From: Fibrobacter sp. UWB13
GTDB lineage: Bacteria; Fibrobacterota; Fibrobacteria; Fibrobacterales; Fibrobacteraceae
DNA length: 64,000 nucleotides
NCBI RefSeq assembly: GCF_900177805.1
Contig: NZ_FXAX01000005.1
Location: forward strand, 1-64,000
Direction of reading: 5' to 3'
Position 1 is the first letter of the stretch. Each line of letters begins with the position of its first letter. The translations under genes were made by a program, and so were the position numbers. Positions 1 through 64,000 of the stretch are shown one piece after another. The notes below the pieces were generated by a model. That model had not been told where the DNA came from. It ran no database searches and saw only the letters and a program-made list of their open reading frames with translations.

Positions 1-51
1 TCTTTTGATTAATTGACTTCCAAGAAATTTTCTTGGGCCGTCACTAAGCAC
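1..51 (-). CDS. possible 5' end of a leftward gene, cut by the window edge
   Basis: A minus-strand frame stays open from a GTG at 49-51 to the left edge (17 codons, beginning MLSDGPRKFLGSQLIKR). An AAGGA element lies about nine bases upstream of the GTG. An ATG one base upstream in another frame closes after 14 codons and is less convincing. The fragment is too short to assign a family; a DciA/DUF721-like start is only a guess. The frame also stays open upstream of the GTG, so the true start is uncertain. Confidence 0.25.
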   Translation of the reverse strand, partial: MLSDGPRKFLGSQLIKR

Positions 52-363
52 ATCTCCGATTCCTTCAATCTTCCCGAAAGTCTCGCGGGCTTTCGTCTCT
101 CGTTCAGGTCGTTTTGGGCAACCCGTTCGAGGGTGAGACCAATTATAGAATTTTGAGGAATAAAAGCAAGGGGTCAGCGTAAAAAAAATTCACTTTTTTT
201 CACTTTTTTTGATAAAAACGGGTTGTATTCAGGTTCTATATCATGATATTCACATTCTATTCACTAATTTTTTAGGAGCGCTCCAAAAGAAAAAGGGCTA
301 TTTGCCCTTTTGAAGTCCATTTTTTGGAAAAAATTTTTTTGAGGAGCTCTAAAAACAGCCCTT
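52..363. other. intergenic region, no gene recognised
   Basis: This 312-base spacer lies downstream of miaA. Apart from the possible leftward gene start at 51 it holds no convincing ORF. Visible elements are a run with two 'ttcactttttt' copies near 189-210, a perfect palindrome GGAGCGCTCC near 274-283, and the terminator hairpin at 291-311. I see no tRNA, tmRNA or RNase P signature. Confidence 0.5.
288..311 (-). terminator. intrinsic terminator of miaA
   Basis: A perfect 8-bp stem AAAAGGGC/GCCCTTTT (291-298 with 304-311) surrounds a 5-base loop. On the minus strand it is followed by a T-rich run, and it lies about 50 bases past the miaA stop. Confidence 0.75.
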
Positions 364-1263
364 TTAGGGGATAACCACTCTATTTTGAATATATTCCAAA
401 GGGTTCTCACAGGTATCCAAGTCCAATTCCGTCGATTTAACCTGCCAACGGAACCACGTCAATTGCCTTTTGGCATAATTTCGTGTTTTTCGCTTGACAT
501 CTTCGAGAATCCATTCGACTTGATTGCCGTCATTTGCACACAAAAGTTCTTTATAGCCAAGCCCCTGCCAAGCTGGAGCATCTAACGGAACTGTTTTGGC
601 AAGTTCATGGATTTCGTCAAGCCAGCCATCCGCCATCATCTGGTCCACACGAGCATCAATTCGAGCATAGAGATTTTCGCGACTGCGGTTCAGCCAGAAC
701 ACAGGCAACGCCCCTATCCCGCCTTCTCGTTCCTTTTGCCAATCCGAGAGCTTGCGCCCCGTCAGTTGGAATACTTCCAATATGCGGATAATGCGTTGAA
801 CGTTGTTCAGTTCAACTTTTTCCATCGCTTCGGGGTCCGCCAGCTTTGCTTTTTCGTATAAAGTCTTACTCCCAAACTTAGCAGCATCGTCTTCAAAAGA
901 CTTACGCACAGATTCATCGATTTTGGGTATCTGCGGAAGTCCAAGCATCAGGGATTGAAGATAAAGTCCAGTACCGCCCACCAAGATATAGTTTTGGTTC
1001 GGATTACCAGCCATTAGACTTTTCACATTTGCGCAAAAGTCGCCCGCCGAAAACACCTTGCGCGGATCCAGAAAATCCACCAAGTGGTGCTTAACCCTAG
1101 CCAAGTCAGCATGAGACGGCTGAGCCGTTCCAATAGCAAAGCCCTTGTATATCTGACGGGAATCTACGCCGATGATTTCGGCATTAAAACGTTCCGCCAG
1201 TTCCAGTGAAAGGCGAGACTTGCCAACACCGGTAGCTCCAACAAGTGCAAATAGAATAGGCAT
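364..1263 (-). CDS. miaA: tRNA dimethylallyltransferase MiaA
   Basis: Transfers a dimethylallyl group from DMAPP to the N6 of A37 in tRNAs that read codons starting with U, the first step of ms2i6A synthesis. The 299-residue protein opens MPILFALVGATGVGKS with a P-loop at residues 9-16. The family's DSRQIYKG and 'GTAQPS' segments follow, then 'LVGGTGLYLQSL' and the C-terminal 'RNYAKRQLTWFR' tRNA-binding stretch. Length is normal for the family. I chose the ATG at 1261-1263 because the P-loop then sits in its usual place; a longer in-frame start at 1311 adds a Phe/Tyr-rich stretch not typical of MiaA and would overlap the divergent neighbour. The gene is divergent from the next one, with about 30 bases between the starts. 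Confidence 0.96.
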   Translation of the reverse strand: MPILFALVGATGVGKSRLSLELAERFNAEIIGVDSRQIYKGFAIGTAQPSHADLARVKHHLVDFLDPRKVFSAGDFCANVKSLMAGNPNQNYILVGGTGLYLQSLMLGLPQIPKIDESVRKSFEDDAAKFGSKTLYEKAKLADPEAMEKVELNNVQRIIRILEVFQLTGRKLSDWQKEREGGIGALPVFWLNRSRENLYARIDARVDQMMADGWLDEIHELAKTVPLDAPAWQGLGYKELLCANDGNQVEWILEDVKRKTRNYAKRQLTWFRWQVKSTELDLDTCENPLEYIQNRVVIP

Positions 1264-1293
1264 GCGCTCAATGTAGTTATATTTATAGGTGAA

Positions 1294-2412
1294 ATGATAA
1301 AACTTAAACACATTGTCGCTCTTTTTTTCGCATTGGGGATTTTCGCCGGTTTGTCATATTACCTAAACAACCAGGATAGGGCATTCCAGATTCTCGAAAA
1401 GCTCGAAGAATCCGCAAACGTGCATGAAGACGAAGAAACTCTTGTCGAAAACGACACCTTACCTTTCGAACAGAGATTGAAAGATGAGATTAAAGTCATC
1501 TCGTCTAGTTACTCGAAACGCAGCAAACGTGATGTCTGGACTCTCGCCCGTGGAAAGACGATTGTCGTGTACCTTCTGCAAGCGCAAAAATTTGTACAAA
1601 AGCGTGGCGGAAAAATTCTTTTGATGGAAGAAATCACCGAGAACCCGAACGCCTACCAATCTGCAAAGGTAGACATGTTGACACCCAAAGGCGATTCCCT
1701 CCACTTGATTCTCCAAATATCGGACAATATCTTTATGAACAACGCATCGCTTATGAACGTTGCGTTTCAAGCTATAAACTCAACAAACTTAACACCTGAA
1801 ATCATCGCCAAGCTAAACAATCTCGATTATCCATTTGATTTGTTGATCCCCCCATTTGGTCTAAACGAAGAGTTCTACAAAAGTTTAGACAAAATCCACA
1901 ACAAAGAAATCGTCTTGTGGCTTGTCATGGAATCGACCAAACTAGACAAGCGTCATAACAAGTTACGCCCTCTCCGCATCCATCATACAGCAGAGCAAAT
2001 CGAAGAGATTATCAACGCCGCAAAAAAGAATCTTCCAAGCGCCACCGGTATCGCAACACGTTATGGCGAACAGGCGGTCAAACACAAACAACTTATGCAG
2101 GCGATTCTAAAGCCGACAAAAAGGCAGAACTTGTGGTTTATGGACTTATCGATGGAAGACAGAACCGTCGTTCCACAAACCTGCAAAGACCTCAATATCA
2201 CATGTAAAATTGCATTCCCTTACAATCCGGACAACAGCTCTATCGAGGACTACGTCCACCAGAAACTCAGGGAAGCGCCCAAAAGCGGAACATCTGTAAT
2301 GATCATCCCGCTGACAGAACAAAATTTGTCTAAAATTGAGGATATTTCCAAGAAAGCAGCCAAGCAAGGAACTACCCTCGTAGACCTTTCAACTTTATTC
2401 AATTCTAAATAG
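1294..2412 (+). CDS. YibQ-like divergent polysaccharide deacetylase family protein (tentative)
   Basis: A 372-residue protein with one N-terminal membrane segment (about residues 6-24), a charged linker rich in Glu, and a globular C-terminal half. That half has the layout of the divergent polysaccharide deacetylase (YibQ, PF04748) fold: an 'ISDNIFMNNA' strand, a 'YPFDLLIPPFG' segment, a 'VLWLVME' strand, then 'ATGIATRYGEQAV', 'LWFMDLSM' and 'VMIIPLTEQNL'. The family is anchored in the periplasm and usually sits near murein hydrolases; its reaction is not settled. The metal-binding residues of true NodB deacetylases are not obvious here. It precedes pdxJ by nine bases and is probably cotranscribed with it. 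Confidence 0.5.
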   Translation: MIKLKHIVALFFALGIFAGLSYYLNNQDRAFQILEKLEESANVHEDEETLVENDTLPFEQRLKDEIKVISSSYSKRSKRDVWTLARGKTIVVYLLQAQKFVQKRGGKILLMEEITENPNAYQSAKVDMLTPKGDSLHLILQISDNIFMNNASLMNVAFQAINSTNLTPEIIAKLNNLDYPFDLLIPPFGLNEEFYKSLDKIHNKEIVLWLVMESTKLDKRHNKLRPLRIHHTAEQIEEIINAAKKNLPSATGIATRYGEQAVKHKQLMQAILKPTKRQNLWFMDLSMEDRTVVPQTCKDLNITCKIAFPYNPDNSSIEDYVHQKLREAPKSGTSVMIIPLTEQNLSKIEDISKKAAKQGTTLVDLSTLFNSK

Positions 2413-2420
2413 GAGAGCCT

Positions 2421-3149
2421 ATGTCTATCAAACTCGGTGTAAACGTGGACCATATTGCAACAATCCGTGAAGCCCGTAAAGGCAAGGAACCTGACCCGGT
2501 TGCAGCAGCCATGATTGCAGAACTCGCCGGTTGCAATGGGATTACAGCACATCTCCGTGAAGACAAGCGCCACATCCAGGACCGCGACATCAGGCTCCTC
2601 CGCGGAACAGTGACCACTAAGTTGAATTTGGAAATGGCACCGACACAGGCAATGGTGCAGTTCGCCATCAACCGCCAACCTGACATGGTAACGCTCGTGC
2701 CGGAAGTCCACACGGAACTTTCCACCGAAGACGGTTTGAACGTTTCTGCAAAGATTGATGAACTTGCAAAGTGCATCATGACGCTTAGAAACAACGATAT
2801 CCAGGTGAGCGTGTTCATCGATGCCGAAACGGAACAGGTCAAGGCAGCCAAGAAGGTCGGCGCAAACTATGTGGAATTCAACACCGGCAAATACGCAACA
2901 GCATTTGAACTCGGCAGCCGCGAAGAAGTCGACCGTGAAATTTCTGCACTGCAGGATATGACGGTTCTCGCCCACAAGTATGGCTTAAACGTACTCGCCG
3001 GTCGTGGACTCAACTACAGAAACGTAGAAGCGGTTGCACAGATTGACGGCATTGACGAAATCATCATCGGTCACAGCATCGTGAGCCGCGCCGCACTCGT
3101 TGGCATGGAACGCGCTGTAAAAGAAATGATCGAAGCAATCAGAAGTTAG
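2421..3149 (+). CDS. pdxJ: pyridoxine 5'-phosphate synthase PdxJ
   Basis: Condenses 1-deoxy-D-xylulose 5-phosphate with 3-amino-2-oxopropyl phosphate to make pyridoxine 5'-phosphate (DXP-dependent vitamin B6 pathway). The 242-residue TIM-barrel protein begins MSIKLGVNVDHIATIREAR. It has the active-site block HLREDKRHI at about residues 44-52 (with R50), the 'VTLVPE' strand, the 'FNTGKYA' segment and the C-terminal 'IIGHSIVSRA' phosphate-binding stretch. The RBS AGGAGAG lies just upstream. Its TAG stop is also the first unit of a heptanucleotide repeat array. It converges on truA. Confidence 0.96.
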   Translation: MSIKLGVNVDHIATIREARKGKEPDPVAAAMIAELAGCNGITAHLREDKRHIQDRDIRLLRGTVTTKLNLEMAPTQAMVQFAINRQPDMVTLVPEVHTELSTEDGLNVSAKIDELAKCIMTLRNNDIQVSVFIDAETEQVKAAKKVGANYVEFNTGKYATAFELGSREEVDREISALQDMTVLAHKYGLNVLAGRGLNYRNVEAVAQIDGIDEIIIGHSIVSRAALVGMERAVKEMIEAIRS

Positions 3150-3245
3150 TCACTAGCAGCTAGTCATTGGTTATTAGTCATATCATCGCGCCAAAGGCGC
3201 CAAACTTTAAAACTAAAGACCAAGAGCCAATGACCAACAACTAAA
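3147..3245. repeat. inverted pair of heptanucleotide repeat arrays
   Basis: Five tandem 7-mers run from 3147 (TAGTCAC, TAGCAGC, TAGTCAT, TGGTTAT, TAGTCAT). Five more in the opposite orientation run from 3211 to 3245 (AACTAAA, GACCAAG, AGCCAAT, GACCAAC, AACTAAA). The spacer between contains GGCGCC-type short palindromes. The pair fills the whole gap between the convergent pdxJ and truA genes, and pdxJ's stop is the first unit. Confidence 0.8.
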
Positions 3246-3246
3246 A

Positions 3247-3999
3247 TCAATAATCCCTATATTCCACGTTTTCGAGGACAAGCCCCTGCGGGGGCGCCCA
3301 CGTGCGTTCGCCTTTGAACTTTTTCTCGAAAATCTGGTTGACCGTTCCTTCAGGATAACGGCCTCGACCAATATCAAAAAGCGTCCCGACCATCGCACGT
3401 ACCTGGCGGTGCAAGAAGCGGTTCCCTTTGATGTGGAACATACAGCTCCAGTCATTCAAGCGTTCCAGGCGGAATTCGCTCAACGTGCAAAGCGTCGATT
3501 TTCCATCATTACGCGGGATGCAAAAATCAATAAAGTCGTGTTCGCCAAGGAATGACTGAGCCTCGCGACCCATCGCATCGATATCCAGATTCAGCGAACC
3601 GCACTCCCAGCCAAAGTCACGCATCAGCGCCACCGGGCGCGTAAATATCGTGTACTGGTAATAACGTAAAACAGCATCATAGCGGGCATTGAAGTCCGGT
3701 GCACAAGGCTCTAAATCGCGAATGCGAATCAAGCGTTTGGTAAGTCCGTTCACAGAACGGACAACCTTCTGCGGGTCTAGTTCACCATCAAAATCAAAGT
3801 GGACACACTGGCCGCGGGCATGAACCCCCGTATCCGTTCGACCCGCCCCCACCACGCGGATGGGCGCACGTAACGCCGTAGACAACGCCTCTTCGAGCGT
3901 TGACTGCACAGTTACAAAGCGGAGCTTGCCGCCACAATTTTGTTCTTGCCAGCCGTAAAAGGCGCTGCCTAAATATTCGCAACGAAAGCGGTAACGCAT
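3247..3999 (-). CDS. truA: tRNA pseudouridine(38-40) synthase TruA
   Basis: Converts uridines 38-40 in the tRNA anticodon arm to pseudouridine. The 250-residue protein starts MRYRFRCEYLGSAFYGWQ and carries the catalytic-Asp motif GAGRTDTGVHARGQ (D56). Later come the family segments 'FNARYDAVLRYYQY', 'HDFIDFC' and 'FLHRQVRAMVGTLFDIG'. Its ATG overlaps the TAA of the upstream membrane-protein gene by one base (TAATG), so translation is probably coupled. The TGA stop lies immediately beside a heptamer array. Confidence 0.96.
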   Translation of the reverse strand: MRYRFRCEYLGSAFYGWQEQNCGGKLRFVTVQSTLEEALSTALRAPIRVVGAGRTDTGVHARGQCVHFDFDGELDPQKVVRSVNGLTKRLIRIRDLEPCAPDFNARYDAVLRYYQYTIFTRPVALMRDFGWECGSLNLDIDAMGREAQSFLGEHDFIDFCIPRNDGKSTLCTLSEFRLERLNDWSCMFHIKGNRFLHRQVRAMVGTLFDIGRGRYPEGTVNQIFEKKFKGERTWAPPQGLVLENVEYRDY

Positions 4000-5021
4000 T
4001 AGTTACCTGCTTCTACAGCTTCCTTGATAACAGCCTCGACCTTAGCCTGAGGAATCTTCAACTTCGAAGCAATAGCCGAAGCCGGGAAACCTCTGCGAGA
4101 CATCTGCAAAATCTTGCTGTTTACCGAAGATTCGCGATCAAAGCGGTTCATCTCAAGCGGATGAGCCACAGCTGTTGCAACAACTTCGGGCTTTGGCGCA
4201 GCTGCCGGAGCTGCAGGCTTTACCCTCGTGCGGTCATGATGCAGCACATCAGAAAGCGATTGCATTGCAGAGGTAATGCGTTCTCTAGCCGTCGGACGGA
4301 GAACCGTTCTACCGTTAAACGGAGACGTTAAAATTCGATTTTCAGGAACGCCATGTTCATCTTCGAAAGCAGCCTTCGTGGCGTTCACGTTCGAAGCATT
4401 TGCGTTGGACGCATTCAAGTTCGTTGCACTCTGATCGACAGGATTTGCACCTGCGGCAGCCTTTGTCTGAAGAGCCATCGTTTCACGACGCTTTGCGGCA
4501 AATTCTTCGGCTTCATCAATAATTGACTTTTTAGGGGCATGGACACGCGGAGTAAGGACCGTTTCTGTATCATCCACAGAAGGCATCTCCCCAGTCTCTC
4601 TCGATTTTGCAAGAGCTTCCATCATGCGAGTTTCAACAATTTTCTTGCGGTGGATAAGCACAAGCACGAGAATCACGGAGCAAAGGAGCACGGCAAGAGT
4701 TCCACCGATAATCCAGAGCCAAACGCCGCCAGAGAAGCCGCCCACATTTTCTTCCGGAGCTTCAGCTTCATCAGCCGTATTGGTGCGCATCGCCGAAAGG
4801 TCTTCCCATGCGTTAGAAAGTTCGTCGCGGATTTTCACCTGGGCATCGACATTGCCCTGAGAATTCCACAGCGCCACCTCCAAGGAATCAATTTTTGCGC
4901 GCGTCTGCATGTACCGGCTAACGTCAAAAGAGGAGGACGAGCCAGAAAAATCAACCTTGATGTATACAATTAAGGCGCAAGCCAAGACAAAAAGAACAAC
5001 TGGAGCAGCGTATTTCTTCAT
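3999..5021 (-). CDS. membrane protein with two TM segments and a C-terminal helix-turn-helix-like end; function unknown
   Basis: A protein of about 340 residues if the ATG at 5019-5021 is used (MKKYAAPVVLF...). A longer in-frame start at 5210 would add a poorly structured leader. TM1 spans about residues 4-22 and TM2 about 100-123, with a probable coiled segment between. A long linker rich in Ala and Asn follows (NLNASNANASNVNATKA). The last 40 residues ('SKILQMSRRGFPASAIASKLKIPQAKVEAVI') look like a small helix-turn-helix, as found at the end of several DUF-type bacterial membrane proteins. It overlaps truA by one base at its stop. I do not recognise the family. Confidence 0.7.
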   Translation of the reverse strand: MKKYAAPVVLFVLACALIVYIKVDFSGSSSSFDVSRYMQTRAKIDSLEVALWNSQGNVDAQVKIRDELSNAWEDLSAMRTNTADEAEAPEENVGGFSGGVWLWIIGGTLAVLLCSVILVLVLIHRKKIVETRMMEALAKSRETGEMPSVDDTETVLTPRVHAPKKSIIDEAEEFAAKRRETMALQTKAAAGANPVDQSATNLNASNANASNVNATKAAFEDEHGVPENRILTSPFNGRTVLRPTARERITSAMQSLSDVLHHDRTRVKPAAPAAAPKPEVVATAVAHPLEMNRFDRESSVNSKILQMSRRGFPASAIASKLKIPQAKVEAVIKEAVEAGN

Positions 5022-5393
5022 GCCCGAAAATTTAGCAATAAAACCCTTTTCGTTATCAAAGTTTGACACTGAACAAAACCTCTTTTTTACATACCTAATA
5101 TTAATTGTAGCAAATTTACAACACAGCATTGAGAACTTCACAACACTTTTCAACACGAATATGACAAAAAACACATTATAGAGCCAAACTTTAAATACCT
5201 TTATGTTCAAGAACTCTTTGTTCTCCTCCTAACCCCAAAAGAAACACTTTAGCCCCAACAGCTAAAGTGTTTTTTCGTTTTTATCACCTTTGAGCCCCCT
5301 ATCATTCCAATTTATACGGTCAATAATTGCACTTTTTCGCTTGCAATTGCACCAAACACGACTTTTTGCGAAAAGTTTTTATAGTTTCAAGCT
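5022..5393. other. 372-base divergent intergenic region
   Basis: The region separates the leftward membrane-protein gene from the rightward OLD-family gene. It is AT-rich and I found no supported ORF. It contains the strong hairpin terminator at 5244-5275 and, just before the OLD gene, two nearby 'aattgcac' copies (about 5322-5353) that could belong to its promoter. A TTGACA hexamer near 5065 has only a poor -10 partner. Confidence 0.5.
5244..5275 (+). terminator. strong intrinsic terminator with no obvious gene upstream
   Basis: A perfect 10-bp stem ACACTTTAGC/GCTAAAGTGT (5244-5253 with 5261-5270) has a 7-base loop and is followed on the plus strand by TTTTT and a T-rich run. The plus strand upstream has no recognised gene, so it may end a small RNA or act as a barrier in front of the OLD gene. 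Confidence 0.65.
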
Positions 5394-7172
5394 ATGCAAC
5401 CACAAGCACTTAGATTGTCCCGCATTACGATTTCGAATCTCCGCTCTATCCAGCGCGAGACTTTTCCGCTTAGTGATTTTACCGCCCTTATCGGCTACAA
5501 CAACGCCGGAAAAACGAATATCTTGATGGGAATCCGCTGGTTGCTTGCCAATTTCTCGCTGGACATCTCGTATTTTGATGACCCGAACCACCCCGTAGAA
5601 GCGGAAGGGCTTTTTGAGGGCATAACCGAGCAGGTTTTGAACCGTCTTGGAGAAGAAAAAGCAGCCGAAGTAGAGCCGTTCCTCTCGGGAACAACGCTCC
5701 GCGTCAAGAAAGTGCAGCGAATCCCGGGTGAACTCCCCGGCAATATTGAATTTTGGGCATTCTGCCCGCCAAACGGCAAGCGCAAAGGCAAAGACTGGGT
5801 ACGCGTCAATGACAAGTTTACCGCAGCCTTTAATCGCATGTTCCCGGAATCCATCGCTATTTGGGATTTTGAGGGGAACCAAGCCTACACCAAGCTCATG
5901 CACGAGATTTTCAAGCCACTGGAACGCAGGTTTGGTGGCGAATTGAGCCAGGTCATCGAGCAATTTACGGAACTGCTCTCCCCCGGAAGCGACTGCCAGG
6001 CCGAAGAAATCAAGGCTTTCGATAAAGAAGTCAACTCGGCACTCCGTCCGCTTTTCCCAAGTGTTCGCGTGGAGCTCGACATTCCCGTGCCGACTCTCGA
6101 GACATTCCTCAAAAGCGCAACGATTAAAGTCGTTGATGAAGATGATGGTTTTGAACGCGATATTTCGCGCATGGGTGCCGGTTCGCAACGAGCCATCCAG
6201 ATGGCGCTTGTCCGCTACCTTGCTGAAATCAAGAAGCACCATAACAATCATTACCTGAGCCGCAAACTTTTATTGATTGATTCGCCGGAACTTTTTTTGC
6301 ACCCGCAAGCAGTTGAGCTCGTGCGCGTGGCTTTGAAGAACCTTTCGAACGAAGGCTATCAAGTCGTCTTTGCAACGCATTCCGCACAGATGGTCACAAG
6401 CGAAGACGTGAGCACGTCTCTCTTGATTCGCAAGAACAGAGAACGCGGCACATTCATGCGCAAGCGAATGGAAGATGCCGTTCGCCAAGTCGTGAAAGAT
6501 GCACCGAGCCAGCTGCAAATGCTGTTTAGTTTGTCTAACAGCAATGAACTTTTGTTTGCCGACTACGTGCTGCTCACCGAAGGTAAAACGGAATGGCGTG
6601 TGCTACCCGCCCTTTTCGAGCGCATTACCGGGCAATCTTTTGCACTTATTAAATGTGCGCTCGTGCGTCAAGGCGGCGTAAGCAACACCCGCAAGAGTAT
6701 GCAGGTTTTGAGCGCCATGGACATTCCCGTGCGCGCCATTGTCGATTTGGACTACGCATTTACCACAGCAACACGCGACGGATTTTTAAGCGCCAATGAC
6801 CCGGACATTACAGAATGCCGCAACTTGTTCCGCGAACTCGCTTGCCACAACCATTTGCGTTTGGTAAACGGTCTCCCTGTCAACAAGCACAGCAATATCA
6901 GCGCTTCTACAGCGTACGCGATGATGGCATCTATGCCAGAAGCCGAACGCCCCATCCGCAACATTCACAACAAACTCTGCGAGCAAGGCATTTGGGTCTG
7001 GACGAGAGGCGCAATTGAAGAACACCTCGGACTGAACGGCAAAAACGAAATGGTGTGGCGCAATTTTATTGAACGCAGCAAGTCCAAGAACTTTGTACAG
7101 ACGCTCCCCGACTACGATGGCATTGAAGCCTTGTGCCAATGGATTATCAACGGGAGCCGCGGGCAGATTTAA
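5394..7172 (+). CDS. OLD-family ATP-dependent endonuclease (AAA ATPase plus TOPRIM)
   Basis: A 592-residue protein. An SMC/RecF-like ATPase half has a P-loop GYNNAGKTN at residues 34-42, a 'GAGSQRAIQMA' signature-like segment, Walker B 'LLLIDSPELFLHP' at about 289-301, and the switch His in 'VVFATHSAQM'. A TOPRIM half follows with 'VLLTEGKTEW' (Glu near 395) and 'VDLDYAF' (Asp pair near 447). This is the layout of Class 1 OLD nucleases such as P2 Old, which cleave DNA and act in phage exclusion or repair. No gajB-like helicase or other defence gene lies beside it, so it appears to stand alone. The SD sequence is weak. Confidence 0.85.
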   Translation: MQPQALRLSRITISNLRSIQRETFPLSDFTALIGYNNAGKTNILMGIRWLLANFSLDISYFDDPNHPVEAEGLFEGITEQVLNRLGEEKAAEVEPFLSGTTLRVKKVQRIPGELPGNIEFWAFCPPNGKRKGKDWVRVNDKFTAAFNRMFPESIAIWDFEGNQAYTKLMHEIFKPLERRFGGELSQVIEQFTELLSPGSDCQAEEIKAFDKEVNSALRPLFPSVRVELDIPVPTLETFLKSATIKVVDEDDGFERDISRMGAGSQRAIQMALVRYLAEIKKHHNNHYLSRKLLLIDSPELFLHPQAVELVRVALKNLSNEGYQVVFATHSAQMVTSEDVSTSLLIRKNRERGTFMRKRMEDAVRQVVKDAPSQLQMLFSLSNSNELLFADYVLLTEGKTEWRVLPALFERITGQSFALIKCALVRQGGVSNTRKSMQVLSAMDIPVRAIVDLDYAFTTATRDGFLSANDPDITECRNLFRELACHNHLRLVNGLPVNKHSNISASTAYAMMASMPEAERPIRNIHNKLCEQGIWVWTRGAIEEHLGLNGKNEMVWRNFIERSKSKNFVQTLPDYDGIEALCQWIINGSRGQI

Positions 7173-7189
7173 ATTTTCACAGCGAAGCA

Positions 7190-7228
7190 AAAAAAAGGGA
7201 GTGCGCATTTCTGCGACACTCCTTTTTT
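7190..7228. terminator. bidirectional terminator between the OLD gene and icd
   Basis: A GGAGTG/CACTCC stem (7198-7203 with 7217-7222) encloses an inner CGCA...TGCG pairing. It is flanked by A7 on the left and T6 on the right, so it can work for both convergent genes. Confidence 0.75.
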
Positions 7229-7231
7229 AAT

Positions 7232-7280
7232 GTCTTGGATCCTATCGCTACGCTCCAGGATGACAAAGTCCGGGGTGACA
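7232..7280. repeat. dispersed palindromic repeat (GGATCC...GGATGACA type)
   Basis: A copy of the element whose reverse strand reads TGTCATCCTG-GAGCG..., followed by a second 'CCGGGGTGACA' end. Related copies lie at 22672-22700, 29659-29710 and 31665-31723. This one fills the space between the terminator and the icd stop. Confidence 0.65.
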
Positions 7281-7282
7281 TT

Positions 7283-9517
<2,235 letters not shown>

Positions 9518-9568
9518 CTAAGATAGAAAATAGCTCATGGGAGTTAAGTTCTAAATCCTAGAAATAGG

Positions 9569-11131
9569 CTAGTCTTTACCAAAGAGTTCTGCATATCTAT
9601 CTGGTTCAAACAACTCAAGCCAATCGTTATAATAGTGAGGCTCACTCGAGAAAACCCATTCTCCATACGGTTCTACTTTTTCAAGAGTTTCCGGCTTGTC
9701 ACAATTCCAGTTGTCGCTCACATAAGTCGTTTTAACAATGGAGCGATCTAAGACATTCCAGTCGGGAGAATCCGCCAACAATATCATCGAATAGTGTACC
9801 GTTGTATCTTCAGGGCAATTTCCACTTTTCACGATATCCGTCACGTAAATTCCATTTGCATCATAATTCGTCACCAAGTGCCCCTTTGCCCCAACATCTT
9901 TCAAGACGATGATGTAGAAAACTTCCGGAGGATACCACTTGAAGCTCTCTATTCCAACCGGATAAGTCGCGAATGTCGGGAAAAATTCAGCCACTAAAGA
10001 ATCAGGCAACACATAAACACCTTCTTTGCGGTATGCATCCGCAATTTTAGTATCTGGCAAAGTGTTATAAGCGAAGCCTAGACTATTCGCATGCTTGAGT
10101 TCAAGTTCGTCATCTTCTCTTTCTTGATAATAATATTGATTCCACTCACCTTCTACCCCTACTGTACTATCGACTATAGAAAATTGCCATCTATAAGCAT
10201 ACATAGAATGCTTTTGAGCCCTACTCCATTCATAGGCTAAATTACTAGTCCTATACACACTATCTCTATACAAACTATCAGAATAAGGATCATGATAGAC
10301 ATAATTCTCATCATCGTAAGGAGCGTATTTTATAGAATCCTTAAGGCACTGAATTTTATACTCCTCGGTATATGAATTCAAAACTTCATCAGGAGTTTTT
10401 CCTTCAGGGACAAAAGACGCACAAGCCAAACTCAAACGATTCATATTACAAGCATCTCCCAAATCCCAGAAAAGACCATTCGATGCACTGCAAGACTGTT
10501 TGAATTCATTCAAGTATTCACCACAAGAGACGCCATACCCCCAAAAATGACTGTCCCCATAAGATCCAACCGTATTCATAACAACTGGCACCCCATCAAC
10601 ATCAATAATTTTTGTTGTGCGGTATGTTTCTAAAGAGTGGGCAAATACATAATCTTCTTCTGCAGAGCAAACTTCAGCCCAATGATCTTCATTAAATTTG
10701 GCTTTTTTCATAAAACATGTGCTACCATGGGTATCGTAAGACATTGCACGCAACACTCCTTTTCGATCAATCCTTGGTTTTGATTCTTGTGAAAAAGTCA
10801 CAACATCACAAACCTTACGTCCGTCCTTACTCGGATAACTAAAAACTTGATCGTTCTTTACACTTATAGGACTAGCATTTAAATAGCTCTGGTTATCTGC
10901 GGTAACTTCAGTACCCAAAATAGCCTTTAACGAATCAAGCTTCGTCGAATCCACCAAAATTTCGAACGACCTTGCCAAAATCGCTCTCTGTTCTTCAGTT
11001 AAATTTGCAATCGGTGATGTGCTCGGTTCTGTCGTCGCTCCGGAGAAACCCGAATCAACGCTTACATCATTGGAACATGCAGCCAAAAAAGCAGCCACTC
11101 CAGACAGAATTACTTTATACATTTTTCTCAT
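9569..11131 (-). CDS. large secreted lipoprotein, unknown function, coupled to a TIGR02147 gene
   Basis: A 520-residue protein with a lipoprotein signal (MRKMYKVILSGVAAFLAAC, Cys19). A short low-complexity stretch follows, then a Cys- and Tyr-rich extracellular region with many acidic residues. I recognise no catalytic motif. Its ATG lies just past the stop of the upstream TIGR02147 gene, and its RBS AGGAGG is inside that gene's 3' end, so the two form an operon. A TIGR02147 gene followed by a secreted lipoprotein fits a Fibrobacter surface-protein pair, but the role is unknown. The A+T content looks higher than in neighbouring genes. Confidence 0.75.
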   Translation of the reverse strand: MRKMYKVILSGVAAFLAACSNDVSVDSGFSGATTEPSTSPIANLTEEQRAILARSFEILVDSTKLDSLKAILGTEVTADNQSYLNASPISVKNDQVFSYPSKDGRKVCDVVTFSQESKPRIDRKGVLRAMSYDTHGSTCFMKKAKFNEDHWAEVCSAEEDYVFAHSLETYRTTKIIDVDGVPVVMNTVGSYGDSHFWGYGVSCGEYLNEFKQSCSASNGLFWDLGDACNMNRLSLACASFVPEGKTPDEVLNSYTEEYKIQCLKDSIKYAPYDDENYVYHDPYSDSLYRDSVYRTSNLAYEWSRAQKHSMYAYRWQFSIVDSTVGVEGEWNQYYYQEREDDELELKHANSLGFAYNTLPDTKIADAYRKEGVYVLPDSLVAEFFPTFATYPVGIESFKWYPPEVFYIIVLKDVGAKGHLVTNYDANGIYVTDIVKSGNCPEDTTVHYSMILLADSPDWNVLDRSIVKTTYVSDNWNCDKPETLEKVEPYGEWVFSSEPHYYNDWLELFEPDRYAELFGKD

Positions 11132-11132
11132 C

Positions 11133-11954
11133 TCATTCCTCCTTCCCTTTTGTAAGCGGGAATAGTTGTAAATTCAATCGATAAACTTTATCGTATTCTT
11201 TTTCCTTAGCAGCCATGGCAACCACCTGCTGCCTGAGTGTTTCAAGCTTTTGCACAAGCCATTGGTATGTCGATTCGGACATTCCAAGCGTTACGCCTGC
11301 GATGTGGCGTTTTTCGGGCGGAACTTCGTCAATTGCTTCTGTTGCAAACTTTGACATTTGACGGTTCATGGAACGCAGCGCCAACGGAATCGCCTCGGAA
11401 GAGCCCGTCACGACCTTCTCAGTCTGCTCATAGGTATCTTCGCCGACCTTCTTTAGGAATTCCGCGTGGCACATAAAGTCAAGCGAATGGCGAACTTCGG
11501 CAGCACTCACAACTGGATAACACTTACGCGCCAGTTCCAGCGGTTTTGCGCCCGGCATAATCGGGGCGAGTTCGCGCAGCACCGGGTTTACCCACGATTC
11601 GAAATACTTGAACGCCTCGGCATCGACGACTCGCAAGCGGTTTTCTTTTGCAATTTTCTGCATTTCGTTAAACGCCTGGATTTTCTTCGCATCGTTCTTG
11701 GCATCGCCAAAACGCTCCATCGCTAGGAAATAATCGCGGTCTGCGCCTGCAAGCCCCATGGCTTCGGCCACTTTTTCAACGCCAGTCTTGCTCAAGCGGC
11801 TTTTGCCTTCACAAACAAGCTGGACGTAGTTTGGCGAGGTGAACCCCGCCAATTTGGAGAATTCACGCCACGAGAACAAAGAACTGCGTTTGCGTTCTTC
11901 GTAGAAGTCCCGCATGAATTCTCGGTAGTCTTGATATTCGGTTATTGGTTTCAT
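11133..11954 (-). CDS. TIGR02147 family protein, putative transcriptional regulator
   Basis: A 273-residue protein of the TIGR02147/DUF4423 family, which is expanded in Fibrobacter. The N-terminus 'EYQDYREFMRDFYEERK' and the helix-turn-helix-like 'SWREFSKLAGFTSPNYVQLV' with 'VEKVAEAMGLAGADRDYF' are typical. The C-terminal half has 'HSLDFMCHAEFLKK' and 'RSMNRQMSKFATEAI'. DNA binding is inferred from the N-terminal domain. The gene is the first of a two-gene operon with the lipoprotein at 9569-11131, which it may control. The start ATG at 11952-11954 begins MKPITEYQD. Confidence 0.88.
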   Translation of the reverse strand: MKPITEYQDYREFMRDFYEERKRSSLFSWREFSKLAGFTSPNYVQLVCEGKSRLSKTGVEKVAEAMGLAGADRDYFLAMERFGDAKNDAKKIQAFNEMQKIAKENRLRVVDAEAFKYFESWVNPVLRELAPIMPGAKPLELARKCYPVVSAAEVRHSLDFMCHAEFLKKVGEDTYEQTEKVVTGSSEAIPLALRSMNRQMSKFATEAIDEVPPEKRHIAGVTLGMSESTYQWLVQKLETLRQQVVAMAAKEKEYDKVYRLNLQLFPLTKGKEE

Positions 11955-12121
11955 ACCTATAAATTAGATTTTGCGGTATAGTCTTGCAATAGATTTTATT
12001 ATACAAAATCAAGATTTTTAAAGAGATTTCAGCAATTTTTAGATTTTATAAAAATTTTTATAAAAATATTATACAGAGTGTATTATAAATTCAAGATGGC
12101 GATGCAGTCCCCATACGCGGA

Positions 12122-12238
12122 TCATGACCACGTAAGAGCTAGTTGCATTCAAGGCGAGTGTCGCGACAGGCTGCTTGCAGACTGTCATGATTGAGCCGAA
12201 GATGCTGACGCAAAGCGTCAAAGCTCTAAGTGGTCAAA
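12122..12238. other. structured intergenic segment (possible ncRNA or folded repeat)
   Basis: An imperfect outer inverted repeat, TGACCACGTAAGAGCT (12125-12140) against AGCTCTAAGTGGTCA (12222-12236), encloses inner pairings. These include the palindrome TGTCGCGACA, GACAG...CTGTC, and a perfect hairpin TGACGC-AAA-GCGTCA (12206-12220). GC content is higher than in the flanks. No known RNA family is recognised. Confidence 0.4.
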
Positions 12239-12324
12239 GAGAACGGAGTCCGGCATGACAAAAAGCAGAGACCGGGGTGACAACGCGACCGGTCCCATTG
12301 TCCAAAGACAACACTTAAAAGAAA

Positions 12325-12352
12325 TTCTTAACAAAAATCGGCCTATTATAAT
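12325..12352 (+). promoter_or_regulatory. candidate promoter of the pectin operon
   Basis: A perfect -10 hexamer TATAAT at 12347-12352 lies about 50 bases before the PL10 start. A weak -35 (TTCTTA, 12325-12330) sits 16 bases upstream. The -10 is clear, the -35 is not. Confidence 0.4.
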
Positions 12353-12401
12353 GTAGATTATAGAGGTGGTGTGGGTTTAAAAACTCTTCTATAGGTTTTT
12401 T

Positions 12402-14126
12402 ATGAAGAATTTTGGGTTTGGAAACTACAAGTTTTTTGTAGCGGCAATGTCTGTCGCGTCTTTTTCGTTTGCGGCAACCTATGCTCCCCCGTCAACAGCA
12501 GTTTCGAAAATCAACAGCTATCGAGGCTATTCGGAGCTGACCTCGGCGGCATCCGGCATGGATATCGACCAGTACACCTACAACATGACCACTTGGCAAA
12601 TCGCAAACGGCGGTTTTTACAAAGCCATGGCCGACAAGTATAAAAGCGCGTATGGCGGCGGTCAAAAATCCGAATGGCGTGCACAGGGCGGGGCCGACCT
12701 CGGCACTATCGACAACAACGCCACCGTTCAAGAAATGCGTTTGCTCGCCGTGCGTTACAAAGAAACGACGAACAACAATTACAAATCCGCATTTAAGACA
12801 AGTTTCAATAAAGCCGTCAATTTTCTTTTGACCATGCAGCGCTCCAAAGGCGGGCTTCCGCAAGTTTGGCCCAAGCGCGGCAACTATTCCGACCAAATCA
12901 CGCTGAATGACAACGCTATGATCCGCGCCATGGTCACGATGATGGATATCGCCAACAAGACAAGTCCATTCGACAGCGACATCATCGACGACGCCACCCG
13001 CAGCAAGATGAAATCGGCTCTTGACAAAGCGGTCGATTACTTGCTCAAGGCGCAAATTGTGAACGACGGAAAGGTCACGGTCTGGTGCGCCCAGCATGAC
13101 ACCAACAGCTTTGCCCCAGTTGGCGCACGAGCCTATGAACTCCCGAGCAAATCCGGCAACGAATCCATGGGCGTTGTGTGGTTTTTGATGAACTGGCCAG
13201 ACCAAAACGAAGCAATCCAGAAGGCGGTCAAAGGCGCAATCGCTTGGTACAAAAAGAATAAACTAAAAGACAAGGCGTTTAGCAAGACCGCAGGCGTTGT
13301 GGACAAGGCGGGTTCATCGCTGTGGTTCCGCTTTTACGAAGTCAACAACGACAACTACTTCTTTTGCGACCGCGATGGTGCTAGCACCAAGACGCAGGAC
13401 TTCATGAAAATCAGCGAAGAACGTCGCAAGGGCTACCAGTGGGCAGGCGATTACGGCTCTGCAATTCTAGGCACCGAAAATGCATACCTTGAAGCACTCG
13501 CCAAGATGGACGACAATTACGTTCCTCCTCCGCCAGCACCAGCTATGTGCGGAAACGACACATGCAAAACGAACATTGACGGTGTAGACTTTATCGACAT
13601 TCAAGGTGTCAAGGAAACAACCAACACGGGATTCGTTGGCGAAGGCTATGCCAACGTTGACAATTCCACCGGAAGCTACGTGACCTACGGCGTTACCGCA
13701 TTGAAAGAAGGCAAATACACCTTGTTCATCAGCTTTGCAAACGGCGGAGGTTCTGCACGCGGTTACAGTGTTTCTGTTGGCGACAAGACGTTACTTGCAG
13801 ACGGCAGCATGGAATCCACCGCTGCGTGGACGACATGGGAAATGCAATCCATCGAAATCGAATTGCCACAAGGCTATAGCGAACTCAAGTTCACAAGCCT
13901 TTCGAAAGATGGCATGGCAAACATCGATTACATTGGCTGGATGAGTGATGATTTGAAAGTTGGCGAAGTCGAGATTCCGCCGACATCCATTGAGGCAATG
14001 CGCACTGTACGCAAAGAGCAACAGGATAATCGCTATTTTGTAGACTTTGGTCGCAACAATAATAGCGCAGGAGCTTACTTTACGAGAGGAAACAACACGT
14101 ACCGCTTGAATGGGAAATTGAGGTAA
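12402..14126 (+). CDS. secreted pectate lyase, family PL10, with C-terminal carbohydrate-binding module
   Basis: Cleaves polygalacturonate by beta-elimination outside the cell. The 574-residue protein has a signal peptide (about residues 1-24), then a PL10 toroid domain to about residue 365. PL10 features seen are 'GGADLGTIDNNATVQEMRLL', 'LPQVWPKRGNYSDQITLND', and 'WCAQHDTNSFAPVGARAYE', where the family's catalytic region lies. After a Pro-rich hinge comes a CBM6/35-like beta-sandwich (about 390-520: 'FVGEGYANVDNSTGSYVTY' ... 'MANIDYIGWM'). The last 50 residues differ from the usual T9SS-like tail of its neighbours and end RLNGKLR. The pectin esterase gene starts one base after this stop, so both are cotranscribed. 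Confidence 0.9.
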   Translation: MKNFGFGNYKFFVAAMSVASFSFAATYAPPSTAVSKINSYRGYSELTSAASGMDIDQYTYNMTTWQIANGGFYKAMADKYKSAYGGGQKSEWRAQGGADLGTIDNNATVQEMRLLAVRYKETTNNNYKSAFKTSFNKAVNFLLTMQRSKGGLPQVWPKRGNYSDQITLNDNAMIRAMVTMMDIANKTSPFDSDIIDDATRSKMKSALDKAVDYLLKAQIVNDGKVTVWCAQHDTNSFAPVGARAYELPSKSGNESMGVVWFLMNWPDQNEAIQKAVKGAIAWYKKNKLKDKAFSKTAGVVDKAGSSLWFRFYEVNNDNYFFCDRDGASTKTQDFMKISEERRKGYQWAGDYGSAILGTENAYLEALAKMDDNYVPPPPAPAMCGNDTCKTNIDGVDFIDIQGVKETTNTGFVGEGYANVDNSTGSYVTYGVTALKEGKYTLFISFANGGGSARGYSVSVGDKTLLADGSMESTAAWTTWEMQSIEIELPQGYSELKFTSLSKDGMANIDYIGWMSDDLKVGEVEIPPTSIEAMRTVRKEQQDNRYFVDFGRNNNSAGAYFTRGNNTYRLNGKLR

Positions 14127-14127
14127 T

Positions 14128-16227
14128 ATGTTGAATAGTTGGGTTTACAGGTTTGCAGTTTGTATGCCGCTTGCAATAGCGGTGAGCGCTTCCGCAATTA
14201 CGAAGCACGGATTTGACTTTGTCTTGGGCGTCGATGGAGATTTCAAGGCTGCTATTGCCAAGGCGTCTTCTTCGGGCGCCACCGAATCCAAGCGATTCAT
14301 TCTCTTTGTGCCGAATGGTGAATATAACATCACCAAGGTTACCGGTGACGAACACGGTAAATCGACATTCAGCGGCTCGAACATATCCATTATCGGCGAG
14401 TCCGTCGACAAGACGATTATCTGGAATACAACCGATACCGAAGGCATCAGCACCACAGCAACGCTGTACTTCCCCAGCAACAAAAATATGTATATGCAGG
14501 ACATAACCCTGCAAAACAGAAGTTCCTTCAGCTCATCAAATGCCGCCCGCCAAGTGGCATTGCAACAAAACGCAGGCGACAAGTTCATCTACAAAAACGT
14601 ACGCCTCTTGAGCGGTCAAGACACCTACTACACCAAGAAAGGGCGCACCTACTGGGAAGGTGGCGAAATTGACGGTACTGTAGACTTTATCTGTGGTGGC
14701 GGCGATGTATTCTTCGAAGGCACCAAACTCGTGATGACACGAAACGGTGGCTACATCACAGCATCGCAAAATCCAGATACCTGGGGTTACGTTTTCAGCA
14801 ACGCCATCATCGAAGTCAGCAATTCCAGTTTCAACAAGACATTCTATCTCGGACGTTCCTGGGGCCGCGCAAAAGTCGTCTGGTTGAACACCATCATGCG
14901 CGCAGAGCCCAAAGCCGAAGGCTGGGGCCCCGACATGAATTCCGCCCCCGTTGTTTTCGGTGAATACAACAGCAAAAACGGAAGCGGTGGCGCTATCAAC
15001 ACAAGCCAACGCAAAACGTATTTTAACGGAGGCAAAGACGCATCGACAGCAACAACACTCAAGACCGTGTGGAATGCAAACGATGCCGCGAAATATACAT
15101 TGAAAAACGTCTTGGGCGGTAGCGATAACTGGGAACCGAACAAACTCACAGCGCAAGTCTCCGCTCCTAAGATTTCTCAGGAAGGCGCAAACATCATCTG
15201 GAACGATGACGACAATGCTATTTGTTGGGCAGTATTCGTGAACGGCAAATACCACAGCAATACCACCACAAATTCAATTGATGTCGGAGGCATTGCTGCA
15301 GGCTCCAAAGTTACGGTACGTGCTGCAAATTCCATGGGCGGTCTCGGTGCAAGCTCCAACGAAATCACCGTCCTCGAAGCAAATGTCACCTACTACAACT
15401 TAACAATCAACTCTTCTATTGGCGGCTCCGTTATCGCCTCCCCGAATCGCGAAAAAATCGCCGAAGGCACAGCAGTCTCGTTCATCGCAGAACCCGCTAG
15501 CGGTTGGAAATTCGCAGGTTGGACAGGCAAAAGCGCGAGCGACGCCGGCAGCGAAAGCACTTGGAAAACCACGATGACCAAGGACATCGAACTCGGCGCG
15601 ATCTTCGAAGCCAAGGGCACAACCACCTTCCAAGCAGAAGACGGCATCATCGATAACGCCATCAACGAAAGCACAAACGCAGGCTTTGCAGGCACAGGCT
15701 ATATCAACTTTGGCACAGGGAAATCAACCGTTCAAGTCCCTGTCTACGTAGAATACCCCGGCGAATACACGATGGAAATGACATATGCAAATGGCAGCGG
15801 CAAAGCACGCAGCCTCGCCTTCGCCGCCCCCGGCACATGCACCGCAGGCGTTGACGGATGCAAAGGCGCCGAAGTCATTTCGTTCGAAGCCACCGACAAG
15901 TGGACCACATACCAGACAAAAGAATCTACCATAACGCTCCCCAAAGGCGCAAGCTACATCACGTTCTCCATCGTTGACGGCAATGACGGCCCGAACCTCG
16001 ACCAAATCAAGCTGACCGAAAAAGACGTCGATAAAGGAAGCGTCGCCATCGCGAAAATCAACCGCATAAACACAGCAGTCACCGAATCACGCATCTACGA
16101 TACGAACGGAAAACTCGTACGCTATGCGAAAGGGAACACCAATTTGACCGGGCTTACCCCCGGAATCTACGTCGTAAAGACCTCTGCGCAAGGTTACAGC
16201 AAACAAAAAATGGTCCAAGTCCGCTAG
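14128..16227 (+). CDS. secreted pectinesterase, family CE8, multi-domain
   Basis: Removes methyl esters from pectin, making substrate for the PL10 lyase encoded just upstream. The 699-residue protein has a signal peptide, then the CE8 beta-helix. Its signatures are SGQDTYY (Asp near 167), GTVDFICGGG (Asp near 186, the second catalytic Asp) and YLGRSWG (Arg near 243). After the helix come a short Fn3-like segment (about 345-415), an InlB-type B-repeat domain ('YYNLTINSSIGGSVIASP' ... 'FAGWTG', about 418-490), and a CBM6/35-like module ('FQAEDGIIDNAINES' ... 'GPNLDQIKL'). A T9SS-like tail follows ('RIYDTNGKLVRYAKG' ... 'GIYVVKTSAQGYSKQKMVQV'). Confidence 0.92.
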   Translation: MLNSWVYRFAVCMPLAIAVSASAITKHGFDFVLGVDGDFKAAIAKASSSGATESKRFILFVPNGEYNITKVTGDEHGKSTFSGSNISIIGESVDKTIIWNTTDTEGISTTATLYFPSNKNMYMQDITLQNRSSFSSSNAARQVALQQNAGDKFIYKNVRLLSGQDTYYTKKGRTYWEGGEIDGTVDFICGGGDVFFEGTKLVMTRNGGYITASQNPDTWGYVFSNAIIEVSNSSFNKTFYLGRSWGRAKVVWLNTIMRAEPKAEGWGPDMNSAPVVFGEYNSKNGSGGAINTSQRKTYFNGGKDASTATTLKTVWNANDAAKYTLKNVLGGSDNWEPNKLTAQVSAPKISQEGANIIWNDDDNAICWAVFVNGKYHSNTTTNSIDVGGIAAGSKVTVRAANSMGGLGASSNEITVLEANVTYYNLTINSSIGGSVIASPNREKIAEGTAVSFIAEPASGWKFAGWTGKSASDAGSESTWKTTMTKDIELGAIFEAKGTTTFQAEDGIIDNAINESTNAGFAGTGYINFGTGKSTVQVPVYVEYPGEYTMEMTYANGSGKARSLAFAAPGTCTAGVDGCKGAEVISFEATDKWTTYQTKESTITLPKGASYITFSIVDGNDGPNLDQIKLTEKDVDKGSVAIAKINRINTAVTESRIYDTNGKLVRYAKGNTNLTGLTPGIYVVKTSAQGYSKQKMVQVR

Positions 16228-16246
16228 ATTTTGTTAATTTTAAATC

Positions 16247-17158
16247 ATGCTTGGAATCGAACAGAAAAAAGGAAATGACGAACAACTGTGCGGCAGAATG
16301 ATTGCCTATGCGCGCATTTTGCCCTCCCCCGACGCCGAACCCAACGAAACGCCGTTTGACGACATGATCAAAAACGGGCTTTTGACGTTAGAAGGCGATT
16401 TTCGTCAGTTCGAACACAAGCCAAGCAGAAGAGAAGTCAACCGCGCCGTCGATGCAAAGTTCAACAACTTTCTCAAGACGATGGAAGAAAACGGCGTGGA
16501 ACTCCCCGAAAATTTGGACGTTGACGCCATGCGCGAACGCCTCCATGAACTTTCGAACATGGAAGTGATTCCCATTCCAGCCCGCATCGGGAACTTCAAC
16601 AACGAAGAAGACATTCTCAAGGAAGACGCCGACATCTACTACATTGGTGAATTTATCGGTGCAAACCAGGCGCACTATTGCCTAACGACGCTCCCGATTT
16701 ACTACCAGGCAAAGTATCGCGAACAAGCTAAACGCAACGAAATGGACATGCTCAACGAAATGCTCTTGCAGTTCGAAGAGGGCGATTTCGTGAACACCGA
16801 AGACATCCAAAAAGACACGGAAGAACTCTTCCCGAAGGGTCTCACGCTCAACACGTTCATGGGCGACCTCTCGAAGCTCCTCAACGTACGCGTCATCCCG
16901 TTCTTGCTCGCCTGCGAATCCGACAGCGAATACGACTCACAAATTCAGCTTTTCTACGCCTTCATGAAGGGTTACCCCGACCAAAAGGACATCGAGAGAA
17001 TCGACAGAGCTCTGCGCGAACTCCGCAAGCAAAGCGACTCCATCGAAGCCCGCAACCTGCTCGAGCTCAGCTGCAAGCGAATCAACGCCATCTACAACGA
17101 AGATTCTCAACAAGCAAGCGAACTCGGCAAGCAGATCGAAGCCATCGAAGGGGTGTAA
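16247..17158 (+). CDS. conserved cytoplasmic protein of unknown function
   Basis: A 303-residue acidic protein with no signal peptide or TM segment, beginning MLGIEQKKGNDEQLCGRMI. It is mostly helical and charged, with a 'VIPIPARIGNFNNEEDILKE' stretch in the middle and a helical C-terminal end ('RIDRALRELRKQSDSIEARN'). It follows the pectinesterase gene by 19 bases on the same strand but looks unrelated to pectin use. A clear terminator follows at 17188-17214. No family is recognised. Confidence 0.7.
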   Translation: MLGIEQKKGNDEQLCGRMIAYARILPSPDAEPNETPFDDMIKNGLLTLEGDFRQFEHKPSRREVNRAVDAKFNNFLKTMEENGVELPENLDVDAMRERLHELSNMEVIPIPARIGNFNNEEDILKEDADIYYIGEFIGANQAHYCLTTLPIYYQAKYREQAKRNEMDMLNEMLLQFEEGDFVNTEDIQKDTEELFPKGLTLNTFMGDLSKLLNVRVIPFLLACESDSEYDSQIQLFYAFMKGYPDQKDIERIDRALRELRKQSDSIEARNLLELSCKRINAIYNEDSQQASELGKQIEAIEGV

Positions 17159-17187
17159 GGGATCAACCGCAATTCAGAATCATATAG

Positions 17188-17214
17188 AGTGCAGCAGTTT
17201 TGCTGCACTTTTTT
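17188..17214 (+). terminator. intrinsic terminator
   Basis: A perfect 9-bp stem AGTGCAGCA/TGCTGCACT (17188-17196 with 17201-17209), a 4-base loop, then a T run. It ends the transcript of the preceding gene. Confidence 0.85.
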
Positions 17215-17298
17215 GTATTCTAAACTCAAAAGTTCAAGCTCTTGACTACTGTTTTACCATTATCTAGTTTAAAAGGAGACAAGCTCAGGGAGTATCTT

Positions 17299-17502
17299 AT
17301 GATGAAGAACGCTAGATGGGATAACGAAGTTGTGCTGGACTACATTGAACAGCACGATTCAGATGCGTTCAAAAAGCATGACGAGAAAGTTCGAAAGGAC
17401 GACAGAAAAACAACAGCAAAGTTGCAAAAAAATATGGGCGTTCCAATAGACGTCATTGCAGATACGTTCAATCTCACCAAAGAAGAAATCGAATCCTTGT
17501 AA
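17299..17502 (+). pseudogene. short ORF, probable C-terminal remnant of a larger protein
   Basis: A 67-codon frame starting MMKNARWDNEVVLDYI, with AGGGAG seven bases before the ATG. A longer in-frame TTG start at 17242 has a poor SD. The end ('MGVPIDVIADTFNLTKEEIESL') resembles the C-terminal end of Rpn/PD-(D/E)XK-type putative transposase-nucleases, in which a helix-turn-helix-like 'I...TGLS.EEI..L' tail is common. No catalytic part is present, so I read it as a remnant. It could also be a functional small protein, because the RBS looks intact. Confidence 0.45.
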
Positions 17503-17504
17503 GG

Positions 17505-17532
17505 CGACCCCGGAATAAATCCGGGGTGACAA
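17505..17532. repeat. dispersed palindromic repeat (CCCCGG...CCGGGGTGACA type)
   Basis: The inverted pair CCCCGGA/TCCGGGG separated by a short loop, followed by TGACA. It has the same terminal TGACA as the copies at 12269, 19099, 29575, 50806, 52638, 61771 and 61816. Confidence 0.6.
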
Positions 17533-17540
17533 CATCAAAA

Positions 17541-17565
17541 AAGCGACGCATTAGCGTCGCTCGTT
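17541..17565. terminator. bidirectional terminator before the M16 gene stop
   Basis: A perfect GCGACGC-ATTA-GCGTCGC hairpin (17543-17560) with A-rich DNA to its left and CGTTTT to its right. It lies between the convergent small ORF and the M16 peptidase gene. Confidence 0.7.
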
Positions 17566-17593
17566 TTATAATGGTTTCCCTTCACGTCTCGTT

Positions 17594-19063
17594 TTATTCT
17601 TTCACGAGGAAGCCGGCGATGGACTTTTCACGGACAAATGTTTTTTTCGCGACATTCTGCACGTCAGCGACATTTACCTTGTCCAAGTTATCAGCCCAGT
17701 TAAGGAAGATGCGGTAATCGCCATAGACTTCGTACCAGCCAAGCATGGTCGCAACATTTTCCATGTCGGTCAAGCTGCGGACTAGTCCTGCGTATGCGCG
17801 GTTCTTGACTTTCTGGAATTCGCGTTCGCTGACTTGCTGAGACTTCAATTTTTCAAGTTCTTCCCAGACAATTTTTTCGACCTTTTCGCGGTTGGCATCG
17901 GGACGGAGGTTTACGCGGACGGAAAATTCGGAGATGTACTTATTCGGGCTGTTGCTCGCACTCACGCCGACAGCGAGTTTTTCTTCTTCGACGAGGCGCT
18001 TGTAAAGGCGGCCAGAACGTCCGTTCAAAACACCTTCGGCAATGTCGAGCGCATAGAGCGTGCTATCGCCCACGGCAGGAGTCTTGAAGACGAGCGTGTA
18101 AAGGTTCGGAGCATCCTTGCGCTTGACGGTCAATCGCTTTTCGCCAGCCTGTTCAGGGTCGCGCACGGTAAGCGGAGGGAATGCTTCGCCAGCCGGGATC
18201 GGTGCGAAATACTTCTTGACAAGTTTCATCGTTTCAAGCGTGTCCAAATCGCCAGCCATCACGAGGATTGCATTGCGTGGTTTGTAATACTTGCGATAGT
18301 GCTCTTCAGCTTGCTCGCGGGTCAAGTTTTCGATATCACTCGGCCAGCCAATGGTCGGCACGCGGTACGGGAACGCCTCGTAAATCATGGAATTGAGCGT
18401 TTCGTAATAGCGACCCGTCGGGCGGTCATCATAACGCATGCGGCGTTCTTCACGAACGACAGAGCGTTCCGAATAGAACTCACGCAACACGGCATTCTGC
18501 ATGCGGTCAGATTCAAGCCACATAAAGAGTTCTGTTTTATTCTTGGGGAGCGTTACAGTATACGCAGTGACCAAATCACTCGTAAAGGCGTTGAGACCTG
18601 TTCCGCCAGCAGCCTGGTAGGCGCCCCACAGTTCATCCTTGATAAAAATCTTGCGGTGTTCGTTCAGCACGGAATCGTGTTCAGCCGTCAGCTTTTTCAC
18701 ACGAGCGGTATCGTCAGCAAGTCTTGCCGAGCGGATCAGAGCCTGCAAGGAATCCTGCGTTGCCATGAACTTGACATCAGCAATGCTATCGGAGATGCCG
18801 ACCTTCTTTGTGCCCTTGAAAAGTTCGTGTTCCAAGATGTGAGCAAGCCCCGATTTGCCGGGGACTTCATGGACGGAACCCGTCACGTAAAACAAACGGA
18901 AACTCACTGTCGGAGCTTGCTTGTTCGGGTACAAAAGAACGGTCAGTCCGTTATCAAGGACTTCCTTGTGCACTGGCAAATTTACTGCAGCCTCGGACGT
19001 TCCAGCCAACAGCGCAGGCACCAAAGCGCAGCTCATAGCAATTTTAGCGAAAAGTTTTCTCAT
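17594..19063 (-). CDS. secreted M16 family zinc peptidase
   Basis: An insulinase/pitrilysin-type metallopeptidase of about 489 residues from the ATG at 19061-19063 (MRKLFAKIAMSC). A TTG three codons upstream is possible but unlikely. A signal peptide covers about residues 1-25. The inverted zinc motif HILEH gives H75, E78 and H79, and the distal ligand region 'SVVREERRMR' follows near residue 185. The C-terminal M16C domain is also present ('LYTLVFKTPAVGDSTLYAL', 'LNGRSGRLYKRLVEEEKLA'). It is probably periplasmic or secreted and degrades small proteins or peptides. No partner M16 gene lies next to it. Confidence 0.9.
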   Translation of the reverse strand: MRKLFAKIAMSCALVPALLAGTSEAAVNLPVHKEVLDNGLTVLLYPNKQAPTVSFRLFYVTGSVHEVPGKSGLAHILEHELFKGTKKVGISDSIADVKFMATQDSLQALIRSARLADDTARVKKLTAEHDSVLNEHRKIFIKDELWGAYQAAGGTGLNAFTSDLVTAYTVTLPKNKTELFMWLESDRMQNAVLREFYSERSVVREERRMRYDDRPTGRYYETLNSMIYEAFPYRVPTIGWPSDIENLTREQAEEHYRKYYKPRNAILVMAGDLDTLETMKLVKKYFAPIPAGEAFPPLTVRDPEQAGEKRLTVKRKDAPNLYTLVFKTPAVGDSTLYALDIAEGVLNGRSGRLYKRLVEEEKLAVGVSASNSPNKYISEFSVRVNLRPDANREKVEKIVWEELEKLKSQQVSEREFQKVKNRAYAGLVRSLTDMENVATMLGWYEVYGDYRIFLNWADNLDKVNVADVQNVAKKTFVREKSIAGFLVKE

Positions 19064-19098
19064 GTTGAACAATTTAGATATTTTCTATAAAAAGGAGA

Positions 19099-19121
19099 TC
19101 CCCGCTCGAGGCGGGGATGAC
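19099..19121. repeat. dispersed palindromic repeat (CCCCGC...GCGGGGATGACA type)
   Basis: CCCCGCTCGAGGCGGGGATGACA just upstream of the M16 gene, followed by two degenerate 'ATGACAT' ends to about 19150. Confidence 0.6.
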
Positions 19122-19154
19122 ATTTTGCCATAGCGGAGATGACATATTGCAAAT

Positions 19155-19172
19155 AAGGGGCTTTCGCCCCAG
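19155..19172 (-). terminator. probable terminator of the M6 peptidase gene
   Basis: A GGGGC-TTTC-GCCCC hairpin directly after the M6 stop. On the minus strand it is followed by a modest T-rich stretch. Confidence 0.5.
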
Positions 19173-19175
19173 TTT

Positions 19176-21395
19176 CTATTTCATTCGAACTTTATATGAT
19201 TTTATCAATCGTCCTTCAGATTCGAGCGTAGCAATGATAAATGCCTTTCCTCGCAACGCATCCATGTGAATTTCACAAGTTTCACCGGTAAATGACTTTG
19301 TCATAAGGAGCGTTCCGTTGGCATCAAAGAGATTGACGGTCTTAAACCCAGCCATCTTCGCATTTACCATTAAAACGTTTTCCGACACCGAGAATCTAAC
19401 GACAGACGCAACGCGCATCTTATGAGCATTCACGGAACCTTCAGAAGACGAGCTCCATTCAGAAACTTCCATTCTGCTGGACGAGCTTGCCACTACAGAA
19501 GAACTAGAGCGATTCGCAGAGCTACTAGACTCCTTCACTGCAGAACGCACGCTAGACGATGATACTTCAACACTCGAAGAAGACTTAGCTGAGCTGGACG
19601 ACGATTTCGCAGAACTCGATGAGGTTTTCAACGAACTCGATGAAGACTTAGCGGAGCTGGACGAGGACTTTGCAGAACTTGACGAAGACACCGGCGAGAC
19701 TCGGTTTCCACGAGTCTTAAATTCCGCATGGTCATCTACAATTTTGATATCATAGATTTCAAGTCCAAGGCTATCGCCTGCCCATGTTTTAAATCCGTTA
19801 AAGCTATTGACTCGGCTCGTCGGGAAAGCATCTGCCGCTACCGTGTAGGCATCGGCTCTGCCATCGGCTTCAATCAGATCAACGTGCATCGGGTCAGACA
19901 CATTGATTTCATTATACATCCAAGAATACCGGTCATAATTTATATGCCAAACGAGCATACCCTTATTCGGCAGACCTTTATCAAAACCAGTATTCTGACG
20001 GAATTCAACAAAGTAATATTCATTGTCATTGTCGGATGTCAGCACAAGTCCATCATTTTCCTGAACAGCCTTCAAGACAACAGTCGTGTCCGATACTTCT
20101 AGCCGACGCGGCACAAGCCAGCCCAAGCTAAATTTTTCAAACGCAGACATATTTGCAGGAGAACAAGACGTTGTATAGAATCTGTTCTGCGGACAGTTGT
20201 ACGAACCGGCATCCATCAAATCCCACGGCCCTGGAGTGTAGCGAGCTCGAGTCTTTGAATTATTAACGTTCACATCATAATGATCCATAAGGCCAAGCAC
20301 ATGGCTAAACTCATGGCAAAAAGTTCCAATACCATTCAGCGCATCTGTACTTTTACGGTACATATAAGCCTGTCCGTCGATTTCCGGAGAACAAGCATAG
20401 CGATTCATGGACATATTACGCGTAAGTCGTTTTGAAACGTTATACGAGTGCGGCCAGATTGCCGACTGGACATCCGTATCGGCCGAGCCGACACCGGCAT
20501 AAATCATATAGACAAAGTCAACAACACGGTCGCCATCGCTATCATAAGGGGTAAAATCAACATTCCTAGCGACAAGCGAATCCATCGCCTCGCTAACAGC
20601 CTTGACAGCACCCGTAGCCATATTCCTAGAATCAACTAGAGCACCATAAGAATCGCGAGTTCCCTTCAGCGTAATCGGTCCAGCAACATCAAAAGTCGGC
20701 CTATACTTGCCGTTTGAATTTCCAATGAAGAAATCCCTGACGCTTCCGCTCATGTTGTAGTTGGAATAGCCTTCCTGATTAAGAAAATTCAGGTATTCTT
20801 CCTGGGCATTACTGCGATTGAACTTGACATCGCTAAACTGCACCAGAATGACAAGCCCGCGAACATCACCTTCCTTTTGAACGGTATTCAAAGTAGGCTG
20901 CTTTGGCCAGTTGGTATTTTGCACAGGGTCTTCGGGCTGAGTCCAACCACCCCAACCCCAGCCGCCCCATTCATTAGCCTTTTGCGGATCATCTGTAGAA
21001 GACTGAAGCATCATGGGCCCCAAAGAAGAGTCCGCCTGCTGTTCTTGGAGCTGTTTCAACCGCTTTTCGCGGAATTTTTCCAAAATTTGGCGAGAATCGC
21101 GTTTTTTGAGGAAGTTTTTCTCTTTTGCACCACGTTTGGACTTTGCATGAACCCTCATGCCCGTCTTTTGGCCATGTTCGTCGGCATAATTCCAATAACC
21201 AGCGGAATCACGGACAACGAGCACACTATCTTCGCCTGTCAGCGTATAGTTAAAATGCTCGTTTCCAACCTTTCTAATCTGCACAACAGAGCCATCGGGC
21301 TGCGTTGAATTGATTAAAAACGGTGCAGCTTTAACGGCCCACACGGATGCGGAGCCGACTAAAGACCCAATCAATATGCACTTCCACCAACTCAT
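19176..21395 (-). CDS. secreted M6 family metalloprotease with poly-Ser linker and C-terminal sorting-like tail
   Basis: A 739-residue secreted zinc protease of the immune-inhibitor-A (M6) type. The signal peptide covers residues 1 to about 23, and a Lys/Arg- and Gln-rich propeptide follows. The catalytic domain has the HExxH motif in 'GTFCHEFSHVLGLMDHYD' (near residue 360) and the M6 'WDLMDAGSYN' and 'FSLGWLVPR' segments. 'MLVWHINYD' and a short 'LGLEIYDIKI' module come next. A long linker of SSSSS-A-K repeats (19539-19700) precedes a T9SS-like tail ('MAGFKTVNLFDANGTLLM' ... 'GKAFIIATLES'). It probably acts in protein digestion or cell-surface processing. Confidence 0.9.
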   Translation of the reverse strand: MSWWKCILIGSLVGSASVWAVKAAPFLINSTQPDGSVVQIRKVGNEHFNYTLTGEDSVLVVRDSAGYWNYADEHGQKTGMRVHAKSKRGAKEKNFLKKRDSRQILEKFREKRLKQLQEQQADSSLGPMMLQSSTDDPQKANEWGGWGWGGWTQPEDPVQNTNWPKQPTLNTVQKEGDVRGLVILVQFSDVKFNRSNAQEEYLNFLNQEGYSNYNMSGSVRDFFIGNSNGKYRPTFDVAGPITLKGTRDSYGALVDSRNMATGAVKAVSEAMDSLVARNVDFTPYDSDGDRVVDFVYMIYAGVGSADTDVQSAIWPHSYNVSKRLTRNMSMNRYACSPEIDGQAYMYRKSTDALNGIGTFCHEFSHVLGLMDHYDVNVNNSKTRARYTPGPWDLMDAGSYNCPQNRFYTTSCSPANMSAFEKFSLGWLVPRRLEVSDTTVVLKAVQENDGLVLTSDNDNEYYFVEFRQNTGFDKGLPNKGMLVWHINYDRYSWMYNEINVSDPMHVDLIEADGRADAYTVAADAFPTSRVNSFNGFKTWAGDSLGLEIYDIKIVDDHAEFKTRGNRVSPVSSSSSAKSSSSSAKSSSSSLKTSSSSAKSSSSSAKSSSSVEVSSSSVRSAVKESSSSANRSSSSVVASSSSRMEVSEWSSSSEGSVNAHKMRVASVVRFSVSENVLMVNAKMAGFKTVNLFDANGTLLMTKSFTGETCEIHMDALRGKAFIIATLESEGRLIKSYKVRMK

Positions 21396-21511
21396 ACTAT
21401 AAACATATATTCAGAATCGGGGATGTGCAAAAAAGCAATGTGTTTTTTACATGTTTTCCGTTGACAGAACGCCAACAGGCCGCAATAACCGCGACAAAAA
21501 GTTACAGTACC

Positions 21512-22366
21512 CTACATTTTCGACAATGCAAGCAAGGCACCACCACAAAGAATGACAGAAACTGCAATGGCAAGCTTAATTCGCTCCGGTTTTGTCGGGT
21601 ATTCGTGAAAAACCACCACTCCCCAAAGCAAGTTCACCAGCAAGTTCAATTGCGTGAGCGGGTAACCAACGGCATAGCCCAAAGCGCCATTCGAATCGAT
21701 TGCCCAGAAGCAGCCATGTTGCCCAATAACCCAGAGGACACCCATAAGCATGGACGTCACAGACGGAGCAAGGCCATATTCAAAAAGAGCACGGCGCTTT
21801 ATACTCAAAATTGCAACCAAAAGTTCAGCGGATACAAAAATGCCCAAGGCAAACGAGCCCATGAATTCGAGTATGGGGACTTCGGCAAACTTGTACGGGA
21901 TAAGGAACAGCCCAAAGATGAGACCGCCCAAAAGCGAGCGCCAATTTCTAAAGACATTTCCCTGAGGAGGAGCAAGCTTACTGAGACCAAAAAGCAAAAG
22001 AAGGATTGCCGGGATCGAGAAATAAAGCAAGGTCGATTCCGAGAAAATGAGCACACCCGTCACAAACGAGGCAAGGATGCTTACGCCCATCGAGCGCACA
22101 CCGGCACCCGTCAAGTCCTGTTCCGCCTTGACCGCCCAGAAGCAAAATGCGCCAGCGCAAACCCAAAGGAACCCGCAAAGGATACCCACCGGCAAAAAGC
22201 GGAACGAGTCCGTTGCAAAAGAAATGCAAAGCTGTCCGAGGAACATGCCCAACGCCATGCAGGAGAGGTAAGCCCACGACGAGAACTTGGACCAAGCCTT
22301 GAGAGGGACCATGTAAGTGCCGAACGCAAAGACGGCAAGGACGAGACCAACGTAACTATTTCCCAA
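21512..22366 (-). CDS. multi-TM transporter, GRP/TMEM144-like sugar permease (tentative)
   Basis: A hydrophobic protein of about 284 residues with roughly ten membrane segments. The internal 'GALGYAVGYPLTQLNLLVN' and 'LWGVVVFHEY' near the C-terminus resemble the GRP (glucose/ribose permease) branch of the DMT superfamily. The start is a TTG in either case. The one at 22364-22366 has GGGG about six bases upstream, while a TTG at 22381 would lengthen the overlap with mnmE. The gene overlaps the mnmE 3' end and is likely cotranscribed with it. Its substrate cannot be read from the sequence. Confidence 0.6.
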   Translation of the reverse strand: MGNSYVGLVLAVFAFGTYMVPLKAWSKFSSWAYLSCMALGMFLGQLCISFATDSFRFLPVGILCGFLWVCAGAFCFWAVKAEQDLTGAGVRSMGVSILASFVTGVLIFSESTLLYFSIPAILLLLFGLSKLAPPQGNVFRNWRSLLGGLIFGLFLIPYKFAEVPILEFMGSFALGIFVSAELLVAILSIKRRALFEYGLAPSVTSMLMGVLWVIGQHGCFWAIDSNGALGYAVGYPLTQLNLLVNLLWGVVVFHEYPTKPERIKLAIAVSVILCGGALLALSKM

Positions 22367-23732
22367 TGCAGAACCCCGCAAATATTTGTTGTAAAACGTC
22401 TTCGGACGAGATTTCGCCCGTTATACTCTGGAGCGAACGGCGCACCAGTTGCATTTCGAAAGCCAAAAGTTCCACCGCCGGATTCGTGCGGATAAGGTTC
22501 AGCGCACGGTCGATACCCGCAAGAGCTTCTTCGAGGCAAGTCTTTTCGCGCTCGCTCGTAATCCAGAGGTCTTCGGAATTTTCTGTTTTTTTGAAAAGGG
22601 TGGCGTTCATGGCGCGCTTGAGATCAACGAGCCCCTCACCCGTCTTGGAGGAAATGCGGAGGGAACTTTCACTGGATCCTTCGCTTCGCTCAGGATGACA
22701 AGTTGCAATATCGCTTTTTGAAATGACGACAAAATCCGGTTTTATATTCTCTGAATAACAAGATGCGCCGCGCTCATCTGATCCATCGAGGACCAGAATC
22801 TTCATGTCGGCTTCGGCGAGGATTTCCTTGCTCTTTTCCATGCTAAGCGCATCGAGAGCATCGGTCGCCTTGTCCGCGATACCAGCGGTATCGACCAGGC
22901 GGATTTCACCCCCGTCCAGGAACAAGCGGACTTCAACAAAGTCACGGGTCGTGCCAGGGATGTTACTCACGAGGATTCGGTCTTCACCGAGGAGCGCATT
23001 CACGAGGCTCGACTTGCCCGCATTCGGAGCACCGTACAAAACAGCAAGCGGCAAACGGCTGACCGCCGCCTTGCCCTTAAAACTTTTCAAAATGGATTCT
23101 ACGCTTTCGCGAATCGCAGAAATTTTCACGCCCCAGGTCGCATAATCCGGGTCGGCTTCTTCTTCGGAGAAATCAACATCCAATTCGAGGCGAGCCGAGA
23201 TATCCATGACCTGTTCCGTGAGCGTCTTGACTTTTTTCGAGAGCGCACCGCCGAGCAAGCGATGGGCGTTCTTGAGTTCGTCACGGTTAGCACTGTGGAT
23301 CACATCGGCAACGGATTCCGCCTGCACCAAGTCCATGCGACCGTTCAAGAAAGCACGACGCGTGTATTCGCCCGGTTCTGCCAAGCGCACGCCATCGACG
23401 CTCTTGATAACCTGAATCAGTTCACGGACGATAATCGGGTTTCCGTGCGGGTAAAGTTCCAGCACGTCTTCGCCGGTATAGGAATTCGGACCTTCAAAAA
23501 AAATGTAGAGGAGGCTATCGATAACGAGTGCTGTCGCGCGGTCATCGCCGACCATTGTACGATAGTCGCGAGCCGTCGCAAGCTTTGCTTCGCGAGGCTT
23601 CAAATTCTTTATTACCGATTCACCGAACAGAAGGCGCACCACTTCGCGCACCTTCGAGCCACTCACGCGGATAGCGGCAACGGCACTCACGCCCGCAGGC
23701 GTCATCGGAGCAACAATCGTCTGAGAATCCAT
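22356..23732 (-). CDS. mnmE: tRNA uridine-5-carboxymethylaminomethyl(34) synthesis GTPase MnmE
   Basis: With MnmG it modifies the wobble uridine of tRNAs. The 458-residue protein has an N-terminal folate-binding domain (MDSQTIVAPMTPAGVSAVAAI, 'GPNSYTGEDVLELY', 'EPGEYTRRAFLNGRMDL'). The GTPase domain has P-loop GAPNAGKS at 234-241, 'IPGTTRD' at 258-264, DTAG at 281-284, the G4 motif SKSD at 338-341 and 'SSKTGEG' at 361-367. The C-terminal end is FCIGK with the conserved Cys. Oddities: G4 reads SKSD rather than the usual NKxD, and residues 345-353 (CHPERSEGS) are encoded by a dispersed repeat lodged in frame in the loop between G4 and G5. Confidence 0.97.
   Translation of the reverse strand: MDSQTIVAPMTPAGVSAVAAIRVSGSKVREVVRLLFGESVIKNLKPREAKLATARDYRTMVGDDRATALVIDSLLYIFFEGPNSYTGEDVLELYPHGNPIIVRELIQVIKSVDGVRLAEPGEYTRRAFLNGRMDLVQAESVADVIHSANRDELKNAHRLLGGALSKKVKTLTEQVMDISARLELDVDFSEEEADPDYATWGVKISAIRESVESILKSFKGKAAVSRLPLAVLYGAPNAGKSSLVNALLGEDRILVSNIPGTTRDFVEVRLFLDGGEIRLVDTAGIADKATDALDALSMEKSKEILAEADMKILVLDGSDERGASCYSENIKPDFVVISKSDIATCHPERSEGSSESSLRISSKTGEGLVDLKRAMNATLFKKTENSEDLWITSEREKTCLEEALAGIDRALNLIRTNPAVELLAFEMQLVRRSLQSITGEISSEDVLQQIFAGFCIGK
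22672..22700. repeat. dispersed palindromic repeat inside mnmE
   Basis: CTGGATCCTTCGCTTCGCTC followed by AGGATGACA. It is nearly identical to the intergenic copy at 29659-29688. On the minus strand it is translated as CHPERSEGS in MnmE. Confidence 0.85.
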
Positions 23733-23743
23733 GAAGAAAAAGA

Positions 23744-23906
23744 TAGTAATTAGCAGTTAGTCATTGGTCATTAGTCTTTGGTCGTTAGATAATAATCGCT
23801 CCCTCACCCACATTCTTTCGTCTCTCGTCTGTAGCGAGCCTGCGAGCGGTCTCTCATCTAATTACTAAATTCTCTAACAACTAATAACTATTAACTAGCA
23901 ACTACG
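23744..23906. repeat. pair of oppositely oriented heptanucleotide arrays between mnmE and galM
   Basis: Seven tandem 7-mers run from 23744 to 23792 (TAGTAAT, TAGCAGT, TAGTCAT, TGGTCAT, TAGTCTT, TGGTCGT, TAGATAA). An opposite-strand set follows at about 23858-23906, ending AACTAAT, AACTATT, AACTAGC, AACTACG. The spacer has partial palindromes (TAGCGAG/GCGAGCGG). The pair occupies nearly the whole divergent promoter region of mnmE and galM. Confidence 0.8.
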
Positions 23907-23908
23907 AT

Positions 23909-24907
23909 ATGAGCAACTTCAAACTTATTTCCCGTCCTTTGGGCACTGTGCAGTGCTTTGTTTTGCAGCGTGACGACGGCGCTGAATTTGAAATTTTGAG
24001 CGGCTACGGCGCAGGCCTCAACGCTTGGCGCATTCCCGACAATAACGGCAAGCTCCAGGACCTCCTTTTCGGTTACCGCGAAGGCGACGACATTTTCAAA
24101 ATGGGTCCCGACACAAACGCGGGTTGCAGACTCGCCCCGTTCCCGGGACGCGTAGCCTACGCCAAATTCAACTGGAACGGCAACGATTACCAGCTCGTCA
24201 ACAACGTGAGCTGGGCTCCGCACGCCCTCCACGGCTTTTTGCAGAACAAAGAATGGAACCTCCTGAGCTTCGAAAGCGATAGTGAAAAGTGCATCGCAAC
24301 ATTCGGTATCGACTGGCCAGGTGCATTTACAGGTTTCCCGTTCCCCTTCCGCGCGGTCAACAAGGTTACGTTCACAGGCGAAAGCTACACCGTCGAATCG
24401 ACCGTCACGAACATCGGCAAGGGCGACCTCCCCTATTCCGAAGGTTGGCACCCCTATTACACGCTCGGTGAAAAAATCAACGGACTCCAGATGACACTCC
24501 CTGAATCGAACCTCGCGATTCTCGACAAGGCAGACATCCCGACGGGCGAATTCAAGCCGGATACCCGTTTCGTGGGCGGCAGACTCATCAACGACGAGTT
24601 CATCAACGATTGTTTCTGCTTAAACCAGGGCGAAGCCCCCTACGTTCTCAAAAACAAGAAAAATTTTGAGAACATCTTAGCCACCGTAGAACTCAAAAGC
24701 GATACCAAATCCCTCCAAATTTGGCAAAAGGCCGGCAAAGAACAATATAACGCCATCCAGATTTACACTCCGCCTGATCGTATGAGCATCGCCATCGAGC
24801 CGATGACCGCGGAACCCGATACTTTAAACCATCACCGTGATTTAATCGTCATCAAGCCGGGCGAAATCCGCACATTTGTTTTCGGAGCAAAGTTCCAAAA
24901 ACGCTAA
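23909..24907 (+). CDS. galM: aldose 1-epimerase (galactose mutarotase)
   Basis: Interconverts the alpha and beta anomers of aldoses such as galactose and glucose. The 332-residue beta-sandwich protein has 'AGLNAWRIPD', the active-site stretch 'CRLAPFPGRVAYAKF' (Arg81), 'HALHGFL' (His105/His108) and 'SEGWHPYYTL' (catalytic His near 180). The C-terminal 'IAIEPMTAEPDTLN' carries the catalytic Glu. No signal peptide is present, so it is cytoplasmic. A strong terminator follows at 24961-24993. It may serve sugars released by the mannan enzymes downstream, but it is on its own transcript. Confidence 0.92.
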   Translation: MSNFKLISRPLGTVQCFVLQRDDGAEFEILSGYGAGLNAWRIPDNNGKLQDLLFGYREGDDIFKMGPDTNAGCRLAPFPGRVAYAKFNWNGNDYQLVNNVSWAPHALHGFLQNKEWNLLSFESDSEKCIATFGIDWPGAFTGFPFPFRAVNKVTFTGESYTVESTVTNIGKGDLPYSEGWHPYYTLGEKINGLQMTLPESNLAILDKADIPTGEFKPDTRFVGGRLINDEFINDCFCLNQGEAPYVLKNKKNFENILATVELKSDTKSLQIWQKAGKEQYNAIQIYTPPDRMSIAIEPMTAEPDTLNHHRDLIVIKPGEIRTFVFGAKFQKR

Positions 24908-24960
24908 AAAACGGGCTAAAAAGGCACCTAAAAACGCCCGTAAACATATTTTTTCCTTTC

Positions 24961-24993
24961 AAGCAAAAATGCTATTGCATTTTTGCTTTTTTC
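24961..24993 (+). terminator. intrinsic terminator of galM
   Basis: A perfect 12-bp stem AAGCAAAAATGC/GCATTTTTGCTT (24961-24972 with 24977-24988) with a TATT loop, then T5. Confidence 0.9.
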
Positions 24994-25029
24994 AATATAT
25001 TTTGAGAACACGTATCTTAAGGAGAGAAC

Positions 25030-27351
25030 ATGGATTTTAAGAAAGTTTTCCTCGCATGTGGCCTTTCAGTCGCCTGCACCGCCTTCGCGGCCCCGTATGA
25101 AGCCGAAGACGCAACCATCACCAAAGACGCAGCCGTAGCCTCTAATACAGCCGCTTCCGGCGGTAAATATGTCAAGATGAACGGCGGCGACATCACTTTT
25201 TCCAAGGTGACGGTCGAAAAAGCAGGCAAATACACCATCGTTCTCCACTACATGAACAATTACGGTGGATCCAAGATTAACAACGTTGAAGTCGGCGGAG
25301 CCTCCTCTGCCGTGACGTTCGATGTGACCGAAAAAGGCAAATTCGCCGATATCGAAACGGTCATGAACCTCGCTGCCGGTGAGAACACTATCGCCATCAC
25401 CAATAGCTGGGGCTGGATTGACCTCGACTACATCGAAGTCAAGGGTTACGAAGCTAAAGCGTTCAACCTCTGCAACGCCCCGGTGACAAAGACCGCCACC
25501 CCGTCTGCCATCAAGCTTTACAACTTCCTCGTCAACAACTTTGGCAAAAAGACCATTTCCGGCGTGATGACCGGTAACATGGACGCCTACACCAAGGGCG
25601 ACGCTACCCAGCACGAAGACGTTCAGGCTGTATTCAAGGCCGGCGGCAAGTACCCGGCACTCGTCGGAGTCGACCTGATGAACGCCACCGGCGCAAGCAA
25701 AAACAACAGCTGGTTCCAGGAATACACCGAAAAGGCCATCGATATCGCCAAGAGCACTTGGAAGAAGGGCGGCATTCCGGCATTCACATGGCACTGGCGT
25801 CCAGGTGACGAAGAGAACTTCTATGTGAAAGGCGCAAACGACAATTACACCGAATTCGACTTCACCGAAGCTTTCGTGACCGGCACGACCAACTGGGATA
25901 CCGTTTCGACCGCTTACAAGGCTCTCGTCGCTGACATCGATCTCGTTTCTAAGATTTTCCTTGACCTCCAGAAAGAAGGCGTTGCCGCCATCTTCCGTCC
26001 GCTCCATGAATCCGGTGGTAACTGGTTCTGGTGGAGCACCCACACAGGCAAGCAGTTCGCAGCCCTCTACCAGTTGCTCTACGAACGCATGGTCTTCACG
26101 AATGGCGTCAACAACCTCATTTGGGACTTCAATCCGAAGGACGCCGCTACGATGTCCTGGACTCCGGGCGAAACCTACTATGACGTGTTGAGCGTCGACA
26201 TTTACAATGCAGCCAACGACCACCAGAGCAACAGCTCCGCATTCATTGACCTCACGAACAAGGCTGGCACCAACAAGATTATCTCCCTCAGCGAAAACGG
26301 CCCGATTCCTGACGTTGACAAGATGTACGAAGACGGTGCTACTTGGAGCTGGTGGATGCCGTGGTACGAATCCCCGAGCTGGAACGGCGGCTACGTGAGC
26401 CAGACCGCCGCAAGCGTATGGCAGAAGAACCTCGCCGACGAACGCATCATCACCCTCGACAAAATGCCGGGCTGGGACAACTATAGCGAAGCTGCCGCAG
26501 CAACAAACGTTTGCCCGACTTCTACACAGAATGCCAAGTTCGGAGCAGACACGGCCAAGGCCAATCCGGAAAATGTTGACCTCGTCATGGGCGTGACCTA
26601 CAAGGCTATCAACGACAGCGGTGCAAACATCGAATTCAAGAAGGTTCCGAAACTGACCGGTGCAAAGAGCATCGCCGTCACAATCGAAAACAAGGGTTCC
26701 GGTGGCGAAATGAACGGCATCTGGATCGGCATGGCATTTGTCCGCGATGGTTCCGCCGATAAGGCATGGACCTGGGAACAGTCTCCGTCTGACGGCTGCT
26801 GGCTCAATGACGGCGCCAAGGCCACTTGCGAATTCGCTATCGAGACTTATACCGACAACGCAGGCGTTGAACACCCGATGGATCTCGACAACCTCTTCTC
26901 CGTCACCTTTATCTTGGCAGGTGCAAACGGATTCGAAGGCACTGTCCTCTTTGACAACATGGTCACGGATAACGGAATCATCATCAACGGATTCAACAAG
27001 AAGACTGAACTCTTTACCGCCGCAGACCAGAGCAAGGGTCACATCGCAAGTATCGAGCTCTTTAACAAGGACGGCACGCCGGTAACTCCTTCCGCACTTA
27101 AGCCGATTGCCGCCGCAAAGAAGGCTGGCATGAGCGTCAAGAACGGCAACCTCTCGCTCACCGCAAACGTTTCCGGTTTCGCAAGCATCGACGTGTTCAA
27201 CATGATCGGCAAGCGCATCGCTACACTCCACCGCGGAAACCTCAGCGCAGGCAGCCACACGTTCAGCCTCCAGAACCTCAACAAGGGTCAGTACATCATC
27301 CGCGTCAAGGGCGCCGGAATCTCTGCCACCCAGAAGGTTCTCATCAAGTAG
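25030..27351 (+). CDS. secreted beta-mannanase GH26 with N-terminal CBM35 (mannan cluster enzyme 1)
   Basis: Endo-hydrolysis of beta-1,4-mannan outside the cell. The 773-residue protein has a signal peptide 1-20, then a CBM35 (about 21-137: 'YEAEDATITKDAAVAS' ... 'SWGWIDLDYIEVKGY') and the GH26 barrel (about 155-490). The acid/base Glu is in 'IFRPLHESGGNWFWW' (near 326) and the nucleophile in 'LSENGPIPDVD' (near 421). A beta-sandwich module (about 505-655) follows that I cannot assign; a similar one is in the GH5 neighbour. The end is a T9SS-like tail ('FASIDVFNMIGKRIATL' ... 'GQYIIRVKGAG'). The RBS AAGGAGAG sits upstream of the ATG. Confidence 0.93.
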   Translation: MDFKKVFLACGLSVACTAFAAPYEAEDATITKDAAVASNTAASGGKYVKMNGGDITFSKVTVEKAGKYTIVLHYMNNYGGSKINNVEVGGASSAVTFDVTEKGKFADIETVMNLAAGENTIAITNSWGWIDLDYIEVKGYEAKAFNLCNAPVTKTATPSAIKLYNFLVNNFGKKTISGVMTGNMDAYTKGDATQHEDVQAVFKAGGKYPALVGVDLMNATGASKNNSWFQEYTEKAIDIAKSTWKKGGIPAFTWHWRPGDEENFYVKGANDNYTEFDFTEAFVTGTTNWDTVSTAYKALVADIDLVSKIFLDLQKEGVAAIFRPLHESGGNWFWWSTHTGKQFAALYQLLYERMVFTNGVNNLIWDFNPKDAATMSWTPGETYYDVLSVDIYNAANDHQSNSSAFIDLTNKAGTNKIISLSENGPIPDVDKMYEDGATWSWWMPWYESPSWNGGYVSQTAASVWQKNLADERIITLDKMPGWDNYSEAAAATNVCPTSTQNAKFGADTAKANPENVDLVMGVTYKAINDSGANIEFKKVPKLTGAKSIAVTIENKGSGGEMNGIWIGMAFVRDGSADKAWTWEQSPSDGCWLNDGAKATCEFAIETYTDNAGVEHPMDLDNLFSVTFILAGANGFEGTVLFDNMVTDNGIIINGFNKKTELFTAADQSKGHIASIELFNKDGTPVTPSALKPIAAAKKAGMSVKNGNLSLTANVSGFASIDVFNMIGKRIATLHRGNLSAGSHTFSLQNLNKGQYIIRVKGAGISATQKVLIK

Positions 27352-27377
27352 ACTATAACACAAAAAGCCAAATACCT

Positions 27378-27409
27378 AAAGGCGGCCGCACAAGCGGTCG
27401 CCTTTTCTT
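27378..27409 (+). terminator. intrinsic terminator of mannanase gene 1
   Basis: The AAAGGCGGCCGC/GCGGTCGCCTTT stem (27378-27389 with 27394-27405, one G-U pair), loop ACAA, then TTCTT. Confidence 0.8.
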
Positions 27410-27574
27410 GTAATGTGCATTCCGTCACTTTTTGCCCCGAACGGCCCGAATAAATCGTTTATTTATCTTACATTTCCGTGAAAATATTGCACTTTATCAC
27501 AGTGCGTCTTGACTTCATTTTTTACAAATCTATTTTTCAATACAGTTGTTTGGATGTCTGGAGTGTGGACATTT

Positions 27575-27621
27575 TTGACAGTTTTGTCAACACCCCCGCG
27601 ATTCTAAAATAGCTTATTTTA
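27575..27621 (+). promoter_or_regulatory. two perfect inverted repeats upstream of the GH5 gene
   Basis: TTGACA-GTTT-TGTCAA at 27575-27590 and TAAAATA-GCT-TATTTTA at 27605-27621, 45-90 bases before the GH5 ATG. They could be regulator sites or a promoter; the left TTGACA could also be a -35. Confidence 0.4.
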
Positions 27622-27665
27622 ACTTTTTTATTTAGTTTCAGCAAAAACATATCAAGGGATACCCA

Positions 27666-29552
27666 ATGATCAACTTCAAGACTTTGCTCGTAACATCGCT
27701 CCTCGGAACGGCCGCATTTGCAGCCCCGGGGCTCACGGTAAGCGGAACCGATTTGCAATACAACGGCAAGAAGATTTTCTTCTCGGGTACAAACCTCGCC
27801 TGGAGCGACTACAACTCCGACGTGGGTTCAAGCCCACTCGACGAAAACGCATGGCGCAAGGCTGTGGAAGGCACGCGAGCCGCAGGCGGTAACGCAATCC
27901 GCTGGTGGCTTTTCAACAACATGAGCCAGAGCCCTACGATTGACGAATCTACGCACTTGGTTACAGGTCCAAAGGAAAACACCATCGCGAACATGAAGAA
28001 GGCATTGGACATTGCCGAAGAATACGGCGTAATGGTCTCGATGTGCCTTTTCAGCCACAACTTGATGGAACCGAACCAGTGGGGCATTTACAACGAAAAG
28101 CTCGACATTACCGCTAACGAATTGCTTTTCGAAGATGCTGGCACCAAAGCATTTATAGACAACGTTCTTATTCCGGTCGTGAAAGCCATTGGCAACCACA
28201 AAGCGCTCATGACTTGGGAAGTCTTTAACGAACCCGAGGGCATGACTAGCGAATGCAGCGGCTGGACTACAAAGAAGATGGCACTTGCCAAAATCCAGAA
28301 GTTTACGAACAAGGTTGCAGCAGCCATCCACACGACAAACCCGGATCTTCTCGTTTCGACCGGTAGCGTGAACATCAAGTATCAGAAGCATTGGAATGAC
28401 GCAGCCCTCATCGAAGCGGGTGGCGAAGCCAACGGTACGCTCGACTTTTTCCAGACGCACTATTACCCGTACTGGCAAGACAATTCCGTAAGCCCGTTCG
28501 TGAATACAGCAGCCCAGATGGCTACCAAGTATAGCTACGACAGCAAGCCGATGATCATCGGTGAATTCCCGGCAAGCGGTTGGGCTGGCGATACTTACAG
28601 ATCCAATTTCGCCGCAAAGACAGAAATTACAACGGAAGAATGCTACAGCAAGGCTTTTGACGGCGGTTACGCAGGCGCTCTCGCTTGGCAGTATATCGGC
28701 GACAAGACCGAAGCAAACTTTGGCGGTTACAGCTACACGATTGAACCTGCGCTCGATGCCATGAAGAAGCTCGCCGCAACGGAAGAAGCAAGCATCAAGA
28801 TTAAGGATGTGAACATTGAAGGTGGCAATGGCGGAAACGGCATGATGGCTGTGACCTACGGTGCCGACAATGGCCAGGTAGAATACCAGAACAAGGGCGG
28901 TTGGGACTTGTCCAAGGCTACCACGTTCACGTGGACCGCCAAGAACAACGGCAAGACCGACGCAGACATCTACTTGATTTTCAAGCTCACGGATTCCTGG
29001 ACCTGGACAGAAACGGACGGCAGCTGCAAGGTTCCGGCAGGCGAAAAAGTTACATGCTCTATCGACATTTCTAGCTTTGCCGACCGCAACAAGACGCTCA
29101 GCATCACGTTTGCGAACTACGCCGCAGGCTACACCGGCACGGTGATTTACGATGACATCAAGGCTGGCGCCACGACACTCTTTGACTTCAACACCGACAA
29201 GTACGACGCCTTCAAGCGCGGTTACGAAAACACCGAAGAAATGATTCCGGAAATCAAGATCGTCTTCGATGAAAACTACGTTTACGGCAAGACTTCGATT
29301 TCCAAGAGCAAGCTCGCCGCCACATCCAAGTTCTCCATCAACGGCGACAAGATTATGCTCAACACAAAGGCTAAGGGGCAGGTCAGCGTCGACGTGTTCG
29401 GCATGAACGGAAGAATCGTTGCCACGCTCTTTAACGGAGTGCTTGGCGCAGGCAATTACGTGTTCAGCCTCGCTGATATGCCGAAGGGCCAGTACATCAT
29501 CCGCATGAAGGGTACTGGAATCACCACGACACAGCCGGTGGTTTTGAAGTAA
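27666..29552 (+). CDS. secreted GH5 endoglycanase, probable beta-mannanase (mannan cluster enzyme 2)
   Basis: A 628-residue secreted hydrolase. The signal peptide is about 1-19 and the GH5 barrel about 22-370. The acid/base Glu is in 'WEVFNEPEG' (near 190) and the nucleophile in 'MIIGEFPASGW' (near 299). 'LTVSGTDLQYNGKKIFFSG' and 'GGNAIRWWLF' are typical of mannan-active GH5 enzymes, and the genes on both sides encode mannanases, so mannan is the likely substrate; cellulose cannot be ruled out. A beta-sandwich module (about 375-510, with 'DSWTWTETDGSC' and 'GYTGTVIYDDI') matches the pattern of the module in enzyme 1. A T9SS-like tail ends the protein ('GQYIIRMKGTG'). Confidence 0.9.
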   Translation: MINFKTLLVTSLLGTAAFAAPGLTVSGTDLQYNGKKIFFSGTNLAWSDYNSDVGSSPLDENAWRKAVEGTRAAGGNAIRWWLFNNMSQSPTIDESTHLVTGPKENTIANMKKALDIAEEYGVMVSMCLFSHNLMEPNQWGIYNEKLDITANELLFEDAGTKAFIDNVLIPVVKAIGNHKALMTWEVFNEPEGMTSECSGWTTKKMALAKIQKFTNKVAAAIHTTNPDLLVSTGSVNIKYQKHWNDAALIEAGGEANGTLDFFQTHYYPYWQDNSVSPFVNTAAQMATKYSYDSKPMIIGEFPASGWAGDTYRSNFAAKTEITTEECYSKAFDGGYAGALAWQYIGDKTEANFGGYSYTIEPALDAMKKLAATEEASIKIKDVNIEGGNGGNGMMAVTYGADNGQVEYQNKGGWDLSKATTFTWTAKNNGKTDADIYLIFKLTDSWTWTETDGSCKVPAGEKVTCSIDISSFADRNKTLSITFANYAAGYTGTVIYDDIKAGATTLFDFNTDKYDAFKRGYENTEEMIPEIKIVFDENYVYGKTSISKSKLAATSKFSINGDKIMLNTKAKGQVSVDVFGMNGRIVATLFNGVLGAGNYVFSLADMPKGQYIIRMKGTGITTTQPVVLK

Positions 29553-29574
29553 AAAGTTAAAAAGAAGATTCCCG

Positions 29575-29723
29575 GTCATCCCCGTCAAGCGAGGACAAGC
29601 GCCGGGGATGACAAAGCAAAAGAGTTCCGCGAAAAGTGGGACTTTTTCTTTAAATGTAACTGGATCCTTCGCTTCGCTCAGGATGACGAATTGCGTTGCT
29701 CAGGATGACGTGGGGCATGACAA
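29575..29723. repeat. cluster of dispersed palindromic repeats
   Basis: In order: a CATCCCCGTC...GGGGATGACA copy (29578-29613), a GGATCCTTCGCTTCGCTCAGGATGAC copy (about 29660-29688), a partial 'TTGCTCAGGATGACG' copy (to about 29710) and a 'GGGGCATGACA' end. They fill the space between the GH5 and second GH26 genes. Confidence 0.7.
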
Positions 29724-29804
29724 TGCTGTTTTTTGGACGAAAGCAGTGACGAAAATCCTTTGAATTTTGGGCGCAAGAATATAGATTTAGGGGTGGAGAT
29801 ATGG

Positions 29805-31610
29805 ATGTTTATGAAACACTTTAACTACACAAATTTTATCGCTACGGCAACTGTCGCAGCACTCGCAGGCACCGCTTTTGCCGCCACCCCCATCCGTTTA
29901 GAAGCTGAAGACGCCGTCCTCGCCGATGACCACAAAGTCGTCGTGATTACAGATGCCAAAGCTTCGGGCGGAAAATCCGTCGATATGAAAGACGGCAATT
30001 TGGAGTTCAAAGTGACAGTCCCCGCAACGGGCTATTACACACTTTGGGCCACATACCTAATCCCCTCAACATCGACCAACAAAATCCAGAACTTGACCGT
30101 CAATGGAGTTTCTGCAGGGCAGATTTCTTTTGGAATTTCTGACGAATTCACGACCATCAAAGGTGCGGGCAAAATCAAACTCACCGCAGGCGAAAACAAA
30201 ATAGGCATCGTCCACAGCTGGGGTTACGTCAATCTCGATTACATCGAACTCACAGAATACGAAGCCAGCCCGTGGAGCATTTCACCGAATCCTGTCACGC
30301 CAGAGCCAACCGAAAGCGCACAGAAGCTCTACAACTTCTTGCTCAACAATTTCGGCAAGCACGTGATTAGCGGTGTCATGACGGAACGCCCGTTCGAAAA
30401 CAACGGTCAGTACACTCCGCAAACCTACGAAACGCAAACCGAGCTCAGCTACATCAATAAGGCTAGCGGCAAGAACGTGGTTCTCGTAGGCTTTGACTTT
30501 TTACATGCCTCGGGCAAGAATTCCGACCAACAGTGGTATCAGGGGTACACGCACGCTTCGCTCGAAATGGCAAAGACGGTCTGGAAAGCAGGTGGCATTC
30601 CGCAATTCAACTGGCATTGGAAAGACCCGATGCACGAAGTCGAAGCGTTCTACACGCAATCGAGCGGAAACGACCCCTACACCGAATTCAGCATCAACAA
30701 GGCTTACGACGAATCCACCGGCAAGTGGAAAACGAGCAGCGACGAATACAAGGCCATTGTCCGCGATATGGAAATGATTGCCGACTCGCTTTTGACTTTG
30801 CAAAAAGAAGGCGTTGCCGTTCTTTGGCGCCCGCTCCACGAAGCTAGCGGCAAGTGGTTCTGGTGGGGCACCGATGGCGCCAAGCCGTGCGTTGCTTTGT
30901 ACAAGCTCATGTTCGATATTTTCGTGAATCAGAAAGGATTGCACAACTTGATTTGGGTGTGGACCACCGACGAAGCAAACGATGCACTCGACTGGTATCC
31001 GGGCGACGAATACGTGGATGTTGTCGGTCGCGACTACTATTACTACCCGCGCGAATCCAACCACTCCAGCCTCATCGGCAGCTTTGAGACGGTCAAGGAA
31101 ATTTTCGGCGGCAAAAAGATTGTCGCGCTCAGCGAAAACGGTTCTGTGCCCTACCCTGACGAGATGAAGGCCGATGGCGCCAACTGGAGCTGGTTTATGC
31201 CGTGGTATGGCGACTACGCAATGGAAGGCTGGGCAAACGATAACAATGCCGAAAGCTGGAAAATCGTGATGAACAACGAATATACCTTGACGCTCGAAGA
31301 TATGCCGGGATGGGACAAGTACGAAATCGTCACGCCACCGCCAACAGGAATCAAGAATTCGTTACATTCGCAGAACATTGCCGCAAGTTTGTCTGTTATC
31401 GGCAAGAATTTGCAAGTGAGCATTCCGAGCGTTGCTGCAAACGCCAACGCAAGAGTTGCAATTTTCGACATGCAGGGCAATCAGGTAATGAGCCGCACTA
31501 TCAATGGTGCAAATGCTAGCATCAACTTGAATGGAATTGCGGTTGGGCAGTACCTCGTGAAAGTGCAAGGCAAAGGTTTCGCGCAGAACGGAAGGATTCT
31601 GGTAAAGTAA
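29805..31610 (+). CDS. secreted beta-mannanase GH26 with N-terminal CBM35 (mannan cluster enzyme 3)
   Basis: About 601 residues. I chose the ATG at 29805 (MFMKHFNYTNF) because GTGGAG lies at a good distance and a normal signal peptide then follows (ending near TAFAA). A longer in-frame start at 29733 lacks a signal-like beginning. A CBM35 (about 27-140: 'RLEAEDAVLADDHKVV' ... 'HSWGYVNLDYIELTEY') precedes the GH26 barrel. The acid/base Glu is in 'VLWRPLHEASGKWFWWG' (near 346) and the nucleophile in 'ALSENGSVPYPDE' (near 444). A short hinge leads to a T9SS-like tail ('NARVAIFDMQGNQVMS' ... 'GQYLVKVQGKGF'). It lacks the extra beta-sandwich of enzymes 1 and 2. Confidence 0.92.
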   Translation: MFMKHFNYTNFIATATVAALAGTAFAATPIRLEAEDAVLADDHKVVVITDAKASGGKSVDMKDGNLEFKVTVPATGYYTLWATYLIPSTSTNKIQNLTVNGVSAGQISFGISDEFTTIKGAGKIKLTAGENKIGIVHSWGYVNLDYIELTEYEASPWSISPNPVTPEPTESAQKLYNFLLNNFGKHVISGVMTERPFENNGQYTPQTYETQTELSYINKASGKNVVLVGFDFLHASGKNSDQQWYQGYTHASLEMAKTVWKAGGIPQFNWHWKDPMHEVEAFYTQSSGNDPYTEFSINKAYDESTGKWKTSSDEYKAIVRDMEMIADSLLTLQKEGVAVLWRPLHEASGKWFWWGTDGAKPCVALYKLMFDIFVNQKGLHNLIWVWTTDEANDALDWYPGDEYVDVVGRDYYYYPRESNHSSLIGSFETVKEIFGGKKIVALSENGSVPYPDEMKADGANWSWFMPWYGDYAMEGWANDNNAESWKIVMNNEYTLTLEDMPGWDKYEIVTPPPTGIKNSLHSQNIAASLSVIGKNLQVSIPSVAANANARVAIFDMQGNQVMSRTINGANASINLNGIAVGQYLVKVQGKGFAQNGRILVK

Positions 31611-31620
31611 TTGAGAATGG

Positions 31621-31723
31621 TGATTCCCGCCTCCGCGGGAATGACAGTGTAAATACAAGAAACAATGGATCCCCTACGCTTCGCTTCGAGGATGACAGGC
31701 TTCGAGGATGACGTAGGGATGAC
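31621..31723. repeat. dispersed palindromic repeats between GH26 genes
   Basis: A GATTCCCGCCTCCGCGGGAATGACA copy (31622-31646), then a GGATCCCCTACGCTTCGCTTCGAGGATGACA copy with two extra partial ends up to 31723. Confidence 0.7.
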
Positions 31724-31749
31724 AATACAAAAAATATTGGAGTGTAGAT

Positions 31750-33630
31750 ATGGGATGTAAAACAATCGCGGGCGCTTGCTCCGCAATGGCTTTTGCCACA
31801 GCTATCGCGGCAACATCAGCTTTAGCCGCACCGACAACTTACGAAGCCGAAGATTTGGCTGGCGCAACTGTTGTCGAAGATGCTGATTATTCGGGCGGAA
31901 AATACGCAAAGACAGCAGACCCTAGCGGCATCACATTCACCGTCAAGGTCGAAGAAACCGCCGTCTACGACATTACCACCAAGGTTCTGATCAAGCAATA
32001 CGACTGGACCACCTCTAAAATCGCGGTCAACGGCGTAGATGTAGGCTCCATGCTGACTACCCCGCGCAACTGCGATTCGAGCTACGTGGTTTCGGCATCC
32101 GCCAAAATGAAGGCCGGCGAAAACAAGATTACCGTCGGAAACCAAGCGATTGGCGTGGACTACATTACCGTCGAACGCCACCCCGACGCGGTATTCAAGA
32201 TTAGCGAATTGCCGGTAACTCCGAACGCGACGGAATCGGCCCGCAAGGTCTACACCTTCCTCCGCGAAAATTTCGGCAAGAAGACCGTTAGCGGCATGAT
32301 GATCAGCGACCAGAATTTCAACTACGATTACGGCAACATGCGGCTCATTCCGCCTGGCGGCTGCACGCCCGCGGATTCCTGCAAGTTCAGCGACGAGGAA
32401 GTCTCGTGGAAGGGCCAGACCGACATCGCCGAATTCTACAAGCGTAGCGGGCACTACCCCGCCATTGGCGGCTTCGACATGCTGTTTGCGGCAGGCGGTC
32501 ACCACGAAGAAGGCTGGTTCAAGGGCTACACCGAAAACAACCTGGTGATGACCGAGCAGCTGTGGGAAATGGGCGGCATTCCGACTTATACCTGGCACTG
32601 GAAGGTCGGGGAAGACACCGTGTTCTACACGCAGGGCACTCCCGCAGGCTTTAACAACCCCGGCTGCACCGAAGACGTCATGGGAACAAGTGAAACCAAC
32701 ACCTGCTTCAACTACACCAAGGCCTTCAAGGGCGACAAGTGCCAGGACATCGACGAGACCTCGCAGGAATACAAGGACATCGTCGCCGACGTGGATATCG
32801 TTTCGGGCTACTTCAAGCAACTGCAGGAAAAGGGAATCGCCGTCGTGTGGCGCCCCCTGCACGAGGCCAGCGGTGGCTGGTTCTGGTGGGGTACCGCAAG
32901 CCCCGAATGTTACGTGCAGCTTTACCGACTCGTATTCGACCGTATGGTGAACACAAACAAACTCACGAACCTCATCTGGGTATGGAACATCAATACCGAC
33001 CCGAAATTCGGCTACGATTACAGCGCCCTGAATGCGGCATGGTACCCGGGTGATGCATACGTAGACATTGTCGCAGTCGACATTTATGACCCGCTGAACG
33101 ACCACAACTCTGCAGCCAATTACTACAACAAGATTGTGAGCGACGTGGGCACAAGCAAGATGATTGCCTTGAGCGAAAACGGCGCCATTCCCGACATCGA
33201 CAGCATTGCCGAAGACAGGGCCTATTGGAGCTACTGGATGACCTGGAGCCAGACCTGGAGCGGAAACTTCTTGGAAAAGACGACCACAGAAATGTGGAAG
33301 AAGAATCTCGATGACAACCGCATCATCGCTCTTGATGACATGCCAGGTTGGGACAAAATTTCTGTCCGCAATCCCATAGCAAAACGCATTATAACAAATA
33401 AAATAAATGTTACTATAAACGGCAAGTCGCTTTCGCTATCCACGAATCAAAACGGCAACGCCACCGTCACTGTTTTTGACCTGACCGGACACCGAGTTGC
33501 TACACTTTTGCAAGGTCAAATTTCGGCAGGAACGCATAGCTTAAGCATCCAATCGCTCGCCGCCGGCAACTACATTGTCAAGGCTAGTGTCGGACATCAC
33601 AATACCATGCAGGTTTTACGCTTAAAATAG
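31750..33630 (+). CDS. secreted beta-mannanase GH26 with N-terminal CBM35 (mannan cluster enzyme 4)
   Basis: A 626-residue enzyme. The signal peptide ends near 'TSALAAPT' (about 26). A CBM35 follows (about 28-145: 'YEAEDLAGATVVEDADYS' ... 'QAIGVDYITVERH') and then the GH26 barrel. The acid/base Glu is in 'VVWRPLHEASGGWFWWG' (near 372) and the nucleophile in 'ALSENGAIPDID' (near 477). Compared with enzyme 3 the catalytic domain has a Cys-rich insertion ('PPGGCTPADSCKF', 'NPGCTEDVMG', 'NTCFNY'). The tail is T9SS-like ('NATVTVFDLTGHRVATLL' ... 'GNYIVKASVG'). The catalytic part (about 32240-33300) looks more GC-rich than the C-terminal end and neighbours. A terminator follows. Confidence 0.92.
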   Translation: MGCKTIAGACSAMAFATAIAATSALAAPTTYEAEDLAGATVVEDADYSGGKYAKTADPSGITFTVKVEETAVYDITTKVLIKQYDWTTSKIAVNGVDVGSMLTTPRNCDSSYVVSASAKMKAGENKITVGNQAIGVDYITVERHPDAVFKISELPVTPNATESARKVYTFLRENFGKKTVSGMMISDQNFNYDYGNMRLIPPGGCTPADSCKFSDEEVSWKGQTDIAEFYKRSGHYPAIGGFDMLFAAGGHHEEGWFKGYTENNLVMTEQLWEMGGIPTYTWHWKVGEDTVFYTQGTPAGFNNPGCTEDVMGTSETNTCFNYTKAFKGDKCQDIDETSQEYKDIVADVDIVSGYFKQLQEKGIAVVWRPLHEASGGWFWWGTASPECYVQLYRLVFDRMVNTNKLTNLIWVWNINTDPKFGYDYSALNAAWYPGDAYVDIVAVDIYDPLNDHNSAANYYNKIVSDVGTSKMIALSENGAIPDIDSIAEDRAYWSYWMTWSQTWSGNFLEKTTTEMWKKNLDDNRIIALDDMPGWDKISVRNPIAKRIITNKINVTINGKSLSLSTNQNGNATVTVFDLTGHRVATLLQGQISAGTHSLSIQSLAAGNYIVKASVGHHNTMQVLRLK

Positions 33631-33655
33631 TGCGCGTCGCAACATGTATTTTAAA

Positions 33656-33682
33656 AAAAAGGTTCACTTTTGAACCTTTTTT
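33656..33682 (+). terminator. intrinsic terminator of the mannan cluster
   Basis: GGTTCA-CTTT-TGAACC (33661-33676), extended by an A-run on the left pairing with T6 on the right. Confidence 0.85.
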
Positions 33683-33695
33683 CTATTTTTAAACC

Positions 33696-36116
33696 ATGAC
33701 CGAAAAGAACCCCCTTTACTTTACCATTCACGGACATTTTTATCAGCCCCCTCGCGAAAACCCTTGGACTGGTGTTATCGAGAACCAGCCGAGTGCGCGC
33801 CCGTTCCACGACTGGAACGAACGAATTGCCAGTGAGTGCTATAGCCCGAACTCCGCAAGCCGTATTTTAAATTCTAAAGGCAAAATTGTCGATATCGTAA
33901 ACAATTACGATTTTATGAGCTTCAACATCGGCCCGACTCTCATGGGCTGGATCCGAACCAACACGCCCGACACCTACAAGCGCATTCAGGACGCCGACAA
34001 ACGCAGCCAGGAACGCATGAACGGTCACGGCAACGCGATTGCTCAAGTTTACAACCACATCATCATGCCTCTTGCAAGCACGCAAGACAAGCGTACACAA
34101 ATCCGCTGGGGCATTGAAGATTTCAAGTTCCATTTCGGTCGCATGCCCGAAGCCATGTGGCTTGCCGAAACAGCCATCAACTTTGAAACTGTTGTCGAGC
34201 TCATCAAGGCAGGCATCAAGTACACAATTCTTTCGCCCACGCAGGCTGACAAGTTCCGCAAGTTTGGCGACAAGAAGTGGACCGATTGCAGCAACACGAA
34301 TATCGATACCACGCGCCCGTACCGCATTTACCCGCGCGACAAGGAAGGCAACCTCGTCTGTGACGGTTACCTCGACGTGTTCTTCTACAACCCGTGGCTT
34401 TCGAGCGCCGTCGGCTTTGAACATTTGCTCCGCGATGCAGGAACATTCGGCCACCGCATTGAAAGCGCCTGGGACGCAAACCGCAGCGATCCGCAGCTCG
34501 TAAGCATCGGCACTGACGGCGAATCTTACGGCCACCACGAACCGTTTGGCGACATGTGCGCCGCATGGCTCTACAACAAGTTCGCCCCGCAGAACAACAT
34601 GGTTCCGGTGAACTACGGTTGGTTCCTCGAAAAGTTCCCGCCCAAGCACGAAGTCGAACTCAAGAACTTCTACGGTGAAGGCTGTGCCTGGAGCTGCGCT
34701 CACGGCGTAGGCCGCTGGTACAGAGACTGCGGCTGCTCCACCGGCGGTGGCGCCGACTGGAACCAGAAATGGAGAGGCCCGCTCCGCGATGCCTTTAACC
34801 ATCTCAAGGAAGTTGCCGACAACATTTTCGTTCGCGAATTCGAAAAGATTTCGAAGATTGATCCGTGGGAAGCACGCAACAACTACATCCAAGTCATTGT
34901 CGCCCCTGAAGACGAATCCCGCAAGGAACAGTACCTCAAGGACACACTCAAGGATTACGAAAAACCGGAAGACCGCGCCAAGGCCATCCGACTCCTCGAA
35001 ATCCAGAAGTTCTGCCTGTTCAGCTTCACGAGCTGCGGATGGTTCTTCAACGATATCGAAGGTCTGGAACCGGTGCAGAACATGCGTTACGCTCTCCGCG
35101 CGATGCAGCTTTTAAAGCCGTTCCTCCCGATGGGCGACAACCTCAAGAGCGAAATTCTGTACATCCTCGCCCGCGCCACAAGTAACGAACACAAGTGGAA
35201 CGGCGCCGAAGTCTTCACGAAGTACGCCGAAGAAAACGTCCCGTCCGTCATCAAGCAGATGGCAGAACGCGCTGCGATTTACCACCTCGAACTTGAAGAA
35301 GACTACCTCAACAAGGATTCCCGCATCACGGCTACAAAGATTGCGTCCCGCCGTCGCCAGACGCTCGTGCGCACATCTTACGAGGACAACGATCTCGGCG
35401 AATCTTGCGTGACCACGAACTTAGTCGTCACGGACCAGCTCAGCCGCGTAAACATTGTTGTCGCCATGGGCGAAGAAAAGGAAAGCGGTCTCACGTTTGT
35501 TGAAAATACGAACATGACGACAGAACAGCTCCACGAGCTCTATCCGACAGCATACGTTGTCCGCATGAGCAATCTCGCGAGCGATTCTCTGAAGCGCATC
35601 AACCAGCTTTCGACGCAGATGCACCTCGAGAACATCACAAAGTCGTTCTCCGGCTTTGCGCTGAACCATGGCATTTCCATCGACAGCCTTGCCGACCCGG
35701 ACCACACCTTGCCGGACACAATGAGAAAGATCCTCACTGTGGAAATCAACGCCCGAATTCACCATGCCGCATTGCAGTTGCTAAACGAGCACAACAAGGC
35801 GAACATCGAAGAAATTCACGAGCTCATCACCGAAGCAACAGCGCTCAACACGCACTTTAGCTTTGGCGGGCTTGGCCACATGTTCTTCCATAAGCTCACG
35901 CTCCTCATCGATGAAGTTTCCAAGAAGTTCAACGAAGAAACCCTCAACTACATCACCGACCTCATCACGGTCGCCGATTGGCTGAAGATTTTCATCAACA
36001 AGACTTCTCTCGAAAACCACGTCTTTGGCATCTACAAGCAATACAAGGCAGAACCTGACGGAAAGTTTGCGGCCCTCAAGCCGATGTTCCAATGGTTAAA
36101 CTTTGAGGTGGTTTAA
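33696..36116 (+). CDS. GH57 family glycoside hydrolase with C-terminal DUF3536
   Basis: An 806-residue cytoplasmic protein (no signal peptide). The N-terminal GH57-type barrel has 'YFTIHGHFYQPPRENPW' and 'FNIGPTLMGWI', a conserved 'GNAIAQVYNHIIMPLAS', then 'WGIEDFKFHFGRMPEAMWLAE' and 'IGTDGESYGHHEPFGD'. A Cys-rich active-site-like stretch 'GCAWSCAHGVGRWYRDCGC' and a helical DUF3536 region follow. Proteins of this type are thought to act on alpha-glucans such as glycogen, which Fibrobacter stores; the substrate is not shown by the sequence. Its TAA overlaps the ATG of the next gene (TAATG), so it heads a three-gene operon. Confidence 0.88.
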   Translation: MTEKNPLYFTIHGHFYQPPRENPWTGVIENQPSARPFHDWNERIASECYSPNSASRILNSKGKIVDIVNNYDFMSFNIGPTLMGWIRTNTPDTYKRIQDADKRSQERMNGHGNAIAQVYNHIIMPLASTQDKRTQIRWGIEDFKFHFGRMPEAMWLAETAINFETVVELIKAGIKYTILSPTQADKFRKFGDKKWTDCSNTNIDTTRPYRIYPRDKEGNLVCDGYLDVFFYNPWLSSAVGFEHLLRDAGTFGHRIESAWDANRSDPQLVSIGTDGESYGHHEPFGDMCAAWLYNKFAPQNNMVPVNYGWFLEKFPPKHEVELKNFYGEGCAWSCAHGVGRWYRDCGCSTGGGADWNQKWRGPLRDAFNHLKEVADNIFVREFEKISKIDPWEARNNYIQVIVAPEDESRKEQYLKDTLKDYEKPEDRAKAIRLLEIQKFCLFSFTSCGWFFNDIEGLEPVQNMRYALRAMQLLKPFLPMGDNLKSEILYILARATSNEHKWNGAEVFTKYAEENVPSVIKQMAERAAIYHLELEEDYLNKDSRITATKIASRRRQTLVRTSYEDNDLGESCVTTNLVVTDQLSRVNIVVAMGEEKESGLTFVENTNMTTEQLHELYPTAYVVRMSNLASDSLKRINQLSTQMHLENITKSFSGFALNHGISIDSLADPDHTLPDTMRKILTVEINARIHHAALQLLNEHNKANIEEIHELITEATALNTHFSFGGLGHMFFHKLTLLIDEVSKKFNEETLNYITDLITVADWLKIFINKTSLENHVFGIYKQYKAEPDGKFAALKPMFQWLNFEVV

Positions 36117-36637
36117 TGTACAAGCTGCCGAGCGCCCCACTCATTACAGCGCAAGAGATAAATGCACGTCTGGACTCACTCGCCTCTGAACTGAAGGCGT
36201 TTGATTTCGACGTGATTTTATCTGCACTTACCGGCAGCTACATGTTTACCGCCGACTTGTCTCGCCGTATCGCGACTCCGAAATTGCGCATCGCATTTAT
36301 CAAGGCGTCTAGCTACGGCGAATCCGACAAGCCAAACGCAAACGTCCATATTTCGGGCCTTGAAGGTCTCGACATCAAGGGCAAACGCGTTTTGCTGATT
36401 GATGACATTCTAGACACTGGCAACACGATGTATTCCCTCGTGAAAGCCCTCGCGGATTACTCCCCCGCCTCCATCACGACTTGCGTACTGTTGAACAAGG
36501 AATCAAGACGAACGGTGAATTACCATGCCGACTTCGTTGGTTTTGAAATTGAAGATAAATTTGTGGTAGGTTACGGTCTCGACTATGCAAATACGTACCG
36601 CACCTATCCAGAAGTATGGGCACTTGAAGAAGCATGA
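36116..36637 (+). CDS. hpt: hypoxanthine/guanine phosphoribosyltransferase
   Basis: A type I phosphoribosyltransferase of 173 residues. The PRPP-binding loop is [14 protein letters not shown] (about 92-105), with '[10 protein letters not shown]' upstream and the purine-pocket stretch '[22 protein letters not shown]' near the end. That last stretch is the HPRT signature ('[20 protein letters not shown]' in other bacteria), so purine salvage of hypoxanthine or guanine is likely. It overlaps the GH57 gene by one base and the next gene by four (ATGA). Confidence 0.9.
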   Translation: [173 protein letters not shown]

Positions 36638-37161
36638 TTGAAAACAACAATAACGTAAACAACAGCGATAACGATGATTTGAACGAAGTCAAGAAACACG
36701 CGACCATGACGTTTGCCGCTCTGGAACGCAGTTTCAACAGAATGGCTTACCGCAGAAGAAACACCATCCGCATCATCGTATGCCTGCTGTTCTTTTTCTT
36801 AGGCTACCAGGCCAACAACTGGTTTAGCAGCAAGATTCCGACCGAAAAAATCATTGAAAAAATTGCAGCACAGCCGGACCTTCCGAACAAGTGCAAATTC
36901 CGTTATGACCGTTCCATGGAATACGCCATCATGCACGAATGCGTTTTCTCGCACGACACGCCGACAGACGACGTGAAGCTAATCCAGCGCATCAATTACT
37001 GCTCTTGCGCCTTGGAACGCGTACAAAAAAAGAAGCCCTTCCAGAAGATGTTTGAAAACAACCTGGAGGACTTCACATTTAAGATTCGCGAAGAAATCCT
37101 TTGCAAGGACGAAAAGATTCCGCAAGCGCTCGAAATGGAATCCGAAACGCCTGCAAAATAA
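36634..37161 (+). CDS. single-TM protein with conserved-looking Cys residues, function unknown
   Basis: 175 residues: an Asn/Asp-rich N-terminus, one membrane segment (about 44-60, 'RIIVCLLFFFLGYQANNWF'), then a periplasmic or extracellular part with Cys residues ('KCKFRYD', 'MHECVF', 'YCSCALERV', 'EILCKDE') that could form disulphides. The start overlaps hpt by four bases (ATGA), so it is translationally coupled. It converges on queA with four bases between the stops. Confidence 0.7.
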   Translation: MIENNNNVNNSDNDDLNEVKKHATMTFAALERSFNRMAYRRRNTIRIIVCLLFFFLGYQANNWFSSKIPTEKIIEKIAAQPDLPNKCKFRYDRSMEYAIMHECVFSHDTPTDDVKLIQRINYCSCALERVQKKKPFQKMFENNLEDFTFKIREEILCKDEKIPQALEMESETPAK

Positions 37162-37165
37162 CCCC

Positions 37166-38212
37166 TTACAATATCAACATTCCGTCGCCGTAGCTGAACA
37201 ATTTAAGCTTGTTCTCTACGGCCATTTTGTATGCGTCAAGCGTGTTTTCACGACCATAGAATGCCGACACGAGCAAGATGAGAGAGCTCTTGGGCCAATG
37301 GAAATTGGTTAAGAGACCATCCACGATCTTGTACTTGTATCCTGGGTAGAAGAACGCATAGGTCACGCCCTTTTGCGGTTTCAAGAACCCGTTTGCATCG
37401 GCGACCGTTTCAATCACGCGCGTACTCGTCGTACCGACCGTTACAATGCGGCCGCCTTCGCGCTTCGCCTTGTTGATGATGTCGGCATTTTCCTTAGTGA
37501 GCTCGTAATGTTCGCCGTGCATTTTGTGCTGCGTGAAATCTTCGACAGAGATGTTCTGGAACGTTCCCGGTCCTACATGGAGCGTGACTTCAGCAACATA
37601 GACGCCTTTTGCCTTCAAGTCTTCGAGCATTTGTTCGCTAAAGTGGAGGCTTGCGGTCGGTGCCGCCACAGCGCCAGCATACTTTGCAAAAATGGTCTGG
37701 TACGCTTTCTTATCGTCTTCGTCGTCGGGGCGGTCAATGTAAGGCGGCAGCGGAACGTGCCCTTCCTTGTTCATGACCTCTTCCATCTCGGCGGGAGTCT
37801 TTTCAAAACGGAGAACGCGGTTGCCGTCTTCTTCATGAACTTCTTCCACAAACGTGCGCACACCTGCAAGCTTGAGTTCACGTCCAACCTGGAAAGCCTT
37901 GCCCGGATGCACCTTGGCTTCAAAGCGGGCCTCGCCTGCTTCGGACGGATTTAACGCCTGCACCAAGAGGACTTCGACCTGACCGCCAAATTGCGTTTCG
38001 CCATACAAGCGAGCAGGAATCACTTTGGTATTGTTTACCACGAGGCAATCGCCTGGGCGGAACAGGTCGACAATTTCAGGAGCCTTCATGATGCGGCGTT
38101 CGCCGCCATTTTTGGGGCAGTACAGAATATGAGTTTTGCCCTTGCCCGCTGTACGGGAGGCAATTAATTCTTTCGGGAATTCAAAGTTGTAATCAGAAAG
38201 ACGGTAATCCAT
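37166..38212 (-). CDS. queA: S-adenosylmethionine:tRNA ribosyltransferase-isomerase QueA
   Basis: Transfers and isomerises the ribose of SAM onto 7-aminomethyl-7-deazaguanine in tRNA to form epoxyqueuosine. The 348-residue protein has the N-terminal 'YRLSDYNFEFPKELIA', 'FRPGDCLVVNNTKVIPARLYG', 'PLPPYIDR' and 'YQTIFAKYAGAVAAPTASLHF'. The C-terminal block 'GTTSTRVIE' and 'TNFHWPKSSLILLVSAF' is also typical. Its start is two bases after the stop of the WYL gene. Confidence 0.96.
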   Translation of the reverse strand: MDYRLSDYNFEFPKELIASRTAGKGKTHILYCPKNGGERRIMKAPEIVDLFRPGDCLVVNNTKVIPARLYGETQFGGQVEVLLVQALNPSEAGEARFEAKVHPGKAFQVGRELKLAGVRTFVEEVHEEDGNRVLRFEKTPAEMEEVMNKEGHVPLPPYIDRPDDEDDKKAYQTIFAKYAGAVAAPTASLHFSEQMLEDLKAKGVYVAEVTLHVGPGTFQNISVEDFTQHKMHGEHYELTKENADIINKAKREGGRIVTVGTTSTRVIETVADANGFLKPQKGVTYAFFYPGYKYKIVDGLLTNFHWPKSSLILLVSAFYGRENTLDAYKMAVENKLKLFSYGDGMLIL

Positions 38213-38214
38213 TA

Positions 38215-39198
38215 CTACGCCTTCATGTCCTTCAATGTATTTTTCAATTTTTCAATCATTTCTGTGCGCAGAGATTCCGGCTTCAGAATTTTCACATCCG
38301 GAAGCACGCCAAACAGCCATGTTTTAAAGTCCGGAGTCAAGCGGAGCTTCAGCGTCACAATCATATTGCCGTCTTTATCTTCGGTGATTTCGGCAGCCGG
38401 AGAGAAACGGGACTTATTAAACTGAGTCTTAAGCCAGCCCGTCTTGATAAGGAGTGTCACCGTTTGCGGGTCTTCCTTGGAAACATACTTTCCAAAAGCA
38501 TACTTGTAGTGTTCATAAACGCAGAACGGTTCGCGAAGTGTCATGGCGCAGTTATTCGTCTGGACCACACTCATGATATTTTCGACAAGATAATTTTTAA
38601 AGATATGCGTTTCGGCATACGTTTCATCGGCAGCAATCAGATAAAGCGTATCAATACGCATCACAAGCTTAATCGGGCAAACTTCAATGGTCTTCTTTTC
38701 CGTTTCTTCGTTTGTGCTTCTGTACACAATGCGAATCTTGAAGCCTTCGCGAATTGCAGACAAAAGCTTTGATACCATCGTATCTTGAGCCTTATGGTCG
38801 CAGAACGGACCGTAATCCATAATGTAGTTCGGGTCAAGCGTAATCGCTTCAGCCTTGAATCCATCCGGGTCCGTTGTCTGCATGGACGAAATAACGCTAT
38901 CGATGAGCTTACGGTTTTTCAAGTCCAAAGGCGTTGTATCGTTCATCGTCTTTTTCAACTTCTCAAGTTGCTTGACGATTTTCTGGTTAAAGTCCACCTT
39001 CTGTTCGGTTTGAATAACGTAAAAAGTTTCGCCATCCTTTTTGAACTTATGGAGACCGCAGTTTTCCTGTTCTAGTGCATTTAAATGGCGGAAAATAGTT
39101 CTCGGTCCGCAATCCATCGCCTGTGCAAGCATCGACACCGTCATCGGCACACGAAGCTTACATTTAATCTTATTTATCTTTTCATATCCTGTAGCCAT
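38215..39198 (-). CDS. WYL-domain transcriptional regulator
   Basis: 327 residues. The N-terminal winged helix-turn-helix (about 15-65: 'VPMTVSMLAQAMDCGPRTIFRHLNAL') is followed by a WYL sensor domain (about 150-235). In it, 'IREGFKIRIVYRSTNEE', 'CPIKLVMRIDTLYLIA' and 'HIFKNYLVENI' correspond to the family strands. A WCX-like C-terminal domain follows. WYL regulators often respond to nucleic acids or nucleotides and control defence or repair genes; the ligand here is unknown. AGGAGTG lies before the ATG at 39196-39198. It shares a transcript with queA. Confidence 0.88.
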   Translation of the reverse strand: MATGYEKINKIKCKLRVPMTVSMLAQAMDCGPRTIFRHLNALEQENCGLHKFKKDGETFYVIQTEQKVDFNQKIVKQLEKLKKTMNDTTPLDLKNRKLIDSVISSMQTTDPDGFKAEAITLDPNYIMDYGPFCDHKAQDTMVSKLLSAIREGFKIRIVYRSTNEETEKKTIEVCPIKLVMRIDTLYLIAADETYAETHIFKNYLVENIMSVVQTNNCAMTLREPFCVYEHYKYAFGKYVSKEDPQTVTLLIKTGWLKTQFNKSRFSPAAEITEDKDGNMIVTLKLRLTPDFKTWLFGVLPDVKILKPESLRTEMIEKLKNTLKDMKA

Positions 39199-39216
39199 TT
39201 TTCACTCCTCTTTTTC

Positions 39217-40464
39217 CTAAGTTTTTAAAATTCTTAGACGGTTACCCACCGCTACCGACCGCGCAAAACCAGCAACAGCCAATAGCGCAAACTCTCTCTG
39301 AGCAATATTGCCCACACGCCCCTCGACCAAGAAACGCTTGCCCACGTACGTAACATGAACAAACGAATTTTTCAAGAAGCGGTATGACGCAAGCTTATCC
39401 ATAATTTTCTGGCAAAGGTCCTTTTTACCGAGATTCTTTTTTAGAATCGCAGTTCCATGCATATTCAATGAGACTATGCCAGGAATACATTCAATACGAG
39501 ACCTCAGTTCATCGGGATAAACTTCATCTTCGTAATAGAACGTCACCTTTGCAGCGCCAGATTTTACCTTGACACTGTACTTGAAAATCGGATGAGCAAT
39601 ATCATCCAAAACATCCCAAATTTGTCGTTCCAAGTCCTCGTCGGAAACCTTGGAATTCTTGCGGACGCGAACCATGTTCACACAACCGCGCAGTCCCGCA
39701 ATTTCACCAATTTTGGTCTGTATTTTTCGCTTTGTCGCAAGGCTTTCTACAAAGCCACGCAAATAGACAATTCCCTGCCCCGCTTCAACGGAAACCTCTT
39801 CACTAAGCCCATCCGACAAAAGTTCCAGGTGCTTACGCACAACAGAAACAACTTCTTGATTCGGCGGATTTTCCGCATAACGCGGATAGCTCATAAAGAC
39901 GATTAATCCGTCATCCATCTTCACCACAAGCTTGTCCTTGGTTTCGTCTTTGACGACTCCAATGGCAATACCAAACTGCTTGCGGATGACATGGTAGACA
40001 TGGTCCCCCAGCAACGTGTTCACACACTGGGCAGGCAATAACCGATAACCTTCGGGCGACACCTCATGGTCTATCGGAATTTTTGGTCCCTCGTACTTTG
40101 CATCCTCAGGTCCTTTTTTATAGACGACAACTTCCTTATCCCTAGTCTGGAAAAAACTCTTGACGACACAAGGGCGTGCAGCCCCGTCAAAGTAGAGCCA
40201 ATCGCCCGGGAAAATTCGATTGTGTCCGTAGACCTTTGCATACTCGGATTGCGGATCATCCTTATGGCAAAACGCAAATTCCTGCGAGAAAGCCACATGA
40301 TACGTTCCGCAATGAGTACAAACACAAAGCAACGGGATACCGCGTTCCATTCCCCCATACGTCGTGTACTCGTCCATGGCGCAGACGTCATGGCGAACTG
40401 CCTGCTGGCATTGCCGGCAGTACAGCAGCTGCGAGTACAATCTGTAAGGGAAATACTGACGCAT
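39217..40464 (-). CDS. BON-domain protein with N-terminal zinc-ribbon-like region
   Basis: 415 residues, no signal peptide. The N-terminus has Cys pairs (C16/C19, C28, and C47/C49/C52) that could bind zinc, and 'VCTHCGTYHVAF' is ribbon-like. An SH3-like middle part follows ('NRIFPGDWLYFDG' ... 'LLGDHVYHVI'). The C-terminal part has BON-type repeats ('GIVYLRGFVESLATKRKIQ' ... 'LRGCVNMVRV') and two more strands pairs of similar build ('VTFYYEDEVYPDELRSRI', 'FLVEGRVGNIAQREFALL'). BON domains usually bind membranes or lipids, but a cytoplasmic zinc-ribbon version is less usual. It follows gltX by 13 bases. Confidence 0.75.
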   Translation of the reverse strand: MRQYFPYRLYSQLLYCRQCQQAVRHDVCAMDEYTTYGGMERGIPLLCVCTHCGTYHVAFSQEFAFCHKDDPQSEYAKVYGHNRIFPGDWLYFDGAARPCVVKSFFQTRDKEVVVYKKGPEDAKYEGPKIPIDHEVSPEGYRLLPAQCVNTLLGDHVYHVIRKQFGIAIGVVKDETKDKLVVKMDDGLIVFMSYPRYAENPPNQEVVSVVRKHLELLSDGLSEEVSVEAGQGIVYLRGFVESLATKRKIQTKIGEIAGLRGCVNMVRVRKNSKVSDEDLERQIWDVLDDIAHPIFKYSVKVKSGAAKVTFYYEDEVYPDELRSRIECIPGIVSLNMHGTAILKKNLGKKDLCQKIMDKLASYRFLKNSFVHVTYVGKRFLVEGRVGNIAQREFALLAVAGFARSVAVGNRLRILKT

Positions 40465-40477
40465 TTTTTAATCGAGC

Positions 40478-41938
40478 TTATTTCATCAGCGGGAGTGCAA
40501 CGTCGATGCGGCGGAGCACTTCTTCCTTACCGATAATTTCGAAAAGTTCCCAGAGGCCAGGACCAGCAGTCACGCCGGACACGGCAAGGCGCGGAGCGCC
40601 CACCAGTTCACCTACCTTGTGACCGCAGCGTTCGGCGAGGTCGTAGAAGCCCTTCTCAATCACCGGAGTCTTGAAGTCTTCGATGGAGGCGAGCATGTTG
40701 CGCACAAGCGTTGCGATTTCCTTGGAGCCTTCGCCGAAATGCTTCTTCGCACCCTTCTCGTCGTATTCCGTCGGAGCGACAAAGAAGTACTTAGCCATCG
40801 TAGCGAGGTCCTGCACAAAATGCGCACGCGGCTTGAGCTGCTTTACGATTTCGAGCAAGCGTTCGTTCGGTTCGGCACTCGTATCAACGCCCATAGCCTT
40901 GAGACCTTCGACCATGATACCCTTGAGGAATTCGTCATCGCACATGTGGATGTGCTGGCCGTTCATCCACTGGAGCTTCTTTTCGTCGAAGCTTGCGGAC
41001 TTCGGGTTAATGCGTTCGAGCGTGAAGCAATCAATCATTTCCTTGACGCTCATCACTTCGCGATCATCACCCGGATTCCAGCCGAGGAGCGCGAGGTAGT
41101 TCACGAGCGTTTCCGGCAAGTAGCCGAGGTCGCGGAAGTCACCGACAGAAGCGGCACCCTTGCGCTTGGAAAGCTTACCGCCGTTCTTGTCGAGAATCAC
41201 CGGCAGGTGGCACCAAACAGGCGGCTGCCAGCCAAAGGCCTTGTACAAGAGTTCGTGCTTCGGCGTGGAGCTGATCCATTCATCACCGCGGAGCACATGC
41301 GTCGTGCCCATGTAGTGGTCATCGACAACGCTTGCGAAGTGGTAAGTCGGGTAACCATCGCGCTTGATGAGCACGAGGTCATCCAGAAGTTCGTTCTGGT
41401 AGCTGATGTGACCACGAATCATGTCATCGAATTCGGTGACGCCCGTTTCGGGCACCTTGAAGCGGATTACAGCCTTTTCGCCGGCGGCAATGCGAGCCTC
41501 GGCTTCTTCGCGACTAATGTTACGGCAGTGGCGGTCATAACCGGTCACCGGCACATGGGACTTTTCCTGTTCGGCACGGACTTCCTGCAGACGCTCTTCC
41601 GTGCAGAAGCAGTAGTAAGCGCAACCGGCATCCAAGAGCTTCTTGATTTCGCGATGGTAGATGTCCAGACGTTCGCTCTGGAAGTACGGACCGCAGTTAC
41701 CTTCGCAACCCGGACCTTCATCCCACTGGAGGCCAAGCCACTTGAGGTCGCGCATCAAGTCGTGGAGAGCGGTTTCGTTATAGCGCTTACGGTCAGTATC
41801 TTCAATGCGCAGGTAGAACGTGCCACCCATGTGTTTTGCAAAGAAGTAGTTGTAGATTGCCGTACGTGCGCCACCGACATGCAAATAACCCGTGGGGCTC
41901 GGAGCAAAGCGTACACGGACAGGACTTTTTTCAGTCAT
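40478..41938 (-). CDS. gltX: glutamate--tRNA ligase
   Basis: A class I aminoacyl-tRNA synthetase that charges tRNA-Glu. At 486 residues it is of normal length. The HIGH-type motif lies in 'FAPSPTGYLHVGGARTAI' (about 11-28) and the KMSKS-type motif is KLSKRKG. Zinc-site Cys residues occur in 'CAYYCFCTEER' and 'YDRHCRNIS'. A GluRS anticodon-binding domain with 'VNYLALLGWNPGDDREVM' and 'SFDEKKLQWMNGQHI' ends the protein. As no glnS is seen here it may be non-discriminating, but the sequence alone does not show that. Confidence 0.97.
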   Translation of the reverse strand: MTEKSPVRVRFAPSPTGYLHVGGARTAIYNYFFAKHMGGTFYLRIEDTDRKRYNETALHDLMRDLKWLGLQWDEGPGCEGNCGPYFQSERLDIYHREIKKLLDAGCAYYCFCTEERLQEVRAEQEKSHVPVTGYDRHCRNISREEAEARIAAGEKAVIRFKVPETGVTEFDDMIRGHISYQNELLDDLVLIKRDGYPTYHFASVVDDHYMGTTHVLRGDEWISSTPKHELLYKAFGWQPPVWCHLPVILDKNGGKLSKRKGAASVGDFRDLGYLPETLVNYLALLGWNPGDDREVMSVKEMIDCFTLERINPKSASFDEKKLQWMNGQHIHMCDDEFLKGIMVEGLKAMGVDTSAEPNERLLEIVKQLKPRAHFVQDLATMAKYFFVAPTEYDEKGAKKHFGEGSKEIATLVRNMLASIEDFKTPVIEKGFYDLAERCGHKVGELVGAPRLAVSGVTAGPGLWELFEIIGKEEVLRRIDVALPLMK

Positions 41939-42183
41939 AGATTCCTCTTTAAATCCATATTTTCTTTTATGACAAAAAATAGCAAATTGAGTCGTATAAA
42001 ATTAAATTGAATCTTTGCAATTAAGCTCCATATTGGATGGCTTAACTGTTCGCGGGCCCAATTTACTTCCAAAAATACTACGGCGATATTACAAAGTTAC
42101 TTTTCTAGAAGTTCTTTTTTATCAAGAAACCAGCGGAGTCTCCTGTTAATTGCTAAGTTGCGGGCGTCAAAATAGGAGTCATT
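41939..42183. other. divergent intergenic region between gltX and fabV
   Basis: 245 bases, AT-rich, with no supported ORF. AGGAGTC lies just before the fabV ATG. I see no convincing promoter pair or hairpin terminator in it. Confidence 0.4.
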
Positions 42184-43401
42184 ATGATTATTAAACCGTT
42201 GATCCGCAGCAACATGTGCATTAACGCCCACCCGAAGGGCTGCGCTGCCGACGTCAAACACCAAATTGAATTTATCGAAAAGAAGTTCACTACGCGCAGC
42301 ATTCCTGCCGATGCACCGAAGACCGTTCTCGTCCTCGGTTGCTCTACCGGTTACGGACTTGCAAGCCGCATTGTTGCCGCATTTGGCTACAAAGCCACAA
42401 CTATCGGCGTTTCTTTCGAAAAGGAAGGCTCCGACGGTGGAATCGGGGAATCCCGCGAAAAGACAGGTACGCCGGGTTGGTACAACAACATGGCTTTTGA
42501 CAAGTTCGCAAAAGAAGCGGGCCTAGATGCCGTGACGTTCAACGGTGACGCGTTCTCGCACGAAATGCGCCAAAACGTTATCGACACACTCAAGAAGATG
42601 GGCAAGAAAGTCGATTTACTCGTATACAGCGTCGCAAGCTCCGTGCGCGTTGATCCAGACAACGGAACAATCTACCGCAGCGTCTTGAAGCCGATTGGTC
42701 AAGTATTCACAGGCGCCACGATTGACTGCCTCAGCGGAAAAATCAGTACCATCAGCGCAGAACCCGCCACCGCCGAAGAAGCCGCCAATACAGTCAAAGT
42801 CATGGGCGGTGAAGACTGGGCGCTTTGGGTACGCAAGCTCAAGGAGGCAGGCGTTCTCGCCGAAGGCGTGAAGACCGTCGCTTATTCATATATCGGCCCG
42901 AAACTTTCGCACGCCATCTACCGCGACGGTACAATCGGTGGCGCCAAGAAGCATCTCGAAGCAACCGCACAGGAACTCCACAAGGAATTGCAAAACGACC
43001 TCCACGGCGAAGCCTATGTCTCTGTGAACAAAGGACTTGTCACGCGCTCTAGCGCCGTCATTCCCATCATCCCGATGTACATTTCCGTGCTCTTCAAGGT
43101 CATGAAGGAAATGGGAAATCACGAGGGCTGCATCGAACAGATGGAACGCTTGATGACCGAAAGACTTTATACGGGTTCCAAAGTCCCGACGGACGAGAAT
43201 CACCTCATCCGCATCGACGATTATGAATTGGATCCGAAAGTCCAGACAGAAGTGGACAAGCGCATGGCAACAGTCACGCAAGAGAACCTCGCCGAAGTGG
43301 GTGACCTCGAAGGATACCGCCACGATTTTCTCGCGACAAACGGTTTCGATATTGATGGAGTGGACTACGAGGCGGATGTCAAAACGCTAACTAGCATATA
43401 G
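42184..43401 (+). CDS. fabV: NADH-dependent enoyl-ACP reductase FabV
   Basis: Last reduction step of fatty-acid elongation. The 405-residue protein is of the long FabV class, which is not sensitive to triclosan in other bacteria. Seen are the N-terminal 'IIKPLIRSNMCINAHPKGC', the NADH loop 'VLGCSTGYGLASRI', 'YSVASSVRVDP', the active-site Tyr/Lys region 'YSYIGPKLSHAIYRDGTIGGAKKHLE' (broken over Y and K), and 'VNKGLVTRSSAVIPIIPMY'. An AGGAGTC site precedes the ATG. Confidence 0.96.
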   Translation: MIIKPLIRSNMCINAHPKGCAADVKHQIEFIEKKFTTRSIPADAPKTVLVLGCSTGYGLASRIVAAFGYKATTIGVSFEKEGSDGGIGESREKTGTPGWYNNMAFDKFAKEAGLDAVTFNGDAFSHEMRQNVIDTLKKMGKKVDLLVYSVASSVRVDPDNGTIYRSVLKPIGQVFTGATIDCLSGKISTISAEPATAEEAANTVKVMGGEDWALWVRKLKEAGVLAEGVKTVAYSYIGPKLSHAIYRDGTIGGAKKHLEATAQELHKELQNDLHGEAYVSVNKGLVTRSSAVIPIIPMYISVLFKVMKEMGNHEGCIEQMERLMTERLYTGSKVPTDENHLIRIDDYELDPKVQTEVDKRMATVTQENLAEVGDLEGYRHDFLATNGFDIDGVDYEADVKTLTSI

Positions 43402-43444
43402 TTTCTATTTTTGGGGCAAAACCCCTTAACATCAAGGATTATTT

Positions 43445-44881
43445 ATGGAAACTCTCAATTCCATTCTCGATGCTATCGATGGGTACGTCTGGGGCGTTCC
43501 CCTCATTGTCATCATCCTCTTTGTAGGCATCCTCCTCACCATCCGTCTCGGCTGTCTGCAGGTCATGAACTTGCACAACGCACTCCGCTTCATGGCGCAC
43601 AGCGAAAAAGACGGCGCAGGCGAAGTATCCAGCTTCGGAGCGCTCTGCACGGCTCTCGCCGCCACAATCGGTACGGGTAACATCGTCGGTGTGGCAACCG
43701 CAATCGGCACCGGTGGCCCTGGCGCCCTCTTCTGGATGGAAGTCGCCGCATTCCTCGGCATGGCAACAAAGTATGCCGAAGGCTTGCTCGCCGTCAAGTA
43801 CCGCACAGTCGATAAGGAAGGCAAGGTTCTCGGTGGTCCGTTCTATTACATTGAAACGGGTATCAAGGAACGCTTCGGCTGGAACATGAAATGGCTCGCC
43901 GTGATCTTTGCCATCTTCGGTATGTGCGCAGGCCTCCTCGGCATTGGCACCATCACGCAGGTCAATGGCATCACGAGCGCCATGGCTCGCCTCACCCCGA
44001 ACGCCGCTGAATTTGTCAACATCGGCGGCAACTCCGTGAGCGTCACCACAGCAATCGCAGGCCTCCTCGTTACGATCTTTGCGGCAACCGTCATCATCGG
44101 CGGTCTCAAGCGCATTGCAAAAGTCTCGATGTACATTGTCCCCATCATGGCAATCATCTACATCATTGCCTGCATTCTCCTTTTGCTCCTCAACTTCTCG
44201 CACATTTCTTCTGCCATCGAAACGATTGTGAAGGCAGCGTTCAATCCGTCTGCAGTCACTGGCGGCGTTGTCGGTTCTATCTTTGTTGCGATGCAAAAAG
44301 GTATCGCTCGTGGCATTTTCAGTAACGAAGCGGGCCTCGGTTCTGCACCTATTGCTGCGGCCGCAGCAAAGACAAAGGAACCTGTGCGTCAGGGCCTTGT
44401 CTGCATGACAGGCACGTTCTTCGATACGATTATCATTTGTACGATGACGGGCCTTGCCATTGTGGTCTCGGGTGCTTGGGATCCGAAGCTCGGGCTCGAA
44501 GGCGTGAACATCACGATGGAAGCGTTCTCCCGCGGCCTTGCCATTATCCCGGGCGGCGCCGTGATTGCACCGTACTTCCTTGCCACGGCTCTCGTGTTCT
44601 TCGCTTTCACGACGATTCTCGGATGGGCCTACTACTCTGAAAAGTGCTTGCAGTACTTAATTGGCCGCAGGGACAAGAAGGCAATACTCACCTACCGCTG
44701 GCTCTACATCTTCGCGATTTTCATTGGACCGTACCTCACGGTAAGCGCGGTCTGGACTAGCGCAGACATCTTCAACGGCTTGATGGCATTCCCGAACCTC
44801 ATTGCACTTATCCTTCTCTCTGGAATTGTAGCAAACGAAACAAAGACGTTCCTTGCTAAGTTCAAGGGAGATAAAGAGTAG
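43445..44881 (+). CDS. alanine/glycine:cation symporter (AGCS family)
   Basis: A 478-residue inner-membrane protein with about ten TM segments. AGCS signatures are 'LAATIGTGNIVGVATAIGTGGPGALFW', split here as GTGNIVGVATAI and GGPGALFWME, 'GGLKRIAKVSMYIVPIMA' and 'ARGIFSNEAGLGSAPIAAAAA'. It takes up alanine or glycine with sodium. Its TAG stop is the first unit of a seven-unit heptanucleotide array. Confidence 0.94.
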   Translation: METLNSILDAIDGYVWGVPLIVIILFVGILLTIRLGCLQVMNLHNALRFMAHSEKDGAGEVSSFGALCTALAATIGTGNIVGVATAIGTGGPGALFWMEVAAFLGMATKYAEGLLAVKYRTVDKEGKVLGGPFYYIETGIKERFGWNMKWLAVIFAIFGMCAGLLGIGTITQVNGITSAMARLTPNAAEFVNIGGNSVSVTTAIAGLLVTIFAATVIIGGLKRIAKVSMYIVPIMAIIYIIACILLLLLNFSHISSAIETIVKAAFNPSAVTGGVVGSIFVAMQKGIARGIFSNEAGLGSAPIAAAAAKTKEPVRQGLVCMTGTFFDTIIICTMTGLAIVVSGAWDPKLGLEGVNITMEAFSRGLAIIPGGAVIAPYFLATALVFFAFTTILGWAYYSEKCLQYLIGRRDKKAILTYRWLYIFAIFIGPYLTVSAVWTSADIFNGLMAFPNLIALILLSGIVANETKTFLAKFKGDKE

Positions 44882-44927
44882 TCATTGGTCTTTGGTCTTT
44901 AGTCAATAGTTATTGATTATTAGACGC
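44879..44927. repeat. heptanucleotide array at the symporter stop
   Basis: Seven tandem 7-mers: TAGTCAT, TGGTCTT, TGGTCTT, TAGTCAA, TAGTTAT, TGATTAT, TAGACGC. The first TAG is the stop codon of the AGCS gene. TAG or TGA occurs in all three plus-strand frames within the array. Confidence 0.85.
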
Positions 44928-44937
44928 TAATATGATG

Positions 44938-45012
44938 GCCCGCGAAAGCGGGCTTCCTTTTTATAAGCAACGAAGCATACAAAAAGACCTCCCGGATGGG
45001 AGGTCTTTTTTA
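44938..45012. terminator. two hairpin terminators between convergent genes
   Basis: First CCCGC-GAAA-GCGGG (about 44939-44953) followed by TTCCTTTTT on the plus strand. Then AAAAAGACCTCCC-GGAT-GGGAGGTCTTTTT (44981-45010), which is symmetric and can serve both the symporter and the leftward lipoprotein gene. Confidence 0.85.
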
Positions 45013-45028
45013 TTGAATTTATTAAGAG

Positions 45029-46279
45029 TTACCAGTTAACACCGCAAGAAACGGTATCACCCGGAGCCACCGTAGTCACAACTACAGGGATTGTATAACC
45101 ATTAATCGTATGCTCCACCTGCAGCTTGGAGGGAATCGAAACGTAGTTGAAACCAGCAACTTCAATTTCATCGAAGGACAATGCGAATTCCTGCTTGCTC
45201 TGGCAAACGAGCGTGCAAGTCTTGTCAGCATTGTGCCAAGTTGCAGGCAAATTACCAACGACAGCATAGCTACCAGCCTTGACGAAATTAACCTTATCCT
45301 GAGTCGAAGTAATTTTATATTCAGGACCTTCAGTAACCTTCACAGCCGGGCAAGTCACATCAATGATCGTATTATCATCGTTAGCGACTCTGAGTACCGG
45401 AGTATAGGCTAAAGTTGCAGCTTCGAAAGTCTGTTCATAAGTAGTTTCACCAGGAACGCCATTCCATTCATAAGCGAGGTTCAAACCGGCACCAGTGGTG
45501 CAGCCCGTGACAGACCATTTTGCCGGAGTGCCTGCGGTATAGTCAACAGACCCAGCTTCAACAGCGCACTTACAACCTGTAATCGGTTCGCCATTGACCT
45601 GAACCGGAGAGCAATCCACCTGATATACAGCAGCGCCAATGCTAATAGCAACCTTTGCCGTATGCGGACCAGAGGTCGAATACTTAACGCTCTGGGAAAG
45701 ACCGTTAGCACCTGTTGCAGAAGCCTTATCAGGTGTTGCGCCTTCAAAGCTCCAGTTGAACGAAGCACTAATCAACTGAGTTGCGGCAACAGACGGGTCA
45801 CGAGTAAACTTCCATGTGACGCCAGTACTTCCACCAGCTTCGTCTTTTTCATAAGTAGACTTAAGCGGAGCGCAAGTACCAATTTGACCGGCACCAGACT
45901 TTGCACTACTTGAAGACACACTCGTCGATGAACCCGGGGTAGGAGGTACATAAGCACTAGAAGAACTCAAAACCGGATTCCTAGAAGAAGAAGATCTAAC
46001 CGTCTTCTGAGAAGAAGAAGACTGGGAAACAGAAGGCGAAGAACTGCTAGATGTAACCACAACTTTCTTCGAGGAACTAGATGGCATGCCACCAGCAAAG
46101 CATTCCGGGCAATTAGCTTCTGTCATACGGTCCGTGATAACAGCACCATCGTTTTCAGTGCCCATCGGAATGTTCATAATTTCATCGCCGCCATTCAGCT
46201 GAAGAATATCACCACTTCCGCATGCCCAGAAACCTGTGGCAATACCCAAAGCCATCATTCCATAAATCTTTTTATTCAT
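45029..46279 (-). CDS. Ser-rich surface lipoprotein with Ig/PKD-like repeats, unknown function
   Basis: 416 residues. Lipoprotein signal MNKKIYGMMALGIATGFWAC (Cys20). After 'AECPECFAGG'-like text (here NCPECFAGG) comes a long poly-Ser linker (about residues 68-130). Then two or three beta-rich repeats with Cys at their ends follow ('CKCAVEAGSVDYTAGTPAKW' ... 'YTPVLRVANDDNT' ... 'DVTCPAVKV'). The layout of lipobox, Ser linker and Cys-bounded domains matches the protein at 46434-47681. It is likely exposed on the outer membrane; no enzyme motif is seen. Confidence 0.8.
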   Translation of the reverse strand: MNKKIYGMMALGIATGFWACGSGDILQLNGGDEIMNIPMGTENDGAVITDRMTEANCPECFAGGMPSSSSKKVVVTSSSSSPSVSQSSSSQKTVRSSSSRNPVLSSSSAYVPPTPGSSTSVSSSSAKSGAGQIGTCAPLKSTYEKDEAGGSTGVTWKFTRDPSVAATQLISASFNWSFEGATPDKASATGANGLSQSVKYSTSGPHTAKVAISIGAAVYQVDCSPVQVNGEPITGCKCAVEAGSVDYTAGTPAKWSVTGCTTGAGLNLAYEWNGVPGETTYEQTFEAATLAYTPVLRVANDDNTIIDVTCPAVKVTEGPEYKITSTQDKVNFVKAGSYAVVGNLPATWHNADKTCTLVCQSKQEFALSFDEIEVAGFNYVSIPSKLQVEHTINGYTIPVVVTTVAPGDTVSCGVNW

Positions 46280-46359
46280 AAAAAAACCTCTTAGGCGAAA
46301 AATAAATTAAAATCCCCCAATATGCAAATACTGTAAGTGTTTTTTATTGAGGATTTTCA

Positions 46360-46402
46360 CAAAAAAACGCCCCGGATTATGATTCCGAGACGTTTGTAAA
46401 AT
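46360..46402 (-). terminator. probable terminator of the 46434-47681 lipoprotein gene
   Basis: An imperfect AAACG...TCGG-type hairpin (AACGCCCCGGA against TTCCGAGACGTT) lies about 40 bases past the stop, with a T-run on the minus strand. Confidence 0.5.
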
Positions 46403-46433
46403 TAATTATACAGCAATGTGTATTTTAACACTT

Positions 46434-47681
46434 TTAGAAATCAATCGACTCGCAACCTGGGAGGGTCGGATCTTCTGCACAAGTGGTTGCTTTAGAGCTA
46501 GAAGACGATCTAGGCGTTGTCGTCGAAGAAGAGCTTTCTTCCAGTTCCTCCTCAGAAGAGGATGAACTTTCTACCTTGGCTTTAATGACAAGTAAAGGAT
46601 CAAGATTTCCCTCATCAAGCTCATTACGAGAGCAATCTATCTGATACTTACCATTCCAATACCCCATAGGATAGATAGAAGTACCTGGCTGGGTATATCT
46701 CACCGTAATTCGAGTCGAGCCCTTTCCAGACTTTTCACCTTCTACAAGTTCACCGGAAATACCTAAGTCAAACCAGTTATACCTTCCTTCAAGTTCATTT
46801 CCTTCACTATCGACGATGTACCAATCAACAGTTTCACCGACAAAGATTTCGTGCTTGCTTACGGCACAATAGCCCATAGGCGTGGAGCTTGAAGAAGATC
46901 TCGGTGCCGAAGAAGAAGAGGATTCTTTCTTAGAAGAGGAGGATTCAGCGACAGAGGACGACGAAACAGGATCGTCACCAATATCGACCACGGTGAGGTT
47001 TTCACAATCAAATTCAATGCCATCGAAGGTCAGCGTCGGACCATACTTCAGCCCCTTCGTCGTAAACTTGACCATAAGTTCAGGCAGACCAACACCCGTC
47101 AGTTCACCGTCGAGAATGCTCTTTTCGACTTCATAGTTCACATCCCATTCGTACTTGGCAGAACCAATGGAATTATCATCGGGCAGATATCGCCAAATAA
47201 TCTCGTCACCGACATGAACAACATCGGGCTTGATCAAGTCGCACTTGCCCGAAACAACTGGAGCCGGTTCACTGCTAGAAGAGCTCTTGCCAGAACTGGA
47301 AGACTTTGTAGAGCTGCTAGAGCCCTTACCGGAGCTAGAAGATTTTGCAGAGCTGCTAGAGCCCTTGCCGGAGCTGGAAGAATTAACCTTCGAAGAGCTA
47401 GACTCCTCTTTCGAAGCACTGCTCTTTTCATCCTTCTTCGAGCTACTGCTTTTTATAATCTCTGCTTCGCACCCCTTTTTCTTGCCTTCCTTGCTATTGC
47501 AGTAGTCCAAATAAGGTTGCAAAAATTCTTCATCGCTTATAGCATTTTTAGAATTCTGATCGCTCTTAGAAGCAATCATTTCATCACTATCATCGGCTTT
47601 CATGATATCGCCTTCGGCACAAGCCCAAAGGAGCAACATCGCTGATGAAAGAAATAACGGTATTAATTTTTTCCTATCCAT
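46434..47681 (-). CDS. Ser-rich surface lipoprotein with Cys-bounded repeats, unknown function
   Basis: 415 residues from the ATG at 47679-47681 (MDRKKLIPLFLSSAMLLLWAC, Cys21), with GGGGA upstream. A longer frame reaching 47816 would run into the mlaF gene and has no signal. The protein has a poly-Ser linker with K and G spacers (SSSSGKGSSSS type), then two repeats each bounded by Cys: 'CDLIKPDVVHVGDEIIWRYL' ... 'DCENLTVVD', and 'YCAVSKHEIFVGETVDWYIV' ... 'IDCSRNELDEG'. Each repeat has a 'VG(D/E)...W' and a 'Y.W' core. The end is another Ser-rich tail and a final Cys. It lies just downstream of mlaFE. Confidence 0.8.
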   Translation of the reverse strand: MDRKKLIPLFLSSAMLLLWACAEGDIMKADDSDEMIASKSDQNSKNAISDEEFLQPYLDYCNSKEGKKKGCEAEIIKSSSSKKDEKSSASKEESSSSKVNSSSSGKGSSSSAKSSSSGKGSSSSTKSSSSGKSSSSSEPAPVVSGKCDLIKPDVVHVGDEIIWRYLPDDNSIGSAKYEWDVNYEVEKSILDGELTGVGLPELMVKFTTKGLKYGPTLTFDGIEFDCENLTVVDIGDDPVSSSSVAESSSSKKESSSSSAPRSSSSSTPMGYCAVSKHEIFVGETVDWYIVDSEGNELEGRYNWFDLGISGELVEGEKSGKGSTRITVRYTQPGTSIYPMGYWNGKYQIDCSRNELDEGNLDPLLVIKAKVESSSSSEEELEESSSSTTTPRSSSSSKATTCAEDPTLPGCESIDF

Positions 47682-47697
47682 AATTTTCCCCACTCTT

Positions 47698-48492
47698 TTA
47701 TTCTTGCGATTCCCCGTCCACCGAAATTTTGCGCTGGCCCGTAATGAACTGGTGCACATACGGGTTGCTTGTATTCTTGATTTCATCGACGGTCCCCACC
47801 TCGATGATTCGACCATTCAAGAGCATGGCAATTCGGTCAGCCACCTTGAATGCACTTACCATGTCGTGCGTCACCACGACAGACGTAACCCCGAGCTTGC
47901 TCTGCATATCGAGAATAAGGTCGTTAATCACGTCACTCGTAATCGGGTCCAAGCCCGTTGTTGGTTCATCGTACAAAAGAATTTCCGGATTCAGAGCAAT
48001 AGCTCTCGCAAGCGCCACACGCTTACGCATACCACCCGAAAGTTCGGAAGGCATCTTTGTACGGAAAGACGGTACGAGGTTGATCATCTGGAGCTTTTCG
48101 GTCACCACGTTCTGGATCTCGGCTTCAGAGAGTTCGGGATGATGTTCACGGAGAGCAAAGGCGATATTTTCGCCTGTATCCATGGAGTCAAACAAGGCGC
48201 CCATTTGGAACAACATACCCATCTTGCGGCGGATGGTACGCGTATCGAAGAACTGCGGCGTACTGATCGTCACGCCATCGACAGTCACTTCACCGCCATC
48301 CGGCTGCAAAAGTCCAATCATGTGCTTAAGAATCACGGACTTGCCTCCGCCAGACTTACCGATGATGACCATCGTCTCGCCACGACGGATGTCGAGGTTC
48401 ACGTCTTCAAGAACCGTCTGAGGGCCAAAGGACTTCTTGAGCCCCTTGAGTCGAATCGCAATATCATTCGGATCGATTTTTACATTCGGCAT
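47698..48492 (-). CDS. mlaF: ABC transporter ATP-binding protein, MlaF-like
   Basis: ATPase of a phospholipid (MCE-type) transport system at the inner membrane. 264 residues with Walker A GKSGGGKSVILKHM, Q-loop 'FQMGALFDSM', signature 'LSGGMRKRVALARAI' and Walker B 'ILLYDEPTTGLD', then 'VVVTHDM'. The 'GGGKSV' and 'GALFDSMDTGENI' stretches are typical of the MlaF/Ttg2A group. It lies eight bases after the mlaE gene. No MCE (mlaD) gene follows in this window. Confidence 0.92.
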   Translation of the reverse strand: MPNVKIDPNDIAIRLKGLKKSFGPQTVLEDVNLDIRRGETMVIIGKSGGGKSVILKHMIGLLQPDGGEVTVDGVTISTPQFFDTRTIRRKMGMLFQMGALFDSMDTGENIAFALREHHPELSEAEIQNVVTEKLQMINLVPSFRTKMPSELSGGMRKRVALARAIALNPEILLYDEPTTGLDPITSDVINDLILDMQSKLGVTSVVVTHDMVSAFKVADRIAMLLNGRIIEVGTVDEIKNTSNPYVHQFITGQRKISVDGESQE

Positions 48493-48500
48493 AACAACCT

Positions 48501-49283
48501 CTAGAAGAACATGAACGCATCAAGAATAAAGTCAGAAACCAAAATCATAAGGCAACTCGCCACAACAACACTCATCGTTGCAAGTCCCACGCCATGAGCC
48601 CCGGGCTTGGAGTGCGTCCCGTGGTAATAAGCCAATACAAAGATGATTGTACCAAACACAATCGATTTAATAATCCCCGCCCACAAGTCCATATTGCTGA
48701 ACAGGTACTGCATACCGGTCGAATAGGTGTAGGTCGTGATATCCAAAGCAAGCACACAGACAATCCAGCCACCAATCAGCGCAAGCGCATTGGATATGGC
48801 GGTCAGGCACGGAATCATCGTCAAGAACGCAAAGAAGCGCGGCATCGCGAGGTAGCGGTACGGGTCGAGCCCGAGCACCACGTATGCAGAAAGCTCTTCT
48901 TTCTCTTTCATGGAACCAAGCTCAGCAGCGACGGCACTCCCCACTCGCCCCGAAAGCACAATAGCCGTAAGGAGCGGTCCAAGTTCAATAAGCACCATCT
49001 TGCAGGCGGCCGTCCCCACAAACTTGTCAGATACGAGATTGTGGAATTCGAATTCCGCCATGATAGTTGCAACCATGCCCGTAAAGATGGACGTCACAAA
49101 CAAAAGCGGGAGCGAGGAAACGCCAACAGAAATCATCTCCTTCACGATGAGTGACGGATTCTTGTGCACAAAGCGGAACTGCTTGATCGTAATGAACAGG
49201 ATGCAAATACACTCGCCTACAGCAGCGATTGTATCGACAATCTTTTGTCCTATCCAAGTTATCGGTTTCAGAATCAACGTCAT
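48501..49283 (-). CDS. mlaE: MlaE-family ABC permease
   Basis: A 260-residue inner-membrane permease of the phospholipid transport complex. It has five to six TM segments with family text 'IGVSSLPLLFVTSIFTGMV'-like (here VGVSSLPLLFVTSIFTG), 'ELGPLLTAIVLSGRVGSAVAAELG', 'YLAMPRFFAFLTMIPCLT' and 'THSKPGAHGVGLAT'. The genes before (dnaB) and after (mlaF) are on the same strand with gaps of nine and eight bases. Confidence 0.93.
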   Translation of the reverse strand: MTLILKPITWIGQKIVDTIAAVGECICILFITIKQFRFVHKNPSLIVKEMISVGVSSLPLLFVTSIFTGMVATIMAEFEFHNLVSDKFVGTAACKMVLIELGPLLTAIVLSGRVGSAVAAELGSMKEKEELSAYVVLGLDPYRYLAMPRFFAFLTMIPCLTAISNALALIGGWIVCVLALDITTYTYSTGMQYLFSNMDLWAGIIKSIVFGTIIFVLAYYHGTHSKPGAHGVGLATMSVVVASCLMILVSDFILDAFMFF

Positions 49284-49292
49284 AGCACTTCC

Positions 49293-50720
49293 TTAAAAAC
49301 TGCCAAAGTCGGCAACCTGCGGTCCACCACCATCGTCATCTGAACCATACTGATAATCTTCGTCGCCACCTTCCATGCCTTGCTGGTCGGTTGCATCGTA
49401 GAACGTCGTGTATTCCGGCACGAAGCTCATGTCGATATCCTTCACAGAACCGTTACGGTGCTTAGCCACAATGAGCGTTGCCTTGTAGCGGTCTTCGTCC
49501 TTATGCGTCTGCACGAACGGACGTTCCACAAACCACACCATGTCGGCGTCCTGTTCGATAGAACCGGATTCACGCAAGTCCGAAAGCTGCGGGCGTTCAC
49601 GGCCCTTTTCTTCGACTTTACGGCTGAGCTGAGCGAGTGCAATGACCGGAATGCTCAGTTCCTTTGCCAAGATCTTGAGGCCACGGGAAATCGCACCGAT
49701 AGCGACAGCGCGGTTTTCTTCCTTGCCGGTCTTCATCAACTGCAAGTAGTCGATGATGAGGAGGTCGAGGTGGCCCTTGTGTTTGAGCTGACGCGCCTTA
49801 CTCATGAGTTCCATGATACCGAGGTCGGCGTTGTCATCGACAAACAGCGGAGCCTGGTTAATCGGAGTCACGGCGGCGATAATCTTCTTGATTTCATCGG
49901 AGTTGAGCTTACCGTTGCGGAGCCTACTCTGGTCGACCTGCGCCTGCGAACAGAGCAGACGTTGGGCAAGCTGGATGCCGTCCATTTCCAAGCTGAAGAA
50001 CGCGACGTTCTTGCCGTAGCGAATGGCTGCGTTTGCAGCAACGGTCATAGCGAAAGACGTTTTGCCGACACCCGGACGGGCAGCGAGAATAATCAAGTCG
50101 GAATTCTGGAGACCGTTCGTAAGTTCATCCAGTTCCGTAATACCTGTAGGCACGCCCGTAATGCCGCCTTCCCTGCGGTTGTTGATGCGCTCCAGAAGAG
50201 GCGCCACAAAGTTGTCGATAGACTTTAAGGTGTTGCGCACCTGGTTATCGGCAATCGCAAAGATATCGCGTTCGGCATCTTGAAGCACGTTATCCGGCGT
50301 CGAAGCAGGATCCATCGCCTGGCGAATAATATCGGAAGACGTGCGGATGAGCTTGCGGAGCACCGCCTTGCTACGGAGGTGTTCCAACTGCCACGGAACA
50401 TTCGCCGACGATGCGACGGATTCCATCAATTCAAAAATGTATTCACGGCCACCGACAATGTCGAGCTTCCCCATCTTCGTGAGTTCCGCCGAAAGTGTCA
50501 CGGGATCGATGGGTGTAACCGCCTTGTTCAAACTGCAAAGTGCGTTCCAAATCAACTGATGACGTTCCATGTAGAAAAAGTCATCGTCACTGATGGCCAT
50601 AACTGCGGTGCCCATCACTTCGGGATCACGCAAAATACCGCCCAACAGGCAGCGCTCCGCCTCAACATCGGCGGGCATTTGACGACCTTCAAACGACTTG
50701 GAATTATTTTCTTCAGACAT
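49293..50720 (-). CDS. dnaB: replicative DNA helicase DnaB
   Basis: Hexameric helicase at the replication fork. 475 residues. The N-terminal DnaB domain has 'PADVEAERCLLGGILRDPEV'. The C-terminal RecA-like domain has Walker A ARPGVGKTSFAM and 'GKNVAFFSLEMDGIQLAQRLL'; Walker B is in 'LDLLIIDYLQLM' and 'LAQLSRKVEEKGRERPQLSDL' follows. The C-terminus is acidic with a 'DYQYGSDDDGGG' tail, as often seen. It begins a run with mlaE and mlaF. Confidence 0.96.
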   Translation of the reverse strand: MSEENNSKSFEGRQMPADVEAERCLLGGILRDPEVMGTAVMAISDDDFFYMERHQLIWNALCSLNKAVTPIDPVTLSAELTKMGKLDIVGGREYIFELMESVASSANVPWQLEHLRSKAVLRKLIRTSSDIIRQAMDPASTPDNVLQDAERDIFAIADNQVRNTLKSIDNFVAPLLERINNRREGGITGVPTGITELDELTNGLQNSDLIILAARPGVGKTSFAMTVAANAAIRYGKNVAFFSLEMDGIQLAQRLLCSQAQVDQSRLRNGKLNSDEIKKIIAAVTPINQAPLFVDDNADLGIMELMSKARQLKHKGHLDLLIIDYLQLMKTGKEENRAVAIGAISRGLKILAKELSIPVIALAQLSRKVEEKGRERPQLSDLRESGSIEQDADMVWFVERPFVQTHKDEDRYKATLIVAKHRNGSVKDIDMSFVPEYTTFYDATDQQGMEGGDEDYQYGSDDDGGGPQVADFGSF

Positions 50721-50805
50721 AACTATACCGATTTAAATATACAATAAAAATTTACATTGATTTTTGGGAAGATGCCCAAAATAAGGCAAAAAGGGGATAA
50801 AATGG

Positions 50806-50832
50806 AGAAGCCCGCTCGGTGGCGGGCATGAC
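50806..50832. repeat. dispersed palindromic repeat (GCCCGC...GCGGGCATGACA type)
   Basis: GCCCGCTCGGTGGCGGGCATGACA between the dnaB and UDG-like genes. It is nearly identical to the copy at 61816-61841. Confidence 0.65.
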
Positions 50833-50877
50833 ATCGCAAAGCGAGAGTGCGCGGGAAGCGCGAAAGGAATGCGCAAG

Positions 50878-51834
50878 CTACTTGGCGGCGGTGAAAAGCC
50901 CGCTGCGCGGGATATGCACCTTCCACGTGAGCCATTTGAGCTGTTTGTCCGTCGTCATCGCGTAGGCATCGACAAGCGATACAGTCTTTGTGCCATTGAA
51001 ATCAAGCGCTGTTCCTGCGAGTTCGTTGAAGTTCTTGCCCTTGCTGAACACATCGTAGAAAAGCGGCTCGCTAAAGGTAATCATGATTTCGGGGGCGATA
51101 AAGGAAAGTTCCTTTGTTAGCATTCGACGGAGCGAGGCGAGCAGGATCGGAGATAGTGCTCGCGGAGCATCTTTGTAGAAATACGTAACTCCAAGGGTTT
51201 CCGGGGCGTAACCGAGGCTTCCGAACAAACGCACAAGCATCTCGCCAGTCGGAGACTGGAAGAATTTGTCTGTAGATTCGCCGGGCTTCGGAGCGGCAAG
51301 GAGAATCAGAAGGCGCGGGTGCTCCGGGCCTTCGTAGCGAACAACATTCGCGGCACGCGCGTAAAGTGCGTCGGTCTTGAGCGCATCGTAGAAGGCGCCG
51401 ATGGAATCGGCGAGTTCGTACGCGGCAGTCGTCTTCTTGACGGCGCGCGGGGCAATGGTGAGGCCTGCATCGAGCTTTGGCGCCGGGGCCGGACGCGGAG
51501 AAGGCGCAGGTTGTGCGGGAGCGCCAAATGCAGACTGTTGAAACGCGGACTGCTGAAAAGCGGGCTGCGCGGGAGCCTGGAAAGCAGACTGCGCCGCAGA
51601 TGGGAACGGAGCGGGGTTCTTCGGGGCGGTCGTTTGAGACGGCTGCGGGAATGGAGCCGGATTTGCCGGGCGCATTTGCGGCATCGGATTAGCTGGGCGC
51701 GGAGCCCCAGCAGGAACGGCGGACTTTTTACGAGTCAATGTCCACGGTTCATCAAGGAGCAAGTCCTCCTCGCCCATGTCCATTTGGCCTTGCAGATATT
51801 TGCGAAGTTCGCTAAAATCAAATTCTTCGGGCAT
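50878..51834 (-). CDS. uracil-DNA-glycosylase-superfamily-like protein with Pro/Ala/Gln-rich linker (probably degenerate)
   Basis: 318 residues. A short helical N-terminus is followed by a low-complexity region rich in Pro, Ala, Gln and Phe (about 40-130), then a globular domain. That domain follows the family-4/5 UDG order: 'LLILLAAPKPGESTDKFFQ' stands where UDGs have 'VGEAPG..ED..G.PF', then 'SPTGEMLVRLFGSLGYAPE', 'VTYFYKDAPRALSP' in place of 'NVVKCRPP.NR.P', and 'LSFIAPEIMITFSEPLFY'. The catalytic Asp/Glu, the His and the Fe-S Cys residues of active UDGs are not obvious, so activity is doubtful. It lies between coaBC and dnaB on the same strand. Confidence 0.55.
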   Translation of the reverse strand: MPEEFDFSELRKYLQGQMDMGEEDLLLDEPWTLTRKKSAVPAGAPRPANPMPQMRPANPAPFPQPSQTTAPKNPAPFPSAAQSAFQAPAQPAFQQSAFQQSAFGAPAQPAPSPRPAPAPKLDAGLTIAPRAVKKTTAAYELADSIGAFYDALKTDALYARAANVVRYEGPEHPRLLILLAAPKPGESTDKFFQSPTGEMLVRLFGSLGYAPETLGVTYFYKDAPRALSPILLASLRRMLTKELSFIAPEIMITFSEPLFYDVFSKGKNFNELAGTALDFNGTKTVSLVDAYAMTTDKQLKWLTWKVHIPRSGLFTAAK

Positions 51835-51843
51835 ACCGTTCCT

Positions 51844-53202
51844 CTAAGCGTTCTTTAACTGATCAAGGCTAAAATCTACAATTTCTTGAGCGAGATCGAT
51901 TTTGGAGCCCATCTTCATCTCGGGAATTTCAACCTCGGCAGCGTTTTGTGCATTGCGAGAGTTCGCGCGGATCAAGGTGTAACGGACTTCGTCAAAACCG
52001 AAACCGCTGTTTGCTGCCACGGGAGCGTTGAGGAGAAGTGCATCGGCACCGCTCTTTTTAAGCTTTTCAGCCGCATGTTCCTTAAAGTGGTCCGTTTCTA
52101 GCGCAAAACCGACAATGATTTGGTCAGCACGCTTTTGAGCGACGCTATCGCGCAAGATGTTCGGATTCGGTTCGAGTTCCAAGACGAGCTGGCTACGGCT
52201 ATCCTTGATTTTTTCGGTAGCGGTCACCTTCGGGCGATAATCCGCCACGGCGGCGCAATGCACGAGCACATCGGCATTTTTCATCTGTTCAAGAACCGCC
52301 TTGTGCATGTCACAAGCACTCTTGATTCTTGTCACATGGACGGCGCCGGGGAATTCAGCTTCCATCGGACCAGCGACAACGCTTACATCAAAACCATTCG
52401 CCAGGAACGTCGCAGCAATTGCAACGGCAGTCTTTCCACTACTACGGTTCGAAATGTAGCGCACCGGGTCAATAGCTTCTTCCGTGCGACCCGCTGTGAT
52501 GAGGACGCGGCGCACGCGTTCACCGGATGCAGGAAGGTCCTGCAAGGCGGTTTCTTGAAGGTACTGCGCGGCAGGAGATTGCTTCGCTCTGTTATACTCC
52601 GCTCGCAATGACGAATTTGACGCAGATGAAATAGGCGATGCCGGAACGGAGTCCGGCATGACACTCGCACCTTCCAGATATTCCACGATTTCGGCAGGAT
52701 CGAGGAGGCGGCCTTTGCCGACTTCACCACAAGCAAGCTCGCCCGCCGGGCTATCCATCACGAACGTATTTTCAAAACTGCGGAGCGTTTCAAGGTTGCG
52801 CTTGACTGCCGGAGAATTGAACATCGCAACATTCATCGCAGGGGCGATAAAACGCGGACCCGTGCAGCTCATAAAGCAAAGGCTCACAGGGTCATCGGCA
52901 ATACCATAGACAAACTTTCCAATGACATTTGCGGTCGCTGGAACGACGAGGTACATATCCGCCCAACGAGGGAAATCGATGTGTTGGAAAGGGCGCGCTT
53001 CGACGGCGCCGTTCTTCAAGTAAACCGGGCATTTGGAGAGGCTTGCAAACGTAAGCGGGGCAACGAACTGTGTGGCGGCTTCAGTCATGCAGACACGCAC
53101 TTCGGCGCCTTTCTTTTGCAACAGGCGCAAAAGTTCACAAGACTTGTAGGCGGCAATTCCGCCCGAGACTCCAAGAAGGATTTTCTTTCCAGCAAGATTC
53201 AT
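51844..53202 (-). CDS. coaBC: bifunctional phosphopantothenoylcysteine decarboxylase/phosphopantothenate--cysteine ligase
   Basis: Two steps of coenzyme A synthesis. I chose the ATG at 53200-53202 (MNLAGKKILLGVSGG); the upstream TTG is not needed. The N-terminal CoaC flavoprotein domain has 'GVSGGIAAYKSCELLRLL', the catalytic His in 'FQHIDFPRWADMYLVVP' and 'GELACGEVGKGRLLDPAEI' with the active-site Cys. The C-terminal CoaB domain starts 'VLITAGRTEEAIDPVRYISNRSSGK' (written here in two parts: VLITAGRTEEAIDP and VRYISNRSSGK). The linker between them is unusual because two dispersed repeats (52571-52613 and 52638-52663) are translated in frame. Length is about 452 residues, longer than E. coli Dfp mainly because of that linker. 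Confidence 0.95.
   Translation of the reverse strand: MNLAGKKILLGVSGGIAAYKSCELLRLLQKKGAEVRVCMTEAATQFVAPLTFASLSKCPVYLKNGAVEARPFQHIDFPRWADMYLVVPATANVIGKFVYGIADDPVSLCFMSCTGPRFIAPAMNVAMFNSPAVKRNLETLRSFENTFVMDSPAGELACGEVGKGRLLDPAEIVEYLEGASVMPDSVPASPISSASNSSLRAEYNRAKQSPAAQYLQETALQDLPASGERVRRVLITAGRTEEAIDPVRYISNRSSGKTAVAIAATFLANGFDVSVVAGPMEAEFPGAVHVTRIKSACDMHKAVLEQMKNADVLVHCAAVADYRPKVTATEKIKDSRSQLVLELEPNPNILRDSVAQKRADQIIVGFALETDHFKEHAAEKLKKSGADALLLNAPVAANSGFGFDEVRYTLIRANSRNAQNAAEVEIPEMKMGSKIDLAQEIVDFSLDQLKNA
52571..52663. repeat. two dispersed palindromic repeats inside coaBC
   Basis: Copy 1 (52571-52613) reads on the minus strand TCATTGCGAGCGGAGTATAA followed by CAGAGCGAAGCAATCTCCTG, a widespread repeat type. 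Copy 2 (52638-52663) is ATGCCGGAACGGAGTCCGGC followed by ATGACA. Both lie in the coding linker between the CoaC and CoaB domains without breaking the frame. Confidence 0.8.
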
Positions 53203-53236
53203 GAAATGCAAGATAGAAAAATAAAGAGAAATAGCT

Positions 53237-53271
53237 TAGTTAATAGTCATTGGTCAATAGTCATTAGAGAT
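53237..53271. repeat. heptanucleotide array at the acyltransferase 3' end
   Basis: Five 7-mers: TAGTTAA, TAGTCAT, TGGTCAA, TAGTCAT, TAGAGAT. On the minus strand the array encodes the last residues (MTIDQ) and the TGA stop of the acyltransferase. Confidence 0.8.
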
Positions 53272-54344
53272 TTCTTATTAAAATCATTACTGAAAGTAAA
53301 GAACTTCACAATAGTATCGCTAATCCGCTTTAATATCCATGATGCTAAAAATATGACGGCAAAAGTCAGGCACAGCAGCACCATAACATTCCATTCCGTA
53401 AAGTTCCAGTGCATTCTTTCGAAAATCTTGATAAAAGCCATTTGTGCCCATACAATGCCCACATGTTGCACTAAAAACACGCAATAAGAAAGTTTCGCGA
53501 GTTTTTGAACAGGAAGACGAAGCGTCCTAAAACGCAACAGGAACGGGGCTATATATAATACCACCACAAACAGAGCAAGGGCGGCGATAGTCCCCAAGCA
53601 ATCTGTATTGATTCGACCGGGGATATCGACAAACGTGAGCACAACAAACACTACAGCCGAAACCAAAACGAGTCGCAAATCTTTTAAACGATCCAAGTTT
53701 TCGACCAGCATAAAACCGACGCAAAATTTCAAAGATAAAGTCACAGGTAAGGCACCAAACACATCATCATATTCTGCAGGAATCAAGTATTGACAAGAAT
53801 AAAGCACCGCAAGAGTAGACAACGTCAAATAAGGCCTATGACGATAGCACTTGGCAAGCAACGGGAACAATAAGTACAAAAGTACAATGGCCCCAACAAA
53901 CCAATCACCGCAAAAAACATAAGTATCAACGCCATACTGCCGAACGTAGCCATCAAAGCCCACTATCGTAAACAACAGCTTAAGCGGATGCCCCATAAAG
54001 AATACGTTGCCATCCGCCATAAAATGGCGGATCATCGTCAAGGGAATATAAAGGCTCAAAATCCAAAACGGCGGATAGATTGTCTTGAAACGCTTTATAT
54101 AAAATTCTTTAAAAGCACCTTTTTCAGAAAAACCGATTGTTCCATACTTTTTATAAAGTAGCCCTCCTGAAAGAGCTATAAAAAGTGTAACAGCAATATT
54201 CCCAAAATCATAGTTTACTGTTGTGCAGAACAAATTAAAGCAAGGGATACCTTCTGCTACATATTGCAATGCGAAATGGTATGTAACCACAAACAACATT
54301 GCCAACACACGCAAAACATCTAATTCTTGAATACGTTTTTGCAT
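53247..54344 (-). CDS. acyltransferase family 3 membrane protein
   Basis: 365 residues with about ten TM segments. It begins MQKRIQELDVLRVLAMLFVV, the acyltransferase-3 start, and has 'YHFALQYV' (catalytic-type His), 'LYKKYGTIGFSEKG' and 'FYIKRFKTIYPPFWILSLY' (the conserved R...R..YP block). Members O-acylate surface sugars such as lipopolysaccharide or exopolysaccharide. The acceptor is unknown. Codon use is more AT-rich than in the flanking coaBC and rpsA, which may point to a separate origin. The last codons and the stop come from a heptamer array. Confidence 0.85.
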   Translation of the reverse strand: MQKRIQELDVLRVLAMLFVVTYHFALQYVAEGIPCFNLFCTTVNYDFGNIAVTLFIALSGGLLYKKYGTIGFSEKGAFKEFYIKRFKTIYPPFWILSLYIPLTMIRHFMADGNVFFMGHPLKLLFTIVGFDGYVRQYGVDTYVFCGDWFVGAIVLLYLLFPLLAKCYRHRPYLTLSTLAVLYSCQYLIPAEYDDVFGALPVTLSLKFCVGFMLVENLDRLKDLRLVLVSAVVFVVLTFVDIPGRINTDCLGTIAALALFVVVLYIAPFLLRFRTLRLPVQKLAKLSYCVFLVQHVGIVWAQMAFIKIFERMHWNFTEWNVMVLLCLTFAVIFLASWILKRISDTIVKFFTFSNDFNKKSLMTIDQ

Positions 54345-54368
54345 AAAGTTAAAATAGCAAACTAATTA

Positions 54369-54400
54369 AAAAAAGAAACCCCACAGTTGCCTGCGGGATT
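54369..54400 (-). terminator. intrinsic terminator of rpsA
   Basis: AATCCCGCAG-GCAA-CTGTGGGGTT read on the minus strand (54377-54400, with one G-U pair), followed by TTCTTTTT. Confidence 0.8.
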
Positions 54401-54426
54401 CCTTTAAGCTTTAGTTTAAAACCAAA

Positions 54427-56199
54427 TTAAGCTTCAGCTTCTTCGGACTTTTCAGCCTTCTTCTTGGAAGCCTTCTTCTTCGGAGCAACAGCGTCGCCAA
54501 TCGTGGTGCCGTTTTCGCCCGGCTTGTGGGAGTCCATCCAAGCCTTGAGTTCAGCGGATTCACGGTTCTTGAAGTAGTCAACAACGGAGAGGTAGATCTT
54601 GCGGTTGTTCTGATCGATTTCGGTCACGACAGCCGGAACTTCGTCGCCAACCTTGAATGCATCGGCCGGAACCTTGATGTATTCAGCAGTGAGCTTGGAG
54701 ACCGGGATAAAGCCTTCGATACCGTCAGCGAGTTCAACCACGACGCCGCGGTCGAGCATGCGAACGATCTTGCCCTTGACTTCAGAGTCAACCGGGTAGG
54801 TGGAATCGATAGAATCCCACGGGTCTTCGGTGAGGTGCTTCATGGAGAGAGAAATGCGGCGCTTTTCCTTATCGACGGCGAGCACGACGCATTCAACCTT
54901 GTCACCCTTCTTGACCATTTCGTTCGGGTGGGTGATCTTCTTGGTCCAGGACATGTCAGAGACGTGGATGAGGCCATCAACACCTTCCTTGATTTCGACG
55001 AATGCGCCGAAGGAAGCGATGTTGCGGATTTCACCGACGACGCGTGCGCCCGGCGGAAGTTCGGTTTCGATAGAATCCCACGGATCAGATTCGAGCTGCT
55101 TCATGCCGAGAGAGATACGTTCTGCATCTTCTTCAACCTTGAGAACAACAGCTTCGACTTCCTGACCGACGGTGAGGATTTTGGACGGGTGCTTGACGTG
55201 CTGGGTCCAGGACATTTCAGAAACGTGGATGAGACCTTCAACACCGCTGTCGAGTTCGACGAATGCACCGTAATCAGTGATGGAAACAACCTTACCCTTG
55301 ACGATAGCGCCTTCCGGATAACGTTCGGCGATATCCTTCCACGGATGCGGCTTAAGCTGCTTCATGCCGAGAGAGATGCGTTCCTTCTTGTCGTTGAAGT
55401 CGAGAACCATAACTTCGACTTCCTGACCGAGCTGAAGCATTTCGGACGGGTGGTTGATGCGCTTGTAGCTCATGTCGGTGATGTGGAGGAGGCCATCTAC
55501 GCCGCCAAGGTCGATGAATGCACCGAAGTCGGTGATGTTCTTGACGATACCCTTGCGGACCTGGTTCTTCTCGAGAGTTTCGAGAACGTCGCCACGCTGC
55601 TTGTTGCGTTCTTCTTCGAGAACAACACGGCGAGAAACGACGATGTTGCGACGAGCCTTGTTGACCTTGATAACCTTGAGGTCGAATTCCTGGCCGATAA
55701 GAGCGTTGATGTCCGGAATCTGACGGAGGTCGATCTGAGAGCCCGGGAGGAAGGCATCGATACCAAAGAGGTCGACGACAACGCCGCCCTTGATGCGCTT
55801 CGTGAGAGTGCCGCGTACGACTTCGTTGTTTTCGAATGCAGCGTGGATGCGATCCCACACGCGAACGAAGTCAGCCTTCTGCTTGGAGAGGATGAGGCGA
55901 CCGTCTTCGTCTTCGAGCTTTTCGACGAACACTTCGATTTCGGAACCGAGTTCGAGAGAATCAGTATCCTTGAATTCGGCGCGATCAATAACGCCTTCGG
56001 ACTTGTAGTTCACGTCGACGAGAACTTCCTGGTCGTTCACCTGGCTGATCTTACCCGTGACGAGCTTGCCCTGTTCGAGGCAGCCCATGCCGGCATAGAC
56101 GTCAGCGTTAGCCTTGCGGAAGTCCGGGGAGCATTCACCCTGGGCGGCGAGAATTTCTTCGAGATCTTCTTGAGTTCCGAATTTGAGATTTTGAGACAT
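54427..56199 (-). CDS. rpsA: 30S ribosomal protein S1
   Basis: Binds mRNA and helps initiation. The 590-residue protein has six S1 domains. The N-terminal two are divergent ('GKLVTGKISQVNDQEVLVDV', 'VVRGTLTKRIKGGVVVDLFG'). The next repeats are close copies with 'GIVKNITDFGAFIDLGGVDGLLH', 'GKVVSITDYGAFVELDSGVEG' and 'GEIRNIASFGAFVEIKEGVDG' cores (cut here for length). A Lys-rich tail ('KKKASKKKAEKSEEAEA') ends it. The cmk gene lies upstream on the same strand, as in E. coli. Confidence 0.97.
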   Translation of the reverse strand: MSQNLKFGTQEDLEEILAAQGECSPDFRKANADVYAGMGCLEQGKLVTGKISQVNDQEVLVDVNYKSEGVIDRAEFKDTDSLELGSEIEVFVEKLEDEDGRLILSKQKADFVRVWDRIHAAFENNEVVRGTLTKRIKGGVVVDLFGIDAFLPGSQIDLRQIPDINALIGQEFDLKVIKVNKARRNIVVSRRVVLEEERNKQRGDVLETLEKNQVRKGIVKNITDFGAFIDLGGVDGLLHITDMSYKRINHPSEMLQLGQEVEVMVLDFNDKKERISLGMKQLKPHPWKDIAERYPEGAIVKGKVVSITDYGAFVELDSGVEGLIHVSEMSWTQHVKHPSKILTVGQEVEAVVLKVEEDAERISLGMKQLESDPWDSIETELPPGARVVGEIRNIASFGAFVEIKEGVDGLIHVSDMSWTKKITHPNEMVKKGDKVECVVLAVDKEKRRISLSMKHLTEDPWDSIDSTYPVDSEVKGKIVRMLDRGVVVELADGIEGFIPVSKLTAEYIKVPADAFKVGDEVPAVVTEIDQNNRKIYLSVVDYFKNRESAELKAWMDSHKPGENGTTIGDAVAPKKKASKKKAEKSEEAEA

Positions 56200-56235
56200 A
56201 TTAGTTAATTGGGTTGTGGTAACAAAGGATTCAGG

Positions 56236-56904
56236 CTACGCCACTACACCTACGTAGTCGAGAATCTTTTGAACCTGTTGTTCGATTGAGATGTGTGTAG
56301 TGTCAATTTCAATAGCATCGTCCGCCTTCTTTAACGGGGCGGTCGCACGAGAGGAGTCCAGACGGTCGCGTTCGACCAAGTTATTGAGGACTTCTTCGAG
56401 GGTAACTTTTTCGCCTTTTTCAAGGAGTTCCTTGTAGCGGCGTTCGGCGCGGACCTTCACGTCCGTCACCATGAAAAACTTGTACTTCGCATCGGGGAAA
56501 ACGACCGTTCCGATATCGCGACCATCCAGAATGCAGCTCTGCTTCTTGCCAATTTCGCGCTGCTGCTTGGTCATTGCGGCGCGGACAGACGGGAGGGCGC
56601 AGTAGATGCTCACGTTGCTCGATACGCGCATGCCACGGATTTCAGATTCGCGGCAGACACCGTTAACGAGGATGCGGTTTTCGGAATCAAACCCGAGTGT
56701 GAGGTTAGAGAGCAATTCGTCCATAGCCTTGCCTTCTTCAGCGGAAAGACCGGCATCGAGAGCGGCAAGTGTCACGGCGCGGTACATCGCACCAGTGTCG
56801 AGGTAGGTAATGCCCAATTTTTTTGCAATAATCTTTGCGGTAGTACTCTTGCCTGTGCCAGAGCCCCCATCAAGGGCGATAACAAAATTTTCCGAATTAC
56901 TCAT
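56236..56904 (-). CDS. cmk: cytidylate kinase
   Basis: Phosphorylates CMP and dCMP. About 222 residues from the ATG at 56902-56904 (MSNSENFVIALDGGSGTGKS, with P-loop GGSGTGKST). Further family text is 'LGITYLDTGAMYRAVTLAAL', 'VCRESEIRGMRVSSNVS', 'VRAAMTKQQREIG' and 'CILDGRDIGTVVFPDAKYKFF', with 'RDRLDSSRATAPLKKADDAI' near the end. A longer in-frame start at 56943 adds residues without family match. It lies 36 bases upstream of rpsA, forming the conserved cmk-rpsA pair. Confidence 0.96.
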   Translation of the reverse strand: MSNSENFVIALDGGSGTGKSTTAKIIAKKLGITYLDTGAMYRAVTLAALDAGLSAEEGKAMDELLSNLTLGFDSENRILVNGVCRESEIRGMRVSSNVSIYCALPSVRAAMTKQQREIGKKQSCILDGRDIGTVVFPDAKYKFFMVTDVKVRAERRYKELLEKGEKVTLEEVLNNLVERDRLDSSRATAPLKKADDAIEIDTTHISIEQQVQKILDYVGVVA

Positions 56905-56939
56905 GAGTGGGGACAAAAATAGAAAATTGCGCCAATAAA

Positions 56940-57404
56940 TCAATAGTAATAATCGTAATAGTCCGGGTTATCGTAGTAATAATAGTAGGCTTCGTTTTTG
57001 TTAGAGTTGATGAAGACGACTTCGGAGCCATCGGCATAGACAACCATGCGGGTATAGTTCCCCTCAAAATCGTAATAGCGCGTTCCATGATTGTAACCGA
57101 CATCGTAATCGCGCGGGTTATAGTAGGAGCAATTATCATCGACGCAAAGGGTAGCATAGCCATCGTGTGTAATCCGCAGGTCAACACTCATGGAAGGTGA
57201 CATGGAATAGGTATCCGAGCAGTCGTATGGCTGATCAAAAGCATCATAACGGCAGTCCACTTCATAATAATAGTGGAATCGCCTGCTGAAAGAGGAACCA
57301 CCGTCATCGGGACCAACGCTCCACCCATCGGTGCAGGCAGAAACAGCCAAAGCAGCAAGCCCCAGCCCAGCAACATTCCGAATCAAAGCAAAAAGACTAT
57401 TCAT
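56940..57404 (-). CDS. Tyr-rich small lipoprotein, unknown function
   Basis: 154 residues from the ATG at 57402-57404 (a GTG one codon upstream is also possible; AGGAG precedes both). The signal is MNSLFALIRNVAGLGLAALA with the lipobox 'LAVSAC' at about residue 24. The mature part is rich in Tyr, Asp and Asn with pairs of Cys ('VDCRYDAFDQPYDCSD', 'LCVDDNCSYY') and ends in a run of Tyr/Asp ('NEAYYYYYDNPDYYDYYY'). No family is recognised. The stop lies about 36 bases from the cmk start. Confidence 0.75.
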   Translation of the reverse strand: MNSLFALIRNVAGLGLAALAVSACTDGWSVGPDDGGSSFSRRFHYYYEVDCRYDAFDQPYDCSDTYSMSPSMSVDLRITHDGYATLCVDDNCSYYNPRDYDVGYNHGTRYYDFEGNYTRMVVYADGSEVVFINSNKNEAYYYYYDNPDYYDYYY

Positions 57405-57417
57405 CACATGCTCCTAC

Positions 57418-57446
57418 AAAAAATCCCCCGACAAGATGTCGAGGGA
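57418..57446 (-). terminator. intrinsic terminator of the lipoprotein gene 57483-58082
   Basis: CCCTCGACA-TCT-TGTCGGGGG on the minus strand, followed by ATTTTTTG. Confidence 0.8.
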
Positions 57447-57482
57447 ATATAATCTACAAAAAAGAATCACCCAAAAGAAAAA

Positions 57483-58082
57483 TTACTTGTAGTCACCGTT
57501 ATAGGACTCAGCAGAAGTACCATCTTCACGAGTGGATTCCGGAGCAAGGAGTTCACCCGTGCTGCCATACTTGCGCTTTTCATCGTCCGTGAGGCGGTTC
57601 GTGAGAACTTCAACCTGCTGTTCCTGGTGAGCCGTAGCTTCTTCTTCCTGAAGAATCTTCTGACCTTCTTCGATGCGACGCTTGATGCGGTCATCTTCCA
57701 TCTGCTTCAGGTTCGTGCCAACCTTAGCCTGTTCTTCGGAAACTTTGTAGCGTTCGTTGGTTTCGTCCATGACAGCCTTGATGCCCACGAGACGACCATC
57801 GCTATCGACGCCAAGACCAGCCTTGCGGAGCGTAGAAAGCGGAAGACGGCTTGCTGCAGTCTGGTATTCCGGCAAGAATTCGTAGCCATCCGAGGTGCCA
57901 ATCTGGCGAGCTTCGTCCGGGGTCACATAGGCAAGAGCATCCTGCCAACGGGAGCTCTGGACACTAGAGGTGAAAGATACGAGGGCATTATCCAAAGCCT
58001 CGCCTTCGTCCTTCGGACCGCTGCCTGCGCAGCCCATAAGGAACAAACTAATAGCAGATAAAATAACCAATAATTTTTTCAT
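57483..58082 (-). CDS. lipoprotein of unknown function
   Basis: 199 residues from the ATG at 58080-58082 (MKKLLVILSAISLFLMGC, Cys18), with AGGAG about eight bases upstream. A longer frame to 58142 has no signal-like start. The mature part has an NTF2-like looking segment ('EALDNALVSFTSSVQSSRWQ' ... 'LPLSTLRKAGLGVDSDGRLV'), then a charged helix with Gln/Glu ('EDDRIKRRIEEGQKILQEEE') and a low-complexity tail. The NTF2-like reading is weak. Confidence 0.75.
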   Translation of the reverse strand: MKKLLVILSAISLFLMGCAGSGPKDEGEALDNALVSFTSSVQSSRWQDALAYVTPDEARQIGTSDGYEFLPEYQTAASRLPLSTLRKAGLGVDSDGRLVGIKAVMDETNERYKVSEEQAKVGTNLKQMEDDRIKRRIEEGQKILQEEEATAHQEQQVEVLTNRLTDDEKRKYGSTGELLAPESTREDGTSAESYNGDYK

Positions 58083-58229
58083 GGGGTACTCCTCCGAAAA
58101 AAATCCTACCAAAATATAAACATAAATATCACAAACATTCAAATAAATGTTCCATTTTTCCTTAAAATGTACCCATTTTTGGCATTTTCCTCAATTTGCC
58201 ACGTTCTTTTTCTACATTACGTCTACCGT

Positions 58230-59447
58230 ATGAACGAATCTAATTCCCAGTCTGAAGAAATCAAGGCACCCGTAACGGGCGAAAAGTCTGACGTTTACCG
58301 TATCCGCACCAAGGATAACAGGGAAATCATCCTTGTCGGTACCGCCCACATTTCGCAAGTATCCAAGGAACTCGTCCACGATACCATCGAAACGGAAAAC
58401 CCCAATACCGTTTGCGTGGAGCTCGACGAAGGCAGACTCAAGTCCATCCAGGACCCAAACCGCTGGAAGAACACAGACTTGAAAGACGTCATACGCAAAA
58501 AGCAGCTCGCGACCCTCATCGCAAACCTCGTGCTTGGATCATACCAAAAGCGCATGGGCGCACAGACAGGCGTAAAGCCCGGTTCCGAACTCAAGGAAGC
58601 GGTCGACCTCGCCAACGAGAAAAATATCCCTATCGTCCTTGCTGACCGCGATATCAAGATTACGCTCAAGCGCACCTGGGCTTGCACGCCATGGTACCGC
58701 AAGTTTAGCCTCTTGGGCGGACTTTTCGCAAGCATTTTCGACAAGACCGAAATCAGCGAAGAAGAACTCCAGAAGATCAAGGAAAAGGATGCCCTCAACT
58801 CCATGATGCAGGAGTTCGGCAAGACGTTCCCCGAAGTGAAGCAAGTACTCATCGATGAACGCGACCAGTTCCTCGCGAGCAAAATCAAGAACGCTCCGGG
58901 CGACAAGGTTGTTGCAGTCGTGGGTGCAGGGCACATGCGCGGCATCGCAGGCATTATCGAAGAAGACAAGGAACTCCCGAGCGAGGAATCGATTTCCGTC
59001 ATCCCGAAGGGAACGGCCATTTGGAAGATTATCGGCTGGTCCATTACACTCGCGATTATCGCAAGCATCGTACTCGTCGGCTATTTCGCAGGCATCGAAA
59101 AGGCGGGGCAGCTGAGTTTGCAGTGGGCAATGCTCACAGGCGGTGGCGCTATGCTCGGCGCCATTATCGCCGGCGGTCATCCGCTGACCATACTTGTGGC
59201 ACTAGTCATGGCTCCGTTTACAGGACTTACCCCGCTCATCGGCGTCGGATTTTTCACGGCACTTACGCAGGTCTACATGCGACCGCCTCGCGTGTCTGAA
59301 ATGGAAACACTAACAGACGACATTTGGCAGGTCAAGCGCTGGTGGAAGAACCGTGTGACGAGAGTCATCCTCTGCTTCTTGTGCCCAGGCATTCCAGCCA
59401 TCATCGGCAAAATTCTCGCAATTTTCAAGATTTATCAAGCATTTTAG
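58230..59447 (+). CDS. TraB/GumN family protein with C-terminal membrane domain
   Basis: About 405 residues from the ATG at 58230 (MNESNSQSEEIKAP). An in-frame start at 58167 would add a hydrophobic stretch not seen in the family. The N-terminal TraB domain has 'IILVGTAHISQVSKELV', 'CVELDEGRLKSI', 'RDIKITLKRTW' and 'VVAVVGAGHMRGI'. The C-terminal half has several TM segments ('IIGWSITLAIIASIVLVGYF', 'LGAIIAGGHPLTILVALVMAP'). The family is metal-binding and some members look like tiki-type peptidases, but the function in bacteria is unclear. Confidence 0.88.
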   Translation: MNESNSQSEEIKAPVTGEKSDVYRIRTKDNREIILVGTAHISQVSKELVHDTIETENPNTVCVELDEGRLKSIQDPNRWKNTDLKDVIRKKQLATLIANLVLGSYQKRMGAQTGVKPGSELKEAVDLANEKNIPIVLADRDIKITLKRTWACTPWYRKFSLLGGLFASIFDKTEISEEELQKIKEKDALNSMMQEFGKTFPEVKQVLIDERDQFLASKIKNAPGDKVVAVVGAGHMRGIAGIIEEDKELPSEESISVIPKGTAIWKIIGWSITLAIIASIVLVGYFAGIEKAGQLSLQWAMLTGGGAMLGAIIAGGHPLTILVALVMAPFTGLTPLIGVGFFTALTQVYMRPPRVSEMETLTDDIWQVKRWWKNRVTRVILCFLCPGIPAIIGKILAIFKIYQAF

Positions 59448-59566
59448 GACCAACCGCGGGTGGCGGTCTGACGCATAAAGAAAGTCGCGCTGCAGAGGTC
59501 GCACCGCAGAGGTCTCGCCGCACTATGTTAATTTATCTTTACTGACAAATAGTCAACGCTAATTTT

Positions 59567-59583
59567 CGGAACCATAGGTTCCG
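59567..59583. promoter_or_regulatory. perfect inverted repeat upstream of the first GH10 gene
   Basis: CGGAACC-ATA-GGTTCCG, 49 bases before the GH10 ATG, followed by TTTCTCCTTTTT. It may be an operator for the xylanase gene or the terminator of the TraB gene; the sequence fits both. Confidence 0.45.
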
Positions 59584-59631
59584 TTTCTCCTTTTTGGAAA
59601 TATTTTAATAAGAACAAATAAGGAGTACGCA

Positions 59632-61047
59632 ATGAGTTTGAAGAAAACTTTTTCAGGGATTGCACTTGGTGCAGCCCTTCTTGGCGCAGGTATATCAAGT
59701 ACCTTTGCTGCAGACGAAACATTAAGATCCCTTGCAGATAAAAACGGCATCTACATCGGAGCGATTCTGAACTCGCAGTGGTTTGGCGGCGGCCTGCCCG
59801 GCAATTACGAACAAATCCACAAGCAGCAATTCAACATCGTCGTTGCCGAAAACGAGATGAAATTCGACGCCACCGAACCGCAAGAAGGAAGATTCAATTA
59901 CAACAATGGCGACAAGATGGTCCGTTACGCACAGCAAAACGGCATGCGCGTCCGTGGCCACGCCCTCGCCTGGCACAGCCAAGTTCCGGGCTGGGTGAAC
60001 AACTACAAGAACGACAAGCAGAAACTGCTCAAGGTGCTCAAGAATCACATCCAGAATGTGGTCGGGCACTGGAAAGGCAAAGTAGCCGAATGGGACGTGG
60101 TGAACGAAGCTATCAGCAACAACGAGCCCCAGTGGCGCACCGGTTCCGTTTGGTACCAGGGCATCGGTCCGGAATTCATCGACTCCGCATTCGTATGGGC
60201 TCACGCTGTAGACCCGGATGCAGAACTCTGCTATAACGACTACAATCTCGAACAGGGAGTCAATCCGAAAGCAAAGGCCGGCTTCTTGCTGGAGCAGGTG
60301 AAGCGCTGGGTTGCAAACGGCATTCCTATCCATTGCGTGGGTTCCCAGACGCATGTGGAAGACACCACCACCGACAAGCACTTTATCGGTTCGCCGGATA
60401 GCCTCCGTTCCCTCGCCAAGGAACTTGCAAAACTCAATGTCAAGCTGAAAATCACCGAACTCGATATCGGATTCAAGAGCGGCATCAATGTCAGTAAGAG
60501 CGACCTTGAACGTCAGGGACAAACATTCCGTCAATACCTCGACATCATTCTTGAAGAACCGAATGCGGACACGTATCTGATTTGGGGCGTATCTGATAAA
60601 TGGAGCTGGCTTGGCGGCCTGAACAGACAAAAAGGACTTATCTACGACGACAATTTGAAACCGAAGCCGGCATTTGACAGCATCTTGGTAAGACTCCAGA
60701 CTTACGAACCGCCGAAGGATTCTGTCAAGCAGGATTCCGTTGCACAAGACTCCATCAAGAAGGATTCAACAGTCAAGGATTCTACGAAAAAGGACTCCAC
60801 CGACGCTATCGGAAAAATCACTAGCAGAACGACGATGTCCGCATACGTTGCTGGCCGCACACTGTTCGTAACGGGAACGAGCGCCAAGACCGCAAAGGTC
60901 GACTTGTTCGATATGCAAGGACGTCCCGTGTTCAGCACCAAGAGCGAAAATGGAATGGTGGACTTGAAGGATATTGCCGAAGGGCTTTACGTAGTACAGA
61001 TACGCTCAGGGAGCAACAAGATAGTGCAACGCGTAAACGTAAAATAA
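59632..61047 (+). CDS. secreted endo-1,4-beta-xylanase, family GH10
   Basis: Hydrolyses xylan outside the cell. 471 residues: signal peptide (about 1-26), GH10 barrel (about 30-360), linker and T9SS-like tail. GH10 motifs are 'VVAENEMKFDATEP', 'VRGHALAWHSQVPGW', the acid/base Glu in 'EWDVVNEAIS' (near 159) and the nucleophile in 'KITELDIGF' (near 277), with 'LIWGVSDKWSW'. The linker has a five-residue repeat (VKQDS, VAQDS, IKKDS, TVKDS, TKKDS). AAGGAG lies before the ATG. It is close in sequence to the second GH10 gene at 62869, so the two probably arose by duplication. Confidence 0.95.
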   Translation: MSLKKTFSGIALGAALLGAGISSTFAADETLRSLADKNGIYIGAILNSQWFGGGLPGNYEQIHKQQFNIVVAENEMKFDATEPQEGRFNYNNGDKMVRYAQQNGMRVRGHALAWHSQVPGWVNNYKNDKQKLLKVLKNHIQNVVGHWKGKVAEWDVVNEAISNNEPQWRTGSVWYQGIGPEFIDSAFVWAHAVDPDAELCYNDYNLEQGVNPKAKAGFLLEQVKRWVANGIPIHCVGSQTHVEDTTTDKHFIGSPDSLRSLAKELAKLNVKLKITELDIGFKSGINVSKSDLERQGQTFRQYLDIILEEPNADTYLIWGVSDKWSWLGGLNRQKGLIYDDNLKPKPAFDSILVRLQTYEPPKDSVKQDSVAQDSIKKDSTVKDSTKKDSTDAIGKITSRTTMSAYVAGRTLFVTGTSAKTAKVDLFDMQGRPVFSTKSENGMVDLKDIAEGLYVVQIRSGSNKIVQRVNVK

Positions 61048-61117
61048 AGACAGCTACGAGCTAAACAAGATGCGCGGCGAGATGCTAAAATGCAAATCGA
61101 GATGCGCGCCTTAAAAG

Positions 61118-61151
61118 AAAATTCCGCGACCTTTTTAAGGCCGCGGTTTTA
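61118..61151. terminator. hairpin terminator between convergent genes
   Basis: CCGCG...CGCGG (61123-61127 with 61142-61146) with an inner CCTTTTTAAGG, A-rich on the left and TTTTATTTT on the right. It serves the GH10 gene and may serve the leftward gene ending at 61154. Confidence 0.65.
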
Positions 61152-61153
61152 TT

Positions 61154-61747
61154 TTATTCAACGCATCTCACGGAGAACCCGAAATTTTTGGGTTTCATCA
61201 TGTAGCTGAAGCCCATGGATTTTGAGGAGAGGTACCAGACCGAAGCATCGCCCCCTTCGGTGCTTGAGCTCCAGAAAAACGCGAACTTATTTTCATTGCC
61301 GTAAGTGCCATCGTCGAACATATTGCCGGCGGGCATCGCGCTGAACTTGAGCGTATCATTGCCATTAGTTTCGCCGGACCAACCATAATTCGCCTTGATC
61401 AAGTAACCGGCATTGAAGTCACCACCGGCAGCTTTCCAAAGACTTTCAAATTCTTCATTCGTCGGCAAATGGAAACCTGCGGGGCATGCCTTTTGCGCGG
61501 CTTCCCACGTGTAGAGGCGACCGTAAACCATGCAATTATCTTCATCCTCCCTATAGCAAGTGCTACCGGGCATCGAGTAGTTTAAGTTGTCCGCCATCCA
61601 CTTGCGACCGTCAATGACGACGGTGCGATATTTCTGTTTATCGCGAGCGTCCTTGATTTCGTTTTTCTTTGCTTTGGGGGCTGCAAGAGATGCGCTAGAG
61701 GCGACAAGTACAATGACAAGAGCTGATGATAGATAATTCATATTCAT
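61154..61747 (-). CDS. Fibrobacter succinogenes major paralogous domain protein
   Basis: 197 residues with a signal peptide (about 1-23, 'LVASSASLAAP'). The TIGR02145 domain follows: 'RTVVIDGRKWMADNLNY', 'CYREDEDNCMVYGRLYTWE', 'ACPAGFHLPTNEEFESLW', 'GYLIKANYGWSGETNG' and 'SVRCVE' at the end. The family is greatly expanded in Fibrobacter and secreted or surface-bound; its function is unknown. This short copy has a single domain and no Ser-rich linker. Confidence 0.92.
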   Translation of the reverse strand: MNMNYLSSALVIVLVASSASLAAPKAKKNEIKDARDKQKYRTVVIDGRKWMADNLNYSMPGSTCYREDEDNCMVYGRLYTWEAAQKACPAGFHLPTNEEFESLWKAAGGDFNAGYLIKANYGWSGETNGNDTLKFSAMPAGNMFDDGTYGNENKFAFFWSSSTEGGDASVWYLSSKSMGFSYMMKPKNFGFSVRCVE

Positions 61748-61770
61748 GATTTTAAGGGGGATGCCCGCCT

Positions 61771-61841
61771 GTCATCCCGGACTTGTTCCGGGACGGGCAT
61801 GACAAACAAAGAAAGTCGCCCGCGCGGTGGCGGGCATGACA
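61771..61841. repeat. two dispersed palindromic repeats
   Basis: TGTCATCCCGGACTTGTTCC followed by GGGACGGGCATGACA (61771-61805), then CGCCCGCGCGGTGGCGGGCA followed by TGACA (61817-61841). They fill the gap between two leftward genes. Confidence 0.7.
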
Positions 61842-61844
61842 AAT

Positions 61845-62747
61845 TTACTTTTCTACGGCGATGAGCTGGGCTTCGCCCTGACCCGGGAGCGGCTTGAAAA
61901 TTTTCACGTTCGTCTGCGTAGCCGGGCCACCAAAAGCCTTCATTTCACAAACGAAGAGATAGTTCATGCCTGCGACCACCTGCGAAGAGACGCTGAGCGG
62001 TTTCAAGTTAAGGTAAGCGTAATCCTTCGTTGCTTCGGCAAATGCTGCGGAATCGTCAGCCGTAAGCGGGCGCTGTCCAGAATACCCACCCATGAGCATT
62101 TCATCGGTCTTGCCCGTTGCGAGGTCTGCAAAGAAACCTTCGACCTCACGAGTTGCAGTTTCAATGCCCTTTTCTGCATTGATTCGCTTGTTAGAAATTC
62201 CGTAAGCGAGCGTCACGTTGGCGTTCGGTTCAAGAGTCTTGAGTTCTGCGGCACTCGCCTTGCGACCACCACTGCCGTAAGTGCAGAACGGCACCACGAC
62301 CTTGCCACTCAAATCATTAGCATCCAAAAACGAGTAAATCGGCGGAGTGAACGTTCCAAACATAATCGGGTAACCGATGAACACCGTATCGTACTTTGCC
62401 ACATCGAGTTTTGCATTCACGAGAGCGGGCCACTGTTTAGATTCACGTTCTGCACGGACGGCAGCAATCGTGCTATCGTAAGTGGACGGGTACGGTTTTG
62501 CAAGCGTCAGTTCAAATTCATCGGCATTGCGAGCGCTCTTGAAAATTTGCGCCAGCTTTTTTGTGGCACCCGTCTGCGAATAATAAACCACCACCGACTT
62601 TGCAGATTTTACCGCAGGTGCATTTTGCACTTCAGACTGAGCCGTTTTAGATTCAGCCTTGGGCTGTTCTTCATTGCAACCGGCAAACATAGCCGAAACA
62701 GCAACAACAGATGCCATTGCAAGTGATAATTTAAACTTACGGGACAT
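61845..62747 (-). CDS. lipoprotein with flavodoxin-like domain and C-terminal stefin/cystatin-like domain
   Basis: 300 residues from the ATG at 62745-62747 (MSRKFKLSLAMASVVAV, lipobox Cys24), with GGAGG at a good distance. The longer frame at 62777 is not needed. A flavodoxin_4-like domain spans about 50-210 ('VVVYYSQTGATKKLAQIFKS', 'FIGYPIMFGTFTPPIYSFLD', 'VVVPFCTYGSGGRKASAAEL'). The end (about 217-300) follows the stefin order: MLMGGYSGQRPLTADD with a Gly pair, an alpha-helix, the QVVAG loop at 256-260 in 'SVSSQVVAGMNYLFV', and 'VKIFKPLPGQGEAQL' with the stefin-type Leu-Pro second loop. It may be a redox or NAD(P)H-linked lipoprotein that also inhibits cysteine proteases. Confidence 0.85.
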   Translation of the reverse strand: MSRKFKLSLAMASVVAVSAMFAGCNEEQPKAESKTAQSEVQNAPAVKSAKSVVVYYSQTGATKKLAQIFKSARNADEFELTLAKPYPSTYDSTIAAVRAERESKQWPALVNAKLDVAKYDTVFIGYPIMFGTFTPPIYSFLDANDLSGKVVVPFCTYGSGGRKASAAELKTLEPNANVTLAYGISNKRINAEKGIETATREVEGFFADLATGKTDEMLMGGYSGQRPLTADDSAAFAEATKDYAYLNLKPLSVSSQVVAGMNYLFVCEMKAFGGPATQTNVKIFKPLPGQGEAQLIAVEK

Positions 62748-62868
62748 AGGTACCTCCAATAAAAACCTTACACACAAAAGGTAACCATTTTAATGGGCAA
62801 GAAAAATTTTCACATCCATTTTTGATTATTTTTTCGTCGGTGTACTGGGTCAGAAAGAGGATCCAACG

Positions 62869-64000
62869 ATGAATAAACATCGTATTTCAAAATTTATACT
62901 CAGTGCCGCAATTATAGGCGCAGGCTTTGTAAACGCCAATGCCGCTGACGAAACCATTCGTGAGCTCGCCAAGGAGCGCGGCCGCTTTATCGGCACCATT
63001 TTGAACAGCGAATGGTTCAACGACGATATCGAACCTGAATTCGAAGAAATCCACAAGACACAATTCAACGTGGTCGTTGCCGAAAACGAAATGAAGTTCG
63101 ACGCCACCGAACCCAAAGAAGACGAATTCAACTTCGAAAAGGGCGACAAGATGGTCAAATACGCACAAGCCAACGGGCTCCGCGTTCGCGGACACGCTCT
63201 CGCCTGGCACAGCCAAGTCGCCAACTGGGTGAACAACTACAGCGGACAAAAAGAAAAGCTACTCGCCGTCCTCAAAAACCATATCACCAAAGTCGTCGGC
63301 CACTGGAAAGGTCAAATCGCCGAATGGGACGTAGTGAACGAAGCCGTCAATGACGATTACAATGCCGACTGGCGTTCCACAAACTCTGCATGGTACGAAG
63401 GCATCGGCGCAGAATTCCTGGACTCCGCATTTGTCTGGGCACACGAAGCCGACCCGGATGCAGAACTCTGCTACAACGACTATTCCATCGAATGGGGCCT
63501 CCGCGAAGGTTCCAAGGCAAGCTTTGTCGTAGAACAGGTCAAGCGCTGGAAAGCAAACAACATTCCTATCACTTGCGTAGGCACACAAACCCACATCGAA
63601 ATTGCACACGAAACAACTCCGCAAAACGTGCGCGCCCTTGCCAAAGCACTTGCAGATCTCGGCGTGACGTTGAACATTACCGAGCTCGACATTGGATTCC
63701 CGAAGGGTTCAGCAGGCAAGCTCACCGAAGCAGACTACGCCAAACAAGGGCACTTGTACCGCCAATTCATGGACGTATTCCTCGAAGAGCCGAACATGGG
63801 CGAATTCGTGATTTGGGGATTGACCGATGCACACAGCTGGCTCGACGAACAGCAGGGCAAGACCGAAGGACTTCTTTACGACAAGCAATACAAACCGAAG
63901 CCCGCATACGATAGCGTCATGGCAAGCCTTAAGGCACACCCTGCTTCTGAAGTTAAAACTCCGTACCCGGAATCTGTTCTCAATCCGCCTAAAGATTGCG
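62869..64000 (+). CDS. secreted endo-1,4-beta-xylanase, family GH10, cut by the window end
   Basis: The gene starts MNKHRISKFILSAAIIGAGF with an AAGAGG site before the ATG and runs off the right edge without a stop (about 377 codons seen). The signal peptide ends near 'VNANAA'. GH10 motifs are 'VVAENEMKFDATEP', 'VRGHALAWHSQVANW', acid/base Glu in 'EWDVVNEAVN' (near 157) and nucleophile in 'NITELDIGF' (near 271), then 'VIWGLTDAHSW'. After the barrel (about 365) a linker begins ('HPASEVKTPYPESVLNPPKD'), so further domains are expected. It is a close paralogue of the GH10 gene at 59632, with two leftward genes between them. Confidence 0.93.
   Translation, partial: MNKHRISKFILSAAIIGAGFVNANAADETIRELAKERGRFIGTILNSEWFNDDIEPEFEEIHKTQFNVVVAENEMKFDATEPKEDEFNFEKGDKMVKYAQANGLRVRGHALAWHSQVANWVNNYSGQKEKLLAVLKNHITKVVGHWKGQIAEWDVVNEAVNDDYNADWRSTNSAWYEGIGAEFLDSAFVWAHEADPDAELCYNDYSIEWGLREGSKASFVVEQVKRWKANNIPITCVGTQTHIEIAHETTPQNVRALAKALADLGVTLNITELDIGFPKGSAGKLTEADYAKQGHLYRQFMDVFLEEPNMGEFVIWGLTDAHSWLDEQQGKTEGLLYDKQYKPKPAYDSVMASLKAHPASEVKTPYPESVLNPPKDC

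Follow-up and report, generated by a model that had tools for sequence, protein, structure and literature searches.

A minus-strand gene of Fibrobacter sp. UWB13 encodes a predicted lipoprotein in which a flavodoxin is joined to a C-terminal domain of the stefin type. This fusion is near-core in the genus Fibrobacter. Thus, a known inhibitor fold is found in a new architecture and is near-core where it had been thought absent. The host genus comprises important cellulose-degrading gut bacteria, and the stefin, here fused to a redox protein, has its contact points under strong purifying selection.

Gene and Protein Layout

The DNA analysed, here called the window, is a stretch of 64,000 nucleotides (assembly GCF_900177805.1, contig NZ_FXAX01000005.1, positions 1–64,000, forward strand). 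The open reading frame starts with ATG at 62747, ends with the stop codon TAA at 61847–61845 on the minus strand and comprises 300 residues. The following features were assigned in window coordinates.

61845..62747, minus strand: whole gene, flavodoxin-stefin predicted lipoprotein, 300 aa (open reading frame; orthologues found in 68 of the phylum's genomes)
62676..62747, minus strand: predicted signal peptide (residues 1–23) and Cys24, lipobox F-A-G-C (orthologue alignment; presumed lipidation site)
62601..62675, minus strand: variable linker, residues 25–49 (alignment; low confidence, pLDDT <50)
62211..62597, minus strand: Flavodoxin_4 domain core, residues 51–179 (PF12682, E 4e-19; PDB matches; loop conservation)
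62097..62210, minus strand: end of the flavodoxin fold, helix and flexible hinge, residues 180–217 (model: helix 194–210, low pLDDT 216–220)
61848..62096, minus strand: stefin-like domain, residues 218–300 (start approximate), a helix followed by a four-strand sheet (profiles and predicted fold)
62085..62096, minus strand: N-terminal contact segment L218-M219-G220-G221, at the site of the N-terminal Gly of stefins and cystatins (Gly220 kept in 55/56)
61968..61982, minus strand: first hairpin loop QVVAG, residues 256–260 (orthologue conservation)
61884..61889, minus strand: second hairpin loop Leu287-Pro288 in IFKPLP (residues 283–288; IFKPLP ends at 61884) (orthologue conservation)

The signal peptide and the lipobox, with FAG preceding Cys24, were read from an alignment of 29 orthologues in which Cys24 is unchanged. 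Lipid anchoring in the cell envelope is therefore predicted from the sequence. The original prediction for this DNA had named an N-terminal Gly pair, an exact QVVAG and an IFKPLP motif; all three were located in the translation (the Gly pair at residues 220-221, QVVAG at 61968–61982). The flavodoxin half and the lipobox were borne out by PF12682, the PDB matches and the orthologue alignment. The same holds for the fusion of both domains on one exported, predicted lipoprotein.

Stefin Identity of the C-Terminal Domain

The proposed assignment of the C-terminal domain to the stefin-type cystatins was followed up with profile and structure comparisons. Cystatin (PF00031) was the sole Pfam family matching the domain (E 0.0031, 18.2 bits), with a score below the curated cut-off of 22.2 bits. 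All 20 of the 20 relatives scanned against Pfam matched Cystatin and nothing else. Sibling domains elsewhere in the genus, found with the same profile in proteins that hold two or three copies, clearly exceeded the Pfam cut-off (L049 with 1.9e-13 and 50.9 bits, L050 with 1.5e-10 and 41.6 bits). An NCBIfam search with the domain gave no match. The search of its own whole genome with PF00031 also gave no match at E 0.001; the control genomes were silent too, hence this result is uninformative.

Using the single domain as query against the PDB, phmmer ranked stefin A first (E 0.001). A profile built from the Fibrobacter domains aligned with stefins over the full length, including the N-terminal stretch GG-S-E-x-R-P-x-T-x-E, with E values of 2e-5 to 8e-5. 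After distant bacterial domains had been added, the resulting wider bacterial-stefin profile matched Fasciola stefin (6e-11), potato multicystatin (1e-7) and stefin A (4e-7) in the PDB.

With a full-length model as query, Foldseek listed flavodoxins and other flavoproteins only, and the domain was therefore modelled alone. The AlphaFold model (pLDDT 87.5, pTM 0.79) exhibited the cystatin fold, a helix packed on an antiparallel sheet of four strands, with QVVAG and Leu-Pro placed in two hairpins. The best 14 Foldseek matches of this model were all stefins or cystatins. VIA-align returned Z values of 9.9 for Dictyostelium cystatin A2, 9.6 for CsStefin-1 and 9.5 for stefin B taken from its complex with papain (1stf). 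Consequently, the comparison of the predicted fold with stefins, which the original prediction had suggested, came out in its favour.

Alternatively, a small alpha/beta domain of other ancestry might have arrived at a similar short motif by convergence. The Pfam score under the cut-off fits such a reading, as do Z values of a middling size that is common for small domains. Against it stand a match that is collinear from one end of the domain to the other (GG-S-E-x-R-P-x-T, helix, QVVAGTNY, VFKxLPG), the profile E value of 6e-11, the siblings above the Pfam cut-off and top structural matches that are all cystatins, and we regard convergence as very improbable. Stefin homology, as judged from sequence and model, is secure because of the profile scores, the sibling domains, the predicted fold and the structural ranking, although each single-sequence score is modest. 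Export with a lipobox differs from the usual cytosolic location of eukaryotic stefins; this location is a usual trait and does not define the fold. Therefore, we speak of a stefin-type domain and not of a typical stefin.

Comparison with Known Inhibitors

The Fibrobacter domain resembles the type 1 cystatins (stefins, MEROPS I25A), among them human stefins A and B, the secreted Fasciola stefin 6i1m, Clonorchis CsStefin-1 and Dictyostelium cystatin A2, in its fold, motif order, N-terminal Gly, QxVxG and Leu-Pro loop, and no disulphides are expected. In contrast to the mostly single-domain, cytosolic eukaryotic stefins, it has a helix segment several residues shorter than that of animal stefins, follows a flavodoxin in the chain and is exported within a predicted lipoprotein. 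Chagasin-type inhibitors (ICP, MEROPS I42) have an unrelated immunoglobulin-like fold. They are also bacterial inhibitors of papain-family proteases (PMC2784779), and no likeness to the Fibrobacter domain was seen.

Eukaryotic stefins usually lack a signal peptide, with exceptions in protists (PMC2784779). Bacterial stefins, found in silico, are rare acquisitions for which defence against host proteases was proposed (PMC2784779). They share stefin motifs with the Fibrobacter domain, and fusions are precedented by a stefin-chagasin protein in Bacteroides fragilis and, in Polaribacter, by a triplicated cystatin that is also fused (PMC2784779). Their occurrence, as described by Kordis and Turk in 2009, is patchy (17 genera in 8 phyla; PMC2784779), whereas the Fibrobacter domain is joined to a flavodoxin throughout most of one genus. 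The earlier statement that a few bacterial cystatins are known is right, though this survey had scored Fibrobacteres as negative (PMC2784779). A literature search for "flavodoxin" with "cystatin domain" found no paper on such a fusion, in agreement with the view that the combination is undescribed. No assay of any bacterial stefin was found in the literature searched, and the main texts of F. succinogenes proteomics papers do not name the protein.

The Flavodoxin Half

The N-terminal half matched PF12682 (Flavodoxin_4) with 69.1 bits against a cut-off of 24 (E 4e-19). The closest solved structures are the Bacteroides flavoproteins 4j8p (5e-17), 4ici and 3klb, the latter with FMN (3.5e-12). These chains share 25–31% identity and the same loops with the flavodoxin half and, unlike the Fibrobacter fusion, carry no stefin domain. 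The FMN-loop motifs SQ(T/N)GxT (57–62), PIMFG (127–131) and FCTYGSGGR (154–162) are kept in 56 sequences, in which S57, Q58, G60, T62, P127, F130, G131, F154, C155 and G158–R162 are invariant. These loops point to FMN binding.

Cys155 in the presumed FMN loop (window 62283–62285) was present in 56/56 sequences. Cys267 in the stefin domain (window 61947–61949) is unpaired and was found in 55 of the 56 orthologues; it has no role in stefins. A disulphide between Cys155 and Cys267 joining the two domains is possible.

A second flavodoxin family of the genus, 33% identical, was also observed (e.g., G067 C9 79755–80153 and G116 C45 1995–2393). Its open frames comprise 482–502 aa, and it is therefore probably fused to another domain.

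Conservation of the Predicted Inhibitory Surface

Conservation was determined in a set of 56 distinct orthologues. Gly220 is kept in 55/56. In the first loop Gln256 is found in 55/56, Val258 in 54/56 and both Ala259 and Gly260 in 56/56, so that QxVxG is kept in 55 of the 56 when one sequence with M at the middle V is counted. The second hairpin retains Leu287 in 56/56 and Pro288 in 55/56. The mean entropy of this tripod (Gly220, QxVxG 256–260, Leu287-Pro288) was 0.22 bits and that of all other domain positions 0.69 bits (permutation p 0.0035). The inhibitory loops are thus preserved across the genus, as the original prediction had them in the window protein. Median pairwise dN/dS values were 0.072 (stefin) and 0.087 (flavodoxin domain), which for the stefin means strong purifying selection.

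Ahead of the Gly pair, hydrophobic residues prevail (Leu218, Met219). Cystatin C carries Leu-Val at the matching place. A sister-genus orthologue (L053 5001–5891, minus strand) has KDSAG in place of QVVAG and an altered Gly pair, with the remainder of the domain kept. Either function was lost naturally in this copy, or the change hints at a further role of the domain.

Distribution and Evolution of the Fusion

Counting open frames of 294–370 aa with strong matches, the fusion was found in 68 of 168 genomes of the phylum. A search of other Fibrobacter genomes had been suggested for the original prediction, and 65 of the 80 examined carry the fusion; two further carriers belong to a sister genus and one to another family. 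A scan of 84,980 species, which detects close relatives only and thus leaves room for distant fusions outside Fibrobacterales, revealed 31 loci, all from Fibrobacter or Fibrobacterales and many from ruminant forestomachs.

In the genomes compared the flavodoxin orthologue was never seen without the stefin. In genomes without the fusion (e.g., G007, G043 and G075, 99% complete), the flavodoxin orthologue is absent too, and the only flavodoxins present are distant ones with 31–36% identity. The distances of the stefin and flavodoxin domains correlate (Mantel r 0.79, 0/2000 permutations); this tracking is consistent with one old fusion event. The copy from the other family (L051, genome G091) has a flavodoxin domain that is 70% identical and nearer to Fibrobacter than the sister-genus copies are. 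Either horizontal transfer or a mis-binned contig would account for it.

Stefins also occur apart from the flavodoxin. Two Fibrobacter genomes encode lipoproteins with one, two or three stefins and without a flavodoxin, which were detected by profile search at the following positions.

L047 4968–5375, minus strand: Fibrobacter stefin lipoprotein without flavodoxin
L048 4284–5354, minus strand: Fibrobacter stefin lipoprotein without flavodoxin, stefin joined to a FISUMP (Fib_succ_major) domain
L049 4869–6197, plus strand: Fibrobacter stefin lipoprotein without flavodoxin, three stefin copies
L050 4866–5474, plus strand: Fibrobacter stefin lipoprotein without flavodoxin

Because of this variation in copy number and the one combination with FISUMP, the stefin is, as far as sequences tell, a reused module of exported Fibrobacter proteins. 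In several of these four proteins a Cys pair flanks the QxVxG hairpin.

Proposed Function and Target

The explanation that we consider reasonably probable combines an FMN-type flavodoxin, exported and lipid-anchored, with a stefin that plugs C1A proteases. After export and anchoring in the cell envelope, the Gly segment at the N-terminus would form a wedge together with the QVVAG and Leu-Pro loops, and this wedge would fill the active-site cleft of cysteine proteases of the papain family (C1A). By analogy with the stefin family this plugging would be of the wedge type and reversible. Most likely the blocked protease would be foreign, originating in rumen ciliates that feed on bacteria, in plant tissue taken up by the animal, in the host itself or in further microbes. 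Its inhibition would shield surface or envelope proteins of the cell, and the flavodoxin would act as an anchored redox module.

A foreign target is favoured because most carriers have no detectable papain-family gene. Of the 67 Fibrobacter genomes surveyed, only 7 have a detectable C1A-like gene; among the 57 that carry the fusion the number is 6. Divergent genes could have escaped these counts. The target is probably a protease of a ciliate, plant, host or competitor, and the evidence favours none of these candidates over the others. Plant papain-like proteases occur in ingested tissue. Entodinium caudatum, a strongly bacterivorous rumen ciliate, expresses abundant cathepsins B and F (PMC6925433).

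That the stefin guards against, or regulates, a secreted papain-like peptidase of the bacterium itself seems quite improbable. The genome of strain UWB13 does encode L059, an exported protein of 660 aa, part of which resembles papain and contains Cys, His and Asn residues as candidates (PF00112, 22.0 bits). However, this gene occurs in 7/67 Fibrobacter genomes, compared with the fusion in 57 of the same 67, and six C1A-bearing genomes of the sister genus g7 contain no stefin. Since C1A genes are rare among carriers, an own target cannot account for the conservation, barring divergent C1A genes that escaped detection. L059 (G000 C1 109966–110838) also showed a weak F5/8-type C match.

Instead, the stefin domain may by now serve the flavodoxin in a structural or partner-binding role (dimerisation, redox-partner docking or stability), with protease inhibition lost. 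Such a role would agree with the strict association of the flavodoxin orthologue with the stefin, with the parallel evolution of the two domains, with the retention of the domain lacking QxVxG in L053 and with the nearly invariant Cys267 and Cys155. It is unlikely in view of the protease-contact positions, which vary less than the remaining positions of the domain (p 0.0035), and of the flavodoxin-free copies in the genus, in which the loops are mostly kept.

Some observations count against the preferred reading as a protease inhibitor. L053 and the near-invariance of Cys267 belong here too, as do the short helix and the low Pfam score. Slow evolution also counts against this reading, being unlike what one expects of an arms race against a diverse predator. 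For the shielding of the surface in particular, ciliate cathepsins act mainly inside food vacuoles, and a lipobox by itself is no proof of surface exposure. A bolder version appears doubtful to us, namely a genus-defining, surface-displayed, flavin-coupled stefin that would neutralise cathepsin-type proteases from plant tissue or predatory ciliates, possibly in a redox-linked manner, as a bacterial counterpart of parasite stefins. If the target is a ciliate or plant protease, the inhibitor would bear on rumen protein turnover and predation. With a small domain and the natural motif-loss relative L053 as control, the question of the role of bacterial stefins becomes directly testable.

Genomic Neighbourhood and Stefins Elsewhere

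A conserved operon partner was looked for at 36 loci and none was found. A FISUMP lipoprotein lies within reach at 13/36 loci; otherwise the gene stands alone. In the window, the neighbour at 61154–61747 (minus strand) encodes a small exported FISUMP protein (PF09603, 3e-26). The flanking genes at 59632–61047 and about 62870–64000 (both plus strand) read like putative secreted GH10-type xylanases.

The search of a phage collection for the stefin yielded no credible one. IMG/VR contigs L097–L100 and L102 (2980–3249) contain free-standing stefin genes. Their products are 74% identical to an uncharacterized small protein encoded near transposase genes on the Bradyrhizobium plasmid pNK6d, and possibly represent a mobile bacterial stefin. 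Another contig of the viral collection (L101 3–5252, plus strand) encodes a very large repeat-rich protein that ends with a stefin domain. Double and single stefins were observed on plasmids of Aureibacter tunicatorum and Persicobacter sp. (L060 3635–4255 and L061 3959–4273, both plus strand), where a signal peptide is not obvious.
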